Assembly (NCBI GenBank): GCA_017307505.1
Contig: JAFKEE010000023.1
Location: 1-64,000 of the forward strand
Reading direction: 5' to 3'
DNA from: Acidobacteriota bacterium
Lineage (GTDB): Bacteria > Acidobacteriota > Terriglobia > Bryobacterales > Bryobacteraceae
DNA: 64,000 bases
Part shown: in pieces, positions 1 to 64,000 of the stretch
Numbering within the stretch: position 1 is the first letter of the stretch
Layout of the letters: the number at the start of each line of letters is the position of its first letter
Notes under the pieces: generated by a model
What the model was told of the DNA's origin: nothing
Database searches by the model: none
What the model saw: the letters and a program-made list of their open reading frames with translations, nothing else
Position numbers and translations under genes: made by a program

Positions 1-2
1 TT

Positions 3-146
3 CGCTCCTTGGCTTACTTCTCCTCCATCATCGACGAGATCCTCCAGCAGCCATTACCGGCCGGTTATCGCGACTATCTTCGTACCAAAGCCGCCCAGGT
101 GCTCCGGCCGTGTGTTCAAAAATCTACGTTTTTGGACGATCGCTAA
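3..146 (+). CDS. 3' end of an unrecognised protein, probably from an inserted element
   Basis: The window opens inside a frame that codes for 47 residues before a TAA at 144-146. The tail contains IIDEILQQPLPAGYRDYL and reads like a real helical protein end rather than chance sequence. It runs directly into the truncated end of the opposite-strand TolC-type gene, so it probably belongs to a mobile element that cut that gene. I do not recognise the family; the missing upstream part would decide it. Confidence 0.4.
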   Translation, partial: RSLAYFSSIIDEILQQPLPAGYRDYLRTKAAQVLRPCVQKSTFLDDR

Positions 147-957
147 CAGTCAGGGACTCCTCCGTTCGTGCGGCTTTGAGATCGGGCCTTTCGGCGAGAG
201 CACGCGTGATTGCCTGATCGAGGATTAGGCCCAGCTTGGGGGCGGACAGTGCGCCGGCCAGCTTTAGCGATTCGTCGGGCCTGAACCCGGCGAGAGTTTT
301 CAATTCGAGCACCGCACGCTCGATCTGGTTTGTGAACACGAGTCTGTCCGATGCAATCCGGTTGACTTCAACCCGCAAGAGCCCCTCTTCAAGCGGCGTT
401 CCCTCGCCCTGGCGGTTCCGCGCTTGAGCGATCTGATAGCTTTGGCGATTGAGCTCATAGAGTTGCTCTGCCGATGTCAGATTGCGGGCGGCTGCAAGTG
501 CCTCGGCGAAGCGTGTCTTCACGTCGGCCTTCAGCAGGCGCTCGCGGTTGGCGATCTCCAGCGTCGAGAGTTCCACGCCAAGGCCTGCCACTTCGATCCG
601 GCGATCCCGCTTGCCGCCGAGTTCAAAGGTGTGCGAGTACCCAATGCCGAACTCCCTTTCGCCCGGGTTGTTCAGAACCCTCCCGCTCGCGAAGCTTGCA
701 TCGATTGCCGGATTGACTCGCAATCTGGATTGCGTAAGCAGGCCTTGTGCTTCGGCGATTCGTTGCCGTGCGGACAAGAGGTCCCCATTGCGTCTCAAGG
801 CGGCCTCGACAATCCGGTCGAGCGCTTCACCGCCGGTTTCAGATACGTATTGTGCGGCGGATTCCGGCGCAAGCGTCTGCCCGGAAGCGCACGGCAGCCA
901 AGCTGACGCTGTAGCGCCAATCGTGGCCAGAAGCATCAAAGAGTCACGTAAGAGCAT
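124..957 (-). pseudogene. TolC/CzcC-type outer membrane efflux protein, C-terminus missing
   Basis: This codes for an outer membrane factor of heavy-metal RND efflux (CzcC/CusC type). A signal peptide (LLATIGATASA) is followed by the typical coiled N-terminal half, with repeated AEA/LLSARQRIAEAQG-like helices and the strand segment FGIGYSHTFELGGKR. Family members are about 400-450 residues, but here the homology stops after the segment ERPDLKAARTEE at about 277 residues. The frame then runs a few codons into unrelated DNA carrying another gene end on the opposite strand. The start was placed at the ATG at 957 to include the whole signal peptide; weak ribosome sites leave 1011 or 936 possible. 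It lies behind the small secreted gene at 1054-1458, probably in one operon. A truncated outer membrane channel is unlikely to work. Confidence 0.75.
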
Positions 958-1053
958 ATATTTAGGACCCAAGGCTAGGAATTTCAAATACAGACGGCAA
1001 GGCAGCCGCACGCGGCGCGCTCTGCCGGTCCGGATCAGTTCAGGGGTGAAATA

Positions 1054-1458
1054 CTAGCAGCGAAGGGATGTGGTCAGAAGTGGGGAGTTGACGGGATCGA
1101 ACCGGCGTTCAAGGCTAAGGGCGGACGTGATTGCCGTCGTTTGGTCTTGGCGGAAGGGTACCATCGCGGGGAGCGCAGAATTGTCGAAGGTCACCAGTTG
1201 CGATGATTCCGGCTGTGCGCTCTTTATTCCGATTGTTGGGGCGACGGGATAATCCGTGCAACTTTGGCAGGGAGTTGGTTTCGAAAACGCCGTCTCGGGG
1301 GCGCCGGCGCGGGGCAGACAACAGAGAGACGCCCAATCTTCGATGGCTTCGTGACCCGATGGCGAGATGCAAACGACTCTGGACACACCTGGAACCACCA
1401 TCAGCAGCAAGGCTGCGACGAAGAGGCGAACCAAGCGTGTCTTCCAAAGCAAGGTCAC
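1054..1458 (-). CDS. Small secreted Cys-rich protein of metal-efflux operons
   Basis: This is a 134-residue protein with an N-terminal signal peptide (LFVAALLLMVVPGVSR). The motif CISPSGHEAIED is followed by a CC pair and CQSCTDYP. Small proteins with the pattern C-x5-H-x-AIE and later CC/CxDxP are often encoded beside CzcCBA-type efflux genes, and I infer a periplasmic metal-binding or accessory role from the Cys and His residues. It precedes the truncated czcC-like gene on the same strand by about 100 bp, counting from the chosen start of that gene. No enzymatic motif is visible. The gap 1459-1624 upstream should hold its promoter; no clear sigma-54 element was found there. Confidence 0.6.
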   Translation of the reverse strand: MTLLWKTRLVRLFVAALLLMVVPGVSRVVCISPSGHEAIEDWASLCCLPRAGAPETAFSKPTPCQSCTDYPVAPTIGIKSAQPESSQLVTFDNSALPAMVPFRQDQTTAITSALSLERRFDPVNSPLLTTSLRC

Positions 1459-1624
1459 GAGATACGAACTTCCTTCTCTACTCTACCAGGGTTTCGATGC
1501 TCCCGGCAGCGCAAGATCTGTACTGAGCCCCAGAACTCCAGAGCAAAGCGCGACGCAAGCCTGATCGAGGGCAGCTGCGTCGTGCGCGCGCGGACCTTGG
1601 CAAGAACGGCACACGACCGTGCGG

Positions 1625-2803
1625 TCACTTGCGCACGAGCCGTGAAAACTGCCGCGAGAGGTTGAAGCCGAGGCCGACCCGGATGGTAGTCAGGTCGTAG
1701 GCAACACTCCTCGCGACGTTGAAATTCAGCGAGACGATGGACGAGACAGACCACGACGCCCAGCCGGACGCACCCCAGTCCGACACGTCTGAGCCCGGCA
1801 CTGTCGCCTGCGGACCGTGTCCATAGAACGGCATCCCTCCGGTTGACATTGATCCGGAGCTGGGCGAGCCGCTCCCCATGCCGGGAGGCATGTGGCCTGG
1901 TGGCATGCCTGGCATGTTCGTCATGTCAGGTATAGTCGCCGTCATCTGGCTGATGACCATCTGATCACCCATCGCGTGCAGTCCAAACCCGCCGAGTCCG
2001 ACGGTGAATTTGCGATGTAGGCGGTAGTCGAATCCGGCGGACGCATAGACGGAGTTGCCATTGCTGATAAAGGGGCGCTGGTAGCCCACGTTGTTGTACA
2101 GCGAATTTGTGTACCCGGGTGTCACGAACGCGCGCAGCTTTTCGATCCGCCGCTGGAGGGTGCCATTCACATCGACTGAGACACGGCCAGCGCCAAGACC
2201 TTTATCGCGGTTTCCGGTCGGCGCCGCGATAGTGAACGTAGCGCCCAGATCGTTTGATCCGACGGGTTGCCGCAGAAACGCCGAGGCATACACGTCACCA
2301 ATACCAGTGGCATCGCGCTGAGTCGCGGAGATCCGATACAGGGGCACACCGCCCACGAAAGCGAACCGGCGAGAATCGATGCCGACTTCGGGCGTGAGCG
2401 ATACAAAGGTCCCGGCTGAGTTGTGGTCAGCCGCGGTCGCCACATATGCGACGGGCGTAAATCCGGAGGCCGTTGGGCCCATCTGAGACGGTCGCGACGC
2501 CGGGCGAGCGATCGCGCGGAGCTTCGTGAGAATGGCCGCGTCATCGAACCCACGCCCACGCAGTTCCTTCACATAGATCTGACCGAAGGAGTCCGATCCC
2601 TGCTTCTTCAGGAGAATGAGGTGATTCCTGTGCGTGCCAAGATCGAGTGCCATGGCCTGAAGGACTTGCAGCTTGGCGTCTGGGTCGGCCGCAAGGCTGT
2701 TAATCCTCGCAATCTCCGCTTCCGTGCTCGCGGGCACAGACTGACCTGCGGCAACAGCCGAAGCGATCAGCAGGCAAGCCAGCAGTAGAGGCAGTATTCT
2801 CAT
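1625..2803 (-). CDS. Secreted beta-barrel-like protein with Met/Gly-rich segment
   Basis: This is a 392-residue exported protein (signal peptide ending around AVAAGQ). After a helical N-terminal part, it has repeated alternating hydrophobic strands from about residue 110 on (GIDSRRFAFVGGVPLYRIS, GATFTIAAPTGNRDKG, SVYASAGFDYRL, TIRVGLGFNLS) and ends in an aromatic/hydrophobic strand, as outer membrane barrels do. A loop at about residues 290-330 is rich in Met, Gly, Pro and His (NMPGMPPGHMPPGMG) and could bind copper or silver. It starts 9 bp after the FecR-domain gene, so the two form an operon. The transport role is inferred; no named porin family is evident. Confidence 0.6.
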   Translation of the reverse strand: MRILPLLLACLLIASAVAAGQSVPASTEAEIARINSLAADPDAKLQVLQAMALDLGTHRNHLILLKKQGSDSFGQIYVKELRGRGFDDAAILTKLRAIARPASRPSQMGPTASGFTPVAYVATAADHNSAGTFVSLTPEVGIDSRRFAFVGGVPLYRISATQRDATGIGDVYASAFLRQPVGSNDLGATFTIAAPTGNRDKGLGAGRVSVDVNGTLQRRIEKLRAFVTPGYTNSLYNNVGYQRPFISNGNSVYASAGFDYRLHRKFTVGLGGFGLHAMGDQMVISQMTATIPDMTNMPGMPPGHMPPGMGSGSPSSGSMSTGGMPFYGHGPQATVPGSDVSDWGASGWASWSVSSIVSLNFNVARSVAYDLTTIRVGLGFNLSRQFSRLVRK

Positions 2804-2812
2804 CGACTCCTA

Positions 2813-3562
2813 TTAGTGCGGTGGACCGGCCTTGCCGCTCATCGACCCCATTCCTCGGGCCCCACTCATGCTGCCTGCCTGTTGCGACATGGCCCCGCCC
2901 ATGCTCGACCCGTCCATCGCCATGCCGGATTGTCTGCCAGAAGCCGGTAACAAATCCGCTCGCTCCGAGCGTCCGCGAAACGCTTGAGCTTGCTGGGGTG
3001 GTTGCCCGGGGCGCACCCAAGTCCGCTGTCCGTTGGTCAGCAGTATTTCCTGGTCCGGCGATTGACGATTGGCAACGGCAACCATGCCTTCATCGACCGC
3101 GACCAAGGTGGAATCGGTCTCGTCCACAAACACACTGAAGGTTGTTCCTCGCACGGCAATCACCGCCGTCGGCGTTGTCATCTTGTGCGGATTGGGCCGG
3201 CCGCTGATCTTCTCGATGTGCACCTTGATAGAGCCCAGGAACAGGTGCAACAACTCGCGTACATCCGCCGAACGCTCGTTGAAGATCACATGCGAGTCAG
3301 GGTAGATGATTACCGTGCTTCCGTCGCCAGTCTTCAGGACCGCCTGGGAGTTCTCCCCCGTTATGAGTTCGTCGCCAGACTGAACGGCATCGTGGAGCCG
3401 GAGCACACGGGAATCCTGGCGAAAACCCTTGAGAGTTAGCGTGCCCGTCAATGAGACAACGCGGGCTGCACCCGGATCGGGCGCCTGAGCAAGGGCGGAG
3501 GTTAGTCCGCCAAGCAAAGCCAGCGACAACGCCATCCAACCAGGGAAACTGGCGCGCAACAT
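2813..3562 (-). CDS. FecR-domain secreted protein
   Basis: This is a 249-residue exported protein with a signal peptide (SLALLGGLTSALAQ) and a FecR domain. The visible domain features are DAVQSGDELITGENSQAVL, STVIIYPDSHVIF, the HKMTTPTAVIAVRGTTF segment and VDEGMVAVAN. Stand-alone FecR proteins of this kind lack the N-terminal anti-sigma part and are thought to be surface or periplasmic beta-rich proteins. The C-terminus (about residues 205-249) is rich in Met, Ser and Gly. The ATG at 3562 was preferred to the one at 3583 because it has a GAGG ribosome site and lies downstream of the sigma-54-like promoter at 3587-3602. It is co-transcribed with the barrel-like gene at 1625-2803. Confidence 0.75.
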   Translation of the reverse strand: MLRASFPGWMALSLALLGGLTSALAQAPDPGAARVVSLTGTLTLKGFRQDSRVLRLHDAVQSGDELITGENSQAVLKTGDGSTVIIYPDSHVIFNERSADVRELLHLFLGSIKVHIEKISGRPNPHKMTTPTAVIAVRGTTFSVFVDETDSTLVAVDEGMVAVANRQSPDQEILLTNGQRTWVRPGQPPQQAQAFRGRSERADLLPASGRQSGMAMDGSSMGGAMSQQAGSMSGARGMGSMSGKAGPPH

Positions 3563-3586
3563 GTCAACCTCGTTCAACCTCACCTA

Positions 3587-3602
3587 TGCAGATGCCTCGC
3601 CA
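3587..3602 (-). promoter_or_regulatory. Candidate sigma-54 promoter of the FecR operon
   Basis: The minus strand reads TGGCGAGGCATCTGCA, which keeps TGGC at -24, TGCA at -12 and the exact 16-base frame of TGGCACRNNNNTTGCW. The -12 element lies 25 bp from the FecR start codon. Confidence 0.45.
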
Positions 3603-3677
3603 AACTCGCAAGTTCCGCAAAATCAACAGACTTCGTCTCAAGATAGGCCGTGGGCTGTGGCTTCACTGGGGCTTTAG

Positions 3678-3695
3678 GGGCACGGCGCCGCGCCC
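3678..3695. promoter_or_regulatory. Inverted repeat GGGCAC-N6-GCGCCC, candidate activator site
   Basis: This matches the perfect repeats at 6938-6955 and 13255-13272 with one mismatch. It lies 75 bp upstream of the sigma-54-like promoter at 3587-3602, just outside the 3' end of the regulator gene. Confidence 0.35.
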
Positions 3696-3719
3696 TTTGC
3701 GCACCGGCGGGTTCAATGC

Positions 3720-5060
3720 TCATCCGTCTCGATCCCTCTCCATCCGAGCGAGCTTCTTGTATAGCGTCCGACGCTGGATACCCAGAAGTTCCGCAGCGCG
3801 AGTCTTGTTGCCGCCGGTCTGCTCCAACACCCGCTGAATCTGCTGACGCTCCACTGCGTTGAGTTCGACCGGCTCCTCGTCCTCTGACGCTGGGCGAGTG
3901 AACTCCTCCAGATGCCGCCTCAGGACAGCTTCAGACACTGCGCCTGGAGGCTCCAGAGTGACCAGGCGGCGCACGACGTTTTGAAGCTGCCGGACGTTTC
4001 CGGGCCAGTCGTGTTGAAGGAGGATCTGCTCGCATTCCGAATCGAACCAGATGTTCTTCCCACGAGCGCCGCAAGCTTCCGCCAGGATCCGCCTCACCAG
4101 AAACGGGATGTCACTCCGGCGTTCGCGCAATGGCGGCACTTCGATTCGCAGAACATTCAGGCGGTACAGGAGGTCCTCTCTGAACTTCCCCTCACGGACC
4201 ATCTCATCGAGGTTTCTGTTCGTAGCCGCGATCACCCGTACATCAGCCTGGCGGGGAGCACCCGCACCCAGGGGGCGATATTCCTTCTCCTGCAAGAAAC
4301 GAAGAAGCTTGGCTTGGAACTCGATCGGGATTTCTCCGACTTCATCGAAAAACACTGTGCCGCCGCGCGCAGTCTCCACGATTCCTGGACGGTCTCGGTC
4401 CGCGCCGGTAAACGACCCCTTGAGAGCGCCGAAAACCTCCGACTCCCAAAGCGACCCGGACACCGCGCCCGAATCGACTGCCACGAATGGCTTGGCCGCA
4501 CGGGAACTATGATCGTGAATCGCCTTGGCGACGAGTTCCTTCCCCACGCCGCTTTCACCGAGGATGAGGATCGTATCGTCAGATCGCGCCGAACGTGCGA
4601 TGCGCTTGTACACCTCCACCATGGACGGGGCGAAGCCGATCATGCCGCCGAATTGCTCCAGGTCCTCGGAGGACACCGCTTCGGGTTGCGGCTCCCGGCT
4701 CCGCTCTGCGCGCTGGATGACGGCGAGCAGATCTTTCAAATCGAACGGCTTCGCGAGGTAGTCGAATGCGCCACCCAACTCGGCTTCGACGGTTGTGCGG
4801 ACGGAACCTCGTGCGGTCATCAGGACCACGGGTGTGTCAGGGTGCCGCTCTTGCGCACGCCGCAAAATGTCGAGGCCGGTCAATTGATCGATGTAGATGT
4901 CGCTGAGGACGACGTCGAACTCCCGCGAGTCGAGAAACGCCAGGGCATCCTCGCTGTCGTTTGCGACGGTGATGGAGTAGCCCTTGGACGCAAGGTAATT
5001 TGACACTGTCGTCGAGATCGCTTCGTCGTCGTCGATAACAAGAACCTTCGGCTTCGTCAT
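3720..5060 (-). CDS. Sigma-54-dependent response regulator (NtrC family)
   Basis: This 446-residue regulator has a receiver domain (DDD at 10-12, phosphoacceptor D54, K104) and an AAA+ sigma-54 activation domain. The latter shows Walker A GESGVGKE at 168-175, the loop GSFTGA at 215-220, Walker B TVFFDEVGEI and the R-finger region RLNVLRIEVPPLRER. A Fis-type helix-turn-helix lies at the end (NKTRAAELLGIQRRTLYKKL). The usual GAFTGA is GSFTGA and the preceding FGHxKG is FGALKG. It starts 3 bp after the CHASE2 kinase gene, so the two form a two-component pair. The palindrome GGGCAC-N6-GTGCCC upstream of nearby metal genes is a plausible binding site. Confidence 0.92.
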   Translation of the reverse strand: MTKPKVLVIDDDEAISTTVSNYLASKGYSITVANDSEDALAFLDSREFDVVLSDIYIDQLTGLDILRRAQERHPDTPVVLMTARGSVRTTVEAELGGAFDYLAKPFDLKDLLAVIQRAERSREPQPEAVSSEDLEQFGGMIGFAPSMVEVYKRIARSARSDDTILILGESGVGKELVAKAIHDHSSRAAKPFVAVDSGAVSGSLWESEVFGALKGSFTGADRDRPGIVETARGGTVFFDEVGEIPIEFQAKLLRFLQEKEYRPLGAGAPRQADVRVIAATNRNLDEMVREGKFREDLLYRLNVLRIEVPPLRERRSDIPFLVRRILAEACGARGKNIWFDSECEQILLQHDWPGNVRQLQNVVRRLVTLEPPGAVSEAVLRRHLEEFTRPASEDEEPVELNAVERQQIQRVLEQTGGNKTRAAELLGIQRRTLYKKLARMERDRDG

Positions 5061-5063
5061 GCT

Positions 5064-6899
5064 TCAATTGCCCGGCAACGTAATCGTAAATCGAGAGCCC
5101 GCGTTAGGAGCGCTCGCCACGGTGATCTGTCCCCCGTGTTGCTGGACGATCTCCTTCACCAGAGCCAACCCGATCCCGGTGCCTTCTTCGCTCCCCTTTT
5201 CGTCCCTTCCTAGACGATAGAACTTCTCGAAGATCCTCGCCTGCTCTCCTGGGGCGATCCCGTAGCCCTGGTCCGTGACCGAGATGTTAACTTCCCGGCC
5301 GTTCGCCTCGGCGCTGACTTTGACAACAGTGTTCTTAGGGCTGTATTTCACGCCATTCGTGATCAGGTTGTAGATCGCGAACGAAAGCAGGTCGGGGTCG
5401 GCGGAGACCTGGATTTTCGGGATTGCCGCTTCAATCGCGATGCGTTTACGGGCAGCGTAGAGGCGCCCTCGCTCAATCGTCTCTTCGCACAATGCCTGGA
5501 GATCGATCTCCGTGCGTTGGAGCGCGAGAGAGCCAGCCGCAATACGCTCGACGTTCAAGAACGTTTGAACCAAGTTCGTGAGCCGCTTCGACTCCTTATG
5601 GATTAGCCCGGCCATCTTGACCCGCTGCTCTTCCGGAAAGTCCTCCCCTGCGATCATCTCGCTCGATCCTTGAATTGCCGTGAGTGGAGTCTTGATTTCA
5701 TGTGCGATCGCCTGGACTCGGAACGCGTACTCTTTGCGCTTGGTCGTCTCGCGGGCCAGGATCTTGCTGAGCCAAGCGTACTCGCCGGCGCCGGCGACCG
5801 CGGACGCGACCAGACCCACGGCCGTAAATGACCCAAGAGGGAGGATGTGGCCGTAACGAATCGACACGAACCCGGCCGCAACGACCAAAACCCCGACGCC
5901 AGACAGCGCTGCGAATAGACGCGGCCCGCGCAGCCAGCGGATGGCGGCCACACAGAGCCCGACGAGCAGCAGGCTGCCTCCGAATTCTCCGACAACACCG
6001 GGAGGGACAATGAACGCCTGGTCCAGGATCGTGCGGATTACGTTGGCGTGGATCTCAACGCCACTCATGCCGATACCGCTGGAGAGCGGCGTGAACAGGC
6101 GGTCTCCGCTGCCTTGGGCGGTGACGCCGACAATCACAATCCTGTCGCGAAACCTCTCCGGGTTGACCGAGCCGTCCAGCAATGCACCGAAGCTCAAACG
6201 TGGGAACGCGCCTTCTGGACCGGCGTAGTTGATCAGCATGGAACGACCGTCGTCCTCCGTGGCCGGGATGCGGATCGGGCCGAGCGTCACGGCAGCTGTG
6301 GATTCGACTGGGCGATCCGATCCAGTCGCTAATCGTGCTGCTTCCAGGCCGAGGGCCCAGAATCGCTTCCCCGCACCCTGTTTGAGGAGCAGCACGGACC
6401 GTACGTCGCCGTCGGCATCGGGCGCCGCGTGGACGTGAGCCACGGACCGCCCCAACGCCAGTTCGGGCAGAGGCAAGATCCAGCGCGGATGGTCGCCCGC
6501 GTCGCTCTCAAGCGCCGCTCCCAAAACGACTGCCGGAACCCGATGGACGGCGCCTGTAAGCCTCGCGTCCTGCGTGGTGTCACCGGACTCGCTGAGTATC
6601 AGGTCCAGCACCAGCACCTTCGGGGCTCCTTGCGCGATGGCTTCAAGTCCTTCGGCAAGTCGGGCACGGTTTAGCGGAAGCGGTCCGTAACGCGCGGCAG
6701 TTCGGTCGTCGATGGCGACCAGGAGAACCTGCTGTAGCGCCTGGCTTGCCTGCACTGGGCGCATGCGCAGGATCAGGTCGTTCCACTCCGCGCTGACCTG
6801 CTGTATGAACCCATTCCAGATCAGGAAGGGGAGGCTAGCGAGTACGACGACCACGTAGAGCGATCGGATCAGCAGCGGATTGGCGGAGATGAGTTTCAT
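5064..6899 (-). CDS. CHASE2-domain sensor histidine kinase
   Basis: This is a membrane sensor kinase of 611 residues from the ATG at 6899, which has a GGGAAG ribosome site; a longer frame to 7013 lacks support. It has an N-terminal membrane helix, a periplasmic CHASE2 domain (VLLVAIDDRTAARYGPLPL, VVLGAALE, VIVGVTAQGSGDRLFTPL) and three closely spaced membrane helices. The cytoplasmic part carries HisKA (AIAHEIKTPLTAIQG) and HATPase_c (NLITNGVKYSP, DQGYGIAPGE, GTGIGLALVKEIVQQHGG). It is cotranscribed with the sigma-54 regulator behind it. The signal is unknown; the neighbours suggest metal or envelope redox stress. Confidence 0.92.
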   Translation of the reverse strand: MKLISANPLLIRSLYVVVVLASLPFLIWNGFIQQVSAEWNDLILRMRPVQASQALQQVLLVAIDDRTAARYGPLPLNRARLAEGLEAIAQGAPKVLVLDLILSESGDTTQDARLTGAVHRVPAVVLGAALESDAGDHPRWILPLPELALGRSVAHVHAAPDADGDVRSVLLLKQGAGKRFWALGLEAARLATGSDRPVESTAAVTLGPIRIPATEDDGRSMLINYAGPEGAFPRLSFGALLDGSVNPERFRDRIVIVGVTAQGSGDRLFTPLSSGIGMSGVEIHANVIRTILDQAFIVPPGVVGEFGGSLLLVGLCVAAIRWLRGPRLFAALSGVGVLVVAAGFVSIRYGHILPLGSFTAVGLVASAVAGAGEYAWLSKILARETTKRKEYAFRVQAIAHEIKTPLTAIQGSSEMIAGEDFPEEQRVKMAGLIHKESKRLTNLVQTFLNVERIAAGSLALQRTEIDLQALCEETIERGRLYAARKRIAIEAAIPKIQVSADPDLLSFAIYNLITNGVKYSPKNTVVKVSAEANGREVNISVTDQGYGIAPGEQARIFEKFYRLGRDEKGSEEGTGIGLALVKEIVQQHGGQITVASAPNAGSRFTITLPGN

Positions 6900-6937
6900 C
6901 CGGTCATCGCTTCCCAGCCCTGGCACCAGAGTGCGCC

Positions 6938-6955
6938 GGGCACGCGGGTGTGCCC
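6938..6955. promoter_or_regulatory. Perfect inverted repeat GGGCAC-N6-GTGCCC, candidate activator site
   Basis: Two perfect 6-bp arms with a 6-bp spacer lie between the divergent kinase and multicopper oxidase genes. They are 61 bp upstream of the sigma-54-like element at 7017-7032. The same repeat with the same 61-bp spacing occurs at 13255-13272. Confidence 0.5.
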
Positions 6956-7016
6956 AAAGTAGCCGGACCTTCCTTCCATTGTCGATGCAAATCACTGAAA
7001 ACAGTGACAACACCTA

Positions 7017-7032
7017 CGGCCCCGGAATTGCG
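7017..7032 (+). promoter_or_regulatory. Candidate sigma-54 promoter of the multicopper oxidase gene
   Basis: CGGCCCCGGAATTGCG has GG and TTGC at the right -24/-12 spacing, but the -24 side is degenerate. It lies 43 bp before the ATG at 7075. Confidence 0.35.
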
Positions 7033-7074
7033 AACTCCTGCCTGAGTAGATTCTGTCTGCTTCTGGAGGCTGGC

Positions 7075-8490
7075 ATGGTTGTGTGGAATCGACGATCTTT
7101 TCTGAAGGCTGCGGCGGGCCTGCCGGCATTCGCCGCGTTGCCGCGACCGCTCCTGGCGCAGCAGAGTGCGTCCCCCGGGCTTGTCGACGTGAGCCTGGAG
7201 GCACAGCAAGGATGGGTCAACATTGGCGGCAGAGGTGGTTATCTTTATGGGTTCAATGGTCAGGTTCCTGGCCCTGTCATCGAAGCCAGGCCCGGCGACC
7301 ACGTCCGGGTTCGGTTACGCAACAGCCTTTCGGAAGACACCAATCTCCACTACCATGGGCTGCATGTTTCGCCTTCGGGAAACGCCGATAATAGCTTTCT
7401 GGAGATTCCACAGGGAGAAGACCTCACCTACGACTTCGACCTGCCGGCTTCGCACCTCGGTGGCACGTTCTGGTACCACCCTCACATGCACGGGTCCGTC
7501 GCGCGCCAGGTAGGGCGCGGGCTGGCTGGGGTTTTCATCGTCCGTGGCGAGTTGGACCAGATCCCCGAGATTGGCAACGCGGCTGAGTCCGTCCTGGTCT
7601 TGCAGGACTTCGATCTCACCGATAGTGGGCTCCCGATCGAGCCGGGTTTGATGGAGCGCATGCTCGGGCGCGAAGGCGGCTTGGTAACGGCGAACGGCCA
7701 AGTCAACCCTCGCATTCTGATTCAACGCGACGGCTGGATCCGGCTCCGGATTCTGAACGCTTCCAGTTCCCGGTTCTACCGGCTGCGGTTGGAAGAACAC
7801 CCTCTGTACCTGATCGCCGTGGACAGTGGCGCCCTTCCCGGACCGGAAGCACTTGAGGAGATCCTTGTCACACCGGGTGAGCGCATCGAGGTAATGGTCC
7901 GCGGCGCAAGACCGGATGGCAGCTACCGATTGCTCAGCCTGCCCTACAATCGCGGCGGGATGGGAATGGGCATGATGGGGGGCATGGGCGGCTCGCCGTC
8001 TCAAACGACTGTGCTCGCTACGGTCGTCTATGAAGGGCAGGCTACCCGCACCTGGGATCTGCCGCAGCAACTCGTCAGGATCGATCCCCTTTCGTCCCCT
8101 ACTGTGCGGCGGAGTTTTCAACTCGGCCAAGGTATGGGAATGGGGATGGGCATGATGGGCGGTGGCGGGATGAACTTCTCGATCAACGGGCGGACGTTCA
8201 GTCCGAATCGCGTAGACACCCGCGTGGCCCTGGGTTCCGTCGAGGAATGGGAATTTATCAATTCGATGATGATGGATCACCCGATGCATGTTCACACCAA
8301 TCCATTTCAAGTGATCGGATCTGACGGATCGCCGATTCGCGCCTGGAAGGATGTCGTCCTGGTGCGGGCCAACTCCCGTATTCGGGTCCGAACGGCGTTT
8401 CGCGAGTTTACCGGCAAAGCCATGTACCACTGCCACATCCTCGACCACGAGGACCTCGGAATGATGGGAGTGCTGGAGATCCAGGGCTGA
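7075..8490 (+). CDS. Multicopper oxidase, CueO/laccase-like, Met-rich
   Basis: This is a 471-residue periplasmic multicopper oxidase. The Tat signal RRSFLKAAAG follows the ATG at 7075, which has a GGAGG site; the longer frame from 6880 is unlikely. The copper ligands are visible: HYHGLH, WYHPHMHG, HPMHVHTNPF and HCHILDHEDLGMM (type 1, 2 and 3 centres). Two Met/Gly runs (GMGMGMMGGMGG at about residue 300 and GMGMGMGMMGGGGMNF at about 355) resemble the Met-rich copper-binding insert of CueO. The likely job is oxidation of Cu+ in the periplasm, in line with the copper genes around it. It is divergent from the CHASE2 kinase operon and probably under its control. Confidence 0.93.
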   Translation: MVVWNRRSFLKAAAGLPAFAALPRPLLAQQSASPGLVDVSLEAQQGWVNIGGRGGYLYGFNGQVPGPVIEARPGDHVRVRLRNSLSEDTNLHYHGLHVSPSGNADNSFLEIPQGEDLTYDFDLPASHLGGTFWYHPHMHGSVARQVGRGLAGVFIVRGELDQIPEIGNAAESVLVLQDFDLTDSGLPIEPGLMERMLGREGGLVTANGQVNPRILIQRDGWIRLRILNASSSRFYRLRLEEHPLYLIAVDSGALPGPEALEEILVTPGERIEVMVRGARPDGSYRLLSLPYNRGGMGMGMMGGMGGSPSQTTVLATVVYEGQATRTWDLPQQLVRIDPLSSPTVRRSFQLGQGMGMGMGMMGGGGMNFSINGRTFSPNRVDTRVALGSVEEWEFINSMMMDHPMHVHTNPFQVIGSDGSPIRAWKDVVLVRANSRIRVRTAFREFTGKAMYHCHILDHEDLGMMGVLEIQG

Positions 8491-8504
8491 TGTGGAGTTG
8501 CCGC

Positions 8505-9026
8505 TCAGTTCTGTTCCCTCGCAAATAGCGGTCGTCCAGCCTCGATATCGGACGCGCGGACGACGAGCGAATCACCTTCAATTCTGAACTGGACAGGGAT
8601 GGGTGTACAGTCTTTCTCTTGGGGCAGGGTCGCACCCTCTTCGAGGATTGACATCGGCTCGCCGCAGTGGCCGCAGATGAGCTGTCCATCCGATACGCGG
8701 CTCCGGCCGCTTGCCCGATCACATCGCCGGCAAGCGGCAAAAGTGGCAACGAGTCTTCGATTTCCCAGGCGCCCAACGAACACACGAATCGGCTCATCAT
8801 TCTGCGCGTCAAACCTGAAGATCCGCGCCCTCCCCGGACTCAATTCCACAACCGGAATGCGCAGGTCTTCACCGGCACTCATCGAGATCTCCGGAGGCGG
8901 GATGAACTCGATGTGCCCCAGGTGTAGCCATACGCCCAGTCCGATTGCCGACAGCAGGAACAGTGTGAGCAACATGAGTGACCGGCGTTCCTTTGGCGTG
9001 AGTGGCCGGTCCTTTTTGCGCTTCAT
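8505..9026 (-). CDS. Membrane-anchored DUF2318-like protein (copy A)
   Basis: This 173-residue protein has one N-terminal membrane helix (SLMLLTLFLLSAIGLGVWL) and a periplasmic domain with two CxxC pairs (FAACRRCDRASG and LICGHCGEPM). A third single Cys follows (KDCTPIPVQF), then the segment LVVRASDIEAGRPLF. The layout matches the DUF2318 protein at 16336-16884, whose family motif is DACDVCWQAKKGY...CRKCGRHF...GGCNP. DUF2318 proteins are linked to periplasmic iron or copper systems; a redox or metal-binding role is inferred. Its start overlaps the stop of the DUF302 gene (ATGA). A truncated relative lies at 11460-11672. Confidence 0.7.
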   Translation of the reverse strand: MKRKKDRPLTPKERRSLMLLTLFLLSAIGLGVWLHLGHIEFIPPPEISMSAGEDLRIPVVELSPGRARIFRFDAQNDEPIRVFVGRLGNRRLVATFAACRRCDRASGRSRVSDGQLICGHCGEPMSILEEGATLPQEKDCTPIPVQFRIEGDSLVVRASDIEAGRPLFAREQN

Positions 9027-9720
9027 GAGCCCTTCACCTCCGTTTGCAGAACCTCATCGGCGACCTCGTGATCGAGGTGTGATGCGTCATCGAACCCTCG
9101 GGAGACGGTGCGGATTTCGATGGCGTCAACAGACTCCCGGATTCTCCTCAGCGTCCGGTAAACCGGGATGGCGATGGCAGGGGCGACACCGGCCGAGCGC
9201 AGAACATGAGGCGCCAGGGTGCGTACGAGGGTCTGGCGACCGTGCTCGGCGATGGCAACGTGCAGGGGGAAGAAAGCAGCGGCGGCGCCGTCGGCCACGA
9301 ACGCCTCCAGAAGCTGGTACGGACACCCCACACCAAGTACGGAGCACCTTGCCAGCTTGACTCCAGACGAACGCTGGATGCTGCTGGCCACGTCAAAGTC
9401 AAACTCAACCCGCAGGCCGTGTTCCTTCAGCGCCGCCAGAATCCGACGCCGAGCCTGGTCAGAGGGTTCATCCAAGACCAGGGTGTTACAGCATTCGAAG
9501 TTCATCGGCGTTCCCGGTATGAACCTATGCAATCCACTCGCCAGGCCGGAATCTAGCGTGTTCTGATGCTGGAACTGGAGATTCTCGGGCGTCGGGTGTG
9601 CAGAATTGGCCAGCGGGGGCCTTGCCGGATCATCCCTCAGACGAAACGAGGCGGGGCTCGATGCCCCAACCTCGTCGTAGTCAGTCTCGTTTGGGCTCGG
9701 ACGTGGATGAAAGCTGCCAG
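8855..9720. repeat. Direct repeat, copy A (DUF302 gene plus 5' parts of DUF2318 and leader)
   Basis: This segment is clearly homologous over its length to about 11497-12350, in the same orientation. Homology starts inside the DUF2318 gene at the codons for DLRIP and extends through the DUF302 gene and 200 bp of non-coding leader (for example GGTGTGCAGAATTGGCCAGC in both). Copy A has a decayed version of the hairpin seen at 12288-12319. Confidence 0.7.
9023..9505 (-). CDS. DUF302-domain protein (copy A)
   Basis: This is a 160-residue protein of the DUF302 family. It has the alternating pattern ILAALKEHGLRVEFDFDV, then GVKLARCSVLGVGCPYQLLEAF and FFPLHVAIAEHG, matching the family's helix-strand-'LG.C.P..A..aL' layout. 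The frame is open up to 9814, but the ATG at 9505 fits the start of the domain and equals the start of the second copy (11669-12151). DUF302 proteins have no settled function; here two copies each lead a DUF2318 gene in a metal island. No signal peptide is seen, so it is probably cytoplasmic. Confidence 0.75.
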   Translation of the reverse strand: MNFECCNTLVLDEPSDQARRRILAALKEHGLRVEFDFDVASSIQRSSGVKLARCSVLGVGCPYQLLEAFVADGAAAAFFPLHVAIAEHGRQTLVRTLAPHVLRSAGVAPAIAIPVYRTLRRIRESVDAIEIRTVSRGFDDASHLDHEVADEVLQTEVKGS

Positions 9721-9862
9721 TGCCTAGGCTACCAGTCCGGGAGTCGGCCGCCTGCAACAGCAGCTTGTCAGACGACTGATGAATCGGCTTCGATTCAGGA
9801 CTGCGCAAAAACACTCATTCGATCATGCTCGGAATGTAGGGTTTCAAGCGGGGCGGCCACAA
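9506..9862. other. Non-coding leader of copy A
   Basis: No convincing gene is present. The part nearest the DUF302 gene is duplicated at 12152-12350. The remainder (about 9720-9862) holds nothing I can name. Confidence 0.5.
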
Positions 9863-10300
9863 CTACAGTACATGCGCGACGTTCTCGCCCCCGATGAGAA
9901 CTTGCACAAGCCGCATGGATGCACCCATGTTTTGCAGGCGTACCAGAGTGCTCGACACTTTTCCTTCAAGAGGCTTGAGCGTGCACTTTACGTCGGCGGA
10001 GGCGTTCTTTCCCGACTGCGCGGCGAAGTGCAGAAAGTGGTCTGGGCCGTCGACGCGGTGCTGCAGCGTGTATTTTCCAGGCCTCAGCACGACGTCGCCG
10101 ACGTGAGTTTCAGCGCTGAGAGTAATTTCACCCTTCTTGCCAACCTTGAAGACATGGTCTGCATTGGTTTTCATCTTGGGGCTTGTGCCCGCCACCTGGG
10201 GGCTCGCCACGCCGCCATGTTCATGCTGGGCTGAGAGCTTAACCACGCTGCCGGCTAGCAAGAAGACGGTTGCCGCAGCGATAGGTAGTCTGTGTTTCAT
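9863..10300 (-). CDS. Secreted hypothetical protein
   Basis: This is a 145-residue protein with a signal peptide (IAAATVFLLAGSVVKLSAQ) and a His-containing N-terminus (HEHGG). A beta-rich body follows: ITLSAETHVGDVVLRPGKYTLQHRVDG, FLHFAAQ, VSSTLVRLQNMG and VLIGGENVAHVL. Similar small proteins with the VLRPGKYTLQH-like strand are common in Acidobacteriota, but I know no function for them. It has its own sigma-54-like promoter at 10359-10374. Confidence 0.65.
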   Translation of the reverse strand: MKHRLPIAAATVFLLAGSVVKLSAQHEHGGVASPQVAGTSPKMKTNADHVFKVGKKGEITLSAETHVGDVVLRPGKYTLQHRVDGPDHFLHFAAQSGKNASADVKCTLKPLEGKVSSTLVRLQNMGASMRLVQVLIGGENVAHVL

Positions 10301-10358
10301 CTTTGGTATGTCCTTTCGTATTCTGTAGGCACTTCAATTCGACTATGCAAATACGCAG

Positions 10359-10374
10359 TGCACGCGTCTTGCCA
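10359..10374 (-). promoter_or_regulatory. Candidate sigma-54 promoter of the gene at 9863-10300
   Basis: The minus strand reads TGGCAAGACGCGTGCA, two mismatches from TGGCACRNNNNTTGCW in the correct frame. The -12 element is 59 bp from the ATG at 10300. Confidence 0.45.
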
Positions 10375-10395
10375 ACTCAGCTCACGTTATTCCGC

Positions 10396-11457
10396 CTAGA
10401 AATGCATCGGCGGCAGAATAATTATCACTTCTATCGGACCGGCAGAGCGCTGAACGGTCAGGTTAACCTTGTCGCCAGGCTTCATTCCCAATAAGAGTGA
10501 GGTCAGTGCCCCCGGGGAGGTGAGTGGTTTCCCATTGACGGCAGTGAGAATGTCACCGCCGACAATGTAGACTGTGTCATTGAGCGGCACCATCCTGCTC
10601 CCTGCTTTGAGTCCTACAGCGGCGGCAGGGCTTCCTTCGGCTACCTCTTGAATTAACAACCCCGCGCGCACTGGCAGACTGAACAATGTGGCCAAAGTGG
10701 CCGTAATCGGTATCGCTGAAAAACCGAGAGCAGGACGATATACGTGCCCCATTTCAATGACATCGGTCAGAACACGCTTGATTACGTTCACGGGGATTGC
10801 AAAACCGAGGTTCTGTCCGTCGCGGACCATCACGCTATTCACTCCGATGACCTTGCCAGCCGAATCCAGGAGGGGCCCGCCGCTGTTGCCGGGATTGATG
10901 GCTGCATCCGTCTGTAGGAACACCTGTTCCAGATCTGGAGCGCCGCCGGGCAAATCACGGGCTACGCCACTGAGTACACCCACCGTCAGCGTGTTGTGAA
11001 AGCCGAAGGGGTTTCCAATGGCCAGGACTTTCTGCCCGACGTCCAAACCGTCGGAGTCTCCGAAGGGCAGCGACTGGAGCGGAGTGCCGTCCCCTGATCC
11101 AGCCTCTGGCTTAAGTACGGCTATGTCCAGCAAGGGTGCAGTTCCGATCAGCGTGGCCGGCACGGTCCGTCCGCCGTCCATCAGAAGTTGGATCTCGGTG
11201 CTGTTCTCGATCACGTGATAATTCGTGAGGATATGGCCCTCAGTGTCGAACGCGAAGCCGGTGCCAGCGCCCTCGCCGACGGTGGCGCGGCCCGCTGATG
11301 GCGTTACCGCACGGATGGTCTTCACGTGAACTATCGCTGGGGCGGCACGTTTGAAAACATCTATCGTGTTCTTCTCATCGGCGGTTACCTGAGCGCCTGA
11401 GCCGGTCGAGACAATCAATAGGAGTGCTGCCATCGAGATACAAGTGCGGTTCTTCAT
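10396..11457 (-). CDS. HtrA/DegP-type serine protease with one PDZ domain
   Basis: This is a 353-residue periplasmic protease with a signal peptide (SMAALLLIVSTGSGAQ) and a trypsin-like domain. The triad is visible as H in TNYHVIE, D in LLDIAVLK and S in GNSGGPLL. One C-terminal PDZ domain follows (AGLLIQEVAEGSPAAAVGLKAGS, GDILTAVNGKPL, LGMKPGDKV). This is the short DegS-like layout, but with a cleavable signal and no clear anchor. It stands immediately downstream of the truncated DUF2318 gene and may be transcribed from the promoter at 13178. A likely role is quality control of envelope proteins under metal stress. Confidence 0.92.
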   Translation of the reverse strand: MKNRTCISMAALLLIVSTGSGAQVTADEKNTIDVFKRAAPAIVHVKTIRAVTPSAGRATVGEGAGTGFAFDTEGHILTNYHVIENSTEIQLLMDGGRTVPATLIGTAPLLDIAVLKPEAGSGDGTPLQSLPFGDSDGLDVGQKVLAIGNPFGFHNTLTVGVLSGVARDLPGGAPDLEQVFLQTDAAINPGNSGGPLLDSAGKVIGVNSVMVRDGQNLGFAIPVNVIKRVLTDVIEMGHVYRPALGFSAIPITATLATLFSLPVRAGLLIQEVAEGSPAAAVGLKAGSRMVPLNDTVYIVGGDILTAVNGKPLTSPGALTSLLLGMKPGDKVNLTVQRSAGPIEVIIILPPMHF

Positions 11458-11459
11458 AA

Positions 11460-11672
11460 TCAGAGCTCCTCATCGGGACGATGATCATTCCAAGCCGGCG
11501 GAATGCGTAGATCATCACCAGCATGCGTCGAGAACTCCGCTCGCGGGCAGAACTCGACATCTCCTAGATGTAGCCAAACTCCCAGCCCAGTCGCCGACAG
11601 CAGGAACACGGTCAGCAACAGGAGCGATCGTCGTTCCGACAGCGTGGGTGGCCGGTCCGTCTTCCGCTTCAT
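11460..11672 (-). pseudogene. Truncated DUF2318-like gene (copy B)
   Basis: The first 57 residues (MKRKTDRPPTLSERRSLLLLTVFLLSA...AGDDLRIP) closely match copy A at 8505-9026, including the membrane helix. The homology then stops and the frame ends after 13 unrelated residues (AWNDHRPDEEL). All CxxC motifs are lost. The break abuts the HtrA gene, which shows where the duplication joined older sequence. A residual membrane peptide could still be made, because the ATG overlaps the stop of the DUF302 gene as in copy A. Confidence 0.75.
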
Positions 11673-12151
11673 AGGCCCTTCACCTCCGCGTGCAGAACCT
11701 CCTCGGCGACCTCGTGATCGAGGTGTGATGGGTCATCATACGCTCGGGAGCTGGCGCGGATTCCGATGGCGTCAAGGGACTCCCGGATGCGTCTCCACGT
11801 CCGGTGAATCGGGATGGCGATGGCGGGGGCAACTCCGGCTGAGCGCAGAACTTGAGGCGCCAGAGTGCGCACGAGGGTCTGTTGCCCATGCTCGGCGATG
11901 GCAACGTGAAGGGGAAAGAAGACCGCCGCGGCGCCATCGGCCACGAATGCCTCCAGGAATTGGTATGGGCACCCCACGCCGAGAACGGAGGACTTTGCCA
12001 GCTTGACTCCAGACGAACGCCGGATGCCGCTCGCCACGTCGAAGTCGAACTCGACCCGCAGGCCATGTTCCTTCAGCGCCGCCAGAATCCGACGCCGAGC
12101 CTGGTCGTAGGGTTGATCCAGAACCAGGGTGTTGCAGCATTCGAAGTTCAT
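11669..12151 (-). CDS. DUF302-domain protein (copy B)
   Basis: This 160-residue paralogue of 9023-9505 has the same start (MNFECCNTLVLD) and the same length. Most differences are conservative, for example CPYQFLEAF for CPYQLLEAF. The CCN pair near the start and the Cys in LGVGCPY are kept in both copies. It lies behind the Met-rich gene, separated by the hairpin at 12288-12319. An intact second copy suggests dosage or slight specialisation rather than decay. Confidence 0.75.
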   Translation of the reverse strand: MNFECCNTLVLDQPYDQARRRILAALKEHGLRVEFDFDVASGIRRSSGVKLAKSSVLGVGCPYQFLEAFVADGAAAVFFPLHVAIAEHGQQTLVRTLAPQVLRSAGVAPAIAIPIHRTWRRIRESLDAIGIRASSRAYDDPSHLDHEVAEEVLHAEVKGL

Positions 12152-12287
12152 CGGTGTTCCCGGTATGAATGTATGCAATTCGCTCGCCAAGTCGGAAATT
12201 GGCGTGTTCTGGTACTGGATCTGGAGATTCTCAGGCATCGGGTGTGCAGAATTGGCCAGCGGGGACTTTGCCGGAACCCTCAGACGC

Positions 12288-12319
12288 AACGAGGCGGGGC
12301 TCGATGGCCCCGCCTCGTT
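12288..12319. terminator. Strong hairpin between the Met-rich gene and DUF302 copy B
   Basis: A perfect 13-bp stem (AACGAGGCGGGGC) with a 6-base loop follows the stop of 12354-13130. No T-run follows on either strand, so it could be a terminator of another type, an attenuator or an mRNA stabiliser. The matching site in copy A (about 9646-9675) has lost several pairs. Confidence 0.5.
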
Positions 12320-12353
12320 GTAGACGGTCTCGTTCGGGATCGGAACTGGATGG

Positions 12354-13130
12354 CTACGGCTGGTTGGTCTTGACGCTGAACTTGATCTGGCCACTGGGGG
12401 TGAACGCGTACAGCGTCTTTGTACCGCTGGCGATTGCGTCGCTGTCGTTGCCCATCTCGAAGCCCGTAGCATAGACTACGTAGCTGCCCGAGTCGTCGGC
12501 CGTCCTGGGTGCGGAGAGTACATCGGAATCAACAGTAATCGTGTCGCTGATGGTCGCCGTGGTGGGGTACGCCGTCACGATAAGCAGCCGGGATTTACCG
12601 GTGGTGGTGGTAGAGGACCCGGAGTTCATCATGCCGCCCCCGGACTGATTCTGGCCATTCATCACGAAGTCCGAAGCGGCCAGGAAGATCTTGCCGTCCT
12701 TGCCCAGAACCGGTTCCGAAACCATCGTCCCGGTGATTTCCAGCTTCCATTTCGTGGAGCCGTTCACCGGGCTGATCGCCACCAATTCGTACTTGGACGA
12801 GCCGGTTGTTGACTGCATCATTCCCTGGCTCGTGGAAGTCGACGTGGAAGCGAGGCGCACGATGTACACCGTTCCATCCGGCCCGACGGTGGGGCCGTCC
12901 ATCATTTCGCGGGAACCCATCGCGCCGCTCATGCCCATGGCACTTCCCATTCCGCTGGCCATCCCCTGGCCAATGCCGTTCGTGCCGGTCGGAGTGGAGT
13001 TGCCGGGCCCCATCATGCCGTTGCCCGTTCCGTTACCCATACCATTACCCATGCCGCCGCCCATCTGCGCTAATGTCACCGTCGCCAGCACCGCGGCGAT
13101 CAGAATGGCTCGTAGAGAGAGTTTGTTCAT
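12354..13130 (-). CDS. Secreted Gly/Met-rich protein with beta-propeller-like repeats
   Basis: This is a 258-residue exported protein (start at ATG 13130, signal SLRAILIAAVLATVTLA; an upstream ATG at 13166 is less likely). After the signal, residues 23-75 are almost entirely Gly, Met, Asn and Ser (MGGGMGNGMGNG, GMASGMGSAMGMSGAMG), a composition typical of copper or silver binding. The rest carries PQQ/WD-like blade motifs: GPDGTVYIVRLAS, VNGSTKWKLEITG, LGKDGKIFLAASD and TKTLYAFTPSGQIKFSV. It has the best sigma-54 promoter of the window (13178-13193). I infer a periplasmic or surface metal-sequestering protein. Confidence 0.65.
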   Translation of the reverse strand: MNKLSLRAILIAAVLATVTLAQMGGGMGNGMGNGTGNGMMGPGNSTPTGTNGIGQGMASGMGSAMGMSGAMGSREMMDGPTVGPDGTVYIVRLASTSTSTSQGMMQSTTGSSKYELVAISPVNGSTKWKLEITGTMVSEPVLGKDGKIFLAASDFVMNGQNQSGGGMMNSGSSTTTTGKSRLLIVTAYPTTATISDTITVDSDVLSAPRTADDSGSYVVYATGFEMGNDSDAIASGTKTLYAFTPSGQIKFSVKTNQP

Positions 13131-13177
13131 CTTGATAGCTCCTGAGAAGGATTTCCAACTTGTCACGCTGTCTATGA

Positions 13178-13193
13178 TGCAAGGAGCGTGCCA
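13178..13193 (-). promoter_or_regulatory. Sigma-54 promoter of the Gly/Met-rich gene
   Basis: The minus strand reads TGGCACGCTCCTTGCA, a full match to TGGCACRNNNNTTGCW. The -12 element lies 48 bp from the ATG at 13130. Confidence 0.75.
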
Positions 13194-13254
13194 AGTCTGG
13201 GGCGCCTGTTTTCAATCATTTAGGTGACAGCCTGGAGCGGGCACCGTACACCAT

Positions 13255-13272
13255 GGGCACACCAACGTGCCC
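13255..13272. promoter_or_regulatory. Perfect inverted repeat GGGCAC-N6-GTGCCC, candidate activator site
   Basis: This lies 61 bp upstream of the sigma-54 promoter at 13178-13193, the same spacing as for the multicopper oxidase. A further GGGCAC half-site lies at 13239-13244. It sits between divergent genes and could also affect the gene at 13318. Confidence 0.5.
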
Positions 13273-13317
13273 TCCTCGCACTTACAATGGGAAAAACCGG
13301 CCGCAACTGGGAAAACT

Positions 13318-14361
13318 ATGACTGTCTTAGCTCTCCTCCTCGCAGTACAATTTGCGCCTCAGTCCGCCGAGGTGCCGAACCGGCAGCCGCAACTGGCAGT
13401 TGATGGATCCAGGCTCGCACTCGCCTACGGTTCCGGTGATCGCGTCTACTTCGCAGAGTCGAAGGACGCTGGCAAGAGTTGGGGCAAGCCCGTTGTCGTT
13501 TCTTCGCAAGGCAAGCTATCGCTTGGTATGCGACGGGGACCCAGAATCGCTGTCACAACCCAGGCGATTGTCATATCGGCCGTGGTGGGCGAGAAAGGCC
13601 GCGGTGCTGACGGGGACCTGATCGCGTGGCGCTCCGTGGATGGTGGCAGAACCTGGTCCACCGGACAAACAATCAACAACGTCCCCTCCGCGGCGCGGGA
13701 GGGACTGCATGCGATGGCGGCCGGCGGCAAGGGCCTCCTATTCACGACATGGCTCGACCTGCGGGCGAAGGGCACACGGTTGTACGGTTCGACCTCAACG
13801 GACAGCGGCGCGACGTGGTCGCCGAACGCGCTCGTCTACGAATCGACGTCAGGTTCGGTGTGCGAATGCTGCCATCCGAGCGCTGCGGTCGATGCTCAGG
13901 GCAGGATCTTCGTGATGTTTCGGAATTCTCTCGAGGGAAACCGGGACATGTACGTGGTCCAGTCCGACGATGGCGGAAGGACGTTCGGCCGGGCTGCCAA
14001 ACTCGGCTCCGGTACATGGAAGTTGAATGCCTGCCCGATGGATGGGGGAGCCTTGCAGATCGACTCGACCGGTAGGGCCGTGTCCGTCTGGCGGCGTGAG
14101 GGCGAGGTCTTCCTCTCGACGGGATCTGGCCATGAACAGCGGCTCGGGCCCGGCCGGCAGCCAATCCTGGCCGCAACGCCTCGTGGGCCTGTTCTCGCGT
14201 GGACGGAGGGCAAGGCGCTGAAGGTCATCCGGCCGGGGCAGGCCAGTGCGGCAATCCTCGATGGCGATGCCGCCTTTCCAAGCATGGTTGCGTTGCCGAA
14301 CGGATCGGTCGCCCTGGCCTGGGAACAGAAGGGTGCAATCGTAGTCAGATCGCTGGACTGA
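13318..14361 (+). CDS. Exported BNR-repeat (sialidase-fold) protein
   Basis: This is a 347-residue exported protein starting at the ATG at 13318 (signal TVLALLLAVQFAPQSA). At least four BNR/Asp-box motifs are spaced along the chain: SKDAGKSWG, SVDGGRTWS, STDSGATWS and SDDGGRTFG. This gives a six-bladed beta-propeller as in sialidases and photosystem-assembly-like proteins. A CECCHPS cluster at about residue 180 and KLNACPMDGG near 240 are unusual in sialidases and could be metal or disulfide sites. The Arg triad of true sialidases is not obvious, so an enzyme role is unproven. It converges on the ABC ATPase gene with a 17-bp overlap. Confidence 0.75.
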   Translation: MTVLALLLAVQFAPQSAEVPNRQPQLAVDGSRLALAYGSGDRVYFAESKDAGKSWGKPVVVSSQGKLSLGMRRGPRIAVTTQAIVISAVVGEKGRGADGDLIAWRSVDGGRTWSTGQTINNVPSAAREGLHAMAAGGKGLLFTTWLDLRAKGTRLYGSTSTDSGATWSPNALVYESTSGSVCECCHPSAAVDAQGRIFVMFRNSLEGNRDMYVVQSDDGGRTFGRAAKLGSGTWKLNACPMDGGALQIDSTGRAVSVWRREGEVFLSTGSGHEQRLGPGRQPILAATPRGPVLAWTEGKALKVIRPGQASAAILDGDAAFPSMVALPNGSVALAWEQKGAIVVRSLD

Positions 14362-15067
14362 ATCGCGAAGCTGTTCGCGCCCTAGAGTCAGTCGCCAACT
14401 CAAGTTCCCCATCCCGAATGTGTAGGACGCGGTGAGCAAGCGAAGCGTTCTCCGGGTTGTGCGTCACCATGAAGATGGTCTGGCCGCGTGCGTTGAGGTC
14501 GAGGAACACCCTCATGATCTCGTCACCGGTTTTGGTGTCCAACGTCCCTGTCGGCTCGTCGGCCAGAACCAGTGGTGGGTCGTTGACCAGTGCTCTGGCT
14601 ATGGCGAGCCGCCCCTGCTCACCGCCCGAGAGCTGGTTCGGCAACCGCTTTGCCTTTTCTGCTAGGCCCACCTTTTCAAGCACATCAAGGCCCCGCCGGC
14701 GCTTCTCCAGGGAGGCCATTGACAGGGTCGCCAACGGCAGCATGACATTCTCGATCGCGTTCAAGTACGGCATTAAATGGTGCTGCTGAAACACGAAGCC
14801 GAGGTACTGAGAGCGAAAGTCCGCGCGGCGTTCGTCGGAGAGGGCATAGACATCAATGCCGTCAATAAGGAGGCGCCCTTGCGACGGGTGGTTCATCGCG
14901 CCAAGTATCGTCAGCAGGGTGCTCTTACCTGACCCGGACGGTCCCATCAAGGAGACGAACTCCCCTTCGGCAATCTCCGTGCTCACGGCGCGCAGAACGG
15001 GCACACCGATTCCCGACTCCTGATCGCTGTAGGTTTTGCTGACATTCTCGACGACCACGAAGGCCAT
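14345..15067 (-). CDS. ABC transporter ATP-binding protein, MacB/LolD type
   Basis: This 240-residue ATPase has Walker A GPSGSGKST, Q-loop FQQHHLMPY, signature LSGGEQGRLAIARAL, Walker B LVLADEPTGTLD and H-loop VTHNPE. The ATG at 15067 has a GAGGGAAG site; an ATG at 15082 overlaps the permease stop (ATGA) and is an alternative. The signature is LSGGE-Q-G where LolD has LSGGE-R/Q-Q-R. It pairs with the FtsX/MacB-type permease just upstream in one operon with DUF2318 and thioredoxin-fold genes. Confidence 0.92.
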   Translation of the reverse strand: MAFVVVENVSKTYSDQESGIGVPVLRAVSTEIAEGEFVSLMGPSGSGKSTLLTILGAMNHPSQGRLLIDGIDVYALSDERRADFRSQYLGFVFQQHHLMPYLNAIENVMLPLATLSMASLEKRRRGLDVLEKVGLAEKAKRLPNQLSGGEQGRLAIARALVNDPPLVLADEPTGTLDTKTGDEIMRVFLDLNARGQTIFMVTHNPENASLAHRVLHIRDGELELATDSRARTASRFSPAI

Positions 15068-15078
15068 GGATTCTTCCC

Positions 15079-16314
15079 TCATACGTACCGCACCGCCTCT
15101 GAAGGGTCGAGGCGCGAAGCTCGTAGCACCGGGTAGATGCTGCTGATGATGCCAGTGCCCATCGCGACCGCGACGGCAAAGACCGCCAGTGACAGACGCA
15201 GCTCCATTTGCGCTCCGCCTTCCGTGAAGTACGGCAAGGCCAATCGGCCGGCTAGCAATCCGGCAAGCCATCCTCCAACACCTCCAGCGGCACTGATGAT
15301 CACCACCTCAATCATGAGGCTCCTGATGATGTGAGTCTTGCGAAAGCCGATGGCCCGGAGCACGCCGATCTCCTTGGTGCGCTCGACGACTGCGCCCATC
15401 ATTGTCGTAAAGACCATCAACGCGCCGATGGCGAGGACCACTGCCGACACGACCAAGGAGAATCGAGACAGCCGGTCCACCGCCTCGGCGCGCGCCCGCA
15501 CCGATTGCTGAATTGCTGATACGTTTGCGTGCGGGAGTTCCTGTTTTATCTGGGCGACAATGTCTTCAACCGGGCAGTCCTTGCAGAGCGCACTCACTTC
15601 GATGACGCTCAGTTGACCAGGCCGGCCCAACAGGCCCTGGACTTGGCCAAGTTGAGCAAACACCATGCGGTCCTCCGGACCGCCGGTCTGACCGATTACG
15701 CCTGAGATTCGGTGCTCACGGCCGCCCAAGCTCACCTTCTCTTTTGTGACGCGGATCTCTTCCGGCATTGCGGCGTGATGGGACGTCGCGCGATCCGCGT
15801 TGGCGACGGAGCCTGGCACCGCCTGAATTGCCGAAACCGCTCGGGCGATCTCGTACCCAAGTAGGACGTCCGTTGGCGACTCTGGAGGCCGGCCAGTGAG
15901 GCGCCACCACTTCTTGAGCCTTAGCTCGCTGTTGAAATCGACACCCGCAAGAAGCGTCTTCCTTCCATCCACCTCGGTCGTGCCAATCAGCTTCGGAGCC
16001 ACTACGCTCAGTCGTTTGCGGTACCGGATTCGGGAAATGCCGGCAACATCGGCGTCGGATAGTTGATGCTGGTCGAATGACACGCCGGCGACGGAGATGC
16101 CGCCGTAGTCGAGCGCCAGGCTATCGGAGTGAGGCGTTACGACAATGTTCGCCCCAAAACGGTCCAGTTGGGAACCTATCTCGTCCCGTAGTGAACCGCT
16201 GAGGCTCAAGAGCGCTACCGCCGTACCGATACCGATGCCAATCCCGGACATCAGAAATACTGCCTTCCCTTTTCGGCGCCGCAGGTTTGCTAGAGCAATT
16301 GTGCTGATCCGCAT
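15079..16314 (-). CDS. ABC transporter permease, MacB/FtsX family
   Basis: This is a 411-residue permease with the MacB layout. An N-terminal membrane helix follows ALANLRRRKGKAVFLMSGIGIGIG, then comes a large periplasmic domain (about residues 45-270). Three C-terminal helices follow (VVSAVVLAIGALMVFTTMMGAVVERTKEIGVLRAIG, the SLMIEVVIISAAGGVGGWLAG segment and the VFAVAVAMGTGIISSIYPVLRA end). The periplasmic domain has CKDCPVEDI, a CxxC. In Campylobacter p19-type operons such permeases sit next to DUF2318 and thioredoxin-like proteins, the same company as here. The substrate is unknown; iron or copper handling is likely. Confidence 0.88.
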   Translation of the reverse strand: MRISTIALANLRRRKGKAVFLMSGIGIGIGTAVALLSLSGSLRDEIGSQLDRFGANIVVTPHSDSLALDYGGISVAGVSFDQHQLSDADVAGISRIRYRKRLSVVAPKLIGTTEVDGRKTLLAGVDFNSELRLKKWWRLTGRPPESPTDVLLGYEIARAVSAIQAVPGSVANADRATSHHAAMPEEIRVTKEKVSLGGREHRISGVIGQTGGPEDRMVFAQLGQVQGLLGRPGQLSVIEVSALCKDCPVEDIVAQIKQELPHANVSAIQQSVRARAEAVDRLSRFSLVVSAVVLAIGALMVFTTMMGAVVERTKEIGVLRAIGFRKTHIIRSLMIEVVIISAAGGVGGWLAGLLAGRLALPYFTEGGAQMELRLSLAVFAVAVAMGTGIISSIYPVLRASRLDPSEAVRYV

Positions 16315-16335
16315 GATCGGGTCTGATCCAACTTT

Positions 16336-16884
16336 CTAAAAGTACGTGCTACCAGCCTCAAGGTCGCTCGCGTTGATGACCAGGTGGCCATCGGCGACGG
16401 TTCGGTTCAACCCCATCGGATTGCACCCGCCTGTAACTTCGTTGATCTTGGCTGAGTGAAAATGCCGCCCGCACTTGCGGCAGACCATATCGTCGCCGTC
16501 CTGCGTGTAGCCCTTTTTCGCTTGCCAGCAGACGTCGCACGCATCCAGCGCTGCTCGATAGACTCCGTCTGAGCTCTTCATCGCGAAGAACCGGACTTGC
16601 TTGTTGTCCGCCGTCTTGTAGTCGAAGAACTTCGCCTGGCCGCCAGCCAACTCGGCAAGTGGGATCCTCACAGCCGCCGGTCCGGTTACAGCACTGATTG
16701 CCTTCACCTGTTTGTCCTGGCCGTTCAGGTTGTTGACCGCGAGATATCCTCCCACGCCAAGCGTCGAGAGGAGCAGGCCGAGCAGCACCTTCTTCCGGCC
16801 GGAACCGGTGCGAGCCGAGTTGGAGAACTCAGCTCGCTTCTCTTCGCGGCTTGATTTTGTGATTGTTTGCTTCGGTTTCGACAT
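16336..16884 (-). CDS. DUF2318 (Fe-S/metal-binding) membrane-anchored protein
   Basis: This 182-residue protein has a cytoplasmic N-tail, one membrane helix (KVLLGLLLSTLGVGGYLA) and a clear DUF2318 domain: DGVYRAALDACDVCWQAKKGYTQ, MVCRKCGRHFHSAKINE and GGCNPMGL. The four CxxC Cys, the later CNP Cys and the His residues could hold metal. DUF2318 is the partner of FTR1/P19 and ABC permeases in the Campylobacter p19 operon. Here it sits between the permease and a small secreted protein with a His-rich tail. No FTR1 gene is present. Confidence 0.85.
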   Translation of the reverse strand: MSKPKQTITKSSREEKRAEFSNSARTGSGRKKVLLGLLLSTLGVGGYLAVNNLNGQDKQVKAISAVTGPAAVRIPLAELAGGQAKFFDYKTADNKQVRFFAMKSSDGVYRAALDACDVCWQAKKGYTQDGDDMVCRKCGRHFHSAKINEVTGGCNPMGLNRTVADGHLVINASDLEAGSTYF

Positions 16885-16902
16885 GTCCTTCCTTCTGGCT
16901 GC

Positions 16903-17262
16903 CTAGTGGGCGTGCCCGCTGTGCCCCGATGGCATCGTGGATTGCATAGGCGCTGCCGGCGCAGGCAGTTGGACTTCTCGTGCGACGATCTCTCCGGTGG
17001 GTTGAATCGTGCCCACCACCGTGACGCGCACACCTTGTTTCAATGCCGCCGACGGCATCTCCGCTCCACCCATGACGATTCTCGACTTCTGAGTGAGTAA
17101 GACCGTCACCGATCCCCTCTTGGTCTTGAGTGACAGCCGGTCGGCTCCGACGGAGACGACATCTCCCTTGGTCTTTTCTTCCTTGGGTTTCCCCGCGGCA
17201 AGGACTGCTCCCGGGAGCAGCAGTGCGGCGAGGGACAGGACCGCCATGTATCTGCGTTGCAT
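16903..17262 (-). CDS. Small secreted OB-fold-like protein with His-rich tail
   Basis: This 119-residue exported protein has a signal peptide (LSLAALLLPGAVLAAG) and a DUF5666-like beta-barrel body: KGDVVSVGADRLSLKTKRGSVTVLLTQKSRIV and LKQGVRVTVVGTIQPTGEIVAREVQL. The C-terminal tail ends GHSGHAH. Relatives at 18622-18987 and 37340-37696 have the same plan and His tails. The tails probably bind metal ions; this is inferred from composition. It lies in the operon between DUF2318 and a DsbA-like protein. Confidence 0.7.
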   Translation of the reverse strand: MQRRYMAVLSLAALLLPGAVLAAGKPKEEKTKGDVVSVGADRLSLKTKRGSVTVLLTQKSRIVMGGAEMPSAALKQGVRVTVVGTIQPTGEIVAREVQLPAPAAPMQSTMPSGHSGHAH

Positions 17263-17280
17263 TTCTTCAATCTCCTTTTC

Positions 17281-18000
17281 TCAGTAGTTTCCGGACGCAC
17301 CACCCAACAAGGCGTCGAGGCTCCTTTGAAGCGCCCCTACGTCGATCGTTTCCACGAACGACTTGCCACCAACGATCACCGTGGGTGTCCGGCGAATTCC
17401 CGCGGCAACACCGGCCTGAAAATCTGCTTCGACTGCCTGAGCGTACGTGCTGTTGTTCAGCGCAGCGAGAGCCTTGTCCGTGTCGAGCTGTCGGTCACGG
17501 CAAAACTCGATCAACGTAGATCGGAAACCCTCTGAGTTAACCTTGCCGAGGTTTCCTTGAACTGTCCGGCGGAAGTCCGCGGCGAGCTTAGGATCCAGGG
17601 CCTGAAAATACCGGGCGGCAACGGCCGCCTCCTTGGCCCACGTGTGCTTTGGGAGTGGGAAATCGCGGTGTTCGAAGGCGACCGAAGCTCCGTATCGTGG
17701 CAATACGCTTTCGTCAAATGCTTTCCGAAAGGCAGAGCAATCCGAGCATTGGAGGTCCTCATAGATGAGCACACGTACCGGGCTCTTCGGGTTCCCCTCC
17801 ACGTGTCGAGCGATGACGGCCGTCTTGGCGCCGTCTGAAACAGCGTTGGCTGCCGGGAAGCCGGGGACTTCGAGCACGCAACAGTCACCCTTTGCGGCGG
17901 GTTTCGGTGAATTGCCTCCGGACGAGCTTTGCTGCTCCGCGTCCATTGGTAGCCTAAGAGCGGCCGCCAGTGCTATTGCAGCGATCATCGGCCGAATCAT
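17281..18000 (-). CDS. DsbA-family thioredoxin-fold oxidoreductase
   Basis: This is a 239-residue exported protein. After the signal region, residues 35-45 hold a CC pair (KGDCCVLE). The Thioredoxin_4/DsbA domain follows, with VRVLIYEDLQCSDCSAFRKAF (active site CSDC), an inserted helical part and the cis-Pro region RRTPTVIVGGKSF. It probably transfers disulfides in the periplasm or acts on metal-binding Cys proteins encoded beside it, such as the DUF2318 protein. Its start overlaps the stop of the upstream TlpA-like gene (ATGA). Confidence 0.85.
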   Translation of the reverse strand: MIRPMIAAIALAAALRLPMDAEQQSSSGGNSPKPAAKGDCCVLEVPGFPAANAVSDGAKTAVIARHVEGNPKSPVRVLIYEDLQCSDCSAFRKAFDESVLPRYGASVAFEHRDFPLPKHTWAKEAAVAARYFQALDPKLAADFRRTVQGNLGKVNSEGFRSTLIEFCRDRQLDTDKALAALNNSTYAQAVEADFQAGVAAGIRRTPTVIVGGKSFVETIDVGALQRSLDALLGGASGNY

Positions 18001-18605
18001 CGGGCCGCCCCTGAAGTTGCGGGCCGCAAGGTGCTGATGGTTCGAGCCGGGCTCGTCTTTCCGGTTGGTTGGCTTGTTCCGCGCCCGGGCTCCGGCTCTT
18101 TAAGCAGTTCCAGAATCTTCGCCCTGAAGCTCGCGTCCTCGTTCTGGAAAAACGGTGCGTCGCCCTCATACTGCGCCCGTATTCGGCCTCGCCTGTCCAC
18201 GAACACCATGATCGGCACGGAGTGACGCACAACCGTCGACAGTTGGGCGAATTCGTAGACCCGGTCTCGCTGGATTGCCGCGACTGGGTGAGTGACCTGA
18301 TGTTCACTCGCAAAACGCGGGGCCGCAACGGCGGCATCGTCGTTAAACGGAAGCGAGATCGCTTGAAAACCACGCGGGCCGAATTCCCGTTGCAGCCGGC
18401 TCATCCGCTTCGCTGTGTTTTGACAGTGCGGGCAGGTGGTCAACATGAATTCGAGAGCAACAACCTTTCCGCGAAACTGGCTTAGCCGGAGAGGTTTCCC
18501 GGTGGTGTCGGCCAGCAGAAGTTCTGGAGCCTCTCTGATCGGGTCGGCGCCAAACAGTGCCGCTGCCGCAAACGGGGTGGCACAAAGGAAAGTCTTTCGG
18601 GTCAT
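17997..18605 (-). CDS. TlpA/redoxin-like thioredoxin-fold protein
   Basis: This 202-residue protein starts at ATG 18605; a longer frame to 18713 begins inside the upstream gene. The signal FLCATPFAAAALFGA is followed by an AhpC/TlpA fold with LLLADTTGKPLRLSQFRGKVVALEFMLTTCPHC (active site CPHC) and HSVPIMVFVDRRGRIRAQYEG (cis-Pro region). A Pro/Thr/Arg-rich tail of about 35 residues follows. It resembles the Cj1664/Cj1665-type thioredoxins of p19-like operons. Confidence 0.85.
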   Translation of the reverse strand: MTRKTFLCATPFAAAALFGADPIREAPELLLADTTGKPLRLSQFRGKVVALEFMLTTCPHCQNTAKRMSRLQREFGPRGFQAISLPFNDDAAVAAPRFASEHQVTHPVAAIQRDRVYEFAQLSTVVRHSVPIMVFVDRRGRIRAQYEGDAPFFQNEDASFRAKILELLKEPEPGRGTSQPTGKTSPARTISTLRPATSGAAR

Positions 18606-18621
18606 GGGGGATCTCTCTTCG

Positions 18622-18987
18622 TCAGTGTTTGTGGCCGCCGGGGGCGCGGCTTGGGCTCGATGGGGTTCTCTCCATGGAGTCCGTGGTTCGGATCTCGCGG
18701 GCCTCAAGTTCACCGGACTTCAGCCTCACGACCTGAGCGACGATACGATCGCCCGATCGCAATGCCGAGGCATCGACCTCCAAACGCCCCTGCAGGAACC
18801 GGGTCCTCTCGGTAATCAGCAGAGTCTCCGTGCGGCGGCCGGTGTTAATGTCAACTTGGTCCTGTTGAAGCGCCGTTATGGCACCTTCAACTCGAACTTG
18901 TTTCCTGCTGCGCGGTTCGCATGCCTGTGCCGATGCAAAAGCCAATGCGAGCATGGCAATGAGAATGAATATCGATCTGAAGTTCAT
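18622..18987 (-). CDS. Small secreted OB-fold-like protein, first gene of the operon
   Basis: This 121-residue exported protein has a signal FILIAMLALAFASAQA followed by Cys-Glu-Pro. The DUF5666-like body reads VRVEGAITALQQDQVDINTGRRTETLLITERTRFLQG and LRSGDRIVAQVVRLKSGELEAREI. The tail ends PGGHKH. An AAGGAG ribosome site precedes the ATG at 18987. It heads the operon running down to the ABC ATPase and has a long leader that contains two strong hairpins (19031-19102). Confidence 0.7.
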   Translation of the reverse strand: MNFRSIFILIAMLALAFASAQACEPRSRKQVRVEGAITALQQDQVDINTGRRTETLLITERTRFLQGRLEVDASALRSGDRIVAQVVRLKSGELEAREIRTTDSMERTPSSPSRAPGGHKH

Positions 18988-19030
18988 CTTGGTGCTCCTT
19001 CAACAACTCCGTCCAAACGCATTTCAAAGA

Positions 19031-19102
19031 GCCAGGCGGCCGGCTCGGAGGATACCGGCCACCTGGCGAGCTCTGGCTGCTCGGAGGAAATAGAGCCAGA
19101 GC
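19031..19102. other. Two hairpins with GGAGGA in the loops (UCCUCC on the minus strand)
   Basis: The first hairpin is 19031-19067, 12 of 13 pairs (the odd pair becomes G-U on the minus strand), with an 11-base loop holding GGAGGA. The second is 19070-19102, a perfect 9-bp stem with a 15-base loop also holding GGAGGA. A third GGAGGA at 19123-19128 is in a weak 3-bp hairpin. On the minus strand this is the leader of 18622-18987. On the plus strand it resembles CsrA-binding RNAs. Confidence 0.45.
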
Positions 19103-19610
19103 CGGGCACAAGGCATCGCACCGGAGGAGTGGCACCGGACGCCTCTGCCTTAAATCGCTCCCCACACCGCGCTCCCCACACCGATGGAATTGCACGTCGC
19201 TGGCCAGAAGGGTGTTATTTGCACCATTTCGCAAGGACTTCGTCGTATCTAGCTTGGTTTGAATACCTTAAGGAGAGTTCGGTCCGCCGCTGCGGAGTCG
19301 GTCAGACGGCGTCATTGGAATGACCGTCCCGCTACTGTTCCTGCAGGCGCACTGATTGTGCACTTTTAGGCAGTAATGTCTGGAAACATGACGGAAGTCT
19401 CATGAATCACCGAGCCACCGGGGGCACGCGTGGCGTCAGGAGGATGAGCTCGGCTCCATTCAGGGGCGCGACTCCCCCGAACGCCGCAGGTGGGCCCAAC
19501 AGGGGCTCCAAGGGCACTCCTGCGGCGGAGCTGGACACCATCCCTCGATCCATTGCTCCCAATAGCAGCCGGGCGGCCACCCACGCTTCTCATAAGGAGG
19601 AAGCTGCCCT
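19103..19610. other. Stretch without a recognisable gene
   Basis: Apart from the promoter-like site at 19191-19206, several AGGAG sequences (19270, 19439, 19596) and short inverted repeats, I see no supported gene. Frames present on both strands have no domain-like sequence. Confidence 0.5.
19191..19206 (-). promoter_or_regulatory. Candidate sigma-54 promoter of the thioredoxin/DUF2318/ABC operon
   Basis: The minus strand reads TGGCCAGCGACGTGCA, with TGGC and TGCA in the correct frame. It would give a leader of about 190 bases containing the hairpins at 19031-19102. Confidence 0.35.
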
Positions 19611-19700
19611 ATGAGTAAGAGGCGAGCCGTGGCAATGCGAGCTAGACAAGCGCGCGGCCACCTTCCTTCCAGGTCATTTCGCCAACCCCTCTCTACATAG
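19611..19700 (+). CDS. Possible 29-residue Arg-rich peptide
   Basis: ATG at 19611 is preceded by AAGGAGG at 19594-19600 and opens a 29-codon frame (MSKRRAVAMRARQARGHL...) ending at TAG 19698. The composition is strongly basic with no hydrophobic segment. It overlaps the end of the opposite thioredoxin gene by 8 bp. The strong ribosome site is the only support. Confidence 0.25.
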   Translation: MSKRRAVAMRARQARGHLPSRSFRQPLST

Positions 19701-19956
19701 CCATGCCTAGTCCGGCACTCCGCAGTGATGCCTCATTCGGTCCCGCGCCGTTGCAGCACAATGCGAGCTTCCCATCGATGACCACGGCGGGCACAGTCCT
19801 GACGCCGTACTGCTGGGCTTTTGCTGCAACTTCGGGATTGTTCATGTCGCGCACCTCGATCTCACAAGAGTGGCACGCAATCTGCTGGACGAGCGTTGCT
19901 GTCTCAGTACACGCCGGGCACCCGGCGCTAAACACTTCTACGTTGCGTTTCTTCAT
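19693..19956 (-). CDS. Small thioredoxin/glutaredoxin-like protein
   Basis: This 87-residue cytoplasmic protein is of the small thioredoxin type: VEVFSAGCPACTETATLVQQ (active site CPAC), CHSCEIEVRD and GVRTVPAVVIDGKLALCCNG. It starts at ATG 19956 with an AAGGAGA site; the ATG overlaps the stop of the MerC-fusion gene (ATGA). The extra CHSC and CC pairs could bind a soft metal such as mercury. It is the last gene of the merR operon and probably passes metal or electrons after uptake. Confidence 0.8.
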   Translation of the reverse strand: MKKRNVEVFSAGCPACTETATLVQQIACHSCEIEVRDMNNPEVAAKAQQYGVRTVPAVVIDGKLALCCNGAGPNEASLRSAGLGMAM

Positions 19957-20717
19957 GATGACTTCTCCTTGGCGCTCAACTGTACAAGCTCCGTGCCCGA
20001 CGGAGCGCATCGCGGGCACCGGCGTGCCGCGGCACGCGGCCAGCTATTCCATAAGGAGGAACCGATCAGGAGTCCCACGCCCGCGTAGGCCAAGACGTTC
20101 GACTCCAGCGAGAACTTCCCCCAAAGGATTCCCATCGCAGCAATCAGCCCGAGTACGAACGGGCCGTAGCCGCGGCGCGCTCTCGCTTGAAAGGTGAGAA
20201 CCGCAACCGACAAAAACAGGAACAGAGCCGTAAGAGGCAAAAGGTAGACCGATGAAAGGAGGAAGCCGAGCCCCAGCGTAGTGAGTAGGCCGGCGTAAAG
20301 TGGCCAGCACGCAGGGCAGCCCCCAAAGGGGAGAACGCTTAGGACAACGCCAGGAACGGCGAAAAAGCTCTGCTTCCACGTGCCCGATGTCTTGGCCGAG
20401 GCAACACTCAGAGCCGCCTTGCGGAGCGATGCTTCGATGACTTCCACGGCAGGAGTTCCGGAGTACCGCCCCTCGGCGGCGGCGTAGAGACGGCAGCAGG
20501 AAACACCCGCCGCCGGATCTTCTCCCTCGACATCGAGACCATCTACGAGCACGGTGGGGGAGCCGAATCGAGCGACGTAGGCAGGGCTGTCGGGTGAGGA
20601 TCGTTCCCATTCTGTCCATTTCGCTCCGAGTTGGGCTGCCGCAAACGCCTTTAGGAGATTCGCCCGCGTCGCCGTAACGTTCGGGCAGTCCGTATCGTAA
20701 ATGAGCTCTACTTTCAT
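19953..20717 (-). CDS. Thioredoxin-like domain fused to a MerC-type membrane domain
   Basis: This is a 254-residue fusion (start ATG 20717, overlapping the merR stop). Residues 1-105 form a thioredoxin-like domain with KVELIYDTDCPNV near the start, FGSPTVLVDGLDVEG and a CC pair in GVSCCRLY. Residues 115-230 carry four membrane helices of the MerC kind, with the hallmark GGCPACWPLYAGLLTTLGLGFLLS. The tail has CPRCAPSG. MerC proteins carry Hg2+ inward. The fused Cys domain could hand the ion to the CPAC protein encoded next. No merA reductase is in the window. Confidence 0.8.
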   Translation of the reverse strand: MKVELIYDTDCPNVTATRANLLKAFAAAQLGAKWTEWERSSPDSPAYVARFGSPTVLVDGLDVEGEDPAAGVSCCRLYAAAEGRYSGTPAVEVIEASLRKAALSVASAKTSGTWKQSFFAVPGVVLSVLPFGGCPACWPLYAGLLTTLGLGFLLSSVYLLPLTALFLFLSVAVLTFQARARRGYGPFVLGLIAAMGILWGKFSLESNVLAYAGVGLLIGSSLWNSWPRAAARRCPRCAPSGTELVQLSAKEKSS

Positions 20718-21118
20718 CGCTCCTCCATTGCGTCGATGCATTCAAGAATCGGGCATTCATTCGCGGGTCCACAGCCGGGGCACAGTTCGCTCAGCCCAGT
20801 CAGCACGCGTTTCATGGATTCGAGCGTGCGGATCTTCTCCTCTATATCGCCTACCTTCGCCTTGGCCAGTCGCTGTACATCTGAGCAGTCCTTGTTTGGG
20901 TCAATCTGCATCGAGAGCAGATCTCGAATTTCGGCGAGGGCGAAGCCGAGTTCCTGTGCGCGCTTAATGAACCGAATCCGGCACACTGTCTGCTCAGTGA
21001 ACACTCGGTATCCGGAAGCAAGCCGCGGGGGTTTCTGAAGAAGCCTTTGACGTTCGTAGTATCGAATGGTCTGGAGGCTGACTCCGCCGCGGGTGGCAAC
21101 TTCGCCGATCTTCATCAT
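20714..21118 (-). CDS. merR: MerR-family metal-responsive regulator
   Basis: This 134-residue regulator has a MerR helix-turn-helix (KIGEVATRGGVSLQTIRYYERQRLL), a long dimer helix and the three metal-type Cys at 78, 113 and 122. Additional Cys at 116 and 127 lie in ELCPGCGPANECPILEC. The Cys spacing fits the Hg/Zn/Cd/Pb branch of the family. Its own promoter (21153-21183) has the 19-bp spacer that MerR activators need, so it is autoregulated and controls the MerC-fusion and thioredoxin genes. The symbol reflects the family and operon; the metal is inferred. Confidence 0.85.
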   Translation of the reverse strand: MMKIGEVATRGGVSLQTIRYYERQRLLQKPPRLASGYRVFTEQTVCRIRFIKRAQELGFALAEIRDLLSMQIDPNKDCSDVQRLAKAKVGDIEEKIRTLESMKRVLTGLSELCPGCGPANECPILECIDAMEER

Positions 21119-21152
21119 GTTTAGCCTTGCTCCTTTCGTCTACCCAATCTCA

Positions 21153-21183
21153 GGCTAAACCCTGCACCTAGGTATAGAGTCAA
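21153..21183 (-). promoter_or_regulatory. MerR-type promoter with 19-bp spacer and operator dyad
   Basis: On the minus strand, -35 TTGACT (21178-21183) is separated by 19 bp from -10 TTAGCC (21153-21158). The spacer holds a dyad (21159-21180) centred on CCTAGG, with halves ACTCTATACC and GGTGCAGGGT that match at 7 of 10 positions. This is close to the ZntR/PbrR/CadR kind of site. Confidence 0.75.
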
Positions 21184-21323
21184 GCGATCCGAGTCTCTCT
21201 CCATGCTTTCTTCATGCCTAATGCCTGCTGGTCTCGGGGAACCCCGGCTGCGACATGGTGCTGGCTTAAGGGCGTGCCCCGCCGCGGTTCCAGGCCTCGT
21301 ATACTGGCAACTGGCAGCCGAAG

Positions 21324-22613
21324 ATGCTTCAGGAAGAACGATTCAGAAAGATCGTGGAGACCTATCGGGGTAACAAAGATTCGGTCTATAACACTTGGTT
21401 CACAAACAGCGCCGAACGGCTGAAGGCGTTTCGCAGCATTCGCCGAGGAGTTGAACAAGTCGTTGACGAGATTCGCGCTAGTCGGTTTGGGAATGACTTC
21501 CGGGGCTCCTCGCTTGAGGTCGTCCTAAACTCCATCACCGAGCAGAAGCAGGTTTTTGAGGGTGCCGCGCACGCCTTCTACTGGAAGCCAAAGCTTCGCA
21601 TTCCGGATATCTACGAGAGCGAAACAAACCAGCAGGCCTTCGGACAGTTCCTGGCCAACTGTCTGTCGGCTGTGCGCGAAGAACAACTCCTACGTGAGAT
21701 CCATCACTTGGACCGCCTCAGGATCAAGGGCCTCGGTCCAGCAGCAGCGAACATCCTCTACTTTTTGCACCCCACTCTGATTCCGCCGTCCAACACGGCG
21801 ATGCTGAGCGGCTTCAACCTCCTCTTCAGCACGAAGTACAAATTGGGTTCATGGGTGAGCTACCTGGATATGCGGGATGCGATCCTGCACACGAACGAGC
21901 AGTTTCGGGCAGTTCTGTCGAAGGATCTCGGGGCAATCTCAGGTCTACTGTTTGAGATTGGCGCCGGCAAGCTGGTGCTCGAGGAAAATGCCGACTTGGT
22001 TCTCGATGTCGAGAGAAAGAAGCTTGCGAGCCTGCGCCACCGTCGCCACCAAGAGGTGCAGGACGACAAGTCTCAGGATCAAGCTCACACGCAGATGCAG
22101 TATCTACTATGCAGGATCGGCGTTGCTCTTGGCTACGACGTCTGTGTGGCAAGCAACGACCGCAGTAAGTCCTTTAACGGCAATTACCTCGCTCAATTGT
22201 GCCGGCCCCGTATGCCGACTCTCGGTCTCGATGAAGACGTCACAGGAACTATCGAACTGATCGACGTCCTCTGGCTCGAAAAGGAAACCCACCGAATCGT
22301 CAGTGCGTTTGAAGTTGAGAAGAGCACATCAATCTACTCAGGCATCCTGAGACTCAGCGATCTGGCCCTCGCCTTGCCGGACCACGAGACGAAATTGTGC
22401 CTGGTGGTGCCGGACGTTCGCGAGAAGGAAGTGATTGCTCAACTCAAACGGCCTTCCTTCGTGACGGCTAACCGGACGCAGCCTTCCTACCTCCTCTTCT
22501 CGGACCTCGCGCAACACTGTGACGCGATTTGTCGATTCGGGACGGATCACCGCGTGCTTGACAAGATCGTGAGGACGGTTCAGAGTCTGGCCGGAATTGA
22601 TCTCCTCACCTGA
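21324..22613 (+). CDS. Restriction-endonuclease-like protein with HhH-like segment
   Basis: This is a 429-residue soluble protein. The middle part has RIKGLGPAAANILYFLHPTLIPPSNTAML (about residues 131-160), resembling a helix-hairpin-helix DNA-binding loop. The C-terminal part has TGTIELIDVLWLEKETHRIVSAFEVEKSTSIYSGILRLSDL, which fits a PD-(D/E)xK nuclease core (D of IDVLW, then E-x-E of FEVEK). Proteins with this FEVEKSTSIYSG block are often annotated as restriction-type or defence nucleases. No methyltransferase lies beside it, so it could be a solitary nuclease or an orphan. It is on the plus strand, separate from the metal operons. Confidence 0.6.
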   Translation: MLQEERFRKIVETYRGNKDSVYNTWFTNSAERLKAFRSIRRGVEQVVDEIRASRFGNDFRGSSLEVVLNSITEQKQVFEGAAHAFYWKPKLRIPDIYESETNQQAFGQFLANCLSAVREEQLLREIHHLDRLRIKGLGPAAANILYFLHPTLIPPSNTAMLSGFNLLFSTKYKLGSWVSYLDMRDAILHTNEQFRAVLSKDLGAISGLLFEIGAGKLVLEENADLVLDVERKKLASLRHRRHQEVQDDKSQDQAHTQMQYLLCRIGVALGYDVCVASNDRSKSFNGNYLAQLCRPRMPTLGLDEDVTGTIELIDVLWLEKETHRIVSAFEVEKSTSIYSGILRLSDLALALPDHETKLCLVVPDVREKEVIAQLKRPSFVTANRTQPSYLLFSDLAQHCDAICRFGTDHRVLDKIVRTVQSLAGIDLLT

Positions 22614-22675
22614 GTGTCTTGGTGGCTGCGCGGCACGTGGGAAATTTGGCACGAATCCTGCTAGGTGAAATTGAC

Positions 22676-23593
22676 GTGCGCCTTCCTTTCCTACTTCGGT
22701 TGTTTGCAGCGATCTCGATCCCCCTGGTCGCGCAGGACACGAAGAATTGGCGTAACCAGCAACGAGACTCCCAAGCGACGATTCGAGTGACTGCCGATCT
22801 CGTCCTTGTTCCTGTCACCGTGACCGAAAGCTCGGGCAAGCCCGTGCTCGGCCTTGAGAAGCGCGACTTTGTCTTGACAGACGACAAAGTCGCGCAGGAG
22901 ATCTTATCGTTCTCGCGCGAGATTGCCCCAGTGTCTGTCGGTATCGTGTTCGATCTGAGCGGGAGCATGTCGAACAAGATTGGGAAGGCACGCACGGCCG
23001 TACGAGAATTCCTCCGGTACCTCGAGACTGGGGATGAGGTCCTCCTGGTGACGTTCAACGACAACGCTCAACAGCGGACCGAATTTGCATCCGAGGATGC
23101 CGCGGTTCTCAATGAACTTCTCTTCGCGCGGCCAGCAGGCAGCACGGCGCTGCTTGACGCCGTCGCACTCGCGGTTCGAGCTATGCGCAAAGCGCAAAAC
23201 GGTCGGAGAGTATTGCTTGTGATCTCCGACGGTGAAGACAACCATAGCCGCCTTTCGGAACGCGAACTCAAAAGGATCCTAGAAGAGACCGAGATTCAGA
23301 TTCACGCGCTCGGAATCCATGACCGCTCGCCCGGCATGGGTGCCGCGGCAGGGCCGAAAGTCCTTGAAGACCTCGCACAGATGACCGGAGGAGAACACCA
23401 CATGGTCAATGACGCCGGCCAACTGCCCGGCTTGGCCGCGCAGATGGGACTGTCGTTGCATGACCGGTATCTGTTGGGCTACCGTCCCTCGCCGCCGGGA
23501 CAGCCGGGCAAGTGGCGGAGAATCCGAGTGAGACTTCCAGATGCTCCACGTTCATATCAGGTCTATGCTCGAACTGGCTACAGGTTGCCCTGA
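22676..23593 (+). CDS. Secreted VWA-domain protein, acidobacterial type
   Basis: This is a 305-residue exported protein of the VWFA-related family that is expanded in Acidobacteriota (TIGR03436). It has a signal (RLPFLLRLFAAISIPLVAQ), then the strand-rich block TADLVLVPVTVTESSGKPVLGLEKRDFVLTDD. The VWA domain has the MIDAS motif DLSGSMS and VISDGEDNHS. I chose the GTG at 22676, which has AGGTGA before it and lets the signal peptide start correctly; the frame can start at a TTG at 22619. The function of the family is not settled; protein-protein binding outside the cytoplasm is likely. Confidence 0.85.
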   Translation: MRLPFLLRLFAAISIPLVAQDTKNWRNQQRDSQATIRVTADLVLVPVTVTESSGKPVLGLEKRDFVLTDDKVAQEILSFSREIAPVSVGIVFDLSGSMSNKIGKARTAVREFLRYLETGDEVLLVTFNDNAQQRTEFASEDAAVLNELLFARPAGSTALLDAVALAVRAMRKAQNGRRVLLVISDGEDNHSRLSERELKRILEETEIQIHALGIHDRSPGMGAAAGPKVLEDLAQMTGGEHHMVNDAGQLPGLAAQMGLSLHDRYLLGYRPSPPGQPGKWRRIRVRLPDAPRSYQVYARTGYRLP

Positions 23594-23673
23594 TCAAAAC
23601 ATCACAACGGCTTGAAATGAATCGATTGCTCGCTTTGGGCTTTGGGGGTGCCACCCCATCGTCCGTCTGAAAG

Positions 23674-25083
23674 CTAATTCTGCGGCCCGTCCAGATGGAT
23701 GCGGGCCACCAGCAGGGTCAAATCATCGTGAAGATCCTCTGTCCCCACGAAGTTCGTCACCTCGTCCAGTACTGCCCGCTGAATCTCCCGGACCGGTCGG
23801 TGCCAATTCGTCTCTAATACTGCACGGAGTCTATCTTCACCGAATTCTTCATGGAATGAGTTCGAGGCCTCCGATAGTCCGTCGGAATAGATGACCACCA
23901 GATCTTGATCACTCACGACGATCTGGCCCTGTCCGAAAACCGCTTGAGGGAGTAGTCCGAGAACCGGTCCGCCCTCTTCAAGCCGGTGACATAGGAACCC
24001 GCCGTCAGCATGACGCCGGAGAAGCATCGGTGCGAGGTGACCCGCGTTCACGTACGACAAGCGACCTTCACTCCGGTCGTAGTAAGCCCAAAATAGGCTG
24101 GCAAAACGCTCTCTAGAGGTTACCTCGCACATGAGGCTGTTTAGCTGATGCGCTGCAATGGACAGATGGCCGCCTTCGTCAAAAGCGGCGATGCTCCGTA
24201 CTGCACCATGGAGATGTGCCATGAGTAGCGAGGCGGGAAGTCCTTTCCCTGAAACATCGCCCAAGACGAGTGCGACCTGACCGCTCCTGGCTGCGAACAC
24301 GTCGTAGTAGTCCCCCCCGACCTGGTGGGCGGGGAGGCAGGTCGTGGCGAACTCGAGTTGAGCAAAGGCCGAGAGCTGGCCAGTAAGCAGCCTCTGCTGA
24401 ACCTCGCGCGCCAAATCCAGCTGCTGTTCGAGTTCGCGGCCACGCAGGTAGCCCGGTAATCCAGAGAAAGCGAGAGTCATGGCCACCAGAAGCGCAAGTG
24501 CCGATACCATGCTGATGGCGAGATTGTTACGCAGAGCCCCGAATAAGTCGTCCGGAGCGCGCATCGCTACTGCGATCTCTGCCACATTTGACAATTGACT
24601 TCCCGGTTCGGTCGACCGGCCGCCCATTCGGGGTTGCGGATCCCTGAGATGAAACCGGAAGGGGAGGACGACAACGAGCACTTCCCCGTCCGAAGTGGCG
24701 CGGACCACCGAGACACTGTGTGCCCGCCCTTCCTCCAATACTCGAATCGCTTCGTGTGCAATGCTTGGGATGCCCGCGCGTCCGGTTTCGGCAAGGACGC
24801 GGCCGTGGACGTCAGAAATTCGGACCCACACGATTTGGCCAGCCCGCTCTTCGCCAACCTCTGCGAGAAGATTGGGGAGTTGATCGTCGGTCTTGAGATT
24901 CAGCCACCGCGCCCGAGTTTCCAGAAGTGCCAAGTGCTGGCCGGCCTGCCAGGTGAGGTGATCTCGTACTAGATGTCGGGTTACATATCGATAGGTAAAG
25001 CTGCTTTCCACCAGTAGCGCAGCGCCGAGCAAGACGCCAATACCAAGTACAACTCTGAACCATTGGATCCGCTTGACTTTCAA
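23674..25083 (-). CDS. Membrane-bound PP2C/SpoIIE phosphatase (RsbU type)
   Basis: This 469-residue protein has an N-terminal membrane helix, a periplasmic sensor stretch (about residues 35-185), a second helix (NLAISMVSALALLVAMTLAFSG) and a SpoIIE phosphatase domain. That domain shows LAREVQQRLLTG, VGGDYYDVF, LVLGDVSGKGLPASLLMA, YSDGLSEASN and DDLTLLVARI, with metal-binding Asp residues visible. It probably dephosphorylates an anti-sigma-factor antagonist. The start is a TTG that overlaps the stop of the HAMP gene, so the two are translated together. Confidence 0.9.
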   Translation of the reverse strand: MKVKRIQWFRVVLGIGVLLGAALLVESSFTYRYVTRHLVRDHLTWQAGQHLALLETRARWLNLKTDDQLPNLLAEVGEERAGQIVWVRISDVHGRVLAETGRAGIPSIAHEAIRVLEEGRAHSVSVVRATSDGEVLVVVLPFRFHLRDPQPRMGGRSTEPGSQLSNVAEIAVAMRAPDDLFGALRNNLAISMVSALALLVAMTLAFSGLPGYLRGRELEQQLDLAREVQQRLLTGQLSAFAQLEFATTCLPAHQVGGDYYDVFAARSGQVALVLGDVSGKGLPASLLMAHLHGAVRSIAAFDEGGHLSIAAHQLNSLMCEVTSRERFASLFWAYYDRSEGRLSYVNAGHLAPMLLRRHADGGFLCHRLEEGGPVLGLLPQAVFGQGQIVVSDQDLVVIYSDGLSEASNSFHEEFGEDRLRAVLETNWHRPVREIQRAVLDEVTNFVGTEDLHDDLTLLVARIHLDGPQN

Positions 25084-25955
25084 GAAGCCTCCTCGCGGTA
25101 CGGAAATACGGACCCCGGATCCGGCTCTGTTCGCAAGGGTGCACTCTTGGGTGGATCGTTTCGAGGCGATAGCAGTGGTCGGGTATCAGTCAACGGCGAG
25201 ACACCCACGTTTCCAGGGAGCCACGATGGTTGGTCATTCTCCGGCTGCCGTGGCGCTCCGTCTTGCGGTGCCGCCCGATGGGAATGCTGCTCCAATTCGC
25301 GCTGGAATTCCTTTTCGAGTTGCTCGGGGATCTCGTCCAGCAGCTTAAGAACCAATTGGAGGCGTGCCTGTTCGGGTCTCCAGTTGACGCCAGCAGTGCA
25401 GTTGTTCATATCTGCGGCTTCCATGGCCGTCCTTAGGATTTCCGTGGCTGAAAGTACCCTCCTGACCATCGATTGTCCCAACAGGGCCATGGCTGAGAGC
25501 TTGGAAGCGGAGCCGAATTGCTGCACAGTCAATGTGAGCTGTCCGCCAAGCTCATTGAATGCCTCCGTCAACTCGCCTATTTCGTCGCGGCTGTGAACCG
25601 GCACGGGTGTCTTCCACGTGCCTCGGCGCATGTAGCTGATGTGCCTGAGCAAATCCGCCAACGGACGCAGGACCGTACGGTTCCAGAGCGCATTCAACGC
25701 CAGGATCAGCGCGAGCACCGTGAACGCCGCATGAAAGAAATGCAGGGCAGCCAGACGAACAAAGAGGGCATGGCTGCCCTGCTGCAGTTCCGCGAGCGCG
25801 GCTCCGTGGCTCCCGTGACTTAACTCCGACGCCATCTTCGCCTCGTGTGTCGTCAAGAACAGGCTCGTCAGGTGATAGCCGAACCATTCAGACACTGCCA
25901 ACACCACAAGCACTATGGCGGAACTCGCCAACAGAAGTTTTGTCCTTAGTTTCAT
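25080..25955 (-). CDS. Membrane HAMP-domain sensor protein without kinase domain
   Basis: This is a 291-residue protein from ATG 25955 (a longer frame to 26027 has no support). There are two membrane helices (LLLASSAIVLVVLAVSEWFGY and FHAAFTVLALILALNALW) around a short periplasmic loop rich in His and Ser. A HAMP domain (LRPLADLLRHISYMRRG, SRDEIGELTEAFNELG) is followed by a helical region and a disordered, Pro-rich tail. It has no phosphatase or kinase core. Its translational coupling with the SpoIIE phosphatase suggests they form one sensor unit. Confidence 0.75.
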   Translation of the reverse strand: MKLRTKLLLASSAIVLVVLAVSEWFGYHLTSLFLTTHEAKMASELSHGSHGAALAELQQGSHALFVRLAALHFFHAAFTVLALILALNALWNRTVLRPLADLLRHISYMRRGTWKTPVPVHSRDEIGELTEAFNELGGQLTLTVQQFGSASKLSAMALLGQSMVRRVLSATEILRTAMEAADMNNCTAGVNWRPEQARLQLVLKLLDEIPEQLEKEFQRELEQHSHRAAPQDGAPRQPENDQPSWLPGNVGVSPLTDTRPLLSPRNDPPKSAPLRTEPDPGSVFPYREEAS

Positions 25956-26030
25956 CGGCCTGTCAAAGTAGCGGAGCAATCGAGCTGCCATTGAAATGCA
26001 GGGGGCGCATTGAGGAGGCAGGACCATCTC

Positions 26031-27401
26031 TCAATCGTCCTTTCGGAGGTTGAATTTTTCCAGGCGGTAGATCAGCATCTTGCGGCTGATGTCCAAAAAC
26101 TCGGCGGCCTTGGTCTGGTTCCAGTTGAAGCGCTGAAGGGCGCGCAGTACCAGCTCGCGCTCCACTGCCTCGATGCTGATGCCTTGTGGAGGCAGTTCTA
26201 ACTGGATCGCCTCCATCGCCGGCCGCTCGCGGACGAGAAAGTCCGGCAGGTCGGTGACGGTGACTTCATTGCCGGGACACAGCACGACTAGGCGCTCCAT
26301 GACATTCTCCAACTCACGCACGTTGCCAGGCCAGCGGTGGGCAGAGAAGTACGAGAGTACGACGGGCGGCAGCCTCAGGCCTGTCCGGTTGAATCGCGTC
26401 TTGAATCTTTCAAAGAAGATCGCGACCAGCTCTGGGATGTCGTCTGGGCGCTCGCGCAGGGGCGGGATCGTCAACGGGATGACGTTGAGCCGATAGTATA
26501 GGTCCTCTCGAAAGGTACCGTCTTCCACCATCGCCTGGAGGTTCCGATGAGTCGCGGCAATGATGCGGACGTTTACCTTGGTCGGAGCGGCCGCCCCGAT
26601 CCGCTCGATTTCCCGCTCTTGGATCAGACGAAGCAGCTTGACCTGCAAATCCAAAGGCATCTCGCCGATTTCGTCGAGGAAGAGCGATCCTTGATCCGCC
26701 ATCTCGATTTTGCCTTGCTTGTTGGCGAGCGCGCCGGTGAAGGACCCCTTCGTATGCCCAAAGAGCTCCGATTCGAGAAGTTCCTTCGGAATGGCGCCGC
26801 AGTTGATCACGATGAAAGGCCGATCACGCCGGGGACTGTTGAAGTGGATGGCTTTCGCCAAAAGCTCCTTCCCGGTGCCAGTTTCTCCACGCACGAGCAC
26901 CGTGGAATCGGCTTGTGCAGCGCGCGAGGCATTGTCGAGAGTCGAGAGCAGGTTCTTGGACTTGCCGATGATGCTCTCGAAGCCGAACTTTCTGTCGATC
27001 GCGCTTCGGAGGTTTTTGACCTCCTCCTGCAAACGGTGGTGTTCCAGCGCCCTCGATACGATCAGTTTCAGCGCATCGGCGTTGACGGGCTTAATGATGT
27101 AGTCATACGCGCCCAGGCGCATCGCCTCCACCGCGGATTCGATGGTGCCATAGGCGGTGACTACGATTACGACCACCTCCAGGTACTCTTCTTTGATCTT
27201 TTGGAGCAACTCGATTCCCGACATTCCAGGCATCTTGAGATCTGTCAGAACGAGATCCTGCGGATGCTTGGAGAGGACTTCGAGAGCCTGGGCACCATCG
27301 CTCGCCGTCATGGCTTCGTAGCCCGCCTGCTGCAACTTCAGTTGGGTGACGCGGCGAAGGTTCTCCTCATCGTCAACTACCAGAATTCGCTTGCCGATCA
27401 T
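26031..27401 (-). CDS. Sigma-54-dependent response regulator (NtrC family), second pair
   Basis: This 456-residue regulator has a receiver (DDE at 10-12, D54, K104), an AAA+ domain with Walker A GETGTGKE, the loop GHTKGSFTGA, Walker B GSLFLDEIGEM and R-finger region RLNVIPLTIPPLRER. A C-terminal Fis-type helix-turn-helix reads NQTKAAEFLDISRKMLIYRLEKF. Like the first regulator it has GSFTGA instead of GAFTGA. The start codon overlaps the stop of the kinase gene (ATGA). It is a good candidate activator for the sigma-54 promoter of the Cus operon at 29599-29614. Confidence 0.92.
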   Translation of the reverse strand: MIGKRILVVDDEENLRRVTQLKLQQAGYEAMTASDGAQALEVLSKHPQDLVLTDLKMPGMSGIELLQKIKEEYLEVVVIVVTAYGTIESAVEAMRLGAYDYIIKPVNADALKLIVSRALEHHRLQEEVKNLRSAIDRKFGFESIIGKSKNLLSTLDNASRAAQADSTVLVRGETGTGKELLAKAIHFNSPRRDRPFIVINCGAIPKELLESELFGHTKGSFTGALANKQGKIEMADQGSLFLDEIGEMPLDLQVKLLRLIQEREIERIGAAAPTKVNVRIIAATHRNLQAMVEDGTFREDLYYRLNVIPLTIPPLRERPDDIPELVAIFFERFKTRFNRTGLRLPPVVLSYFSAHRWPGNVRELENVMERLVVLCPGNEVTVTDLPDFLVRERPAMEAIQLELPPQGISIEAVERELVLRALQRFNWNQTKAAEFLDISRKMLIYRLEKFNLRKDD

Positions 27402-28600
27402 GCGACGTCTCCTCGTGCCTGCGGAAAGAACAAACTGAAGGTCGTACCCTTGTCCTGATTTCTGGCCACTGTCACAGTTCCGCCATGCTGCGTGACGATT
27501 TGATGGACCACGGAGAGGCCGAGGCCGGTTCCCGTGTCTTTTGTAGTGAAAAACGGGTCGAAGATCTTGTCCAAATTCTCCTCAGGGACTCCAGCCCCCT
27601 GATCTCTGACCTGAATCACGATGCCGTCATCCTCTTGGCGGATGGCGAGCCAGACATCGCCGCCCTCCGGCATGGCCTGCGCAGCGTTGAGAGTCAGGTT
27701 CAGGACGACCTGGGTAAGTTGCTCTTCGTCTCCCAGAAGTTTCGGGACACCCCGAGCCGTTTCCTTGTGGAATCGGATGCCCTTACCGGCGGAGTGACTG
27801 ACCAAGTCGATCACTGAATCGAGCACCTTTGGCAGGTCCACATGACGCCACTCCGGGCGACGGGGCCGCGCGAAATCGAGCAAGCTAGTGAGGAGCCGGT
27901 TCAATCGTGAACACTCCTTGCGGATGATGCCCACGGTTTCCTTCCGCAACTCCGGACGGTCATCGGCCACGTCCAGCACCTCAGCGGCACCATCGATGCT
28001 GGCGAGGGGGTTCCGGATCTCGTGGGCCAGGCCGGCCGCCAACTGACCGATCGCCGAGAGACGGTCCGCCCGCTTGACCTGTTCGAATGTGTCCTGGAGT
28101 TCACGGTACACCTGACTCAGCTTCTGTGCTGTGGCCTGCAATTCAGAACGGCGCTTCCGTTCCCGGTCAGATAGCACGCCGGTGACGATCCCCACCGCAA
28201 GAAACATGAAGATCTCAGCGTACTGTTCCAATGCGTAATGCTGCTCGTGCCCCCACATCATCACGATGTGCGGGATGTACAGAATGGCGGCGAGGATTGC
28301 CGCTGCCAAGCCGCCTATCCATCCGAAGGCAATTGCCGCGTAAACGACAGGCAGATAGTAGAGTCGCTGAAAGATCCCGTGCCACAGCCTGAAATCACGC
28401 GGGGTCAGGTAATGACCAGCGCTCGTAATAGCGATCCCCGCCAGCACAAGCGTGATTGCCTTCCAGTTCCATCTTGACGTGTCGGAGCCCATAGCTAAGG
28501 TGGCCTCATCCTTCAACGACGCATCACTGCGAGAGCGAGAAAGGGGCGACGGCGACTCTGGCTGCTCGTTGGGTTGCGTCGTCATATACTGTCGATTCAT
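27398..28600 (-). CDS. Sensor histidine kinase with multi-helix membrane domain
   Basis: This 400-residue kinase has an N-terminal membrane region of about four to five helices ([68 protein letters not shown]). It is followed by a coiled segment, HisKA ([22 protein letters not shown]) and HATPase_c ([48 protein letters not shown]). There is no large periplasmic domain, so it may sense within the membrane. The start is uncertain: 28600, 28585 or 28492; the first two overlap the transglycosylase gene. Confidence 0.88.
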
Positions 28601-29327
28601 TATTCACAGACCTGTCTTCGCCAAGGAACTGCGCAGCCAACACTGCGGGCACATACGCCTGGGTCTCCCGCGGCAGCATTCCCGCCGCCGCGAGCCGCCA
28701 GAAATCCCGGTCGCCCGCACGTTCGATTGCGCTTCGCACACGCTGTTCACCGGCGTTATAGGCGGCCAACGTTAGAGGCCAGTCTCCAAACCTAGCATAG
28801 AGAAATTTCAGGTATCGGGCGGCCGCGCGAGTGGACTTCTCAGGGTCAGTGCGTTCATCGCGTCCAGCTACGGTCAAGCCAAACGTCATCGCCGTCTCGG
28901 GAATCAACTGCCAGATCCCGAGGGCGTTCTTGGGTGATCTGGCAACTGGATCATAGCCGCTTTCAACAAGGCCGATCCAAACCAAGTCCGGCGGAAGCCC
29001 TTCCTCACGGAAGACGCGGGTGATCATCGGCCTGAGCGGCTGAAGCCGGTTCAACGAGGCGCGGAAGTGCTGCACTCCCGGACCTTGGAAGTAGCGGACG
29101 AAGTCTCCGACGATAGGCCGCAGTTCGCGCGTTGCCTGCGCCGGAGGCTTGACCGAACCTGGGGTCTGTCCTCGTGACGACATCGCTTCGGCCCCTTGCC
29201 GTTCGTTCTCGGCCCGCTTGAGGACTTCGTCCAACACCTGTTCCCATCCAGGGATGCCTTCGACGGCTGGCAACGGGCGGGTAAGGATCGCGAGCGCGAG
29301 GATCGGGAGTGCTACGAGGCGAGTCAT
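28524..29327 (-). CDS. Secreted lytic murein transglycosylase (SLT domain)
   Basis: This is a 267-residue exported enzyme (start ATG 29327, signal LVALPILALAILTRPLPAV). The SLT domain is clear: GLPPDLVWIGLVESGYDPVARSPKNALGIWQLIPETA with the catalytic Glu in ES, then GRDERTDPEKSTRAAARYLKFLYARFG and TLAAYNAGEQRV. This is the MltD/membrane-bound type without LysM repeats. It precedes the kinase gene on the same strand and overlaps its probable 5' end. Cell-wall opening for assembling an envelope-spanning pump is a possible link, but only an inference. Confidence 0.88.
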   Translation of the reverse strand: MTRLVALPILALAILTRPLPAVEGIPGWEQVLDEVLKRAENERQGAEAMSSRGQTPGSVKPPAQATRELRPIVGDFVRYFQGPGVQHFRASLNRLQPLRPMITRVFREEGLPPDLVWIGLVESGYDPVARSPKNALGIWQLIPETAMTFGLTVAGRDERTDPEKSTRAAARYLKFLYARFGDWPLTLAAYNAGEQRVRSAIERAGDRDFWRLAAAGMLPRETQAYVPAVLAAQFLGEDRSVNNESTVYDDATQRAARVAVAPFSLSQ

Positions 29328-29650
29328 CGAATTGCTCGCACGGTTCGGTTGTACGACATCAACTTGTTTTCGGCAATTGTAGTGCCAAACAGTTGTGACC
29401 CCATTAACTGCCATCATTCCAGATGGTTACCAGAGACTCTCATCGGCACGAACCGGCCTCGGTGACAACCAACTGCCGAATATTGTCCAACTGGAGTCCG
29501 AGAATCTCCAACCCCACCGATTCTTGGACGCTTACGGCGGCTGCAGTTCGACCGATAAGCAATGTGAAATGAATGACTTCTCTCGCCTCGGCTCTGATTG
29601 GCAGGGGTCGTGCAATGGAAGGGGCAGTGGCAACCAGGAAGGAAAATACG
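29328..29650. other. Divergent promoter region upstream of the Cus operon
   Basis: This non-coding stretch between the transglycosylase (minus) and the TolC-type gene (plus) holds the sigma-54-like site at 29599-29614 and the inverted repeat TGGAG-N9-CTCCA at 29492-29510, about 90 bp upstream of it. Confidence 0.5.
29599..29614 (+). promoter_or_regulatory. Candidate sigma-54 promoter of the Cus-type operon
   Basis: TGGCAGGGGTCGTGCA differs at two positions from TGGCACRNNNNTTGCW and has the right frame. The start codon of the first gene is about 37 bp downstream. Confidence 0.5.
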
Positions 29651-30910
29651 GTGCGATCACTTTTGATGAGCCGGGCGCTTTTGCTCGTGCCGTTGCTCGC
29701 CTCCGGACTCTCGGCGCAGGCAGAACGGGCCGATCTCAAGGATCTACTCGCCGAGGCGCTGAACAACAACCCGGAGATTGTCGCGGCACAGAAACGATAC
29801 GAGGCGTCCCGGCAAAGACCGAGTCAGGTCAGCAGTCTGCCGGACCCGATGTTCTCGCCCGGCTACAATAGCACCGGTCGACCTTGGCCGGGCGCCGGCC
29901 TGGGAACAGAAGTCAATAGCAATATCGGTGTGATGATCTCTCAGGAGATTCCTTTCCCTGGCAAGCGCAAGTTGGCCGGCGATATGGCGGTGAAGGAGTT
30001 CGAGGCGGAGTGGCAGCAGTATCAACAGACCAAGCTGAGCGTGGTCTCGCGCATCAAGCAAGCGTACTACCGCCGGGCCTATGCATTCGCAGCGGTCGAC
30101 GTGCTGACGAGGAATCTCGATCTGCTGCGCAAGTTCCTGCAGATCACGGAAGCACGCTACGCCGTGGGCAAGGCCGCGCAGCAGGACATCTTCAAGGCGC
30201 AGACACAGATTTCGATCCTGGAGACGAAGCGAGTCCAACTGGAGCGCGAGAAACGAGCGCGCGAGGCCGAAATCAACAGCCTGGTGAATCGCGCTCCCGG
30301 TTCGCCGCTAAGCCGGCCCGATGATCTGCGGGTCATGGATCTGCCGTCTGGACTTCAAGAGCTTTACCTGTCGGCCCGCGAGAACTCTCCAATGCTCAAG
30401 CGCGACGAGAAGATGATCCAGCGTTCTGAACTGGCAGTCAACGCGGCGCGAAAGGAGTACTATCCGGACGTCACGCTGAACGGTGGTTACTACAACATGG
30501 GCGGCATGAGCCCCATGTATATGTTCCGTGCCGACTTCAAGATTCCGCTCTACTACTTCCGCAAGCAGCGCGCAGCCGTGACCGAACAGTCTCAGACCCT
30601 AACACAGTCACGAAAGACCTATGAAGCCACGAACCAGGGGCTTCACTATCGCATCCAGGACGACTACTCGATGGCGGAGACGGCCTCGCAACTGGTGAAG
30701 CTCTACGAGCACGCGGTGATCCCACAGGCCAGGCTGGCCTTGGAATCGTCATTGTCCTCGTACGAGACGGGATCGGTTGATTTCCTGACTGTGTTCATGA
30801 ACTACACCACGGTGGTTGAGTACCAAATGAACTACTACGACGAACTTCAGAACTTCTATCTCGCGCTCGCTCGTCTCGAAGAGATGACGGGACGTCCGCT
30901 GGTCCAATGA
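29651..30910 (+). CDS. TolC-family outer membrane channel of the Cus-type pump
   Basis: This is a 419-residue outer membrane factor. The GTG at 29651 has AGGAAGGA before it and gives the signal peptide LLMSRALLLVPLLASGLSAQAE; an ATG at 29573 would add unlikely residues and would overlap the promoter. The duplicated TolC fold is visible (LAEALNNNPEIVAAQKRYEASR, FPGKRKLAGDMA, TEARYAVGKAAQQDIFKAQTQI and ARLALESSLSSYETGSVDFLTVF). It is full length, in contrast to the truncated paralogue at 124-957. Its stop overlaps a possible start of the adaptor gene. Confidence 0.9.
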   Translation: MRSLLMSRALLLVPLLASGLSAQAERADLKDLLAEALNNNPEIVAAQKRYEASRQRPSQVSSLPDPMFSPGYNSTGRPWPGAGLGTEVNSNIGVMISQEIPFPGKRKLAGDMAVKEFEAEWQQYQQTKLSVVSRIKQAYYRRAYAFAAVDVLTRNLDLLRKFLQITEARYAVGKAAQQDIFKAQTQISILETKRVQLEREKRAREAEINSLVNRAPGSPLSRPDDLRVMDLPSGLQELYLSARENSPMLKRDEKMIQRSELAVNAARKEYYPDVTLNGGYYNMGGMSPMYMFRADFKIPLYYFRKQRAAVTEQSQTLTQSRKTYEATNQGLHYRIQDDYSMAETASQLVKLYEHAVIPQARLALESSLSSYETGSVDFLTVFMNYTTVVEYQMNYYDELQNFYLALARLEEMTGRPLVQ

Positions 30911-30921
30911 GGAACGACTCC

Positions 30922-32382
30922 ATGAAAACTCTACGTATTCTGCTCTTCATTGGCCTGGTCGCCGCTGGTTTTGTAGGCGGCTTTGGATACGGCCGTTGGT
31001 ATGGACCGCACCGTCACGAGGAAGCCGCGACGAAGAAGCCCAAGGGCTACCACTGCCCGATGCATCCGAGCTATCACTCCGACAAACCAGGCGACTGCCC
31101 GATATGCGGCATGAAACTGGTGCCCGACGACGACACGGCTCATCCGGTAGGCGCCGAAGCCCAGAAGCCTACCGGCAAGATCCTCTACTACCGCGATCCG
31201 AAGGCTCCTAACTTCAAGTCAGACAAACCTGGCATCAATCCCGAAACGGGCAGCGACCTCGAGCCGGTCTACGAGAGTGATCCTGCGGCAATGCCGATGG
31301 GCACGATTCGCGTGAGCCCGGAGAAGCAACAGGTGATCGGCGTGAAGTTCGGCGAGGTGACGCCGAGCGCGGGCGTTCATTCCTTCCGTTCCGTCGGGCA
31401 AGTGACGATGGACGAGACTCGATTCACCAAGGTGCAAACCAGGATTGACGGCTGGATTGAGAAGGTCTATGTGGACTTCACCGGCAAATTCGTCGAAAAG
31501 GGCCAGCCGCTGTTGACGATGTACAGCCCGGAGATGCTTGCAAGCCAACGGGAATACCTGCTTGCTCTTCGCAGCAGGGAGATCATGAAGGACAACCCGC
31601 TCAGCGATTCGAAGCAGCAGAGTGATTCTCTGCTCGAAGCTGCACGCAAGCGCTTGGAACTCTTCTCGCTAAGTGAAGCCCAGATCCAGGAAATCACGCG
31701 AACCGGGCAGCCGCTTACCAACATCACCATATACTCGCCCATCAGCGGCTACGTGATGATGCGCAATGCGTTCCCCAAGCAGCGCATCACATCAGAGACG
31801 GAACTCTACACGGTGGTCGACCTGAGCAAGGTCTGGATCATGGCCGACGTTTTTGAGAACGAGGCCTCCATGATCCAGGTGGGCTTGCCGGCGCGCATCA
31901 AACTCTCCTATGGAACGGGGCGCGCCTTCAGTGGCCGTGTGAGCTATATCCAGCCACAGGTCGACGCCATGACACGCACCCTAAAGGTGCGCATCGAGGC
32001 CGACAACCCAAGTATGACCTTGAAGCCTGACATGTTTGTGGACGTGGAGTTCAACGTGTCCATGCCCGCCAGGATGACCGTACCAGCGGAGGCTGTCCTG
32101 GACACGGGGTTGAAGAAGACAGTGTTCGTAGACCGCGGAAACGGCTACTTGGAGCCTCGCCAGGTCGAAACGGGTGAGCGCATTGGCGATCGCATCGAGA
32201 TCACGAAAGGGTTGTCCCCGACTGAACGGATCGTCATTTCCGGCAACTTCCTGATCGACTCCGAAAGTCAATTGAAGTCGTCGGCGGCAGGAATGGCCGG
32301 CCATCAGCACGGTGGCGCCTCATCGAAACCGGCGGCTAGCGGGCCTGCGCCCGCCGCGCCTGCGGAGCACAAACATGATTGA
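30922..32382 (+). CDS. cusB: CusB-type periplasmic adaptor with N-terminal metal-binding domain
   Basis: This 486-residue membrane-fusion protein has an N-terminal anchor (LRILLFIGLVAAGFVGGFGYG) and a heavy-metal-binding domain HCPMHPSYHSDKPGDCPICG. A second, degenerate copy lacking Cys follows (YYRDPKAPNFKSDKPGIN). The adaptor fold comes next (GWIEKVYVDFTGKFVEKGQPLLTMYSPEML, the long hairpin, PISGYVMMRNAFPKQRI, DGETP-like barrel), then a His-rich tail (AGHQHGG, AEHKHD). The ATG at 30922 has a GAGGA site; an ATG at 30907 overlaps the channel gene. It links the CusA pump to the channel and probably also delivers Cu+/Ag+. Confidence 0.92.
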   Translation: MKTLRILLFIGLVAAGFVGGFGYGRWYGPHRHEEAATKKPKGYHCPMHPSYHSDKPGDCPICGMKLVPDDDTAHPVGAEAQKPTGKILYYRDPKAPNFKSDKPGINPETGSDLEPVYESDPAAMPMGTIRVSPEKQQVIGVKFGEVTPSAGVHSFRSVGQVTMDETRFTKVQTRIDGWIEKVYVDFTGKFVEKGQPLLTMYSPEMLASQREYLLALRSREIMKDNPLSDSKQQSDSLLEAARKRLELFSLSEAQIQEITRTGQPLTNITIYSPISGYVMMRNAFPKQRITSETELYTVVDLSKVWIMADVFENEASMIQVGLPARIKLSYGTGRAFSGRVSYIQPQVDAMTRTLKVRIEADNPSMTLKPDMFVDVEFNVSMPARMTVPAEAVLDTGLKKTVFVDRGNGYLEPRQVETGERIGDRIEITKGLSPTERIVISGNFLIDSESQLKSSAAGMAGHQHGGASSKPAASGPAPAAPAEHKHD

Positions 32383-35300
32383 CCATATCATCGAGTTCTC
32401 CGGCAGGAACAAGTTTCTCGTCTTCATCCTGATCGGTTTCGCGGTAGTCGCCGGCCTCTATTCGATGCGGAGCATCCCGCTCGACGCCATTCCGGATCTG
32501 AGCGACACCCAGGTGATCGTCTACTCGCGCTGGGATCGCAGCCCCGACATCATGGAGGATCAGGTCACCTACCCCATCGTCACCAGCATGCTGGGTGCGC
32601 CCAAGGTCAAGGCGGTCAGGGGATTCTCAGACTTTGGCTATTCCTTCGTCTACATCATCTTCGAGGAAGGGACGGACATTTACTGGGCGCGCTCGCGGAC
32701 CCTTGAATACCTGTCTGCCGTCCTTCAACGGCTCCCGCAGGGCGTCAAGACAGAGTTGGGTCCGGACGCTACTGGAGTCGGTTGGGTGTTTCAGTACGCC
32801 CTAGTGGACCAGAGCGGAAAGCATTCGCTCGCGGAGCTTCGGTCTTTGCAGGACTGGTTTCTCCGGTACCAGCTGAAGTCCGTGCCCGGTGTCGCTGAGG
32901 TTGCGCCTCTCGGCGGCTTCGTCAGGCAGTATCAGGTGAAGGTCGACCCCAACCGGCTCCAGGCATACAAGATTCCGATCATGAAGGTGGTCGATGCGGT
33001 TCGCAACGGCAACAACGACGTGGGCGGCCGACTGGTGGAGTTCAGCGGTACGGAGTACATGGTGCGCGGGCGCGGCTATGCCAAGAACACCGAGGACATC
33101 GGGAACATCGTTCTGCTGAATAGCCCGGGGGGCGTACCAGTCCGCGTTAAGGACGTAGGGGTTGTTGTACTGGGCCCTGACATCCGAAGAGGCATCGCCG
33201 ACTGGAATGGCGAGGGCGACGTGGTCTCCGGCATCGTCGTGATGCGCCAGGGCGAGAATGCTCTCGATGTGATCGAGAGAGTCAAGGCGAAGATCAAGGA
33301 CCTCGAACCTGGTCTTCCGCAAGGTGTGAAGATCGTCTCGGCGTACGATCGTTCGGACTTGATCAACCGATCCATCGAGAATCTGAAGGGGACGCTGATC
33401 GAGGAAATGGTGATCGTATCGCTGGTGATCTTTATCTTCCTCTGGCACTTCCCCAGCGCCGTCATTCCGGTCTTTACCATCCCCATCGCCATCATCATCT
33501 CGTTCATCCCGATGAAGATGATGGGTGTCAGCGCCAACATCATGTCGCTGGGGGGAATCGCGATCGCCATCGGCGCCATGGTGGACGCGGCCATCGTGGT
33601 GGTGGAGCAGACGCACAAGCACCTCGAGGAATGGGATCGAACGGGCCGGAAGAAAGACTACCACCGGGTGGTCATTGATGCAGTGAAGGAAGTCGGTGGC
33701 CCCAGCTTCTTCGCGCTACTGGTCATCGCCGTTGCATTTTTGCCCGTGCTGACCCTGGAGGCTCAGGAAGGCCGCCTCTTTAAGCCGCTGGCCTACACCA
33801 AGAACCTCTCGATGATCATTGCCGCGGTGCTGGCCATCACGCTCGATCCGGCCATGCGGCTGCTATTTACGCACATGGACAACTTCCAATTCAGGCCGCG
33901 CTGGCTGGCGCGCGTTGTGAACGCGGTCCTGGTCGGTAAGATCCATTCGGAGGAAAGTCACCCCATCAGCAGAATCCTGATGCGGATCTACGACCCTATT
34001 TGCCGTTGGTCACTCCGCTGGAAATACGTGGTAATCGCTGGCGCGATCGCGATGGTGGTGGTGACTGTCCCGATCTACGAGAAACTCGGGTCCGAATTCA
34101 TGCCGCCGCTGTACGAGGGCACGCTGCTCTACATGCCCTCCACACTTCCCGGAATTTCTGTGGCGGAGGCGCAGAAGCTGATGCAGGTGCAAAACCGGAT
34201 CATCAAGGGTTTCCCAGAAGTCCTGACCGTCATGGGCAAGTCCGGTCGGGCGGAGACTTCCACAGATCCAGCGCCCTTCTCAATGATGGAGACCACGATT
34301 GTCTTGAAGCCCACCGATCAATGGCGCAAGGCGGACACGTGGTACTCGAAGTGGAACTGGGCTCCCCACTGGCTGAAGGCTGCGTTCAGCCACATCACGC
34401 CGGACCATATTTCCCCCGAACAGCTTGTGGACGAGATGAACGCAGCACTCCAGATGCCTGGCGTGTCGAATGCATGGACCATGCCCATCAAGGCCCGTAT
34501 CGACATGTTGACGACTGGTGTTCGCACGCCGGTAGGAATCAAGGTGTACGGTTCGGACCTGAAGCAGATCGAGCAGATCGGTACGGAGATCGAAGGCATC
34601 CTGCCGAAGGTGCGCGGAACGCGGAATGTGTTTGCAGAGCGCACCGGCGGCGGCTACTTTCTGGACTTCGATTGGAAGCGCGAGGAGATGGCCCGATATG
34701 GCCTCAGCATCGAAGACGTGCAAGCCGTCCTGATGAGCGCCGTCGGCGGCGAGAACGTCACCACGACCATCGAGGGCCGCGAGCGCTATCCGGTCAACGT
34801 GCGCTACCTGCAAGACTTCCGGAGTGACATCAACCGGCTTAGCCGAGTGTTGGTCCCTACCATGGATGGAAAGACACAGATCCCGGTCTCGCAACTTGCC
34901 GACATCAAGCTCTCCAGCGGCCCCGCCATGCTGCGGGATGAGAACGGAATGCTGAATGGTTATGTCTATGTGGACGTGGCTGGGCGCGATGTCGGCAGCT
35001 ACGTGGAGGAGGCGAAACAGACCGTCCGGGAGAAGGTGAAGCTGCCGGCCGGATACACCTTGATCTGGAGCGGGCAGTACGAAGCCATGCAACGAGTGCG
35101 CGAGAGGCTCACCGTCATTCTGCCGCTCACCCTCTTCATCGTCATGATGCTGCTATACATGAACACCAAGTCGCTGACGGAGACCATGCTGATCATGGTG
35201 GCGGTCCCGTTTTCCGCCGTCGGAGCGATCTGGTTCCTGTATTTCCTCGGCTACAACATGAGCATCGGCGTGTGGGTGGGTCTGATCGCGCTGCTCGGCG

Positions 35301-35641
35301 TCGATGCCGAGACTGCCATCTTCATGCTGCTCTACCTGAACATCGCTTACGAAGGAGCGAAGAAAGAAGGCAAGATGAACAGCCTCGCCGATCTTCAGAA
35401 CGCAATCCATGACGGCGCAGTGAAACGCATCCGGCCGAAATTCATGACCGTGGCCGTGATGTTCATGGGCCTTGTCCCGATCATGTGGTCCACTGGCGCC
35501 GGTGCGGATGTGATGCGCCGAATCGCCGCCCCGATGATCGGCGGCATCTTCACGTCCTTCATTTTGGAACTGGTCGTTTACCCGGCTATCTATGAGGTTT
35601 GGAAATGGAACACAGAAGTCAAAAAGCTCGTCGCGTCGTAG
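32375..35641 (+). CDS. cusA: CusA/CzcA-type heavy-metal RND efflux pump
   Basis: This is a 1088-residue inner membrane proton/metal antiporter. It starts at ATG 32375, overlapping the cusB stop by 8 bp (MIDHIIEFSGRNKFLVFILI). RND features are present: the porter-domain start (DAIPDLSDTQVIVYSRWD), TM4 GGIAIAIGAMVDAAIVVVEQTHKHLE with the charged residues of the proton relay, and the late segment GVWVGLIALLGVDAETAIFMLLYLNIAYEGAK. The latter is characteristic of the Cus (monovalent metal) branch, as are many Met residues (IMKVV, MPMGT in the adaptor). It exports Cu+/Ag+ from the periplasm through the TolC-type channel. Confidence 0.95.
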   Translation: MIDHIIEFSGRNKFLVFILIGFAVVAGLYSMRSIPLDAIPDLSDTQVIVYSRWDRSPDIMEDQVTYPIVTSMLGAPKVKAVRGFSDFGYSFVYIIFEEGTDIYWARSRTLEYLSAVLQRLPQGVKTELGPDATGVGWVFQYALVDQSGKHSLAELRSLQDWFLRYQLKSVPGVAEVAPLGGFVRQYQVKVDPNRLQAYKIPIMKVVDAVRNGNNDVGGRLVEFSGTEYMVRGRGYAKNTEDIGNIVLLNSPGGVPVRVKDVGVVVLGPDIRRGIADWNGEGDVVSGIVVMRQGENALDVIERVKAKIKDLEPGLPQGVKIVSAYDRSDLINRSIENLKGTLIEEMVIVSLVIFIFLWHFPSAVIPVFTIPIAIIISFIPMKMMGVSANIMSLGGIAIAIGAMVDAAIVVVEQTHKHLEEWDRTGRKKDYHRVVIDAVKEVGGPSFFALLVIAVAFLPVLTLEAQEGRLFKPLAYTKNLSMIIAAVLAITLDPAMRLLFTHMDNFQFRPRWLARVVNAVLVGKIHSEESHPISRILMRIYDPICRWSLRWKYVVIAGAIAMVVVTVPIYEKLGSEFMPPLYEGTLLYMPSTLPGISVAEAQKLMQVQNRIIKGFPEVLTVMGKSGRAETSTDPAPFSMMETTIVLKPTDQWRKADTWYSKWNWAPHWLKAAFSHITPDHISPEQLVDEMNAALQMPGVSNAWTMPIKARIDMLTTGVRTPVGIKVYGSDLKQIEQIGTEIEGILPKVRGTRNVFAERTGGGYFLDFDWKREEMARYGLSIEDVQAVLMSAVGGENVTTTIEGRERYPVNVRYLQDFRSDINRLSRVLVPTMDGKTQIPVSQLADIKLSSGPAMLRDENGMLNGYVYVDVAGRDVGSYVEEAKQTVREKVKLPAGYTLIWSGQYEAMQRVRERLTVILPLTLFIVMMLLYMNTKSLTETMLIMVAVPFSAVGAIWFLYFLGYNMSIGVWVGLIALLGVDAETAIFMLLYLNIAYEGAKKEGKMNSLADLQNAIHDGAVKRIRPKFMTVAVMFMGLVPIMWSTGAGADVMRRIAAPMIGGIFTSFILELVVYPAIYEVWKWNTEVKKLVAS

Positions 35642-36417
35642 GCCTCTTCGTCGCGCTACTCGCGCTCACCCCGGTGGGGGCAGCCGAACTTACGTTTCAG
35701 GTTCGCCACGACCGGCCCCTGAACGACCACGCCCGCGTCTTCAAGAAGAAGACCAGTGAGGGTGTGTTGACGATCAACGACCAAGGCATCGGCTACCAAC
35801 AAGTGCCGCCCGAAAACAAGCGAAAGAAGGCTTCCAAGAAACCGCCGAAGTTGGAGAGCGTTCAGTTCGACTACCAGGACATCCAGGAGCTCTGGGTGTC
35901 GCAAGACAAACTCGTGCTCGTGACCTACAAGGATCGGAAGTGGTTTCTCGGCATCGACAAGGAGTTCGAGTTCTTCCCTCCGAAAGGCAAGTCGTTTGAG
36001 GCGGCTTACTCGATGTTGAAGGACAAGCTCGACAGGCGGTTTGTGGCTGCGCTGGCGGACACGCAAGACAATGTCTTGTGGGAATTGCCTGTGAAGCTAC
36101 AGGGGACCGTCAAGGGATCGGAAGGTGTTCTCCAGGTCGGTCCGGATCGCATCGTCTACAAGACCGACCAGGCCCGCCAGTCGCGCACGTGGCGATACCA
36201 GGACATCGAGAACGTCAGCACTTCAGACCGTTACCAACTCACGCTCACGACCTACGAGCGCGCCAAGACGCACTACGGCAGCATGAAGGGCTTCAACTTC
36301 CAGCTCAAGCGACCGCTGGACGATAAACGCTTCGAGGCGCTCTGGAAGCGCCTGAATCAGGACAAAGGGCTTCAGTTTTTGACATCGATCGAAGAAAGGA
36401 ACGAGACTGCGAGATGA
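35605..36417 (+). CDS. Exported protein with two PH-like repeats
   Basis: This is a 270-residue protein from ATG 35605, overlapping the cusA end by 37 bp, with a signal (VVGLFVALLALTPVGAAE). The body is an internal duplication. Repeat 1 (about 50-145) has GVLTINDQGIGYQQ, VQFDYQDIQELWVSQDKLVLVTYKDRKWF and FEAAYSMLKDKLDRRF. Repeat 2 (about 165-260) has GVLQVGPDRIVYKTD, RTWRYQDIENVSTSDRYQLTLTTYERAKTHYG and FEALWKRLNQDKG. Each has the strand series and final helix of a PH/GRAM-like fold. I do not know the family. Its overlap with cusA suggests a role in the pump operon. Confidence 0.7.
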   Translation: MEHRSQKARRVVGLFVALLALTPVGAAELTFQVRHDRPLNDHARVFKKKTSEGVLTINDQGIGYQQVPPENKRKKASKKPPKLESVQFDYQDIQELWVSQDKLVLVTYKDRKWFLGIDKEFEFFPPKGKSFEAAYSMLKDKLDRRFVAALADTQDNVLWELPVKLQGTVKGSEGVLQVGPDRIVYKTDQARQSRTWRYQDIENVSTSDRYQLTLTTYERAKTHYGSMKGFNFQLKRPLDDKRFEALWKRLNQDKGLQFLTSIEERNETAR

Positions 36418-36767
36418 AACGGACGATTACCACCCTTCTATTTGGCGCGGCACTGCTTGCCGCCGCCGACAAACCGCAAACGTTCACCGGCGTTATCACC
36501 GACACCATGTGCGGCGCCAAACATACCATGGGCATCACGCCCGACGACAAATGCGTCCGGGAGTGCGTGAAGATGGATTCCAAGACGAAGTACGCGCTTC
36601 TGGTTGGCAAGGACGTGTACGTGTTGAGCGACCAGCAGACCCCGGAGAAGTTCGCCGCCCAGAAGGTCACGGTGACCGGGACATTATTCGAGAAGACGAA
36701 GGTCATCAAGGTCGACAAGATCGAAGCGGCCAGCGCCGGCAGTGGGCACTCTGGCCACTCACATTAG
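36414..36767 (+). CDS. Small secreted protein with Cys residues and His-rich tail
   Basis: This 117-residue exported protein (signal TTLLFGAALLAAAD) contains TFTGVITDTMCGAKHTM, DDKCVRECVKMDSKTKYALLVGKDVYVLSDQQTPEKFAAQKVTVTG and the end SGHSGHSH. Proteins with the FTGVITDTMCG start are frequent in Acidobacteriota. The three Cys, Met and His residues could bind copper. The ATG overlaps the stop of the PH-like gene (ATGA). Confidence 0.7.
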   Translation: MKRTITTLLFGAALLAAADKPQTFTGVITDTMCGAKHTMGITPDDKCVRECVKMDSKTKYALLVGKDVYVLSDQQTPEKFAAQKVTVTGTLFEKTKVIKVDKIEAASAGSGHSGHSH

Positions 36768-36777
36768 GGGAATACGC

Positions 36778-37317
36778 ATGAGCCTCAGGCTGAAGGTCGT
36801 TGCGTTGGCGATCGTCGCGTTGTGCCTGGCCGCGGGCCTGTGGGTTTACTGGTTTGTCACCGCTCACGGGTTCAGTGCGAGAGAGAAGCCATCGGCGTTG
36901 GAAGCTGTTCTGGCCAGGCATGCGAGGCGGATCGCTTCCCCTCCGGGAGCGCGGGAGTTGAAGAATCCGGTGAGCCCCACCCCCTTGGCCATCGCCGAGG
37001 CGCGGGATCACTTTGCCGATCACTGTGCCATCTGCCACGCCAACGACGGCAGTGGCCGTACTCAGATCAACGCCGGGCTGTATCCGCCGGCGCCTGACCT
37101 CAAGGCCGCCGAGACACAGGGACTTGCGGATGGGGAGTTGTTTTACATCGTCAGGAATGGCATCCGCTTCACCGGGATGCCGGGCTGGGGCGGCGAGGAT
37201 GAGGAGAACTGGAAGCTCGTCCACTTCATTCGCCATCTGATGAAAATCACCCCCAAGGAACTCGAGCTGATGAAGGAAGTCAATCGGCTGGAGTTGCATG
37301 CGGGTGAATCTCACTAA
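36778..37317 (+). CDS. Membrane-anchored c-type cytochrome
   Basis: This 179-residue protein starts at ATG 36778 (an earlier ATG at 36742 lies within the upstream gene). A non-cleaved N-terminal helix (LKVVALAIVALCLAAGLWVYWFV) is followed by one class I cytochrome c domain: FADHCAICHANDGSGRT (heme CxxCH), GLYPPAPDL and GIRFTGMPGWGG with the distal Met. It carries electrons in the periplasm, possibly from the multicopper oxidase or to a terminal oxidase. Its place inside a copper operon is unusual. Confidence 0.88.
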   Translation: MSLRLKVVALAIVALCLAAGLWVYWFVTAHGFSAREKPSALEAVLARHARRIASPPGARELKNPVSPTPLAIAEARDHFADHCAICHANDGSGRTQINAGLYPPAPDLKAAETQGLADGELFYIVRNGIRFTGMPGWGGEDEENWKLVHFIRHLMKITPKELELMKEVNRLELHAGESH

Positions 37318-37339
37318 CTCAACTGAAGGAGGCTGAGGG

Positions 37340-37696
37340 ATGTTTCGAAGACTGTTCACAACATTGATCCTGACTGGTACCGTTGGCACGACCATAATGT
37401 TGGCCCACGATCCCAGCCAGCACAAGGGCGCGCCGACGAAGGGAGAAGTACTCTCCATTGCCGGCGCCCGGATGGATCTCAAGACGGACAAGGGAGTGAA
37501 GACCGTCGCCCTGGACGGGAAGACGAAATTTGAACGTGGGAAAGCCAAGGCATCCCTTTCTGACTTCAAGAAGGGCGATCGCGTCGCCATCTTCGGAACG
37601 ACGCTGGCCAGTGGCGAGATCGTCGCCAAAGAGGTCCTTCTCGACACCGGCGCACCGACCGCCGCCCCAAAGCACGACCAGGCTCACAAGCACTAA
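37340..37696 (+). CDS. Small secreted OB-fold-like protein with His-rich tail
   Basis: This 118-residue exported protein has the same plan as 16903-17262 and 18622-18987: KGEVLSIAGARMDLKTDKGVKTVALDGKTKFERG and FKKGDRVAIFGTTLASGEIVAKEVLLD. It ends HDQAHKH. An AHDPSQH stretch follows the signal peptide. DUF5666-like; metal binding by the His clusters is inferred. Confidence 0.7.
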   Translation: MFRRLFTTLILTGTVGTTIMLAHDPSQHKGAPTKGEVLSIAGARMDLKTDKGVKTVALDGKTKFERGKAKASLSDFKKGDRVAIFGTTLASGEIVAKEVLLDTGAPTAAPKHDQAHKH

Positions 37697-37797
37697 TCTG
37701 CGTGCGCTCAGAATCAAGTATCGTCATCGACGAAGTCGAAACGGTCCGGTGGCTACTCGACTGAGCTGGTTCCGGGCACTGGGGACAAGGGCGTCGG

Positions 37798-37813
37798 CCT
37801 GTGCCGGCACAGG
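37798..37813. promoter_or_regulatory. Perfect 16-bp palindrome upstream of the copper ATPase
   Basis: CCTGTGCCGGCACAGG lies 80 bp before the start codon of the P-type ATPase. It may be an operator for a metal-responsive repressor or a short hairpin. No regulator gene of that kind is adjacent. Confidence 0.4.
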
Positions 37814-37893
37814 CGCAAGATCCGACAGCCAAGGGCTGTCGAGCCGCAAGGCGTGGTCTGGATGGAATTGAGAGGGGAAGGAGATTGGGCCAA

Positions 37894-40347
37894 ATGGACC
37901 ACAGGACTTCGGGAGACCCAGCCCGTCATCAAGATTCCCAACTAAACTCGCCAGTACGTGATCCAGTCTGCGGCATGACTGTTGACCCGGCGACCAGCCC
38001 GCTCAGAGAATCATTGGACGGGCAGACCTACTATTTTTGCAGCCAACACTGTTTGGAGAAGTTTCGGAGCGAGCCGGCAGCCTACGTCAGCCCGTCACCT
38101 GCACCGTCGCACTCGGTGGCGATCACCGGTGAGTATACCTGTCCGATGCATCCCGAGATCCGGAAGCTTGGGCCAAGCTCGTGTCCGAAGTGCGGCATGG
38201 CGTTAGAACCGGTTGCGCCTCCGGCGGGTCGTACCGAGTACGTCTGCCCCATGCACCCTGACATAGTCCGCAGCGAACCCGGAAGCTGTCCGGTTTGCGG
38301 CATGGCGCTGGAACCCAGAGCGGTTTCGACCGCCGAGGAGCAGAATCCTGAACTCGCCTATATGAGACGGCGGTTCTGGGTAAGCTTGGCTCTGACGGTT
38401 CCGGTACTGATCTCCGCTATGGGAGAGATGATCCCCGGGCAGCCGCTGCAACAACTGACCGCGAAGAGGACCTGGACGTGGATCGAATTCATTCTCAGCA
38501 CTCCAGTGATCCTGTGGAGTGGCTGGCCATTCTTCGTGCGTGGCTGGCAATCGATCGTCAATCGTAGCCTGAACATGTTTACGCTCATTGGCCTGGGCGT
38601 GTCGGTCGCCTTTGCGTACAGTCTCGTTGCGACGATCGCTCCCGGAGTGTTCCCTGCCGCCTTCCGCGACGATGGCGGCAACGTGGCAGTCTACTACGAG
38701 GCTGCCGCCGTCATCGTAACGTTGGTACTTCTGGGGCAGGTCCTGGAACTAAAGGCTCGCAGCCAGACCGGGGCGGCTATCAAAGCCCTTCTCGGCCTCG
38801 CGCCAAAGACTGCACGCCTGGTCGGCGAAGACGGTTCGGAGGCAGATGTCCTGCTGGAGCACGTGCAGGTCGGAGCGCGCCTCCGAGTCCGGCCAGGGGA
38901 GAAGGTGCCGGTGGACGGGGTGGTAATCGAGGGGACGAGCAGCGTGGACGAGTCTATGCTCACCGGCGAGCCGCTTCCAGTGGAAAAGGGTGCCGGCGAC
39001 CGAGTGACGGGCGCCACGGTGAATGGGACCGGGACACTGGTAATGCGGGCCGAGCGCGTAGGCTCGGAAACTCTGCTCGCGCAGATCGTGCGAATGGTGT
39101 CGGAGGCGCAGCGGAGCAGAGCACCAATTCAGAAGCTGGCTGATCAGGTGGCCGGCTACTTCGTACCCGTCGTGGTGGGTGTCTCGATCTTGACGTTCGT
39201 CATTTGGGCTCTGGCCGGACCGCAGCCACGAATGGCACACGCCTTGATCGCAGCGGTGGCGGTGCTGATCATTGCCTGCCCATGTGCGCTCGGTCTCGCC
39301 ACGCCGATGTCGATCATGGTTGCGGCAGGCAAAGGCGCTACGTTGGGCGTGCTGTTTAAGAACGCCGAGGCCATCGAGTTCATGCGCAAGGTCGACACCC
39401 TGGTGGTGGACAAGACGGGAACACTGACCGAGGGCAAGCCCCAATTGGTGTCGGTGAAAACGGCCCCAGGGTTCGATGAAGCACGACTACTACAACTGGC
39501 GGCGAGTCTCGAGCGCGTGAGCGAACACCCGCTTGCAACTGCGATTGTGACCGGAGCGGAAAGGCGCGGTACTTCGCTGCTCGCCGCCGAGCACTTCGAA
39601 TCGGTCACGGGAAAGGGCGTCAAGGCTGTGGTGGATGGGACCGACGTGCTTCTTGGCAACCGGCGGCTGATGGAAGATTCGGGCGTCGAGCCAGGACTTC
39701 TGACTGAGGATGCCGAGTCGATGCGAGCAGACGGACAGACCGTGATGTTTGTTGCTCTGGACGGCAAACTCGCCGGACTGCTCGGCGTTGCGGACCCAAT
39801 CAAGGCCACTACTCCGTCCGCCATTCGAGAGTTGCACCGGGAGAACATCCGGATCGTCATGGTAACCGGAGATAGCCGGACGACAGCTCAGGTAGTGGCC
39901 GGCAAATTAGGGATCGATAACGTGGTGGCTGAGGTGTTGCCTGAGGATAAGAGCATTGCCATCCAACGGCTCCAGGAAGAAGGCCGCTTCGTCGCAATGG
40001 CGGGTGACGGCATCAACGATGCGCCGGCACTGGCAAAGGCCCATGTCGGTATCGCCATGGGCACGGGTACTGACGTGGCGATGGAAAGCGCCGGGGTGAC
40101 CCTCGTCAAGGGTGACCTTGCAGGCATCGTGCGGGCACTCAGGCTGAGCCGCGCGACGATGCGGAACATCAGGCAGAATCTGTTCTTCGCATTCGCGTAT
40201 AACGCGCTCGGCGTGCCTATCGCGGCGGGCGTGCTCTACCCCTTTTTCGGAGTGCTACTGAGCCCGATGATCGCTGCAGCCGCGATGAGCTTCAGTTCGG
40301 TCTCCGTCGTCGGGAACGCCCTCCGCCTCCGTCGAGTAGAGGTGTGA
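37894..40347 (+). CDS. copA: Cu+/Ag+ P1B-type ATPase with YHS and two metal-binding modules
   Basis: This 817-residue exporter starts at ATG 37894 after AAGGAG (a longer frame to 37801 lacks this). The N-terminus has a YHS domain ([23 protein letters not shown]) and two heavy-metal-binding modules ([21 protein letters not shown] and [20 protein letters not shown]) instead of classical HMA domains. The core shows the [10 protein letters not shown] loop, [12 protein letters not shown] (CPC ion site), [11 protein letters not shown], the HP of SEHPLATAI and [13 protein letters not shown]. The last helices carry YN (FAYNALGVP) and MSFSS, the Cu+ ligands of the P1B-1 group. It pumps Cu+ to the periplasm, feeding the Cus system. 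Confidence 0.94.
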
Positions 40348-40370
40348 GTGCCCGTGGCTGCGGGCGAGAC

Positions 40371-40865
40371 CTATCGCAGGTACTGAGTGGCAAAGTCAGA
40401 AAACTTGACGACTTGCCCCCCGTGTTCCCCCGCGAAAGCCACCGCTGACTTTCGATCTTGGAAGGCCAGCACGCTGGGAGAGCAGCGGTCAAATCGAGAT
40501 TCGAGGGGTTGGCTGTCCTCTCCAACCGCGGGGCGATGCTGGAGGCAAGGGTTCACATCGCTATTCCGGACCAGGAAGCTGCTCTCCGGCTTCAGGGTCG
40601 TGTTGCTGAGATAGTCCGTAAGTTCGACCACTTGCACCTGCTTGCCGGACTGCTGATGCTCAGACAACGCGCACGCCGGACAGCAGTAATTTGCCCGTTG
40701 GCCGTCCAGAATGGCGACGGTTTTCATGTGCGAATGGACGGGCCGCGCACAGGCTCTACACGACTGAGCGCTCTTCTCGTTGACGAAGTGCCATGTGGCG
40801 TATCCGAGTCCCGCGATGACAAGAATGGCAACGAAGCTCGCGACCACGCTCTTCCGTTGCGTCAC
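40371..40865 (-). CDS. NosL-like copper-binding membrane-anchored protein
   Basis: This 164-residue protein has an N-terminal membrane helix (SVVASFVAILVIAGLGYATWHFV). A first part has CRACARPVHSHMKTVAILDGQRANYCCPACALSE, and a NosL-type C-terminal part has VRNSDVNPCLQHRP, DRCSPSVLAFQDRKSAVAFAGEHGGQVVKF. NosL proteins bind Cu+ and help metal delivery. The gene converges on the copper ATPase gene with a 23-bp gap. It is a chaperone or sensor candidate in this copper cluster. Confidence 0.75.
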   Translation of the reverse strand: MTQRKSVVASFVAILVIAGLGYATWHFVNEKSAQSCRACARPVHSHMKTVAILDGQRANYCCPACALSEHQQSGKQVQVVELTDYLSNTTLKPESSFLVRNSDVNPCLQHRPAVGEDSQPLESRFDRCSPSVLAFQDRKSAVAFAGEHGGQVVKFSDFATQYLR

Positions 40866-41041
40866 AGTCCCCCCCTTGGCCTAATCCTACACCCGAAAGC
40901 TGGATTGCAGGGCTAGCCGCCGGCGAGCCCTGTCCAGGTTTCTCCAAACGTTGTCCCTGCGCGTCCAGCTATCGTTGAGAGGCGAAGTCAGCAGCATAGC
41001 GAACTCTTTGATGCGCCACCACTTAGCGACATCTGGCCGGT

Positions 41042-41057
41042 TGGCCCCTCGGGTGCA
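41042..41057 (+). promoter_or_regulatory. Candidate sigma-54 promoter of the gene at 41114
   Basis: TGGCCCCTCGGGTGCA keeps TGGC, the C at the sixth base and TGCA in the correct frame. The start codon is 57 bp downstream. Confidence 0.35.
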
Positions 41058-41113
41058 TGAAGCAAAGTGTCAGAGCTCACCAAGTCGCTGAGCGGGCAAC
41101 AAGGAGAAAGTGA

Positions 41114-41521
41114 ATGAAACACGCAATTGTGAACTGGAAACGAGCTGTCGTCTCAACGATGGTTCTGGCTGCACTGATTGTCGTCCCGGCTCCTCAGGCG
41201 TCCGCCGTGGAAATGAAGGGGATGTTGAAGTCCAAGGAGGTCAAGGCGCTTGTGGCAAACGCCAAGACTCCGGCGGATCACATGAAACTGGCCCGTCATT
41301 ACACAGCGATGGCAGAGAAGCATGAGGCCGAGGCGAAGGAGCATGAGGCTCTCGCCGTGGAGTACGCTCGGAACCCTCGACTCGGTTCGACGAAGACCCC
41401 GATGTCCCCGAACAGCGCTGAGCACTGCAAGTACTTCGCCGAACACTGCCGCAAGGCGGCCAATGAAATGCGCGCGATGGCCGCCGAACATGAGGAGATG
41501 GCTAAGAACCTGGAGAAGTAA
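41114..41521 (+). CDS. Small helical periplasmic protein
   Basis: This 135-residue exported protein has a signal (VVSTMVLAALIVVPAPQASA). The body is nearly all helix: KTPADHMKLARHYTAMAEKHEAEAKEHEALAVEY, then SPNSAEHCKYFAEHCRKAANEMRAMAAEHEEMAKN. His and Met residues recur every three to four positions along the helices (H, M, H, H), with two HC pairs (EHCKYF, EHCRKA). This resembles a four-helix metal-binding protein. Similar proteins are common in Acidobacteriota. A GGAG site precedes the ATG, and a hairpin follows the stop. Confidence 0.7.
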   Translation: MKHAIVNWKRAVVSTMVLAALIVVPAPQASAVEMKGMLKSKEVKALVANAKTPADHMKLARHYTAMAEKHEAEAKEHEALAVEYARNPRLGSTKTPMSPNSAEHCKYFAEHCRKAANEMRAMAAEHEEMAKNLEK

Positions 41522-41532
41522 GGATAAGGGTG

Positions 41533-41557
41533 AGGGGCGAGGTTCAAACTCGCCCCT
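41533..41557 (+). terminator. Hairpin after the gene at 41114
   Basis: A perfect 9-bp GC-rich stem (AGGGGCGAG) with a 7-base loop starts 12 bp after the stop codon. No T-run follows. Confidence 0.5.
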
Positions 41558-41565
41558 GGCTGCGG

Positions 41566-41850
41566 CTAACTCAGCGTGGTCGCGCGGCCGCCCTCATGGG
41601 TTGAATACAGCAGGATGTACCCGAGAGGCGTGCCGCCTGGCGTTTTGATCTTGATAATGCCAGACCGACCGGACGGGTTGTTGGCGGAGCCGCAGGCGAG
41701 GATGAGCTCGCCGTTGGCGGTTAGTTCGAGGAGCGTGCTGTCGGCGAGGCTTGAGGCGGGGCCTTGGATATTGGGGGGTGAAGTGGCGTTGTCCGAGGCG
41801 GCGATCAATGTGGAGGCCGTAAGCGAGGTGTCAGACAACGCCTGCCGGCA
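41566..41850 (-). pseudogene. C-terminal fragment of an unrecognised secreted protein
   Basis: The last 90 or so codons before the TAG at 41566 read like a real protein end (STLIAASDNATSPPNIQGPA, STLLELTANGELILACGS, GTPLGYILLYSTHEGG). Upstream of about 41850 the frame loses this character and lies antisense to a phosphorylase remnant. It is therefore a 5'-truncated fragment joined to foreign sequence. The family is not recognised. Confidence 0.5.
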
Positions 41851-42126
41851 CGCGCCATGGCCTTGAGAATCTCGAAGCCAAACTGGTGCGTACCTTTGTC
41901 GAACTGGGCTTCCGACGAGTGGTCGATACCGTTGGTGACATAGAGGCGACCACGCTGCAGCGGACTCCGCGCGCGGCGCTAAAGGCGAACAATGACGCTG
42001 CCTGCATCTCCACCGCAAGGATGCCATCTCTCGCGTACCGGGCCAATTGCACGGCGGTCTCCCGGTACGGCGCATCCGTCGTCCAGACTGGACCGGTAAC
42101 AACCGGCAACCCGTCCAGCGGAAAGT
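41850..42126 (-). pseudogene. Nucleoside phosphorylase remnant with frameshift
   Basis: One frame gives LPVVTGPVWTTDAPYRETAVQLARYARDGILAVEMQAASLFAFSAARG, a typical stretch of uridine/purine nucleoside phosphorylases. After RCSVVAS the reading continues in another frame as VTNGIDHSSEAQFDKGTHQF and GFEILKAMARA, so one base has been lost at about 41940. The N-terminal two thirds are missing: the remnant ends abruptly at about 42126, where the oxidoreductase sequence begins on the other strand. Confidence 0.75.
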
Positions 42127-43102
42127 GAGGACCAGCGCCGCGGAAATCGCGTACGATCACCTGATCGTGGCGCTGGGCGCCGATCTGGCGCCCGAGGCCA
42201 TCCCGGGATTGACCGATGCGTCGCAGACGTTCTTCACCTTCGAGGGCGCCACACGACTACGAGACACGCTCAAGGGTTTTTCGGGCGGACGGATTGCCGT
42301 CGTGGTGTCAGCCATGCCGTACAAGTGCCCTGGTGCGCCTCACGAGGGGGCCATGCTGATCGCCGATTGTTTCCGCCGGCGGGGCTTGTCTTCAGAACTA
42401 AAGATCGACTTGTATACACCGGAGTCGCAGCCGATGCCGGTGGCTTGCCCGCAGCTTGGCGAAGCCGTTCGAGGAATGCTCCACGCAAAGGGGATCGACT
42501 TCCACTCGCTGCATGAGCTCACCTCCGTAGACCCGAGCGCCCGGGAAATGAGCTTCGACAACGGCGTGCGCGTTGGATACGACTTGCAGGTCGCGGTGCC
42601 TCCGCACCGCGCGCCCAGAGCCGTCGTGGAGGCTGGCCTCACCAACCAGGCTGGATGGGTTCCAGTCAATCCGCAGACATTGCGGACGAGTCAGGACGGC
42701 GTCTATGCAATCGGCGACGTGACAGCGATTCCGATTCCGGGGCGATGGAAGCCGGATGTGCCGCTGATGCTACCCAAGGCCGGCGTGTTCGCTCACGCGC
42801 AGGCCGAAGTGGTCGCGCAACGGATCGTCGCCGAGGTAACCGGGCGTTCGTGCGAAGCGGCGTTTTGCGGAGACGGCTACTGCATGCTGGAGGCCGGCGA
42901 GGATCTGGCCGGGTTTGCGTTTGGCAACTTCTTCGCAGAACCAGCGCCAAACGTGCAACTGAGACAGATCGGGAAGGCCTGGCACTTGGGCAAGGTGCTT
43001 TTCGAAAAATGGTGGCTGGCGCCGGTCGGGTTGCGGCGGTCGGCGATTGGCTGGGCCATGAAAGCAGGCGGAAGACACTTCGGCAGCCCGCTCAACCTGT
43101 AG
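42125..43102 (+). pseudogene. Sulfide:quinone/flavocytochrome c-type oxidoreductase lacking its N-terminus
   Basis: From AAEIAYDHLIVALGADLAPEAIPGL on, this is a clear FAD-dependent pyridine nucleotide-disulfide-type protein. Features are the YKCPGAPHEG Cys motif of the SQR/FccB group, VYAIGDVTAIPIPG (second FAD motif) and a C-terminal CGDGYCMLEAG. The first 90-100 residues with the GxGxxG FAD site are absent, because the sequence before 42125 belongs to the phosphorylase remnant. Translation could begin at the GTG at 42125 and give 325 residues, but FAD binding would be lost. It is followed by DsrE genes, which fits former sulfur oxidation or persulfide handling. Confidence 0.75.
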
Positions 43103-43132
43103 CTTGCGATTGAAAGGACTATTCAGGAAGCC

Positions 43133-43453
43133 ATGAAACTCGGACTGATCATTACTCAAACCGAACCGGAGATGGTGTACAACGCGATGCGGCTCGCGCT
43201 CTACAGTCTGAAGCAGGGCGACCAGGTCCGGATCTTCCTTTCAGGCAAAGGTGTCGAAATTGACTCCATCGAAGACCCAACCTTCGACGTGAAGGAAGAG
43301 GCACAGAAAGTGCTGGATGCCGGAGGCGAGTTCCTCGCATGCGGGACGTGCCTGAAACTTCGCAACTCCGGAGGATCGGAGATCTGCCCGCTGTCAACAT
43401 TGAAGGATCATTACGAAGTCGTGCGCGACTCAGACAAACTGGTGACCGTCTGA
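43133..43453 (+). CDS. DsrE-family sulfur-carrier-like protein
   Basis: This is a 106-residue DsrE/DsrF-like protein: MKLGLIITQTEPEMVYNAMRLALYSLKQGDQVRIFLSGKGVEID, then the Cys motif LACGTCLKLRNSGGSEICP. The Cys of ACGTC is a likely persulfide carrier. It lies 30 bp behind the truncated SQR-like gene and before a second, frameshifted copy, suggesting an old sulfur-handling operon. Confidence 0.85.
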   Translation: MKLGLIITQTEPEMVYNAMRLALYSLKQGDQVRIFLSGKGVEIDSIEDPTFDVKEEAQKVLDAGGEFLACGTCLKLRNSGGSEICPLSTLKDHYEVVRDSDKLVTV

Positions 43454-43510
43454 TCCGGCCAGTGACGGCCGCAGAGGATCACCGCGCCGGCGATAGACGA
43501 AGGAGACCTG

Positions 43511-43940
43511 ATGATGCGAAACCCACGTGCCTACTTGGTTCTGGCGGCGCTGCTGATAGCCGTTCCGTTCCAGGCATGCAGGACGGCTTCCACCCAAGTT
43601 TCGGGTGGCAAGGCCTCGATGAAGCTCGGGATCGTGATGACGACCACCGATCCGGAAACTGTTTTCAATGCCTTCCGGCTGGCCAACTACTCCGTTGAGA
43701 ACGGAGATAAGGTTTCAGTCTTTCTCCTCGGGGAGAGGCGTAGAACTCGACCAGATCCACGATCAGAAGTTCGACGTGCAGGGAATCGCCAAGACCTTCC
43801 TCGGAAAGGGTGGCAAGGTCATGGCCTGTGGAACTTGTCTCAAGCTGCGCAATTCGGGAGGTTCGGAACTGTGCCCACGTTCGACCCTGAAGGACCTTCA
43901 TGAGCTGGTTCGGGATTCCGATCGAGTTGTCACGTTCTAA
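43511..43940 (+). pseudogene. Second DsrE-family gene, lipoprotein type, with a frameshift
   Basis: The N-terminus is a lipoprotein signal (YLVLAALLIAVPFQAC), followed by MKLGIVMTTTDPETVFNAFRLANYSVENGDKVSVFLLG. At about 43730, in a run of four Gs, the frame must shift by one base to continue as GRGVELDQIHDQKFDVQG, ACGTCLKLRNSGGSELCP and LHELVRDSDRVVTF. Together the two frames match the upstream paralogue along its length. It is either a one-base insertion mutant, a sequencing error or a slippage switch. Confidence 0.8.
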
Positions 43941-44186
43941 ACTGCCGGACGTGGTAATTCATGTCCGCTGGCGCAGTTCACGACTTGGCTCGTTGACCGG
44001 CAGTTCGGTGCGCATTCATCGTCGCGAACGGAACCAAGCTTTGATTGGGTCGCAACGTGAGTGCCCTCCCGCCGATTGCTCTCTGAAGTAGTCCCGGAGG
44101 CAGCGAAGCAGAAGCGGAGCCTCTCACACCCAATATGCCGCGATCTCGCTTGGTCTGTCTGGAAGTTCCCGGTAACCTGACGCCAA

Positions 44187-45650
44187 GTGCCCTCCATCGA
44201 TCCGTCCCGTGTGCCAACGACAGAAGGTCTGCGCGAAGTGAGGACTGGCGAGCTTCCTCCTTTTGTGCGGAGGTTTGTGCGGAGCGGTGATCGATGCTTC
44301 AAGCTTGGCGAGAGTCACGATGCACCACTTCTCGTCCGCTCGGACGAGCGCCGGAGAGGCGACCTTCTTCACGCGCGGTTGCTCCTGGTCAATCGTCCAA
44401 AGCGAGGTGCCGGGAGTGCTCCGTGGTTCGTCCGGGCACACCTGAATGATGGCTCGGCTCTGCGAAGCATCGTTATCGAGGGAGAAGCGGTAGCCCGCTA
44501 CTTCTACAGGTCCCAGGCAGGGCGGAGCGAAACGCTGTACTCAACCCTCGGAGTCAACTCCGACTGCTCCCCTTCCAGCCTTCGGTTTGCCTGGCGAATG
44601 CGCGCTGCCGAAACAACGGTTGCTGAGGATGAGGCCCTCAGGCGAGGCTGCGAGAGAGCGTTCAACATTCTTGCGCATCACGATCTGCGTGCTTGCTACG
44701 ACTCCTTCCTCGCCGACGACATGGCCATGCTGCCGTTTCCCTATGGCGGCGAGGGGGACATCCTGGTAGCCGGTGATCTGTCGAAAGACGGATCTACGTT
44801 CTTTGCGAAAGCGATCCTCTCCTACAAGCCCACCACCAGTCGCAAAAGGCTGAAGATCCGGCTCCGCTCGTTCGAATTCTTGCCGGACCGGCTAGGGTTC
44901 CTCGATCCCCGTCGAAAGCTGGAGGTTTGGCTCGATTCGGGTTTGCTGAACGGCTTCCGGTGGGACACTTCGTGGAACAACTGGAAGCACTGGTTGCGTT
45001 CCGTCGTTGAGGTGGATGCGACGCTCGTCAGCTCGGCCCAATACCGGTTCGTCAAAGGGGAATGGATGGTTCGTTCCTGGCGGACGGCGTTACCGTCTCG
45101 ACTATCGCTGAGCCTACCAGACAACCTGGAAGCCGACGTTGAGCGCGCTCGCTGTATCCACGGGTTGTTGGGCCGGTACTCGGACTTGGCCAACCGAGTC
45201 CGGGAGCAGGCGCCGCGGCAACCGCTTGACGCGTCTGATGTCCAGTCATGGCTGGACCGGCTAGGTGCGCCTTCGGAGTTGCGGCCAGAGTACCTCTGCT
45301 GGAAGTCGGACTTCGAAGAATATTACTTCGCTCAACTCCGAAAGCGGGCTGTGGCGTGGTTCCTCTTTCGCGAGGAGTTCTTGTTCGTGCTGCCGGGCGC
45401 CATCATCTCCGAGATTCCTATGCCCGGCCATGCGACCTACGTGTTCGCCTTACCCAGTGACCGGGAGACCTTCCTCCGCCTCTACGAGCGAACTTCCCGC
45501 AATGAGATCCGGCAGAACGCCGGCAATGTGGCTTCCGAACTCGGTTTCGTGGGTCGAGTGGTCCGTGGCAGAAAGAGGAAGAGATGGCTCGCCGAGGTAC
45601 TCAAACTGGCTGGCGAGCAGGTGAACTATCTCGACGCTGTCGAGGACTGA
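44187..45650 (+). CDS. J-domain-like protein of unknown function
   Basis: This is a 487-residue soluble protein starting at GTG 44187. Residues 117-180 resemble a J-domain: ETLYSTLGVNSDCSPSSLRFAWRMRAAE, then CERAFNILAHHDLRACYDSFLADD. The HPD motif of active J-domains is absent between the helices, so binding to DnaK is doubtful. The remainder (KTTSRKRLKIRLRSFEFLPDRLGFLDPRRK, WRTALPSRLSLSLPDNLEADVERA and FALPSDRETFLRLYERTSRNEIR) is unfamiliar. It precedes a small plus-strand gene, and the PRTRC cassette converges on both. Confidence 0.6.
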   Translation: MPSIDPSRVPTTEGLREVRTGELPPFVRRFVRSGDRCFKLGESHDAPLLVRSDERRRGDLLHARLLLVNRPKRGAGSAPWFVRAHLNDGSALRSIVIEGEAVARYFYRSQAGRSETLYSTLGVNSDCSPSSLRFAWRMRAAETTVAEDEALRRGCERAFNILAHHDLRACYDSFLADDMAMLPFPYGGEGDILVAGDLSKDGSTFFAKAILSYKPTTSRKRLKIRLRSFEFLPDRLGFLDPRRKLEVWLDSGLLNGFRWDTSWNNWKHWLRSVVEVDATLVSSAQYRFVKGEWMVRSWRTALPSRLSLSLPDNLEADVERARCIHGLLGRYSDLANRVREQAPRQPLDASDVQSWLDRLGAPSELRPEYLCWKSDFEEYYFAQLRKRAVAWFLFREEFLFVLPGAIISEIPMPGHATYVFALPSDRETFLRLYERTSRNEIRQNAGNVASELGFVGRVVRGRKRKRWLAEVLKLAGEQVNYLDAVED

Positions 45651-45666
45651 AAGGAGAGGCAACCCG

Positions 45667-45855
45667 ATGCCCGTAATGCTGATCCCGCTCTCGGAAGAAA
45701 TGAAGGAGACGATCCTGGACGAACATCCGCAAGGCCTTTGGGTCGTGTTGGAAGAGGAATCTCGACAGGGCCACGTTCACGACGACGTGCCACTGGTGGG
45801 ACATCCCACGACCGTTGAGCTTCAAGCCCCGATTCGCCGCTTTGCGCCCCGATGA
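45667..45855 (+). CDS. Small hypothetical protein
   Basis: A 62-codon frame begins with ATG 45667 after AAGGAGAGG. The sequence (MLIPLSEEMKETILDEHPQG, LWVVLEEESRQGHVHDD) looks like a soluble small protein. It follows the J-domain-like gene by 16 bp and overlaps the end of the ThiF gene by 34 bp on the other strand. The function is unknown. Confidence 0.45.
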   Translation: MPVMLIPLSEEMKETILDEHPQGLWVVLEEESRQGHVHDDVPLVGHPTTVELQAPIRRFAPR

Positions 45856-46610
45856 CGCATTCTTCGCCACAGGGCTGGGCTCACGGGAACCGGAACGGCC
45901 CGCGGCGCCGCCACGCTCACAAATCCGCCGTGGTGCTCAATGCGCCCGTGTCGAAACAATCGGGTCAATAGAGCAAGAGCTTGTGTTGCCAGCACCTGAT
46001 TGACGAAGGGCTCCTGCCGTTCCAATGCCTCGACCGCACTACAGCTTGGCTCAGTTTCGTCCTCCAAGTCGGTATTCACGATCTCCGGGAATAATTCAGC
46101 GGCCGTTCGGAGGCGGTTCGCGGAACGGCGATTGCGGCCGTTCAGTGGCTGGCCAAGCACGAACTGACCACCGTCGGCTGTGTTACCAAGATCGAGCCAG
46201 TAACTGACCCGGCTCCGCAGCCCTTCCACTTTCTTGCTGATCAGCCGTCGCGCCGCGCGCGTATCGACACACCCGACGACGATGTCCACGTTGCCCAGGT
46301 CAGTGGTGTTCGCGAGATGCTCAGGGACGGCAGTCCAATGCACACCCCAGAACAGGTTCAGGCGACTCACCGTCACGACGGCTTTGTTGATGCCGATCTC
46401 CGATGCGCAAAACGGCTGGCGGACGGTGTTCGTTGGCGAGATAGCGTCCCCGTCCATGATGGATACGGCCAGTCCGCCGGGATGACCGGAGACGATCATC
46501 GATTGGTGCAGATAGGGCAACCCCGCCGCGATCGCGCTTCCGGAACCGCCGCAACCGACGACCAACACGCGGACGGGCCGGTGGAGGAGATCTTGGCTCA
46601 GTTCGTGCAT
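45822..46610 (-). CDS. PRTRC system ThiF-family (E1-like) protein
   Basis: This 262-residue protein has a ThiF/E1 adenylation fold: VRVLVVGCGGSGSAIAAGL (nucleotide loop), VSIMDGDAISPTNTVRQPF (the D..N..RQ active-site set), IGINKA and DIVVGCVDTRAARRLI. ATG 46610 has a GAGGGGG site; a GTG at 46625 overlaps the previous stop. PRTRC cassettes of plasmids and integrative elements contain ThiF with proteins A-F and a ParB relative. It is the last gene of the run B-ThiF here. Substrate and partner are not known. Confidence 0.85.
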   Translation of the reverse strand: MHELSQDLLHRPVRVLVVGCGGSGSAIAAGLPYLHQSMIVSGHPGGLAVSIMDGDAISPTNTVRQPFCASEIGINKAVVTVSRLNLFWGVHWTAVPEHLANTTDLGNVDIVVGCVDTRAARRLISKKVEGLRSRVSYWLDLGNTADGGQFVLGQPLNGRNRRSANRLRTAAELFPEIVNTDLEDETEPSCSAVEALERQEPFVNQVLATQALALLTRLFRHGRIEHHGGFVSVAAPRAVPVPVSPALWRRMRHRGAKRRIGA

Positions 46611-46621
46611 GACACCCCCTC

Positions 46622-47332
46622 TCACCGATTGCGCTGGATGAACTGCGCAAGCGTCTCGCCTGCTGGCTGGAGCGATTCTGTCGGGAAACGTTGGTGTCCC
46701 CCTTTAAGGGCTTCCAGTGTTTGGAAGTAGCCCCGCTTTGCGGCCAGGAGTTTCTTTACCCCTGTCTGGTGCGTGAACTCGCTCTGAAAGAACGCCTGTT
46801 CCCAAGCGCCGAGCGAAGCAACGCCGCCGGCTTCCGGCGCGCGCATGCTCCCCTGGCAGACGACGCCGGAGTCCCCGTCGGTGTTCCAGTACGGCGCGAT
46901 CATCAACGGTGTGTCCTCGCTCGGCCGCTGGTTCTCCCGCAGAGCGCGGACCGACAACTCGGCCCCCGCAACTTTCCAGACCAATGGGGGCTGGGAGAAC
47001 ATCTCCCCACTCAGGCCCGTCGGGGCCTCACTGTTGGGCCGAAAGTACATTCGCCTCACGGCGCGTGGAGTCCACCACACCGACAGGTCGCCAGTCCAGG
47101 CCAGCACACTCGCCGGAAGCACCTCGGCCGGAGCGTCCGTACAGAGGCCCTGAGCCAGCCTCCGGATGAACTCGGTTGTCAGATCACGCGCTTCGCCGAG
47201 AGCCACGCCGCCGTGGGGCGATGGTTTCGCTTCATGCCAGGTTACGAAGGCACGCCCGCGCCCTTCGTAGAAGAGCAGAGCACCCTTGAGAGTGAGCGGC
47301 TCGCTGCTACCGATCGCAACATAGGGTTTCAT
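46622..47332 (-). CDS. PRTRC system protein B
   Basis: This 236-residue protein matches PRTRC B in length, composition and context. Key segments are ALLFYEGRGRAFVTWHEA, LPASVLAWTGDLSVWWTPRAVRRMYF, LVWKVAGAELSVRAL and MIAPYWNTDGDSGVVCQGSMR. A function has not been shown; the family is typical of plasmid-like elements. The stop overlaps a possible GTG start of the ThiF gene. Confidence 0.8.
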   Translation of the reverse strand: MKPYVAIGSSEPLTLKGALLFYEGRGRAFVTWHEAKPSPHGGVALGEARDLTTEFIRRLAQGLCTDAPAEVLPASVLAWTGDLSVWWTPRAVRRMYFRPNSEAPTGLSGEMFSQPPLVWKVAGAELSVRALRENQRPSEDTPLMIAPYWNTDGDSGVVCQGSMRAPEAGGVASLGAWEQAFFQSEFTHQTGVKKLLAAKRGYFQTLEALKGGHQRFPTESLQPAGETLAQFIQRNR

Positions 47333-47342
47333 GGTGCCTCCG

Positions 47343-48452
47343 TCATTCGTTGCCGCCGCGCCGGTTCCCGGGCATCAGCGAAATCAACTCCGAGGCCAGC
47401 GTCAAGGTTCGACAGAGGGTCGCTAGACAATCAAACGCTGAGGCGACGCTGGCAACGCGTTTCCCCTCAAATGGAATGATGAGATTGGGTTCAGGCGTCA
47501 CCTCAAGCATTCTCTGCGCCTCCTCATCGAAGGCTCCCTCAATCGCGTCTCGCTCTTCGAAGACGGCCACCAACGCTGGCACGGGCTCCCCGCAGTCCAT
47601 GAGGCTCTCACGCTGCTCGTCTGAGACAAGCGGCCGCTCAGCGCTTCGAGATGCGCGCTCCAATTCTTGGGCTTTCCGCACCAGAGCTTGCACCTGCCGG
47701 CTACGGCAACCGTCGAGGACCGGCTCCAGCGCCCGAGATCCGAGCGGTCGCCGGCGGGCACTCTCCGGAACGTCTGCGTCCACGTTGGGAAGTTCCATCT
47801 GCTCCGCTTCTGGATCTCCTTCGTACCACTCGCGGATGCGGTCCAATCGATCGAGGGCATCCCGGTAGTCGTACACCCGAATCCAACGGTTCAACGCACC
47901 AAGAAACAGATGAAGGAACGTGGCGGACAAACGGGGGTGCACCTGGTCCAGTAAGCCGAGAGTTGCACCCAGAACGACATACCCGGCCGAGTCCGGCTCG
48001 ATTGTCAGGAACACTGTCGCGAGGTTCTCCTCGCAAGGCTCCGAACGATACGAGAAGCGATCCAGAGAGGTCGACAACACCACATCGGCGAAGAACTGCT
48101 GACGGATCTGCTCGCGGCCGTTCGAATCGAGCCAGCGCTCCAGACCTTGATGGAGGAATGTCAGGGGATCGCCCTGCGACGACCCCCAGTCCTCGCCAGA
48201 GAGAACGCCCGCCTCCATCAGATTCAGTGCCAACTGCGCCGCCGCCCGCTCTCCCTGGATGATTCGGTACTCTGCCGGAACAGGTTTTCGGTCGACGAAC
48301 TCTAGCTTTGGAATTGTGAAACCCGCCCCGGGCGGCATCAGAGCGGATGGAGCCAACCGGGCGGAGCGGCGAGGCGTGCTCGCCGCCGGTCGCTCAGTGA
48401 CGCGTGGAGTGCGGCGTGCAGCAGGGAGGATGCGATTTGCCAGTCGGGGCAT
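47343..48452 (-). CDS. PRTRC system protein F-like
   Basis: This 369-residue protein has a basic, Pro-rich N-terminus (residues 1-45) and a helical body with LFLGALNRWIRVYDYRDALDRLDRIREWYEG, followed by the acidic stretch DPEAEQMELPNVDADVPESA. Length and order (between C/E and B) fit PRTRC F. The start region overlaps another small frame at 48338-48586, so an internal start is possible. Confidence 0.7.
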   Translation of the reverse strand: MPRLANRILPAARRTPRVTERPAASTPRRSARLAPSALMPPGAGFTIPKLEFVDRKPVPAEYRIIQGERAAAQLALNLMEAGVLSGEDWGSSQGDPLTFLHQGLERWLDSNGREQIRQQFFADVVLSTSLDRFSYRSEPCEENLATVFLTIEPDSAGYVVLGATLGLLDQVHPRLSATFLHLFLGALNRWIRVYDYRDALDRLDRIREWYEGDPEAEQMELPNVDADVPESARRRPLGSRALEPVLDGCRSRQVQALVRKAQELERASRSAERPLVSDEQRESLMDCGEPVPALVAVFEERDAIEGAFDEEAQRMLEVTPEPNLIIPFEGKRVASVASAFDCLATLCRTLTLASELISLMPGNRRGGNE

Positions 48453-48586
48453 GCGACGAACCTCGCTAAGGCTGGATTCAGCGACGTCTGTTGACCTTCG
48501 GCGAGTTGCAGAAGATCTCGGCGCGCGTCTCGCGCCGCGAAGAACTGATGGAGCCTTTCAGGCGCAGCTCGCTTCGACCGGCGCAT
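48338..48586 (-). CDS. Possible small protein between PRTRC C and F
   Basis: An 82-codon frame begins 4 bp after the PRTRC C gene and overlaps the N-terminal codons of the F gene. The sequence is helical (RLHQFFAARDARRDLLQLAEGQ, WQIASSLLHAALHASLSDRRRARL). Position in a tight operon supports it. The 115-bp overlap with the F frame argues against it unless F starts internally. Confidence 0.4.
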   Translation of the reverse strand: MRRSKRAAPERLHQFFAARDARRDLLQLAEGQQTSLNPALARFVACPDWQIASSLLHAALHASLSDRRRARLAAPPGWLHPL

Positions 48587-48589
48587 GGG

Positions 48590-48799
48590 TTACCCCTTAC
48601 TACCTATTGCGCGCTCGAAGGTGTAGCGCATCTTGTCGCCGACGGCTTCCGGGCCGTTGACGACGGCGGTCGCCAACTCTGGATACTGTGCCGCGTACAG
48701 CGCTTTGACTTCATCAACCGGCATGTTTGGGTTGGGATCCGGGAGTCGAATCCCGTGGAACTGGAACAGCCGGGTCATCTTGGTGATCGTAAGGGGCAT
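48590..48799 (-). CDS. PRTRC system protein C
   Basis: A 69-residue protein with the recognisable PRTRC C pattern: MTRLFQFHGIRLPDPNPNMPVDEVKALYAAQYPELATAVVNGPE and YTFERAIGSKG at the end. It resembles small ubiquitin-like proteins in size and in its Lys-Gly end. This could matter next to a ThiF/E1 enzyme, but the ubiquitin-like role is an inference. Confidence 0.85.
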   Translation of the reverse strand: MPLTITKMTRLFQFHGIRLPDPNPNMPVDEVKALYAAQYPELATAVVNGPEAVGDKMRYTFERAIGSKG

Positions 48800-48805
48800 G
48801 TTTCG

Positions 48806-49276
48806 TTAGTCTCCTTCCTTGTTGGCGTCGGAGGCTGGAGCGTCGAAGAGGCTGAGCGTCTGTGCCGCAGGCGGTTCGGGCTTCACTTCCGCCTCTGCTG
48901 GCTTGGTGACCGGATCGGCCTTCTTGCCGCCGTTGCCGACCGTCTTCTGCTTCTTCTTGGCTTCTTCGCGGGCAACCCGCTCGGCCTCTGCAAGTTCCCT
49001 CTCGACGGCCGAGAGATTCGAATAAAGCCCGACCTGGGCGACCACAAATGAGGCTACCTGGGCAACGAGTTCGTTATCGAGTTCGGTGGCGGTACCGCAC
49101 GCCGATAACGGCGTAGTCAGCGCCTGGTTCTCGCCTTCCTTAACCTGGCGCGGGCAGATGTTGACCTGCAAACGGTCGCCTTCCTCGAGCTTCGAGATCG
49201 TGATGAGCACTGCCCGTTGAGCCAGCAAGGGCAGCAATTGCGTAAACAAACCGGGTGCTTGAGTTGTGTCAGTCAT
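48806..49276 (-). CDS. PRTRC system protein E
   Basis: This 156-residue protein begins FTQLLPLLAQRAVLITISKLEEGDRLQVNICPRQVKEGENQAL, the PRTRC E signature. A helical stretch follows (ERELAEAERVAREEAKKKQK) and a Lys/Pro-rich tail ending SLFDAPASDANKEGD. It ends 6 bp before the C gene on the same strand. Confidence 0.8.
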   Translation of the reverse strand: MTDTTQAPGLFTQLLPLLAQRAVLITISKLEEGDRLQVNICPRQVKEGENQALTTPLSACGTATELDNELVAQVASFVVAQVGLYSNLSAVERELAEAERVAREEAKKKQKTVGNGGKKADPVTKPAEAEVKPEPPAAQTLSLFDAPASDANKEGD

Positions 49277-49321
49277 GGATTCGCTCCTGGTGGGGGGCGA
49301 CAGAGCGCCCCCAACTTAAGG

Positions 49322-49735
49322 TCAGAACGGAACCTCATGCGAGTTGCTCTCGCTCGGGGAAGCGGGTTCTCCTGGCCGCGCTGGCGCCGCGGCATCCTCC
49401 CGGCGAGCTGCCCCTAGGAATGTGACTTTCTCGGCGACGACCTGCATCACCTGGTGCTTCGTTCCCTCGCGATCCTCGTACTCGCGAGTCTGGACATGGC
49501 CGACGACCGCCACCAACCGCCCCTTTTCGAGGAAGTTGGCGCAGTTTTCCGACAGGCCGTTGAACGCAACCACGGGAAACCACGTCACCCGCTCACGTTT
49601 CTCACCGTTGTTCTTCCACTGTTCGTTGACGGCGACCGAGAACCGGCAGTACGGCTGGTTGTTCTGGCCGTAGTTGAGTTCTGGGGCGGCGCCGACGTTG
49701 CCGACAATCGTGATCTGGTTGACTCCGCTCATCAT
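49322..49735 (-). CDS. ssb: Single-stranded DNA-binding protein
   Basis: This 137-residue SSB has one OB domain: NQITIVGNVGAAPELNYGQNNQPYCRFSVAVNEQW, ERVTWFPVVAFNGLSENCANFLEKGRLVAVVGHVQTREYEDREG. A short linker ends in HEVPF instead of the acidic DDDIPF tip used to recruit partners. SSB genes of this size are typical of plasmids and integrative elements. It has an AAGGAG site and lies between PRTRC E and the DUF3150-like gene. Confidence 0.92.
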   Translation of the reverse strand: MMSGVNQITIVGNVGAAPELNYGQNNQPYCRFSVAVNEQWKNNGEKRERVTWFPVVAFNGLSENCANFLEKGRLVAVVGHVQTREYEDREGTKHQVMQVVAEKVTFLGAARREDAAAPARPGEPASPSESNSHEVPF

Positions 49736-49804
49736 GTCATTGCTCCTTTGTTCAGAAATGGCCGGGAAGGCCCGGCCCTGTGGGTTGTTGGAAACGCCGG
49801 TGGG

Positions 49805-49990
49805 CTAGCAGCCGGCGCAGGAACGGTCGGAGTGCTCGCTGAGTTCAGCGATCGCGCTACGTGCCGCCGCGACGTGCGACAGCAGGCCCACGACGGCTAC
49901 CCTCTTTTCAGCCGACAGTGTTCGGGAAAGGACCTCTTCGAGCGTCCCCTCAAAGCCTTCCGCGAGTGCGACCACGAACCCGGCGCTCAT
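49805..49990 (-). CDS. Small hypothetical protein with C-terminal CxxC
   Basis: This 61-residue protein has its ATG overlapping the stop of the upstream gene (ATGA). The sequence (VVALAEGFEGTLEEVLSRTLSAEKRVAVVGLLSHVAAARSAIAELSE) is two helices and ends SCAGC. Not recognised. Confidence 0.55.
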   Translation of the reverse strand: MSAGFVVALAEGFEGTLEEVLSRTLSAEKRVAVVGLLSHVAAARSAIAELSEHSDRSCAGC

Positions 49991-51003
49991 GCATCCTCCT
50001 CGTCGAACCGGAACTTCCGGCTGCCGGACTTGGTGAGCATGGTGTCGAGTTGGGAAGCCAGACCCTCCATGCCTGCCTGTACCCGAGTGCGGAGTTCGCC
50101 AGTCGAGCGCAGGTCGTCGGCCTCGACACCCTGGAGCAGAGTCCGGGCCTCGTTCACGAGCGACTGAAGCTCCGCGTCATCGGTGACGTTGCGGAACTCG
50201 AAATTGGCTAGGAACTCGACCAAGTTCGAGACGGTCGTTTCCTTGAAACGCACGGGCTTCCCGTCGGCGCCCACCTTCAGCCGCTCCGCCATGTGCTGAA
50301 CGAGTTTCGCCATCGTCTCGCGCAGTACCTGCTGGATTTCCGACGACGCTTCGGCCATGCGTTGCGCCGCCTTCTCGCGTTCCTGTTGCCAGACTTCCTG
50401 GGAGATGCCCTTGAGCTGATCGGGAACGCCGAAGCTGACGTACTGCCACGAGAAGCCGAACTCGCGCTCGACGTCGCTCGCCGGCGGGTAGTCGGCCGGA
50501 TTGTAGAGACCCCGCAAGCGCTTCGCCGCATCCTGACACAGGTCCGGGTAGGCCGCGAGGAACGCCTTGACCAGTTCTTGCCGCTGTTCGGCGAACTGGC
50601 GCAGCTTCTGCTCGACGGCTTCGATGGCGGCGATCGGCAGCAGGTGGATTCCCACCTCGAACGGCAGGCAGATGTTGTAGAGAAACCGCCGGATCTCGCC
50701 GTCGAACCGGCCAATCGCCTTCAGTTCGGCGGAATCGAGTAGGTGCTTCGAGACGCGCAGAAGGTCTTTGTCGGCATCGGCCTCAATTTGGGAAGTGGAA
50801 ACCTTCCGGGTATTGCCCATCGTCGACAGGCGGACCTTGATGCAGACGGTCTTCCGGGCGAGATCGACGCCGGGATCGTGGATGGGTACGGCCGGGGTCG
50901 GAGCCGGCGGGTCTCCGCCCGCGCTGTTGCCTGTCGGCATAACGGGGACCGGTAGGGTGAGCACCGCGCCGGCAGACGCAAAGAGACTGCCTTGTGTGGC
51001 CAT
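49987..51003 (-). CDS. DUF3150-like element protein
   Basis: This 338-residue soluble protein starts at ATG 51003; an earlier start at 51045 is possible. After a Pro-rich N-terminus come a strand region (VCIKVRLSTMGNTRKVSTSQIEADADKDLLRVSKHLLD) and long helices with LKAIGRFDGEIRRFLYNICLPFEVGIHLLP. FSWQYVSFGVPDQLKGI follows. This layout resembles DUF3150 proteins of phages and conjugative elements that accompany AAA+ ATPases, but the match is from memory and only moderate. Confidence 0.5.
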   Translation of the reverse strand: MATQGSLFASAGAVLTLPVPVMPTGNSAGGDPPAPTPAVPIHDPGVDLARKTVCIKVRLSTMGNTRKVSTSQIEADADKDLLRVSKHLLDSAELKAIGRFDGEIRRFLYNICLPFEVGIHLLPIAAIEAVEQKLRQFAEQRQELVKAFLAAYPDLCQDAAKRLRGLYNPADYPPASDVEREFGFSWQYVSFGVPDQLKGISQEVWQQEREKAAQRMAEASSEIQQVLRETMAKLVQHMAERLKVGADGKPVRFKETTVSNLVEFLANFEFRNVTDDAELQSLVNEARTLLQGVEADDLRSTGELRTRVQAGMEGLASQLDTMLTKSGSRKFRFDEEDA

Positions 51004-51037
51004 AGAAGACTCCTGGTTGAAAGTGAGACGGGGATGG

Positions 51038-51613
51038 CTAGCCAAGAACTGGTGAGCCGAGAACGGGGAAGCCGGTGATCTGAGTCAGACCGGTATGGTC
51101 GATGTGGACTTCCACTGATTGGGCCGCGAAGTCATCCATTGAGTAGCGGGCAGTGTACAGACGAAGCACCTGGTTGGTTGACGAGACCAGCGGATAGTGA
51201 CTGCGCCGCCTTGCGTTGTAGCGACCGAGGACGGCGAAGTCCAGGTGGGCTTGAACGGCGCGCCACAGGCTCTCAGGGAGTTCCCGTTCCGTGTAGCCCG
51301 AAAACAGCCCGGCGGTCGTTTCGGGGTGCCCCTCTCTCAGTCTTCGGAGCAACTCAAGAACCGGGGGAGCCTGCTCCATCGGTTCGCCACCGCTGATTGT
51401 GAGCCCTTCTATCCGGTGCTCGCGGCTTACCTTCGCGAACCATTCGAGGATCTCCGAAACGTGGTGGAGCCGGGAGCCCCGAAGCGGATCGTGCGTATCC
51501 GGGTTCCAGCAACCCGGGCAACCCAGTGAACACCCCTGGACCCAGATCACCGCTCGCGCACCGGGGCCGTTCACCGTGCTGCATTCCATTAAAGCGTGAA
51601 CGCGTAGCTGCAT
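51038..51613 (-). CDS. Radical SAM protein, NrdG/activase-like
   Basis: This 191-residue protein begins with the cluster motif CSLGCPGC (Cx3Cx2C) inside GARAVIWVQGCSLGCPGCWNPDTHD. It also has LTISGGEPMEQAPPVLELLRRL, as in NrdG and pyruvate-formate-lyase activases. It ends in a strand-rich tail with VEVHIDHTGLTQITGFPV. A GAGGGGGTG site supports ATG 51613. No glycyl-radical enzyme is encoded nearby. It is in tight order with DUF2997, Ycf35 and AAA+ genes, so the target may be one of these proteins. Confidence 0.8.
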   Translation of the reverse strand: MQLRVHALMECSTVNGPGARAVIWVQGCSLGCPGCWNPDTHDPLRGSRLHHVSEILEWFAKVSREHRIEGLTISGGEPMEQAPPVLELLRRLREGHPETTAGLFSGYTERELPESLWRAVQAHLDFAVLGRYNARRRSHYPLVSSTNQVLRLYTARYSMDDFAAQSVEVHIDHTGLTQITGFPVLGSPVLG

Positions 51614-51619
51614 CGGGGT

Positions 51620-51820
51620 TCACCCCCTCGTCGAGTTGTGAACCACGCGGTTTTCGGTGGCGGGAACGTGATATTCGCGCTTCTTGCGGTCAACGATGAG
51701 CGTGTCCTTGCCGCGTAGCGCTTCGGCGACATCGCCGCAGCCTTTGCCGTGAAAGCCGTTGAGGTCGACGGAACTGTTGCCCTGTTCGTCGATCTCGACG
51801 GTGATGGTCTTCTCGCCCAT
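51620..51820 (-). CDS. DUF2997 protein
   Basis: A 66-residue protein (ATG 51820 with GAGGAGG) that matches DUF2997: TITVEIDEQGNSSVDLNGFHGKGCGDVAEAL. The tail DTLIVDRKKREYHVPATENR is basic. DUF2997 and DUF1257 genes normally occur together, as here. The function is unknown. Confidence 0.8.
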   Translation of the reverse strand: MGEKTITVEIDEQGNSSVDLNGFHGKGCGDVAEALRGKDTLIVDRKKREYHVPATENRVVHNSTRG

Positions 51821-51831
51821 AGTCAACCTCC

Positions 51832-52245
51832 TCAGCGGACCGCGAACCGCAGTTGCACCTTTTTGCCGGCAGGCGTCTCAACCACCTGCCGCCCCAGGAA
51901 CCGGTAGCCCTTCGACTTGGCGACCGCCATCGTCTGGCGCTCCTTGTACGTCTGGGCGACGCGCCCCAGCCAGGCGTCATCGAACCCGATGCCGCGGTCG
52001 TACTCGCTGATGAGCGCGCGGTATACGCCGTTTGCGTCGCGGGCGAAGCCGATGTCGTTGCTCGCCGAGTCAAGTTGCCGACGGCGAATGACGACCTGCG
52101 CCCTCTCGGGCCGCTCGTCGCCGAGGTAGCCATAGAGACTCAATCCATCGCCTGAGACTTCCGGGTTGTAGCCAAGATCACGGAGCGCCTCGATAAGGAA
52201 GCGTTCATCGGAGAAAACCGTACGTAGTTCTTCATACTTACTCAT
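51832..52245 (-). CDS. DUF1257/Ycf35-like protein
   Basis: This 137-residue protein is of the Ycf35 family: FLIEALRDLGYNPEV, LYGYLGDERPERAQVVIRRRQL, SASNDIGFARDANGVYRALISEYDRG and GYRFLGRQVVETPAGKKVQLRF. Ycf35 is conserved in cyanobacteria and algal plastids without a settled function; here it is in a mobile element. It lies 13 bp behind the AAA+ gene. Confidence 0.8.
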   Translation of the reverse strand: MSKYEELRTVFSDERFLIEALRDLGYNPEVSGDGLSLYGYLGDERPERAQVVIRRRQLDSASNDIGFARDANGVYRALISEYDRGIGFDDAWLGRVAQTYKERQTMAVAKSKGYRFLGRQVVETPAGKKVQLRFAVR

Positions 52246-52257
52246 GGCGATCCTCCA

Positions 52258-53760
52258 TCAGTCACCGATCTCCCGGAAGGAACGCCTCCCAGATCCAACC
52301 GACAGGGACTCGCGTTCGGCTGAGTACACACCCGGCTGGGACGCACTCAGGAATCTCCCGGAGGCCTGCCGCCGCAGCGCGTCGATCTGGTCCGCTGCCG
52401 AGCGCGAAACGGGCACGACGTACGCAGCCGACTCCCGCAGCGAGAGTTTCAGCCGCCACGCCTTCCGGCAGCACTCCTTGATCTCGGCGCCGGTCCAGCC
52501 ATCGTCGTCCGGGCGCTCGCCGGTCAACTGCCAGCGATGTTCGTAGATGTTCCAGATTGCCTCACGCTCCTCGGCTGTCGGCAGGTCAAAGAAGAACGTG
52601 CCCAGTGTGAAACGCCTGCGGAGTTCCGATGGCAGGCTCGTGATGGAATTGCACGTGGCGATCCAGAGGCTCCGGCCTTGAGAGATGGCATCGACCACTT
52701 GAAGCGCCGCCCGCAACCGTTCGCCAGAGCCGCCGACCAGCGAACTCTGCATGGCTGCCAGGTCAAACGCCACCGTTGGAATTCCTGCCGTCGCTCCCGC
52801 GGCCTTCGCCACGGCGGACTTCGCCGCGCCGGGCGGCCCGATGAAGATCACGCCGTCCGCGCCGCGGTCCTGCATCCAACTGAGCATCGTGCCGGTCATT
52901 TCGGTCTTGACGCCCGAAGTGTCCGTTCCACTGCCGGCGAACGCCTTCTCGATCTCGTCCACGAAGACGATCACGCGCGGCGCCTCCTCGCCGTGGATCA
53001 CGGCGTCGAGGAAGCGTTTGATGTTTTCGCAGCCACCGATCTGATCGAACGTCTCGCCGCCCCGCCAGATGGTCAGACCTGGTGTCTGCTCCACCGCTTG
53101 GCGCTTGCGATCCCAGAGCCGGCCGAAGTCCAGGCCGCTTTTCGAAAGCGACATGGCCAGCACCTGTTCCGCTGGGAACGCCGCCAGGCCCACTAGCGCA
53201 TCGACCGCCTTCTCGACGGTCTCCTCGGTGGGGGCCGGAAGTTCGGCCGCTTCGAAGGTCTCGCGCACGAGGCCGGCGAGTTCATCCGCCGAGGGCAGAG
53301 GCTCGTCGATGACCATGACGTCGCTCTGCAGTTCCTGCGGCAACGCGGCGCCGGGTGTCGAGATCAGCACGAGCATCTGGCCGTTTGCCTTGAAAACCTC
53401 GCGCAGATTCCAGATGCCCTGCAGGACGTCCACCTGCTCCCAGATCCGTTGCGGGTTCAGGAAGAAGAGAACAGCGTCCCTGGTGATCTTCTGCGCCGCC
53501 GCCAGGGCGTCTGCGGGGCCGAGGGGTCCAGCGTTCTCCCCGACCAGCCTGCCTGCCGCTGCCTTACCAGGCTCGTTGCGACCCGTTAGCCCATTGAGAA
53601 TGTCCCAGACCACTACTGGGATCTCGCTCTTGCCGTTCAGGCTGGCCATCACTTGTGCAATGGCGCTGGCCGGGTCCGCTGTACGAACGGCAACGAGAGG
53701 GGTGCCCGCCCGGCGGGCCGCTTTGAACACACTACGGAACTCCTCGGTGGAACAAGACAT
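52258..53760 (-). CDS. AAA+ ATPase with Walker B before Walker A (permuted)
   Basis: This is a 500-residue protein. The N-terminal half (1-230) is a helical/Rossmann-like region similar to the first part of Ycf46-type ATPases (VVWDILNGLTG, AVLFFLNP, LVLISTPGAALP). The AAA+ half starts at 241 with GGCENIKRFLDAVI. Walker B VIVFVDEIEKAF lies at 263-274 with TGTMLSWMQDRGADGVIFIG behind it, and only then comes Walker A GPPGAAKS at 308-315, followed by FDLAAMQSSLVGGSGERLR. Sensor 1 IATCNS is at 367-372 and RRRFTLGTFFFDLP at 391-404. In the usual order Walker A precedes Walker B. A GAGGAG site supports the start. Confidence 0.85.
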   Translation of the reverse strand: MSCSTEEFRSVFKAARRAGTPLVAVRTADPASAIAQVMASLNGKSEIPVVVWDILNGLTGRNEPGKAAAGRLVGENAGPLGPADALAAAQKITRDAVLFFLNPQRIWEQVDVLQGIWNLREVFKANGQMLVLISTPGAALPQELQSDVMVIDEPLPSADELAGLVRETFEAAELPAPTEETVEKAVDALVGLAAFPAEQVLAMSLSKSGLDFGRLWDRKRQAVEQTPGLTIWRGGETFDQIGGCENIKRFLDAVIHGEEAPRVIVFVDEIEKAFAGSGTDTSGVKTEMTGTMLSWMQDRGADGVIFIGPPGAAKSAVAKAAGATAGIPTVAFDLAAMQSSLVGGSGERLRAALQVVDAISQGRSLWIATCNSITSLPSELRRRFTLGTFFFDLPTAEEREAIWNIYEHRWQLTGERPDDDGWTGAEIKECCRKAWRLKLSLRESAAYVVPVSRSAADQIDALRRQASGRFLSASQPGVYSAERESLSVGSGRRSFREIGD

Positions 53761-53789
53761 GCGGGGAACTCCTCGAATGGAAAGTCGAA

Positions 53790-54323
53790 TCAGACAAAGA
53801 CGGCGGCCAGGTAGATGACCGTGTTAAAGACGATGTGGGCGATTACCGGGGGTACCGTTGAGCCGGAATCGAGCCGCAACCAGCCGTAGAGCATGCCCGT
53901 GCCGAAGATGGCTAAGAGTTGTGGCCCGGTGATCCCCGACTTCGCCGCGTGCGCCAGGGCGAAGAGCACCGCGACGACGAACACGGTTGCAGCACCAGAG
54001 CGAACCTTCAGACGAGCTAGTAGCGGCCCGATCACCCAGAAGAGGTAACCACGAAAGATCAGCTCCTCCGCCAGGGGCCCGAGCGTGATCGCCATCCAGA
54101 CGTCCGTGAACATCGGATTGGCGCTCTTGTCATAGCCACCGAACAGCCACGCGATCAGGATGCCAGCTCCGGCGCCAGCGGCAGCCGCCCGGACCATGGA
54201 ACGCCGGCTCACGGGAACCCAATGGACGCACTCGAAGCCGTGAGAGGTCAGTTTCCCCCTGACACTCCACATCAGCCAGAGCAACCCGAGTGTGAAGGCG
54301 ATTCCTGCGAATTGCATCGGCAA
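53790..54323 (-). CDS. CPBP (CAAX/Rce1-like) intramembrane protease
   Basis: This 177-residue membrane protein of about five helices carries the family motifs GPLAEELIFRGYLFW (EExxxR), LFALAHAA and PPVIAHIVFNTVIY (HxxxN). A TTG at 54323 has GGGGGAG before it; the ATG at 54317 is the alternative. CPBP proteins process bacteriocins or membrane proteins, and many act in immunity to peptides. Here the gene lies inside the element backbone. Confidence 0.88.
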   Translation of the reverse strand: MPMQFAGIAFTLGLLWLMWSVRGKLTSHGFECVHWVPVSRRSMVRAAAAGAGAGILIAWLFGGYDKSANPMFTDVWMAITLGPLAEELIFRGYLFWVIGPLLARLKVRSGAATVFVVAVLFALAHAAKSGITGPQLLAIFGTGMLYGWLRLDSGSTVPPVIAHIVFNTVIYLAAVFV

Positions 54324-54376
54324 AGCCGCTCCCCCGAATTGTCAGCTGACCAATCCGTCGGAGCGAACGAGTTGCC

Positions 54377-55000
54377 CTATCTGATCCGGATGTGATGGCC
54401 CTTCACGAGCCGGGCGCCGTCGACTTCACTGCCGTTGACGATAGCGGCCCGGATCGCGCTGCCGTTGACCTGCCACCCGTCCTCGGCGAGTTGCGCCTCC
54501 AGCCGGTGCCGCAGATCTCCCGCGGGCAGCTGGTAGATCAGCTCCTGCAATTCGGTCTTGGTGAAGCCGATGGATCGCTCGAAGAAGCACTCGCCGATCT
54601 TGAGCGGATCGTCCACGACCAGCGAGGCCGCCGAGTTCGGCTGAAGCCCGATTGCCGCGCGGTCTCCTTCGAGCTTCTTAAGCCCTCTGGACAGCATGAA
54701 GTGCAGCAACATGTTCTTGAGGCGGCTGACACGACCTTCCGCCGACTTCCTCCGCGCGGAGAGCCGCTCCGCTTCGGCGCCGCAGATCGAGGCGATCGAC
54801 TCCTGCCAGCGCAGGTAGCCGGCGATGCGGTCCACCTTCGTGTGGAAAGCCTCGATGTACTCGTTGATCTCCTCGATGAGTTCCGAGGGAGGCTCCAGTC
54901 CATCGGCGGCTACATCTGCGACCTGGTCCATCAGTTCGACGAGCCGCGCGTCGATGTCGAAAAGCGAGCGAGGGTCGCGAACGGTTGATTGCTCAGGCAT
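54377..55000 (-). CDS. Siphovirus Gp157-like protein
   Basis: This 207-residue protein is mostly coiled coil and of the Gp157 type: AFHTKVDRIAGYLRWQESIASICGAEAERLSARRKSAEGRVSRLKNMLLHFMLSRGLKKLEGDRAAIGLQ. A DNA-element-type C-terminal part with LPAGDLRHRLEAQLAEDG follows. Gp157 homologues are common in phages and plasmids and have been linked to phage resistance. It lies 20 bp after the helicase gene. Confidence 0.75.
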   Translation of the reverse strand: MPEQSTVRDPRSLFDIDARLVELMDQVADVAADGLEPPSELIEEINEYIEAFHTKVDRIAGYLRWQESIASICGAEAERLSARRKSAEGRVSRLKNMLLHFMLSRGLKKLEGDRAAIGLQPNSAASLVVDDPLKIGECFFERSIGFTKTELQELIYQLPAGDLRHRLEAQLAEDGWQVNGSAIRAAIVNGSEVDGARLVKGHHIRIR

Positions 55001-55020
55001 GAGTCACCTCCGCGGTGGTT

Positions 55021-57252
55021 TCAGAACAGTGAGAGTTGGACTGCAGGTTCCATCGCGGGCGTCGGCATCGGCATTTCGGGCTCCGGCGTTGAGCCGAGGT
55101 CAATGAGTGGCTCAATCACTGGCGTCGTGGCTTTTTCCTGTGTTGCCTGTTGCTGGAGAGATCGCCAAACCTCCGCCGCAGCCTCTCCCACCCCTTGCCG
55201 GGTGACCAGTTCGCGCGCCATCGCCGTGAGGACATCGTCGTCCTCGTCGATCGCTTGCAGTCCTTCGGCTTGGAGCTTGCCCTCCATGGCGAGCGACACG
55301 AGTAGCTTCTTGCCCATCAGACGCAAACAGCTTTCCTGGGCCGTGCCCGCGTACGTCAGGAAGCCAACCCGCACAGGCTGCTTCTGTCCGATGCGCCAAC
55401 TGCGTCGGCTGGCCTGGCGCAGAACGTAGGTCGAATAGCCCGTTTCGTAGAACAGGATTGTAGGGAATTCCAGGAGATCGAGGCCGGTCTGAACCAGCTT
55501 CGGATGACAGATGCAGACCTGCATCCCGTTTCGCAGGCGCCGCTCGTACCAGGCCTCGCGTTGTTCTGGCGGAGTGTCCGCAGTCAGGACTTCAGCGCGA
55601 ATTCCCGCTTCCTGCAGAATGCTCTGCAGCCGTCGAGTGACATCCCTCTTCTGCGTGTACACGGCATAGACCTGTACCCTGCGCCCGTTCGCCAGTTCCC
55701 GTTGCACCTGTTCGAGCAGGCGTCGCTCCTTGGCGTAGTGAGTGGTCTCATCCAGATCGGGCGGATCCGCGATCACGAAACGCTCTCGTTCCCCGGACTC
55801 AGGATTGAGCGCATAGCCGTACAAGGTGCCAAGGCCGAACGGACGGTCCGGATAGAGCAGCAGAGCATTCATTGCGGTGCTGATCACTGAGGCGTTTCCG
55901 TGGTGCTCCCGAAGGGCCTCCCGAATGTCGGACTCGAGATCCGAGTACGCCTTCTTGAGATCCGCGTCCATCTCGACGGAGATCACCTCTTCCGCGTAGC
56001 TGGGCAGCGCGTCCGAAATGTCTTCGAGAGAGACAAACGCCGCCATGTTCATGAGGTACTTCCCGAACAGCAATGGCGACGCGCCCGGCCTCCGCTTCAC
56101 AGTCGTGCTCACGCGCGCTTTGGAGCAGGAGTTCTCGGACGCCTCGATCGTCGTGACCTTCTCCAGAACCCCGTAGGCTTCCGCAAATTGCCGCAACCCT
56201 CCTTCGCCGTGGTCGAAGCCGTCCTCGCGCATCGCGCGGGCATCAAGCCGGTAGAGGATGTTGAACAACTCATCTGCGTACCCGCCGAGCAGCGTGCCGG
56301 TAAGGATCACTGTTTTCCCGCACGCCGCGGCCAGTGTGCCCAAGGCGTTGCCCTGAGCCGTCTCGCCCTTCAGTTCGTGGACCTCGTCGGCGATGCCGTA
56401 ATCGAAGAAGCCCTTCAGATATCGCCCGATGAATTCGATCGGCGCCATGCGCTGAATCTTATTGTGATCCGCCTGCCACAGGGGGCTGAAGAACGGTCGC
56501 CGGTCCCGGTTTGTTTCTGGGATGACCACTTCGGAGTGCTTCACCTTGCGGAAGTCGGCTCGCCGCAGTTGGTCGTCGCTGGTCATTACAGGACGGCCGG
56601 TGTCGGGGTTGATGACATTGCCGAGAAACGGTCCGCTGCCCGCCGAGCGGATGACGTGCCGCCAGAAGTAACCGAGCTTCGCCCGCTCTCGCGAAACAAT
56701 GACGACGCTCGGACCCGGCACCATGGCCTGCCACTTCGCACGCGCGGAGCGGTGACTGCCGGCCAGACGGATCTCGCTCAGCCTTGTTCGAAGCCCTTCG
56801 CGCACGATCCTTCCATTCCGCAAGCGGACCTCATTTACGCCGGTGAATCCGTTGGAACCGACGCCGTTCCGGACGCCGTCGATGACGAAGACGCGCACGC
56901 CGGGGATCGTGAGGAAGCACTCCCTCGCCCACTTCTCGACCAACTGCGGTGGCACCATCGCCAGCGCCGTGAACGGCCGGCCCTCTGCATGGGCGTGGAC
57001 GCTGCCGAGCGAGATCAAGGTTTTGCCGGTGCCGCATTCGGCTACGGTCGCGGCGCAGCGGGCCTCGCGCCAGCGCTTGACGATGCCCATGATCGCCAGA
57101 GCCTGGGCGGGAAACGGCCGCCGTTTCAGCTGCCGGAGTTCATCCGCGAGTGTGTCTTCCGGGGATTGGAGAGGCGGGAACTGTGCGAGGACTCGGTCAC
57201 CGAGCGCGCTTCCGTATCGCCGCAAGTAATCGTTGATGGAAGTCATTGGCAT
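55021..57252 (-). CDS. SNF2-type DEAD/DEAH helicase
   Basis: This is a 743-residue helicase. ATG 57252 follows GAGG; a longer frame to 57354 is unlikely. It has motif I ECGTGKTLISLG (near residue 66), motif Ia ALAMVPPQLVEKW and motif II IADEVHELKG. Later come TGTLLGGYADELF, and motif VI QASRRSWRIGQKQPVRV of the SNF2 group. The C-terminal end is Pro/Glu-rich and finishes in VQLSLF. It is divergent from the DUF1016 nuclease gene. Such helicases are part of many element backbones next to Gp157 and a methyltransferase. Confidence 0.88.
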   Translation of the reverse strand: MPMTSINDYLRRYGSALGDRVLAQFPPLQSPEDTLADELRQLKRRPFPAQALAIMGIVKRWREARCAATVAECGTGKTLISLGSVHAHAEGRPFTALAMVPPQLVEKWARECFLTIPGVRVFVIDGVRNGVGSNGFTGVNEVRLRNGRIVREGLRTRLSEIRLAGSHRSARAKWQAMVPGPSVVIVSRERAKLGYFWRHVIRSAGSGPFLGNVINPDTGRPVMTSDDQLRRADFRKVKHSEVVIPETNRDRRPFFSPLWQADHNKIQRMAPIEFIGRYLKGFFDYGIADEVHELKGETAQGNALGTLAAACGKTVILTGTLLGGYADELFNILYRLDARAMREDGFDHGEGGLRQFAEAYGVLEKVTTIEASENSCSKARVSTTVKRRPGASPLLFGKYLMNMAAFVSLEDISDALPSYAEEVISVEMDADLKKAYSDLESDIREALREHHGNASVISTAMNALLLYPDRPFGLGTLYGYALNPESGERERFVIADPPDLDETTHYAKERRLLEQVQRELANGRRVQVYAVYTQKRDVTRRLQSILQEAGIRAEVLTADTPPEQREAWYERRLRNGMQVCICHPKLVQTGLDLLEFPTILFYETGYSTYVLRQASRRSWRIGQKQPVRVGFLTYAGTAQESCLRLMGKKLLVSLAMEGKLQAEGLQAIDEDDDVLTAMARELVTRQGVGEAAAEVWRSLQQQATQEKATTPVIEPLIDLGSTPEPEMPMPTPAMEPAVQLSLF

Positions 57253-57319
57253 GAGGACCTCGTGGGTGGTGCAACTCGTTTGGCGGTGAGGGCGGCACGC
57301 TGCAAGCTGAGTCAGCACC

Positions 57320-58384
57320 ATGTCAATGGAAACCTCACCCTCCACCGCATACAAAGCGCTTCTTGCCGACCTGAAGCGACGGATCCAGGAGGCTCAGGTC
57401 CGGGCGGGCCTGGCAGTCAACCGGGAACTCGTGCTGCTGTACTGGTCGATCGGCCGCGAGATCCTCGTTCGTCAGGAACGGGAAGGTTGGGGAGCCAAGG
57501 TGATCGATTCGCTGGCGCGCGATCTGCACCAGTCGTTTCCCGAGATGAAGGGGCTGTCGCCCCGTAACCTCAAGTACATGAGGGCCTTAGCGGACGCCTG
57601 GCCCGACGCGCAAATTGTGCAACAGCTTGTTGCACAAATTCCGTGGGGACACAACGTGCGGCTGCTCGACTATGTGAAGTCGCCCGTGGAGCGTCGTTGG
57701 TACGCCGAGCAGACCATCGCGAATGGCTGGAGCCGTAACGTATTGATTCTTCAAATCGAATCCAGGCTCTATGATCGGCAGGGCAAAGCCATCTCGAACT
57801 TCCAGTCCGCTCTTCCCCAGCCCCAATCGGACCTGGCACAGCAAATCCTCAAGGATCCTTACAACTTTGACTTCCTCACGCTCGAAAAGGACGCCCGCGA
57901 ACGCGATATCGAGCGCGGTCTTCTCGACCACTTGCGGCAATTCCTCCTGGAACTCGGTTCGGGCTTTGCCTTTGTCGGAAGCCAGGTGCCGCTGGAGGTC
58001 GGCGGCGAGGACTATCGCCTCGACCTGCTCTTCTACCACCTCAAGCTCAGATCGTACATTGTCGCGGAAGTAAAATCGGGTACCTTCCGCCCCGAGTACG
58101 CAGGCAAGATGAACTTCTACCTGTCCGCGGTCGATGATCTCCTGCGTCATCCCAACGATCAGCCGAGCATCGGCCTGATCCTCTGCCGGTCCAAGGATGG
58201 CATTGTGGTGGAGTACGCACTCCGCGACATCGGGAAGCCGATGGGAATCGCGGAGTTCAGACTAACCGAAAGTCTCCCCGATAGCTTGAAGTCCACGCTG
58301 CCCTCCATCGAGGAACTGGAGTCTGAACTCGACGCGCGAACTCAGGATGAGGGGACATCCCACGAACGTTCGTCCGGCACCTGA
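57320..58384 (+). CDS. DUF1016 (YhcG-type) PD-(D/E)xK nuclease
   Basis: This 354-residue protein is of the YhcG family. The N-terminal DNA-binding domain has VRAGLAVNRELVLLYWSIGREILVRQE and LARDLHQSFPEMKGLSPRNLKYMRALADAW. The nuclease domain has YNFDFLTLEKDARERDIERGLLDHLRQFLLELG, then YRLDLLFYHLKLRSYIVAEVKSG with the catalytic D...E-x-K. It is full length. It stands alone on the plus strand and its end overlaps the gene at 58342-58983 by 43 bp. Such nucleases are common in defence and mobile regions. Confidence 0.92.
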   Translation: MSMETSPSTAYKALLADLKRRIQEAQVRAGLAVNRELVLLYWSIGREILVRQEREGWGAKVIDSLARDLHQSFPEMKGLSPRNLKYMRALADAWPDAQIVQQLVAQIPWGHNVRLLDYVKSPVERRWYAEQTIANGWSRNVLILQIESRLYDRQGKAISNFQSALPQPQSDLAQQILKDPYNFDFLTLEKDARERDIERGLLDHLRQFLLELGSGFAFVGSQVPLEVGGEDYRLDLLFYHLKLRSYIVAEVKSGTFRPEYAGKMNFYLSAVDDLLRHPNDQPSIGLILCRSKDGIVVEYALRDIGKPMGIAEFRLTESLPDSLKSTLPSIEELESELDARTQDEGTSHERSSGT

Positions 58385-58983
58385 ATGGACCCGCGCTTGA
58401 GGCCCTGGCTCAGTACCCGAAGCATCCGCAGTTTCGTCCCTTTCACGACCACCGGCGAGCAGTTCCACCCGAAGATCGGTTCGATCAGGCGGCGGCGATC
58501 GAGTTCCATGCGGAACCAGCCCGCCCACTCCGGAAGCACCGGCATGCCAAACCGGACCGACAAGCGATGCAGCACGAACTCTGCCTGTTCATCGAAAAGC
58601 ACGGTACGCCGGGCGTCGCCGTTCGCGCCGAGAGTCGTTTCCATCAACTCGCGCGACAGAAGGACGGCATGCCGGACAGGCCGCTTCCGCCCGGGGATCT
58701 GCAGTGAAGAGCGGTAGATGGCGGGCTTCTCCCCCAAGCTGCCAATGAACTCCTCACCACCCACTGCGATCTGAAACCGGAGCCCTTCGAGCGCCGCGGC
58801 AATCGTGGCGCCGATCTCCTGGTCTCCACCGAAGACAGAGACAAGATGGAGTTGAGCTGAAGCGTGCGGCTCGGGCGCCCGCTCAGCAACAACCCGATGC
58901 AGGTGAATCGAGACGTTCGTCACCGTGTCCCGCGTCTGGCGCACAAAGGTCAGCTTGCCCATTCGCAGATGTGCGTTCTTCAT
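58342..58983 (-). CDS. Hypothetical element protein
   Basis: This is a 213-residue soluble protein from ATG 58983. Segments such as HLVSVFGGDQEIGATIAAALEGLRFQIAVGGEEFIGSLGEK, RHAVLLSRELMETTLG and VLHRLSVRFGMPVLPEWAGWFRMELDRRRLIEPIFGW look like a real globular protein. It overlaps the end of the methyltransferase frame by 101 bp in another frame, which is unusual. I do not recognise it. Confidence 0.6.
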   Translation of the reverse strand: MKNAHLRMGKLTFVRQTRDTVTNVSIHLHRVVAERAPEPHASAQLHLVSVFGGDQEIGATIAAALEGLRFQIAVGGEEFIGSLGEKPAIYRSSLQIPGRKRPVRHAVLLSRELMETTLGANGDARRTVLFDEQAEFVLHRLSVRFGMPVLPEWAGWFRMELDRRRLIEPIFGWNCSPVVVKGTKLRMLRVLSQGLKRGSIQVPDERSWDVPSS

Positions 58984-59669
58984 CGCGGGTGTCTCCGTTC
59001 TTGTTTGGTGCGGCCCGTTCAGACAGTAGCTCGATGCGCCCATCCGCATACAGCAGCGTGAGCCGCTGTGAAAAGCGCTCCTTCTCGCGAACGACGGTCG
59101 TATCGGGGCGCTCACCCTCTTCCTCGATCCGGTCCACGACCTTGACGCTCTCCCAGTAGGCAACGTGCCGGTCCCCAGCCGATCCGAAGACGCCGTTCAG
59201 TAACCCGCTCGTGCAGAGCAAGCCGACGTGCCCCTTGTGCAGCGGGGTCAGTGGCCGCCCGGAGAACTCGGTCTTCGGCGTGTGCGTGATGCGCTGAGCC
59301 TGCCGCCACACCGGCGAGTTATCGAGAAGGTCTTCGATGAGATCGAGGGGCAACCCGCGGTATTCCAGTCGCGCCGGCGGCGCGGGAGGGACGGTATACT
59401 GCCGGTCCGGTTCATCCGGAAGCTGCGGGATTGCGTCGTACGACCGGGTGAGTTGCTGGAGTTTCCAGTTGCCTTCGTTGACCGCTCGGTCGGTCATCCG
59501 CTCCCGCTCCGGGCGTGATCGGCGCACACCGAAGAGCACGACCTGCTTGTAAGTGATCGATTCCGGCGCGGTCAGCCGGTAGACCGCCTTGTCGCGAAAC
59601 TGAGTTGTGAGCGTGGCATGGCAATCATAGACGCGGTCGGAGGGCACAACAAAGGCGAGTACGCCGCCC

Positions 59670-59679
59670 GGCTTCAGCC
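59670..59679. repeat. Target site duplication, left
   Basis: GGCTTCAGCC, identical to 61195-61204. Confidence 0.9.
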
Positions 59680-61194
59680 CAATGCCGCATAGTTTTTGGG
59701 CGGCCGCTGACACAATATGGCAGAGAGTTGTTTTAACTCGTCTCGGATGGCGGTATCCTGGGTAACGTCGTGACCAACACTCTCTCTCCCTCCTAAGAAC
59801 TTCGTGGAGGCCTTTGAAAGAGGCGTTCTCTCCCACTTCCAGCAGTTGTTGCCAGCTCATTTCGTGGAGCAGGCCTATGCCGACGCCGGTCTCCGGCATC
59901 ACAACTCCTTGTACGCACCTGTGGTCGTATTGTGGCTGCTGGTGCTGCAGCGGATCGAGGGAGGGGCTCCCTTGGGAGCGGCTGTTTTGGAAATGCTGCG
60001 TGGTCTGCCGACGGAATTCTGGCCTCGCCCCTGCAAACGAATGCGTGACTGGCGACAGCATGGCAAAGCGCCGTCCAGTCATACCGGCGCCTATAATCAG
60101 GCTCGGCAGGCACTGCCGCTGGCGGTGGTGCAGAAATGCTGTGACCGTATCTTTCAGGAGCTGATTTCTCAGTTGAAGCCCTCGTCGAGCGGATCGTCGC
60201 GGCGAGCCTTTCTGATTGACGGATCGTCAATGAGAATGGCTCATTCGCCCGAATTGTGCCGTCAGTATCCAGCCGGAACAAATCAACATGGCGGAGGGCA
60301 CTGGCCGGTACTGAAGATTGTGGTGGCTCATGATCTTTACACCGGATTGGCCATGCGTCCGGAGTGGGGACCGATGTATGGGCCCGGTGCAGTGAGTGAG
60401 CAACGGCTGTTAGAGTTGGCGATCGAACGCTTGCCGGCTGGAGCGATCGTGATAGGGGATTCCAATTTTGGTGTGTTCTCGGTGGGCTGGGCTGCCGCAC
60501 AGCGGCAGTATCCGGTACTGGTGAGGCTAACGGTTCCGCGCGCGCAAAGACTGGCCAGGGGCGCACTGCGCGACGGCACCGACCGACCAGTGGTGTGGAA
60601 GCCCAGTGCTTATGAACGGACGGCGCATCCTGAGTTGCCCCCGGATGCGGAGCTCGCAGGACGATTGATAGTGCGTCAGATGCAGCCGGGCAATGGCGGC
60701 AAGCCGTTTCTACTGGCGTTGTTCACGACCTTGCCTGACGCGCAGAAAGAAATTCTGGAACTGTACAGCCAGCGATGGAAGGTGGAAACGGATTTACGCA
60801 CGCTGAAGAGCAACTTGAAACTCGACCAATTCACGTGCCTCACTGCGGATATGGTGGCGAAGGAGATCGAGATGGCGATGGCGGCGTACAATCTCGTTCG
60901 CGCGGTCATATGCCAGGCGTCGGAGCAGAGCGGAGTTCCACCGCGCGGATACAGCTTTACGCAGGTGCAACGCATCGTGCAAACGTTCGGTCCGCTACTG
61001 GAGGCCGCCGAAGACGCGGGTGAGGCGAAGAAGGTCTTCGATCAGATGATGCGTTACATTCAGCAAGCCAAATTGCCGCTTCACCGTAAACGCCCAACAT
61101 ACCCCAGAGCGGTCTGGCAACGGGGCGCCTACTTCCCGAGTCGGCAGAGCAAGAAATGATCCCAATGGACCCGGCACAAAACTATGCGGCATTA
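59680..61194 (+). mobile_element. IS4-family-like insertion sequence, 1515 bp
   Basis: The ends are 17-bp terminal inverted repeats, CAATGCCGCATAGTTTT at 59680-59696 and, reversed, TAATGCCGCATAGTTTT at 61178-61194. The element is flanked by the 10-bp direct repeat GGCTTCAGCC (59670-59679 and 61195-61204). It carries one transposase gene. The intact ends and exact duplication show a recent jump. Confidence 0.92.
59804..61159 (+). CDS. IS4-family-like DDE transposase
   Basis: This 451-residue transposase starts at GTG 59804. The catalytic residues are visible as D in FLIDGSSMRM, D in IVIGDSNFGVF and E in YSQRWKVETDLRTLK, which fits the Y-x2-R-x3-E-x6-K signature of IS4 elements. The C-terminus is basic. 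No frameshift is seen, so the element should be active. Confidence 0.9.
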   Translation: MEAFERGVLSHFQQLLPAHFVEQAYADAGLRHHNSLYAPVVVLWLLVLQRIEGGAPLGAAVLEMLRGLPTEFWPRPCKRMRDWRQHGKAPSSHTGAYNQARQALPLAVVQKCCDRIFQELISQLKPSSSGSSRRAFLIDGSSMRMAHSPELCRQYPAGTNQHGGGHWPVLKIVVAHDLYTGLAMRPEWGPMYGPGAVSEQRLLELAIERLPAGAIVIGDSNFGVFSVGWAAAQRQYPVLVRLTVPRAQRLARGALRDGTDRPVVWKPSAYERTAHPELPPDAELAGRLIVRQMQPGNGGKPFLLALFTTLPDAQKEILELYSQRWKVETDLRTLKSNLKLDQFTCLTADMVAKEIEMAMAAYNLVRAVICQASEQSGVPPRGYSFTQVQRIVQTFGPLLEAAEDAGEAKKVFDQMMRYIQQAKLPLHRKRPTYPRAVWQRGAYFPSRQSKK

Positions 61195-61204
61195 GGCTTC
61201 AGCC
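61195..61204. repeat. Target site duplication, right
   Basis: GGCTTCAGCC, identical to 59670-59679. Confidence 0.9.
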
Positions 61205-61574
61205 ATCGCGCGACGTGCTCGAGGAACAGCCGCTCCATTCGTTTGTTCATGCCTTCGCCGACCTCGAAGTCGTACGGCGGATTCAGATAGACCAACGAGA
61301 GCGATTCCACCGGCGCGTGCGTGTCGAACGCGCTGCCCTGGATCACCTCGTCGAAGACGTCGTGAGCTTCCGCTGCCCGGTACGCGTCGAGTTCGATTCC
61401 GTAGGTCCGAACACTGCCGCCGGCCGTGAGCGCTTTGAGCGCCGCGCCTTTGCCACTGCAGGGGTCCAGGGCTTGGCACTGTTCCGCGGGGAACCTCACG
61501 AAACGCCTCATTCGCTGCGCCTCGGACTCAGGTAACGGGTAGTAACCGAGCTTCAGCCTGCCTCGGATTCGCAT

Positions 61575-62037
61575 CAATGCACCGCCTTGCCAAACACAAG
61601 TCTGCCTTCTTGGAAGTAACCGCCCGAGGGCTTTCTGGGCCAACTTCCGGATCGCCGATACGGGACTTGACGGCACATCAAGACGCCGTGACCACTGATG
61701 CACTTGGATCAGTGAGCAACTGCTGCAAAAGCAGGACTCCACGGAGCATTGACTTTCGAGCTACGAGTCGGTGTACAACAAGTGTGCGTGGCGCGCGAGT
61801 CCATCGGGGGAAAACGCGCCCGCTCCAGAACGGGTGCGCCGACGAGCCTAATCAATCAGCAAGAGCCAGTGCCGCGTCGTTTGCTCCGTCACATTGTGTT
61901 GTGCGCTTGCGGCTAGAATCGTACTTGAACACAAGTGGGTGCTTTTCTAGGCCCCAGTCCAGAACATCACGATGCAACAAACGGTTTCTGTCTCAACAAA
62001 GCGACGTCCGATCCAGCGGCGGGAAAGCTCCAAGTAA
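61575..62037. other. Intergenic stretch before the KAP NTPase
   Basis: No supported gene is present. Short hairpins are seen (for example ACTGAT...ATCAGT near 61700 and CCCGC...ACGGG near 61820). It should contain divergent promoters for the methyltransferase and the KAP gene. Confidence 0.5.
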
Positions 62038-64000
62038 ATGTGGTCAGACAACGAGGCAAAAGAGGACCTTCTGGGCTTTGAGTACCTTGCCGATGGCATC
62101 ATTTCCATAGTCAAGAACGAGAGCCTGTTGCCGGCCACGCTCGGAGTATTCGGTGACTGGGGTGGTGGAAAATCGACTCTGATCGAGATCGTCAAAAACC
62201 GGCTCACTACTCCGGAAGAAGAGGAAGCCGGAGTGGTCGTTCTGTCCTTCAATGGGTGGCTCTTCGAAGGATATGAAGGAGCCAAAACAGCCTTAATGGG
62301 GACGATCCTCGAGGAGCTGCTGGAGCACAAGACGTTCGCCAAAAAGGCGACTGACGAGGGGAGGCGACTCCTGAAAAGCCTCATGCGCCGCGTGGACTGG
62401 ATGAAGGTCACCATGGGCATTGCGAAGCTCGCCGGTGCTGTATTCAGCCATGGCCAGTTGACGCCATTGTTACTGATGAGCGGCGGCACGGATCTCACGG
62501 TCGCCGCTAATGATGTTTATGAAAAAGCGAAGGAAATCGACCCCAAAGAACTTCTGAAGAAGGAAGAGAAGGCGGAGAAGAAGGACGAGCCGGAGACACG
62601 GAAGCAGATCCAGAATTTCCGGAAGGACTTCGAGAAGATGCTCAAGGAATCCAGCATCAAACGCCTCGTCATAATCATTGACGATCTCGACCGGTGCTCT
62701 CCGGACACAATCATTCCGACCCTTGAGGCCATCAAGCTGTTTCTGTTTGTGTCCAACACAGCCTTCATCATCGGCGCTGACGAGGAATTGGTGCGCTATG
62801 CAGTCCGCCGCCGGTTCCCGGAGCTTCCTGGAGATCGCCGCGAAGTCGGACGCGACTACCTGGAGAAGCTCATTCAGTTCCCGATCCGGATTCCCGCGCT
62901 TGGGCGCGCCGAAGTGGAGAGCTATTTGGGCCTCCTGTTCGTTACGGCCTGCGATTTGCTCACAGCGGAGCAGAAGGATGCTGTTCGTAAGGCGGCCAGG
63001 GAGACGGGGATAGAATCGCTGACAACCGCATCGTTTAACGTCTCCGTCGCGCGTGATCTATTGAAACCGTGTCCTCCGGAACTGGAGACGGATCTGAGCA
63101 TGGTGGAGCGCATTACGCCGCTGCTGGGCACCATCTTGAACGGAAATCCGAGACAGTGTAAGCGGTTCCTCAACACGCTGCTGCTGCGACTGGAGATGGC
63201 CCGCTCCAAGAAGATTACGCTTCAGCCGAAGATTCTCGCAAAACTGATGCTGCTGGAATATTTTCGTGCGGAATCCTTTGGACGCCTTGCCGAGATTCAG
63301 TTCGCACAGGACGGGACACCGGCAGAGCTTGGCCAGATGGAGAAGGCGGTCCGCCAGATGAGCCAGCCGCCGGAAGAGGTGGAAGAGGATCAGCCGGCTC
63401 CCGCGCTGGAAATCCAGAAGAAGCCGCCTGTTAAGAAACCCAAGCCGCCAGAAAAGATCGACCTTTCTTCCGAGTTCACCCTCTGGATATCTGACCCGCG
63501 GATTCGCGAATGGCTATCTGTGGAACCGGCGTTGGCAGGAGAGGACCTGAGACCGTACTTCTTTTTCTCGCGTGACAACCTCGGATTGCTGGGCACTGCA
63601 GGGCAGCGACTTAGTCTTGCAGCGCGGCGCGTCTTAGATAAGATCAAGAGCGCCTGCGAAGCTGTCCGGGTTGCTGGCCTGAAGGAGTTAAAGGCCCTCG
63701 GGGAGGCCGATGCGAACGCGGTATTTGAAGCGCTCATAGAGCGGGCGAAGCGCGAGGAAGATCTCGGTTCCGAGAACGCATCGCTTAAGCCGATGATCGA
63801 TGCCGCGCAGGAGCGGCCGGTACTCCTGCCGCAGCTCATCGTCGCAGTCAAGAGCCTGCCGGAGAAGGTGCTTCCCGTCTGGGTGACCGTGAATGTCCTG
63901 AACGCCTGCAAGGGACATGCAGAGGCCGAGAAGGCGTTTCAGGAAATACTAACCTCCTGGTCAAAAAGCACCGCCAATCCATTACTCGCGAACGCTGCCA
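62038..64000 (+). CDS. KAP-family P-loop NTPase (possible QatA), cut by the window end
   Basis: The frame from ATG 62038 stays open to the end of the window (654 residues visible). It begins MWSDNEAKEDLLGFEYLADGI, then Walker A GDWGGGKS (residues 39-46), a hydrophobic insert at about 122-149 and a charged stretch (KEEKAEKKDEPE). Walker B LVIIIDDLDRCSP lies at about 210-222, followed by LEAIKLFLF, FIIGADEELVRYAV and LEKLIQFPIRIPAL. These are KAP hallmarks: a membrane-inserted segment between the Walker motifs and DDLDRC. QatA of the QatABCD antiphage system is a KAP NTPase of similar size and start. Whether QatB, QatC and QatD follow is beyond the window. Confidence 0.85.
   Translation, partial: MWSDNEAKEDLLGFEYLADGIISIVKNESLLPATLGVFGDWGGGKSTLIEIVKNRLTTPEEEEAGVVVLSFNGWLFEGYEGAKTALMGTILEELLEHKTFAKKATDEGRRLLKSLMRRVDWMKVTMGIAKLAGAVFSHGQLTPLLLMSGGTDLTVAANDVYEKAKEIDPKELLKKEEKAEKKDEPETRKQIQNFRKDFEKMLKESSIKRLVIIIDDLDRCSPDTIIPTLEAIKLFLFVSNTAFIIGADEELVRYAVRRRFPELPGDRREVGRDYLEKLIQFPIRIPALGRAEVESYLGLLFVTACDLLTAEQKDAVRKAARETGIESLTTASFNVSVARDLLKPCPPELETDLSMVERITPLLGTILNGNPRQCKRFLNTLLLRLEMARSKKITLQPKILAKLMLLEYFRAESFGRLAEIQFAQDGTPAELGQMEKAVRQMSQPPEEVEEDQPAPALEIQKKPPVKKPKPPEKIDLSSEFTLWISDPRIREWLSVEPALAGEDLRPYFFFSRDNLGLLGTAGQRLSLAARRVLDKIKSACEAVRVAGLKELKALGEADANAVFEALIERAKREEDLGSENASLKPMIDAAQERPVLLPQLIVAVKSLPEKVLPVWVTVNVLNACKGHAEAEKAFQEILTSWSKSTANPLLANAA

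Follow-up and report, generated by a model that had tools for sequence, protein, structure and literature searches.

The AAA+ ATPase encoded on the minus strand at positions 52258..53760 of the window, by which we mean the whole analysed stretch of 64,000 nucleotides from an Acidobacteriota bacterium (Bryobacteraceae), carries its Walker B block ahead of its Walker A block, and the same order is common to a widespread family of related proteins from phages and mobile elements. It cannot be put down to an error and is not confined to this protein. We consider it probable that these are naturally permuted AAA+ proteins, whose blocks were swapped once, which retain the normal fold and which work as remodellers together with DUF3150, Ycf35 and DUF2997 proteins. 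The 500-residue protein of the window (P0001) would then be a p97-type tandem, with a P-loop-less AAA-like domain at its N-terminus and an active AAA domain behind it. In the latter, the [beta1-Walker A-alpha1-beta2-alpha2] and [beta3-Walker B-alpha3] blocks are exchanged in the chain, and the fold would still have the 5-1-4-3-2 sheet usual for AAA+ proteins, Walker B and sensor 1 both lying at the ATP.

P0001 is a p97/Ycf46-like AAA+ ATPase read from a single frame open over 500 codons. Its motifs follow each other as Walker B (VIVFVDEIEK, 263-272), Walker A (GPPGAAKS, 308-315) and sensor 1 (IATCN, 367-371), so that the catalytic positions come in the chain order D268/E269, K314 and N371. This order and these positions, which had been proposed in the preliminary description of the sequence, were recovered both from the ORF translation and with block profiles. 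When P0001 is aligned with its canonical relatives, the adjacent blocks A (residues 301-362) and B (residues 261-300) are exchanged and the flanking parts are in their usual places, a GG..N.K.F segment before and sensor 1 onward after. The moved block B (52861..52980, minus strand) comprises beta-3 with Walker B and alpha-3. Block A (52675..52860, minus strand) comprises beta-1, Walker A, alpha-1, beta-2 and alpha-2, and is followed by beta-4 with sensor 1 (ATCN, residues 364-371; 52648..52671, minus strand). All three were placed by alignment, structural model and block profiles. The D1-like N-terminal domain (residues 4-235; 53056..53751, minus strand) aligns with p97 in VIA-align and its sequence has no P-loop; from the model we read it as a degenerate AAA domain devoid of Walker A. 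Pfam assigns P0001 to PF00004 (E 6.7e-12), with no match to AAA_5 at E up to 1 and no GTPase family among the matches. The NCBIfam model of the anti-phage ATPase IteA gives 26.3 bits for a cut-off of 510.

In the starting set, 7 permuted proteins separated cleanly from 11 relatives of canonical order. Block profiles were applied to 362 fetched loci, from which 354 ORFs could be ordered: 190 (121 distinct) show B before A and 164 (157 distinct) show A before B, with no mixed or duplicated block order among the 354. At an intermediate stage of 187 loci the corresponding numbers were 106 and 83, neither order being found in the fragment locus L020. As these loci come from searches seeded with family members, the counts do not represent frequencies in nature. 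The 190 permuted ORFs originate from viral contigs (163), genome contigs (14) and other sources (13), and 7 of them are short fragments. In the scan of viral contigs, the permuted order was found in all 80 listed loci (the best 80 of 230 relatives). Two further viral scans covered 80 loci each: the first, which overlaps the previous one, yielded the permuted order in 80/80 loci, and the last contained 4 loci without any ORF bearing both blocks. In species genomes, the best 80 of 305 relatives include 14 permuted loci, 13 of which are acidobacterial (Acidobacteria, Bryobacter, Bryobacterales, Sulfopaludibacter etc.) and one belongs to a Myxococcales MAG. One permuted ORF is identical between a genome locus (L119) and a viral locus (L229).

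An even sample of 396 Acidobacteriota genomes was also searched. Only 3 of them, including the window's own, matched at E 1e-60 or better, in line with what is expected of a mobile gene, and the four matches found in these genomes are all permuted. The 301 kb contig from which the window is taken encodes a second permuted copy at 179 kb, 75% identical to the first. Among 50,697 phage records, a single one matched P0001 at E 1e-5, namely phage Tunturi_3 of Tunturiibacter. A permuted member is thus located in the complete genome of a phage isolate, as ORF103, and the genome and podovirus-type particle of this phage are published (PMC11924767). With a canonical query, 138 phage records were retrieved at E 1e-3, Tunturi_3 among them, and the five other phages that we examined all exhibit the canonical order.

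The order was tested using profiles of blocks A, B and C built solely from relatives of canonical order. Block A was matched in 95/95 distinct permuted ORFs (median i-E 7e-15), block B in 94/95 (median i-E 2e-11) and block C in 94/95. Block B precedes block A in the 94 ORFs having both, and the order B<A<C is found in 93/93 ORFs having all three. The sole ORF without a block B match (L080) presents a recognisable but diverged block at this place. The relation to Ycf46-like proteins on either side of the permutation, as previously claimed, thereby finds support, as does the existence of a real permuted family, with 121 distinct B-A ORFs in which the catalytic residues are kept. Since the element order of AAA+ proteins was not found in the permuted ORFs, we file them as a variant and not as ordinary AAA+ members.

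The interval separating Walker A from sensor 1 was searched for a duplicate of the Walker B strand. The pattern detected a second such motif in 1 of the 115 recognised distinct permuted ORFs, the 6 unrecognised ones of the 121 being left out of this count; in the canonical control, Walker B occupies this interval in 119/123 recognised ORFs (of 157). This single permuted case, in L109, was discarded, the pattern having landed in the N-terminal domain. With no genuine second Walker B among the 115, the strand was indeed moved rather than duplicated, as first noted from the window alone. We also built a family profile from 80 of the 95 distinct permuted ORFs, which matches solved p97-type (VCP-like) proteins in three pieces that are out of order, as in the chain 5vc7 (whole-sequence E 2e-32). 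The Walker A piece stands by itself (profile 294-345 on chain 44-95, i-E 2e-7), and the other pieces are weak alone (249-299 on 98-148, i-E 3.2; 354-409 on 144-200, i-E 6.3). On the second AAA domain of 5vc7, these two pieces reach i-E values of 0.043 and 0.33, respectively.

The residues expected at the active site are strongly conserved. G308, K314, D268, E269 and K272 are kept in 95/95 distinct permuted ORFs, in line with the early observation that all motifs are intact. N371 and R383, the latter being presumably the arginine finger, are kept in 94/95, the remaining ORF having a gap. The residue preceding the Walker A lysine varies (Ala in 58, Gly in 28, Ser in 8 and Cys in 1 of the 95); alanine at this position is normal in MCM and MoxR ATPases. 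Comparison of the window copy with seven relatives gave dN/dS values of 0.057-0.142 over the aligned length in all seven pairs, and of at most 0.067 in each swapped block wherever an estimate was possible, dS being saturated in block A of L109. The swapped blocks display the lowest dN/dS in 6 of the 7 pairs, the exception being L007 (0.050 for block A, 0.049 for part C). These values are to be read with dS near saturation in five full-length pairs; L006 and L007 have a dS of about 0.3 with partial coverage (306 and 255 codons, respectively). The comparisons show that the permuted gene is under purifying selection, and the conserved residues make it probable that P0001 is active as an ATPase.

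An AlphaFold2 model calculated from 79 permuted sequences has a mean pLDDT of 89.2 and a pTM of 0.80. The strands of its second domain are 263-267 (Walker B), 302-307 (before Walker A), 329-332, 364-370 (sensor 1) and 388-390. Using VIA-align, residues 4-470 of the model superimpose on p97 208-763 with a Z of 18.4, an rmsd of 5.1 and 402 aligned residues, and residues 226-474 on Vps4 (6bmf_B) with a Z of 17.0, an rmsd of 3.0 and 209 aligned residues. The model of a canonical control (pLDDT 84.1) gave a Z of 28.8, an rmsd of 5.8 and 477 aligned residues on p97. The permuted model aligns 198 residues to p97 D2 (6g2v) and 202 to 4d82_B, against 251 and 256 for the control. This shortfall of about 53 residues is close to the size of the moved block, which a sequential aligner would skip. 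Foldseek gave low whole-model TM-scores of about 0.3-0.5 against p97 and related proteins; the flexibility between two domains together with the rearrangement could explain them.

The place of the moved strand was further analysed by mean-field couplings over 117 permuted rows (effective number 106), expressed as the share of residue pairs above Z 2 and interpreted after the scores were known. Strands that are neighbours in the usual sheet obtained 0.107 (beta3-beta4), 0.061 (beta3-beta2), 0.062 (beta1-beta4) and 0.036 (beta1-beta5). Non-neighbours obtained 0.018 (beta3-beta1), 0.020 (beta3-beta5) and 0 (beta2-beta4 and beta2-beta5), the two groups overlapping at 0.036, a value also found for the non-neighbours beta4-beta5 and beta1-beta2. 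The couplings 262-361 (Z 6.6) and 263-360 (Z 6.1) rank among the 16 strongest pairs. They connect the first residues of the moved strand with the last ones of alpha-2, two stretches that adjoin each other in the chain of canonical proteins. Transferring canonical couplings onto the permuted alignment gave a mean Z of 0.12 for the 30 best cross-block pairs, a value matched or exceeded in 645/2000 column shuffles; the controls of this test were flat as well (-0.03 for A x C, 0.28 within A), so that it has no power. Taken as a whole, the covariation pattern speaks for a moved strand lying between beta-4 and beta-2, where it would normally stand, a position that is supported but unproven. It bears indirectly on the objection foreseen in the preliminary description, namely a DEIEKA motif distant from the nucleotide pocket, and argues against it.

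Three other accounts of the motif order were weighed against a permuted and working ATPase. The permutation could be real and the domain no working ATPase, serving as a nucleotide-binding switch or scaffold with its moved Walker B off the pocket. Such a state would suit the atypical Walker A of many members, where another residue than glycine often precedes the lysine, and the smaller number of residues aligned to p97 D2 or Vps4 compared with the control. We nevertheless hold it to be quite unlikely: the Walker B Asp and Glu, the Walker A Lys, the sensor-1 Asn and the R383 position are invariant or nearly so, the missing aligned residues amount to about what is lost when a sequential aligner skips the moved block, and covariation supports the normal place of Walker B. 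The presence of two AAA-like halves with a Walker B between them might also suggest a loss without permutation, in which the second domain was deprived of its own Walker B and the remaining one is that of the N-terminal AAA domain. Block B, however, comes after GG..N.K.F, the segment with which the second domain of canonical relatives begins, and matches the second-domain Walker B profile in all but one of the 95 ORFs. In the model, the N-terminal half moreover has its own strands and helices before block B, and we regard this account as very improbable.

An artefact of sequencing, assembly or gene modelling, or a decaying gene, is the explanation to which we attach the least probability, practically none. 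One relative (genome G021) is indeed broken into two frames close to the C-terminal end, and its Walker A is altered to GPPDAAKS, as might be expected of decay. The artefact reading is nevertheless refuted by the many separate occurrences of the permuted order, which is common to 121 distinct sequences whose sources include viral contigs, MAGs and genomes as well as one phage isolate, and the low dN/dS speaks against decay. Assembly error, decayed gene and lost second Walker B were therefore all rejected on the basis of order counts, profiles and dN/dS.

The history of the swap was approached with trees in which the blocks were aligned separately and joined in one order, including 115 of the 121 permuted and 155 of the 157 canonical proteins. 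In the three trees, the permuted proteins are monophyletic, with no canonical protein inside the clade. Support for the clade is 0.69 for the full length, 0.91 for the core and 0.78 for the N-terminal domain (0.67, 0.93 and 0.83 in a smaller tree with 90/95 permuted proteins, 5 short ones being dropped, and 79/79 canonical ones). The node uniting it with its canonical sister group, made of phage proteins around L122 and L283-L307, is supported at 0.999-1.0. DUF1257, DUF2997 and DUF3150 are all encoded in 30/30 distinct loci of this sister group. A single permuted clade, together with a sister group having the same cassette, indicates that the swap probably took place once. Most simply, the cassette would have come first and the single swap later, in a phage lineage whose canonical sisters already had DUF1257, DUF2997 and DUF3150.

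Block-wise similarity was also examined for a possible donor. The best canonical match of the 115 permuted proteins falls in the sister group for 3 of them with the N-terminal domain, 78 with block A, 35 with block B and 115 with block C. For block B, a 'far' group takes 67 of the best matches, the sister group nonetheless having the highest mean score. The N-terminal domain and block B therefore do not point to the sister group. As this similarity leaves the donor unsettled, we read the swap most simply as having occurred inside a single gene. Both blocks may first have been duplicated in tandem, the outer copies being lost afterwards, a route that would keep the frame.

The permuted gene belongs to a cassette, all on the minus strand. 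It comprises a 137-aa Ycf35/DUF1257 protein (51832..52245; PF06868, E 2.4e-9), a 68-aa DUF2997-like protein (51620..51826), a 191-aa radical SAM protein of the NrdG/activase type (51038..51613; PF13353, 6e-27; PF04055, 2.7e-8) and a 352-aa DUF3150 protein (49987..51045; PF11348, 1.5e-9). The 68-aa protein has no DUF2997 match in Pfam, its assignment coming from an iterated profile that reaches plasmid genes annotated DUF2997. The radical SAM protein scores 90.4 bits with TIGR02491, under the cut-off of 126.1. On the other side of the ATPase gene, a CPBP/Rce1-like intramembrane protease (53790..54323, minus strand; PF02517, 2.7e-18) is a local neighbour only, being found beside the permuted AAA in 7/106 loci.

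Neighbours within 6 kb were counted in 120 permuted loci, each distinct ATPase being taken once. DUF3150 is present in 107 loci, Ycf35/DUF1257 in 95, DUF2997 in 68 and the radical SAM protein in 19. The linkage given in the preliminary description holds for Ycf35 and DUF2997; the radical SAM protein, which was part of it, accompanies the ATPase regularly among acidobacterial loci (10 of the 14 permuted genome-contig loci from the best 80 of 305) and not family-wide. DUF3150, the most constant neighbour, had been overlooked. DUF1257 was not found near 25 and DUF2997 not near 52 of the 120 permuted genes, some loci being cut by contig ends or having short flanks, and both may be optional in the cassette. 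Two cassette members also have homologues in cyanobacteria. Alignments were made from 36 of 93 distinct matches for DUF3150, 30 of 83 for DUF2997 and 26 of 92 for DUF1257. Their profiles gave no convincing match among solved structures (best E of 0.18 for DUF3150 and 0.84 for DUF2997, none at 1 for DUF1257). PHROGs returned no family for the 36 DUF3150 proteins scanned, and no mention of DUF3150 was found in the open-access PMC papers searched.

In the window, an SSB gene and a PRTRC cassette (ThiF, B, C and E over the cut-off, F below) lie next to these genes. Proteins similar to these PRTRC proteins were found in eight other loci (L016, L019, L108, L109, L111, L112, L113 and L120), L016 being a second copy in the window's own genome. 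This setting suggests that the window cassette lies on a plasmid-like or integrative element rather than in the core genome. The window DUF3150 protein matched 69 plasmid records in tblastn searches, on proteobacterial plasmids. In 3 of the 4 plasmid regions examined, the gene order is AAA - DUF3150-like - vWA; in the fourth (Simplicispira), DUF3150-like and vWA genes are adjacent and the ATPase is located about 3.6 kb upstream. The ATPases beside the plasmid DUF3150-like genes match AAA_5 or AAA families weakly, and the single plasmid vWA protein scanned is a DUF2201 metallopeptidase-vWA. The single plasmid DUF3150-like protein scanned (L200) has no Pfam match, its link to the DUF3150 protein of the window coming from tblastn. 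No vWA family was matched among the eight window proteins scanned with Pfam.

The occurrence of DUF3150 relatives alongside two different AAA+ types suggests, from gene context, that DUF3150 is an adaptor or a substrate of AAA+ motors. This is what leads us to propose that the permuted enzyme would be a ring-shaped, ATP-driven remodeller of a complex of DUF3150, Ycf35/DUF1257 and DUF2997, acting for phages and plasmid-like elements. Both the formation of a ring and the remodelling role are inferred.

Another role for the cassette would be the maturation of a metal, Fe-S or radical cofactor, a chelatase-like system in which the AAA+ protein drives cofactor insertion. The activase-type radical SAM gene of the window and of the loci counted above points in this direction, and such a gene stands near the ATPase in 18 of 63 more distant canonical relatives as well. 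A cysteine of DUF2997 is moreover kept in 30/30 aligned proteins, and DUF2997 and Ycf35 sit with the ferredoxin Fed7 in cyanobacteria (PMC4284462). We judge this role possible but rather unlikely: the radical SAM gene was not found in 101 of the 120 permuted loci, and the plasmid DUF3150 relatives lie beside vWA genes and near an AAA ATPase, like the MoxR / metallopeptidase-vWA pair of jumbo phages, proposed to be chaperone and co-chaperone (PMC7824862).

The closest known proteins are the Ycf46-like tandem AAA ATPases, for instance those of Pseudomonas phage SM1 and Rhizobium phage L338C, which share the same two-domain build, the N-terminal domain and homologous blocks. The three best BFVD matches of the permuted model are phage proteins named ycf46, the N-terminal domain aligns across both classes, and in 3/3 trees the permuted clade is found among Ycf46-like canonical proteins. 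These ATPases often have the same DUF1257 and DUF2997 neighbours (4 of the 5 canonical phages examined, the fifth, Catdawg, having neither). They differ from the permuted family by having Walker A before Walker B (5/5) and by the lack of any DUF3150 match in the five ATPase regions. With p97/Cdc48 and Vps4, of the classic AAA clade, P0001 appears from its model to share a common fold in VIA-align, but differs in block order, in its N-terminal domain without P-loop and in sequence, identity being 14-20%. The plasmid and jumbo-phage pairs of MoxR AAA+ and metallopeptidase-vWA proteins have the DUF3150-like gene in common with the window cassette. The plasmid loci differ by another AAA type, P0001 matching PF00004, and DUF1257 and DUF2997 are not annotated there.

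Reordered motifs are known in other P-loop NTPases. The circularly permuted GTPases RsgA/YjeQ, RbgA/YlqF and YqeH, involved in ribosome assembly, have the motif order G4-G5-G1-G2-G3 (PMC6912228). They belong to the GTPase class and not to AAA+, and their G domain is circularly permuted, whereas in P0001 the exchange concerns two internal blocks, everything else remaining in place. No description of a permuted AAA+ domain was found in the open-access PMC text searched. As P-loop permutation is known in GTPases and was not found there for AAA+, we count the permuted AAA+ domain as a new variant.

Few protein machines are as common or as much studied as AAA+ domains, whose motif order is treated as fixed, an assumption on which annotation and motif searches rely. 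The permuted family amounts to an experiment of nature on the ways in which such a machine can be rewired. A large family under selection with its central blocks exchanged suggests that the AAA+ core tolerates internal rearrangement as long as the catalytic residues stay. Because the canonical sister group resides in the same cassette, the effect of the swap is open to direct comparison. The swap might even be adaptive, the P-loop-less first domain being wired directly to the Walker B strand so that this domain, or DUF3150 bound to it, gates hydrolysis. We think this unlikely; it would provide a coupling path absent from canonical AAA+ rings, and the family would then be the first in nature to have its AAA+ fold rearranged within the domain and maintained by selection. 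The finding also draws attention to an uncharacterised phage and plasmid cassette of AAA+, DUF3150, Ycf35 and DUF2997 proteins.

At residue 313 of the permuted AAA+ ATPases, the glycine position preceding the Walker A lysine, alanine was found in 58 of the 95 distinct permuted ORFs, serine in 8 and cysteine in 1. The alignment of 30 DUF2997 proteins displayed a GxxGxxC pattern, in which the second glycine and the cysteine were conserved in all 30. One permuted relative in another genome (G021:C93:3757-5255), with the Walker A sequence GPPDAAKS, is split over two frames with a break near the C-terminus; it is either a decaying copy or the product of a sequencing error.

The genome containing the window encodes a second permuted copy (G000:C67:179131-180618), sharing 75% identity with the window copy and located about 127 kb from it on the same contig. 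Its neighbours encode a helicase, Gp157, CPBP, DUF1257, DUF2997, radical SAM and DUF3150 proteins and an SSB, so that the contig carries a pair of related elements. A relative with canonical motif order is also present in this genome (contig C48, 66-67 kb).

In the window, the ATPase cassette adjoins a PRTRC cassette (ThiF, B, F, C and E) followed by an SSB gene (45825-49276, minus strand). Three plus-strand genes were also identified: a YhcG-type PDDEXK nuclease (57320-58384), an IS4-family transposase (59804-61159) and a KAP-type NTPase (62038-63999) similar to QatA of the Qat anti-phage system, scoring 538.5 bits, below the QatA cut-off of 600. The NTPase gene extends to the end of the window, beyond which the remainder of a Qat locus may lie.

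A single permuted ORF sequence is shared by a contig of 123,707 bases binned into an Acidobacteria MAG (L119) and a viral contig of equal length (L229), so that some of the "genome" matches may be phage contigs inside MAGs.

At four plasmid loci (L199-L202), a DUF3150-like gene adjoins a vWA gene, with an AAA_5 or AAA-type ATPase nearby. The vWA protein of L200, the sole one scanned among these loci, was a DUF2201 metallopeptidase-vWA protein. MoxR-vWA-like systems may have an undescribed partner in these DUF3150-like proteins.
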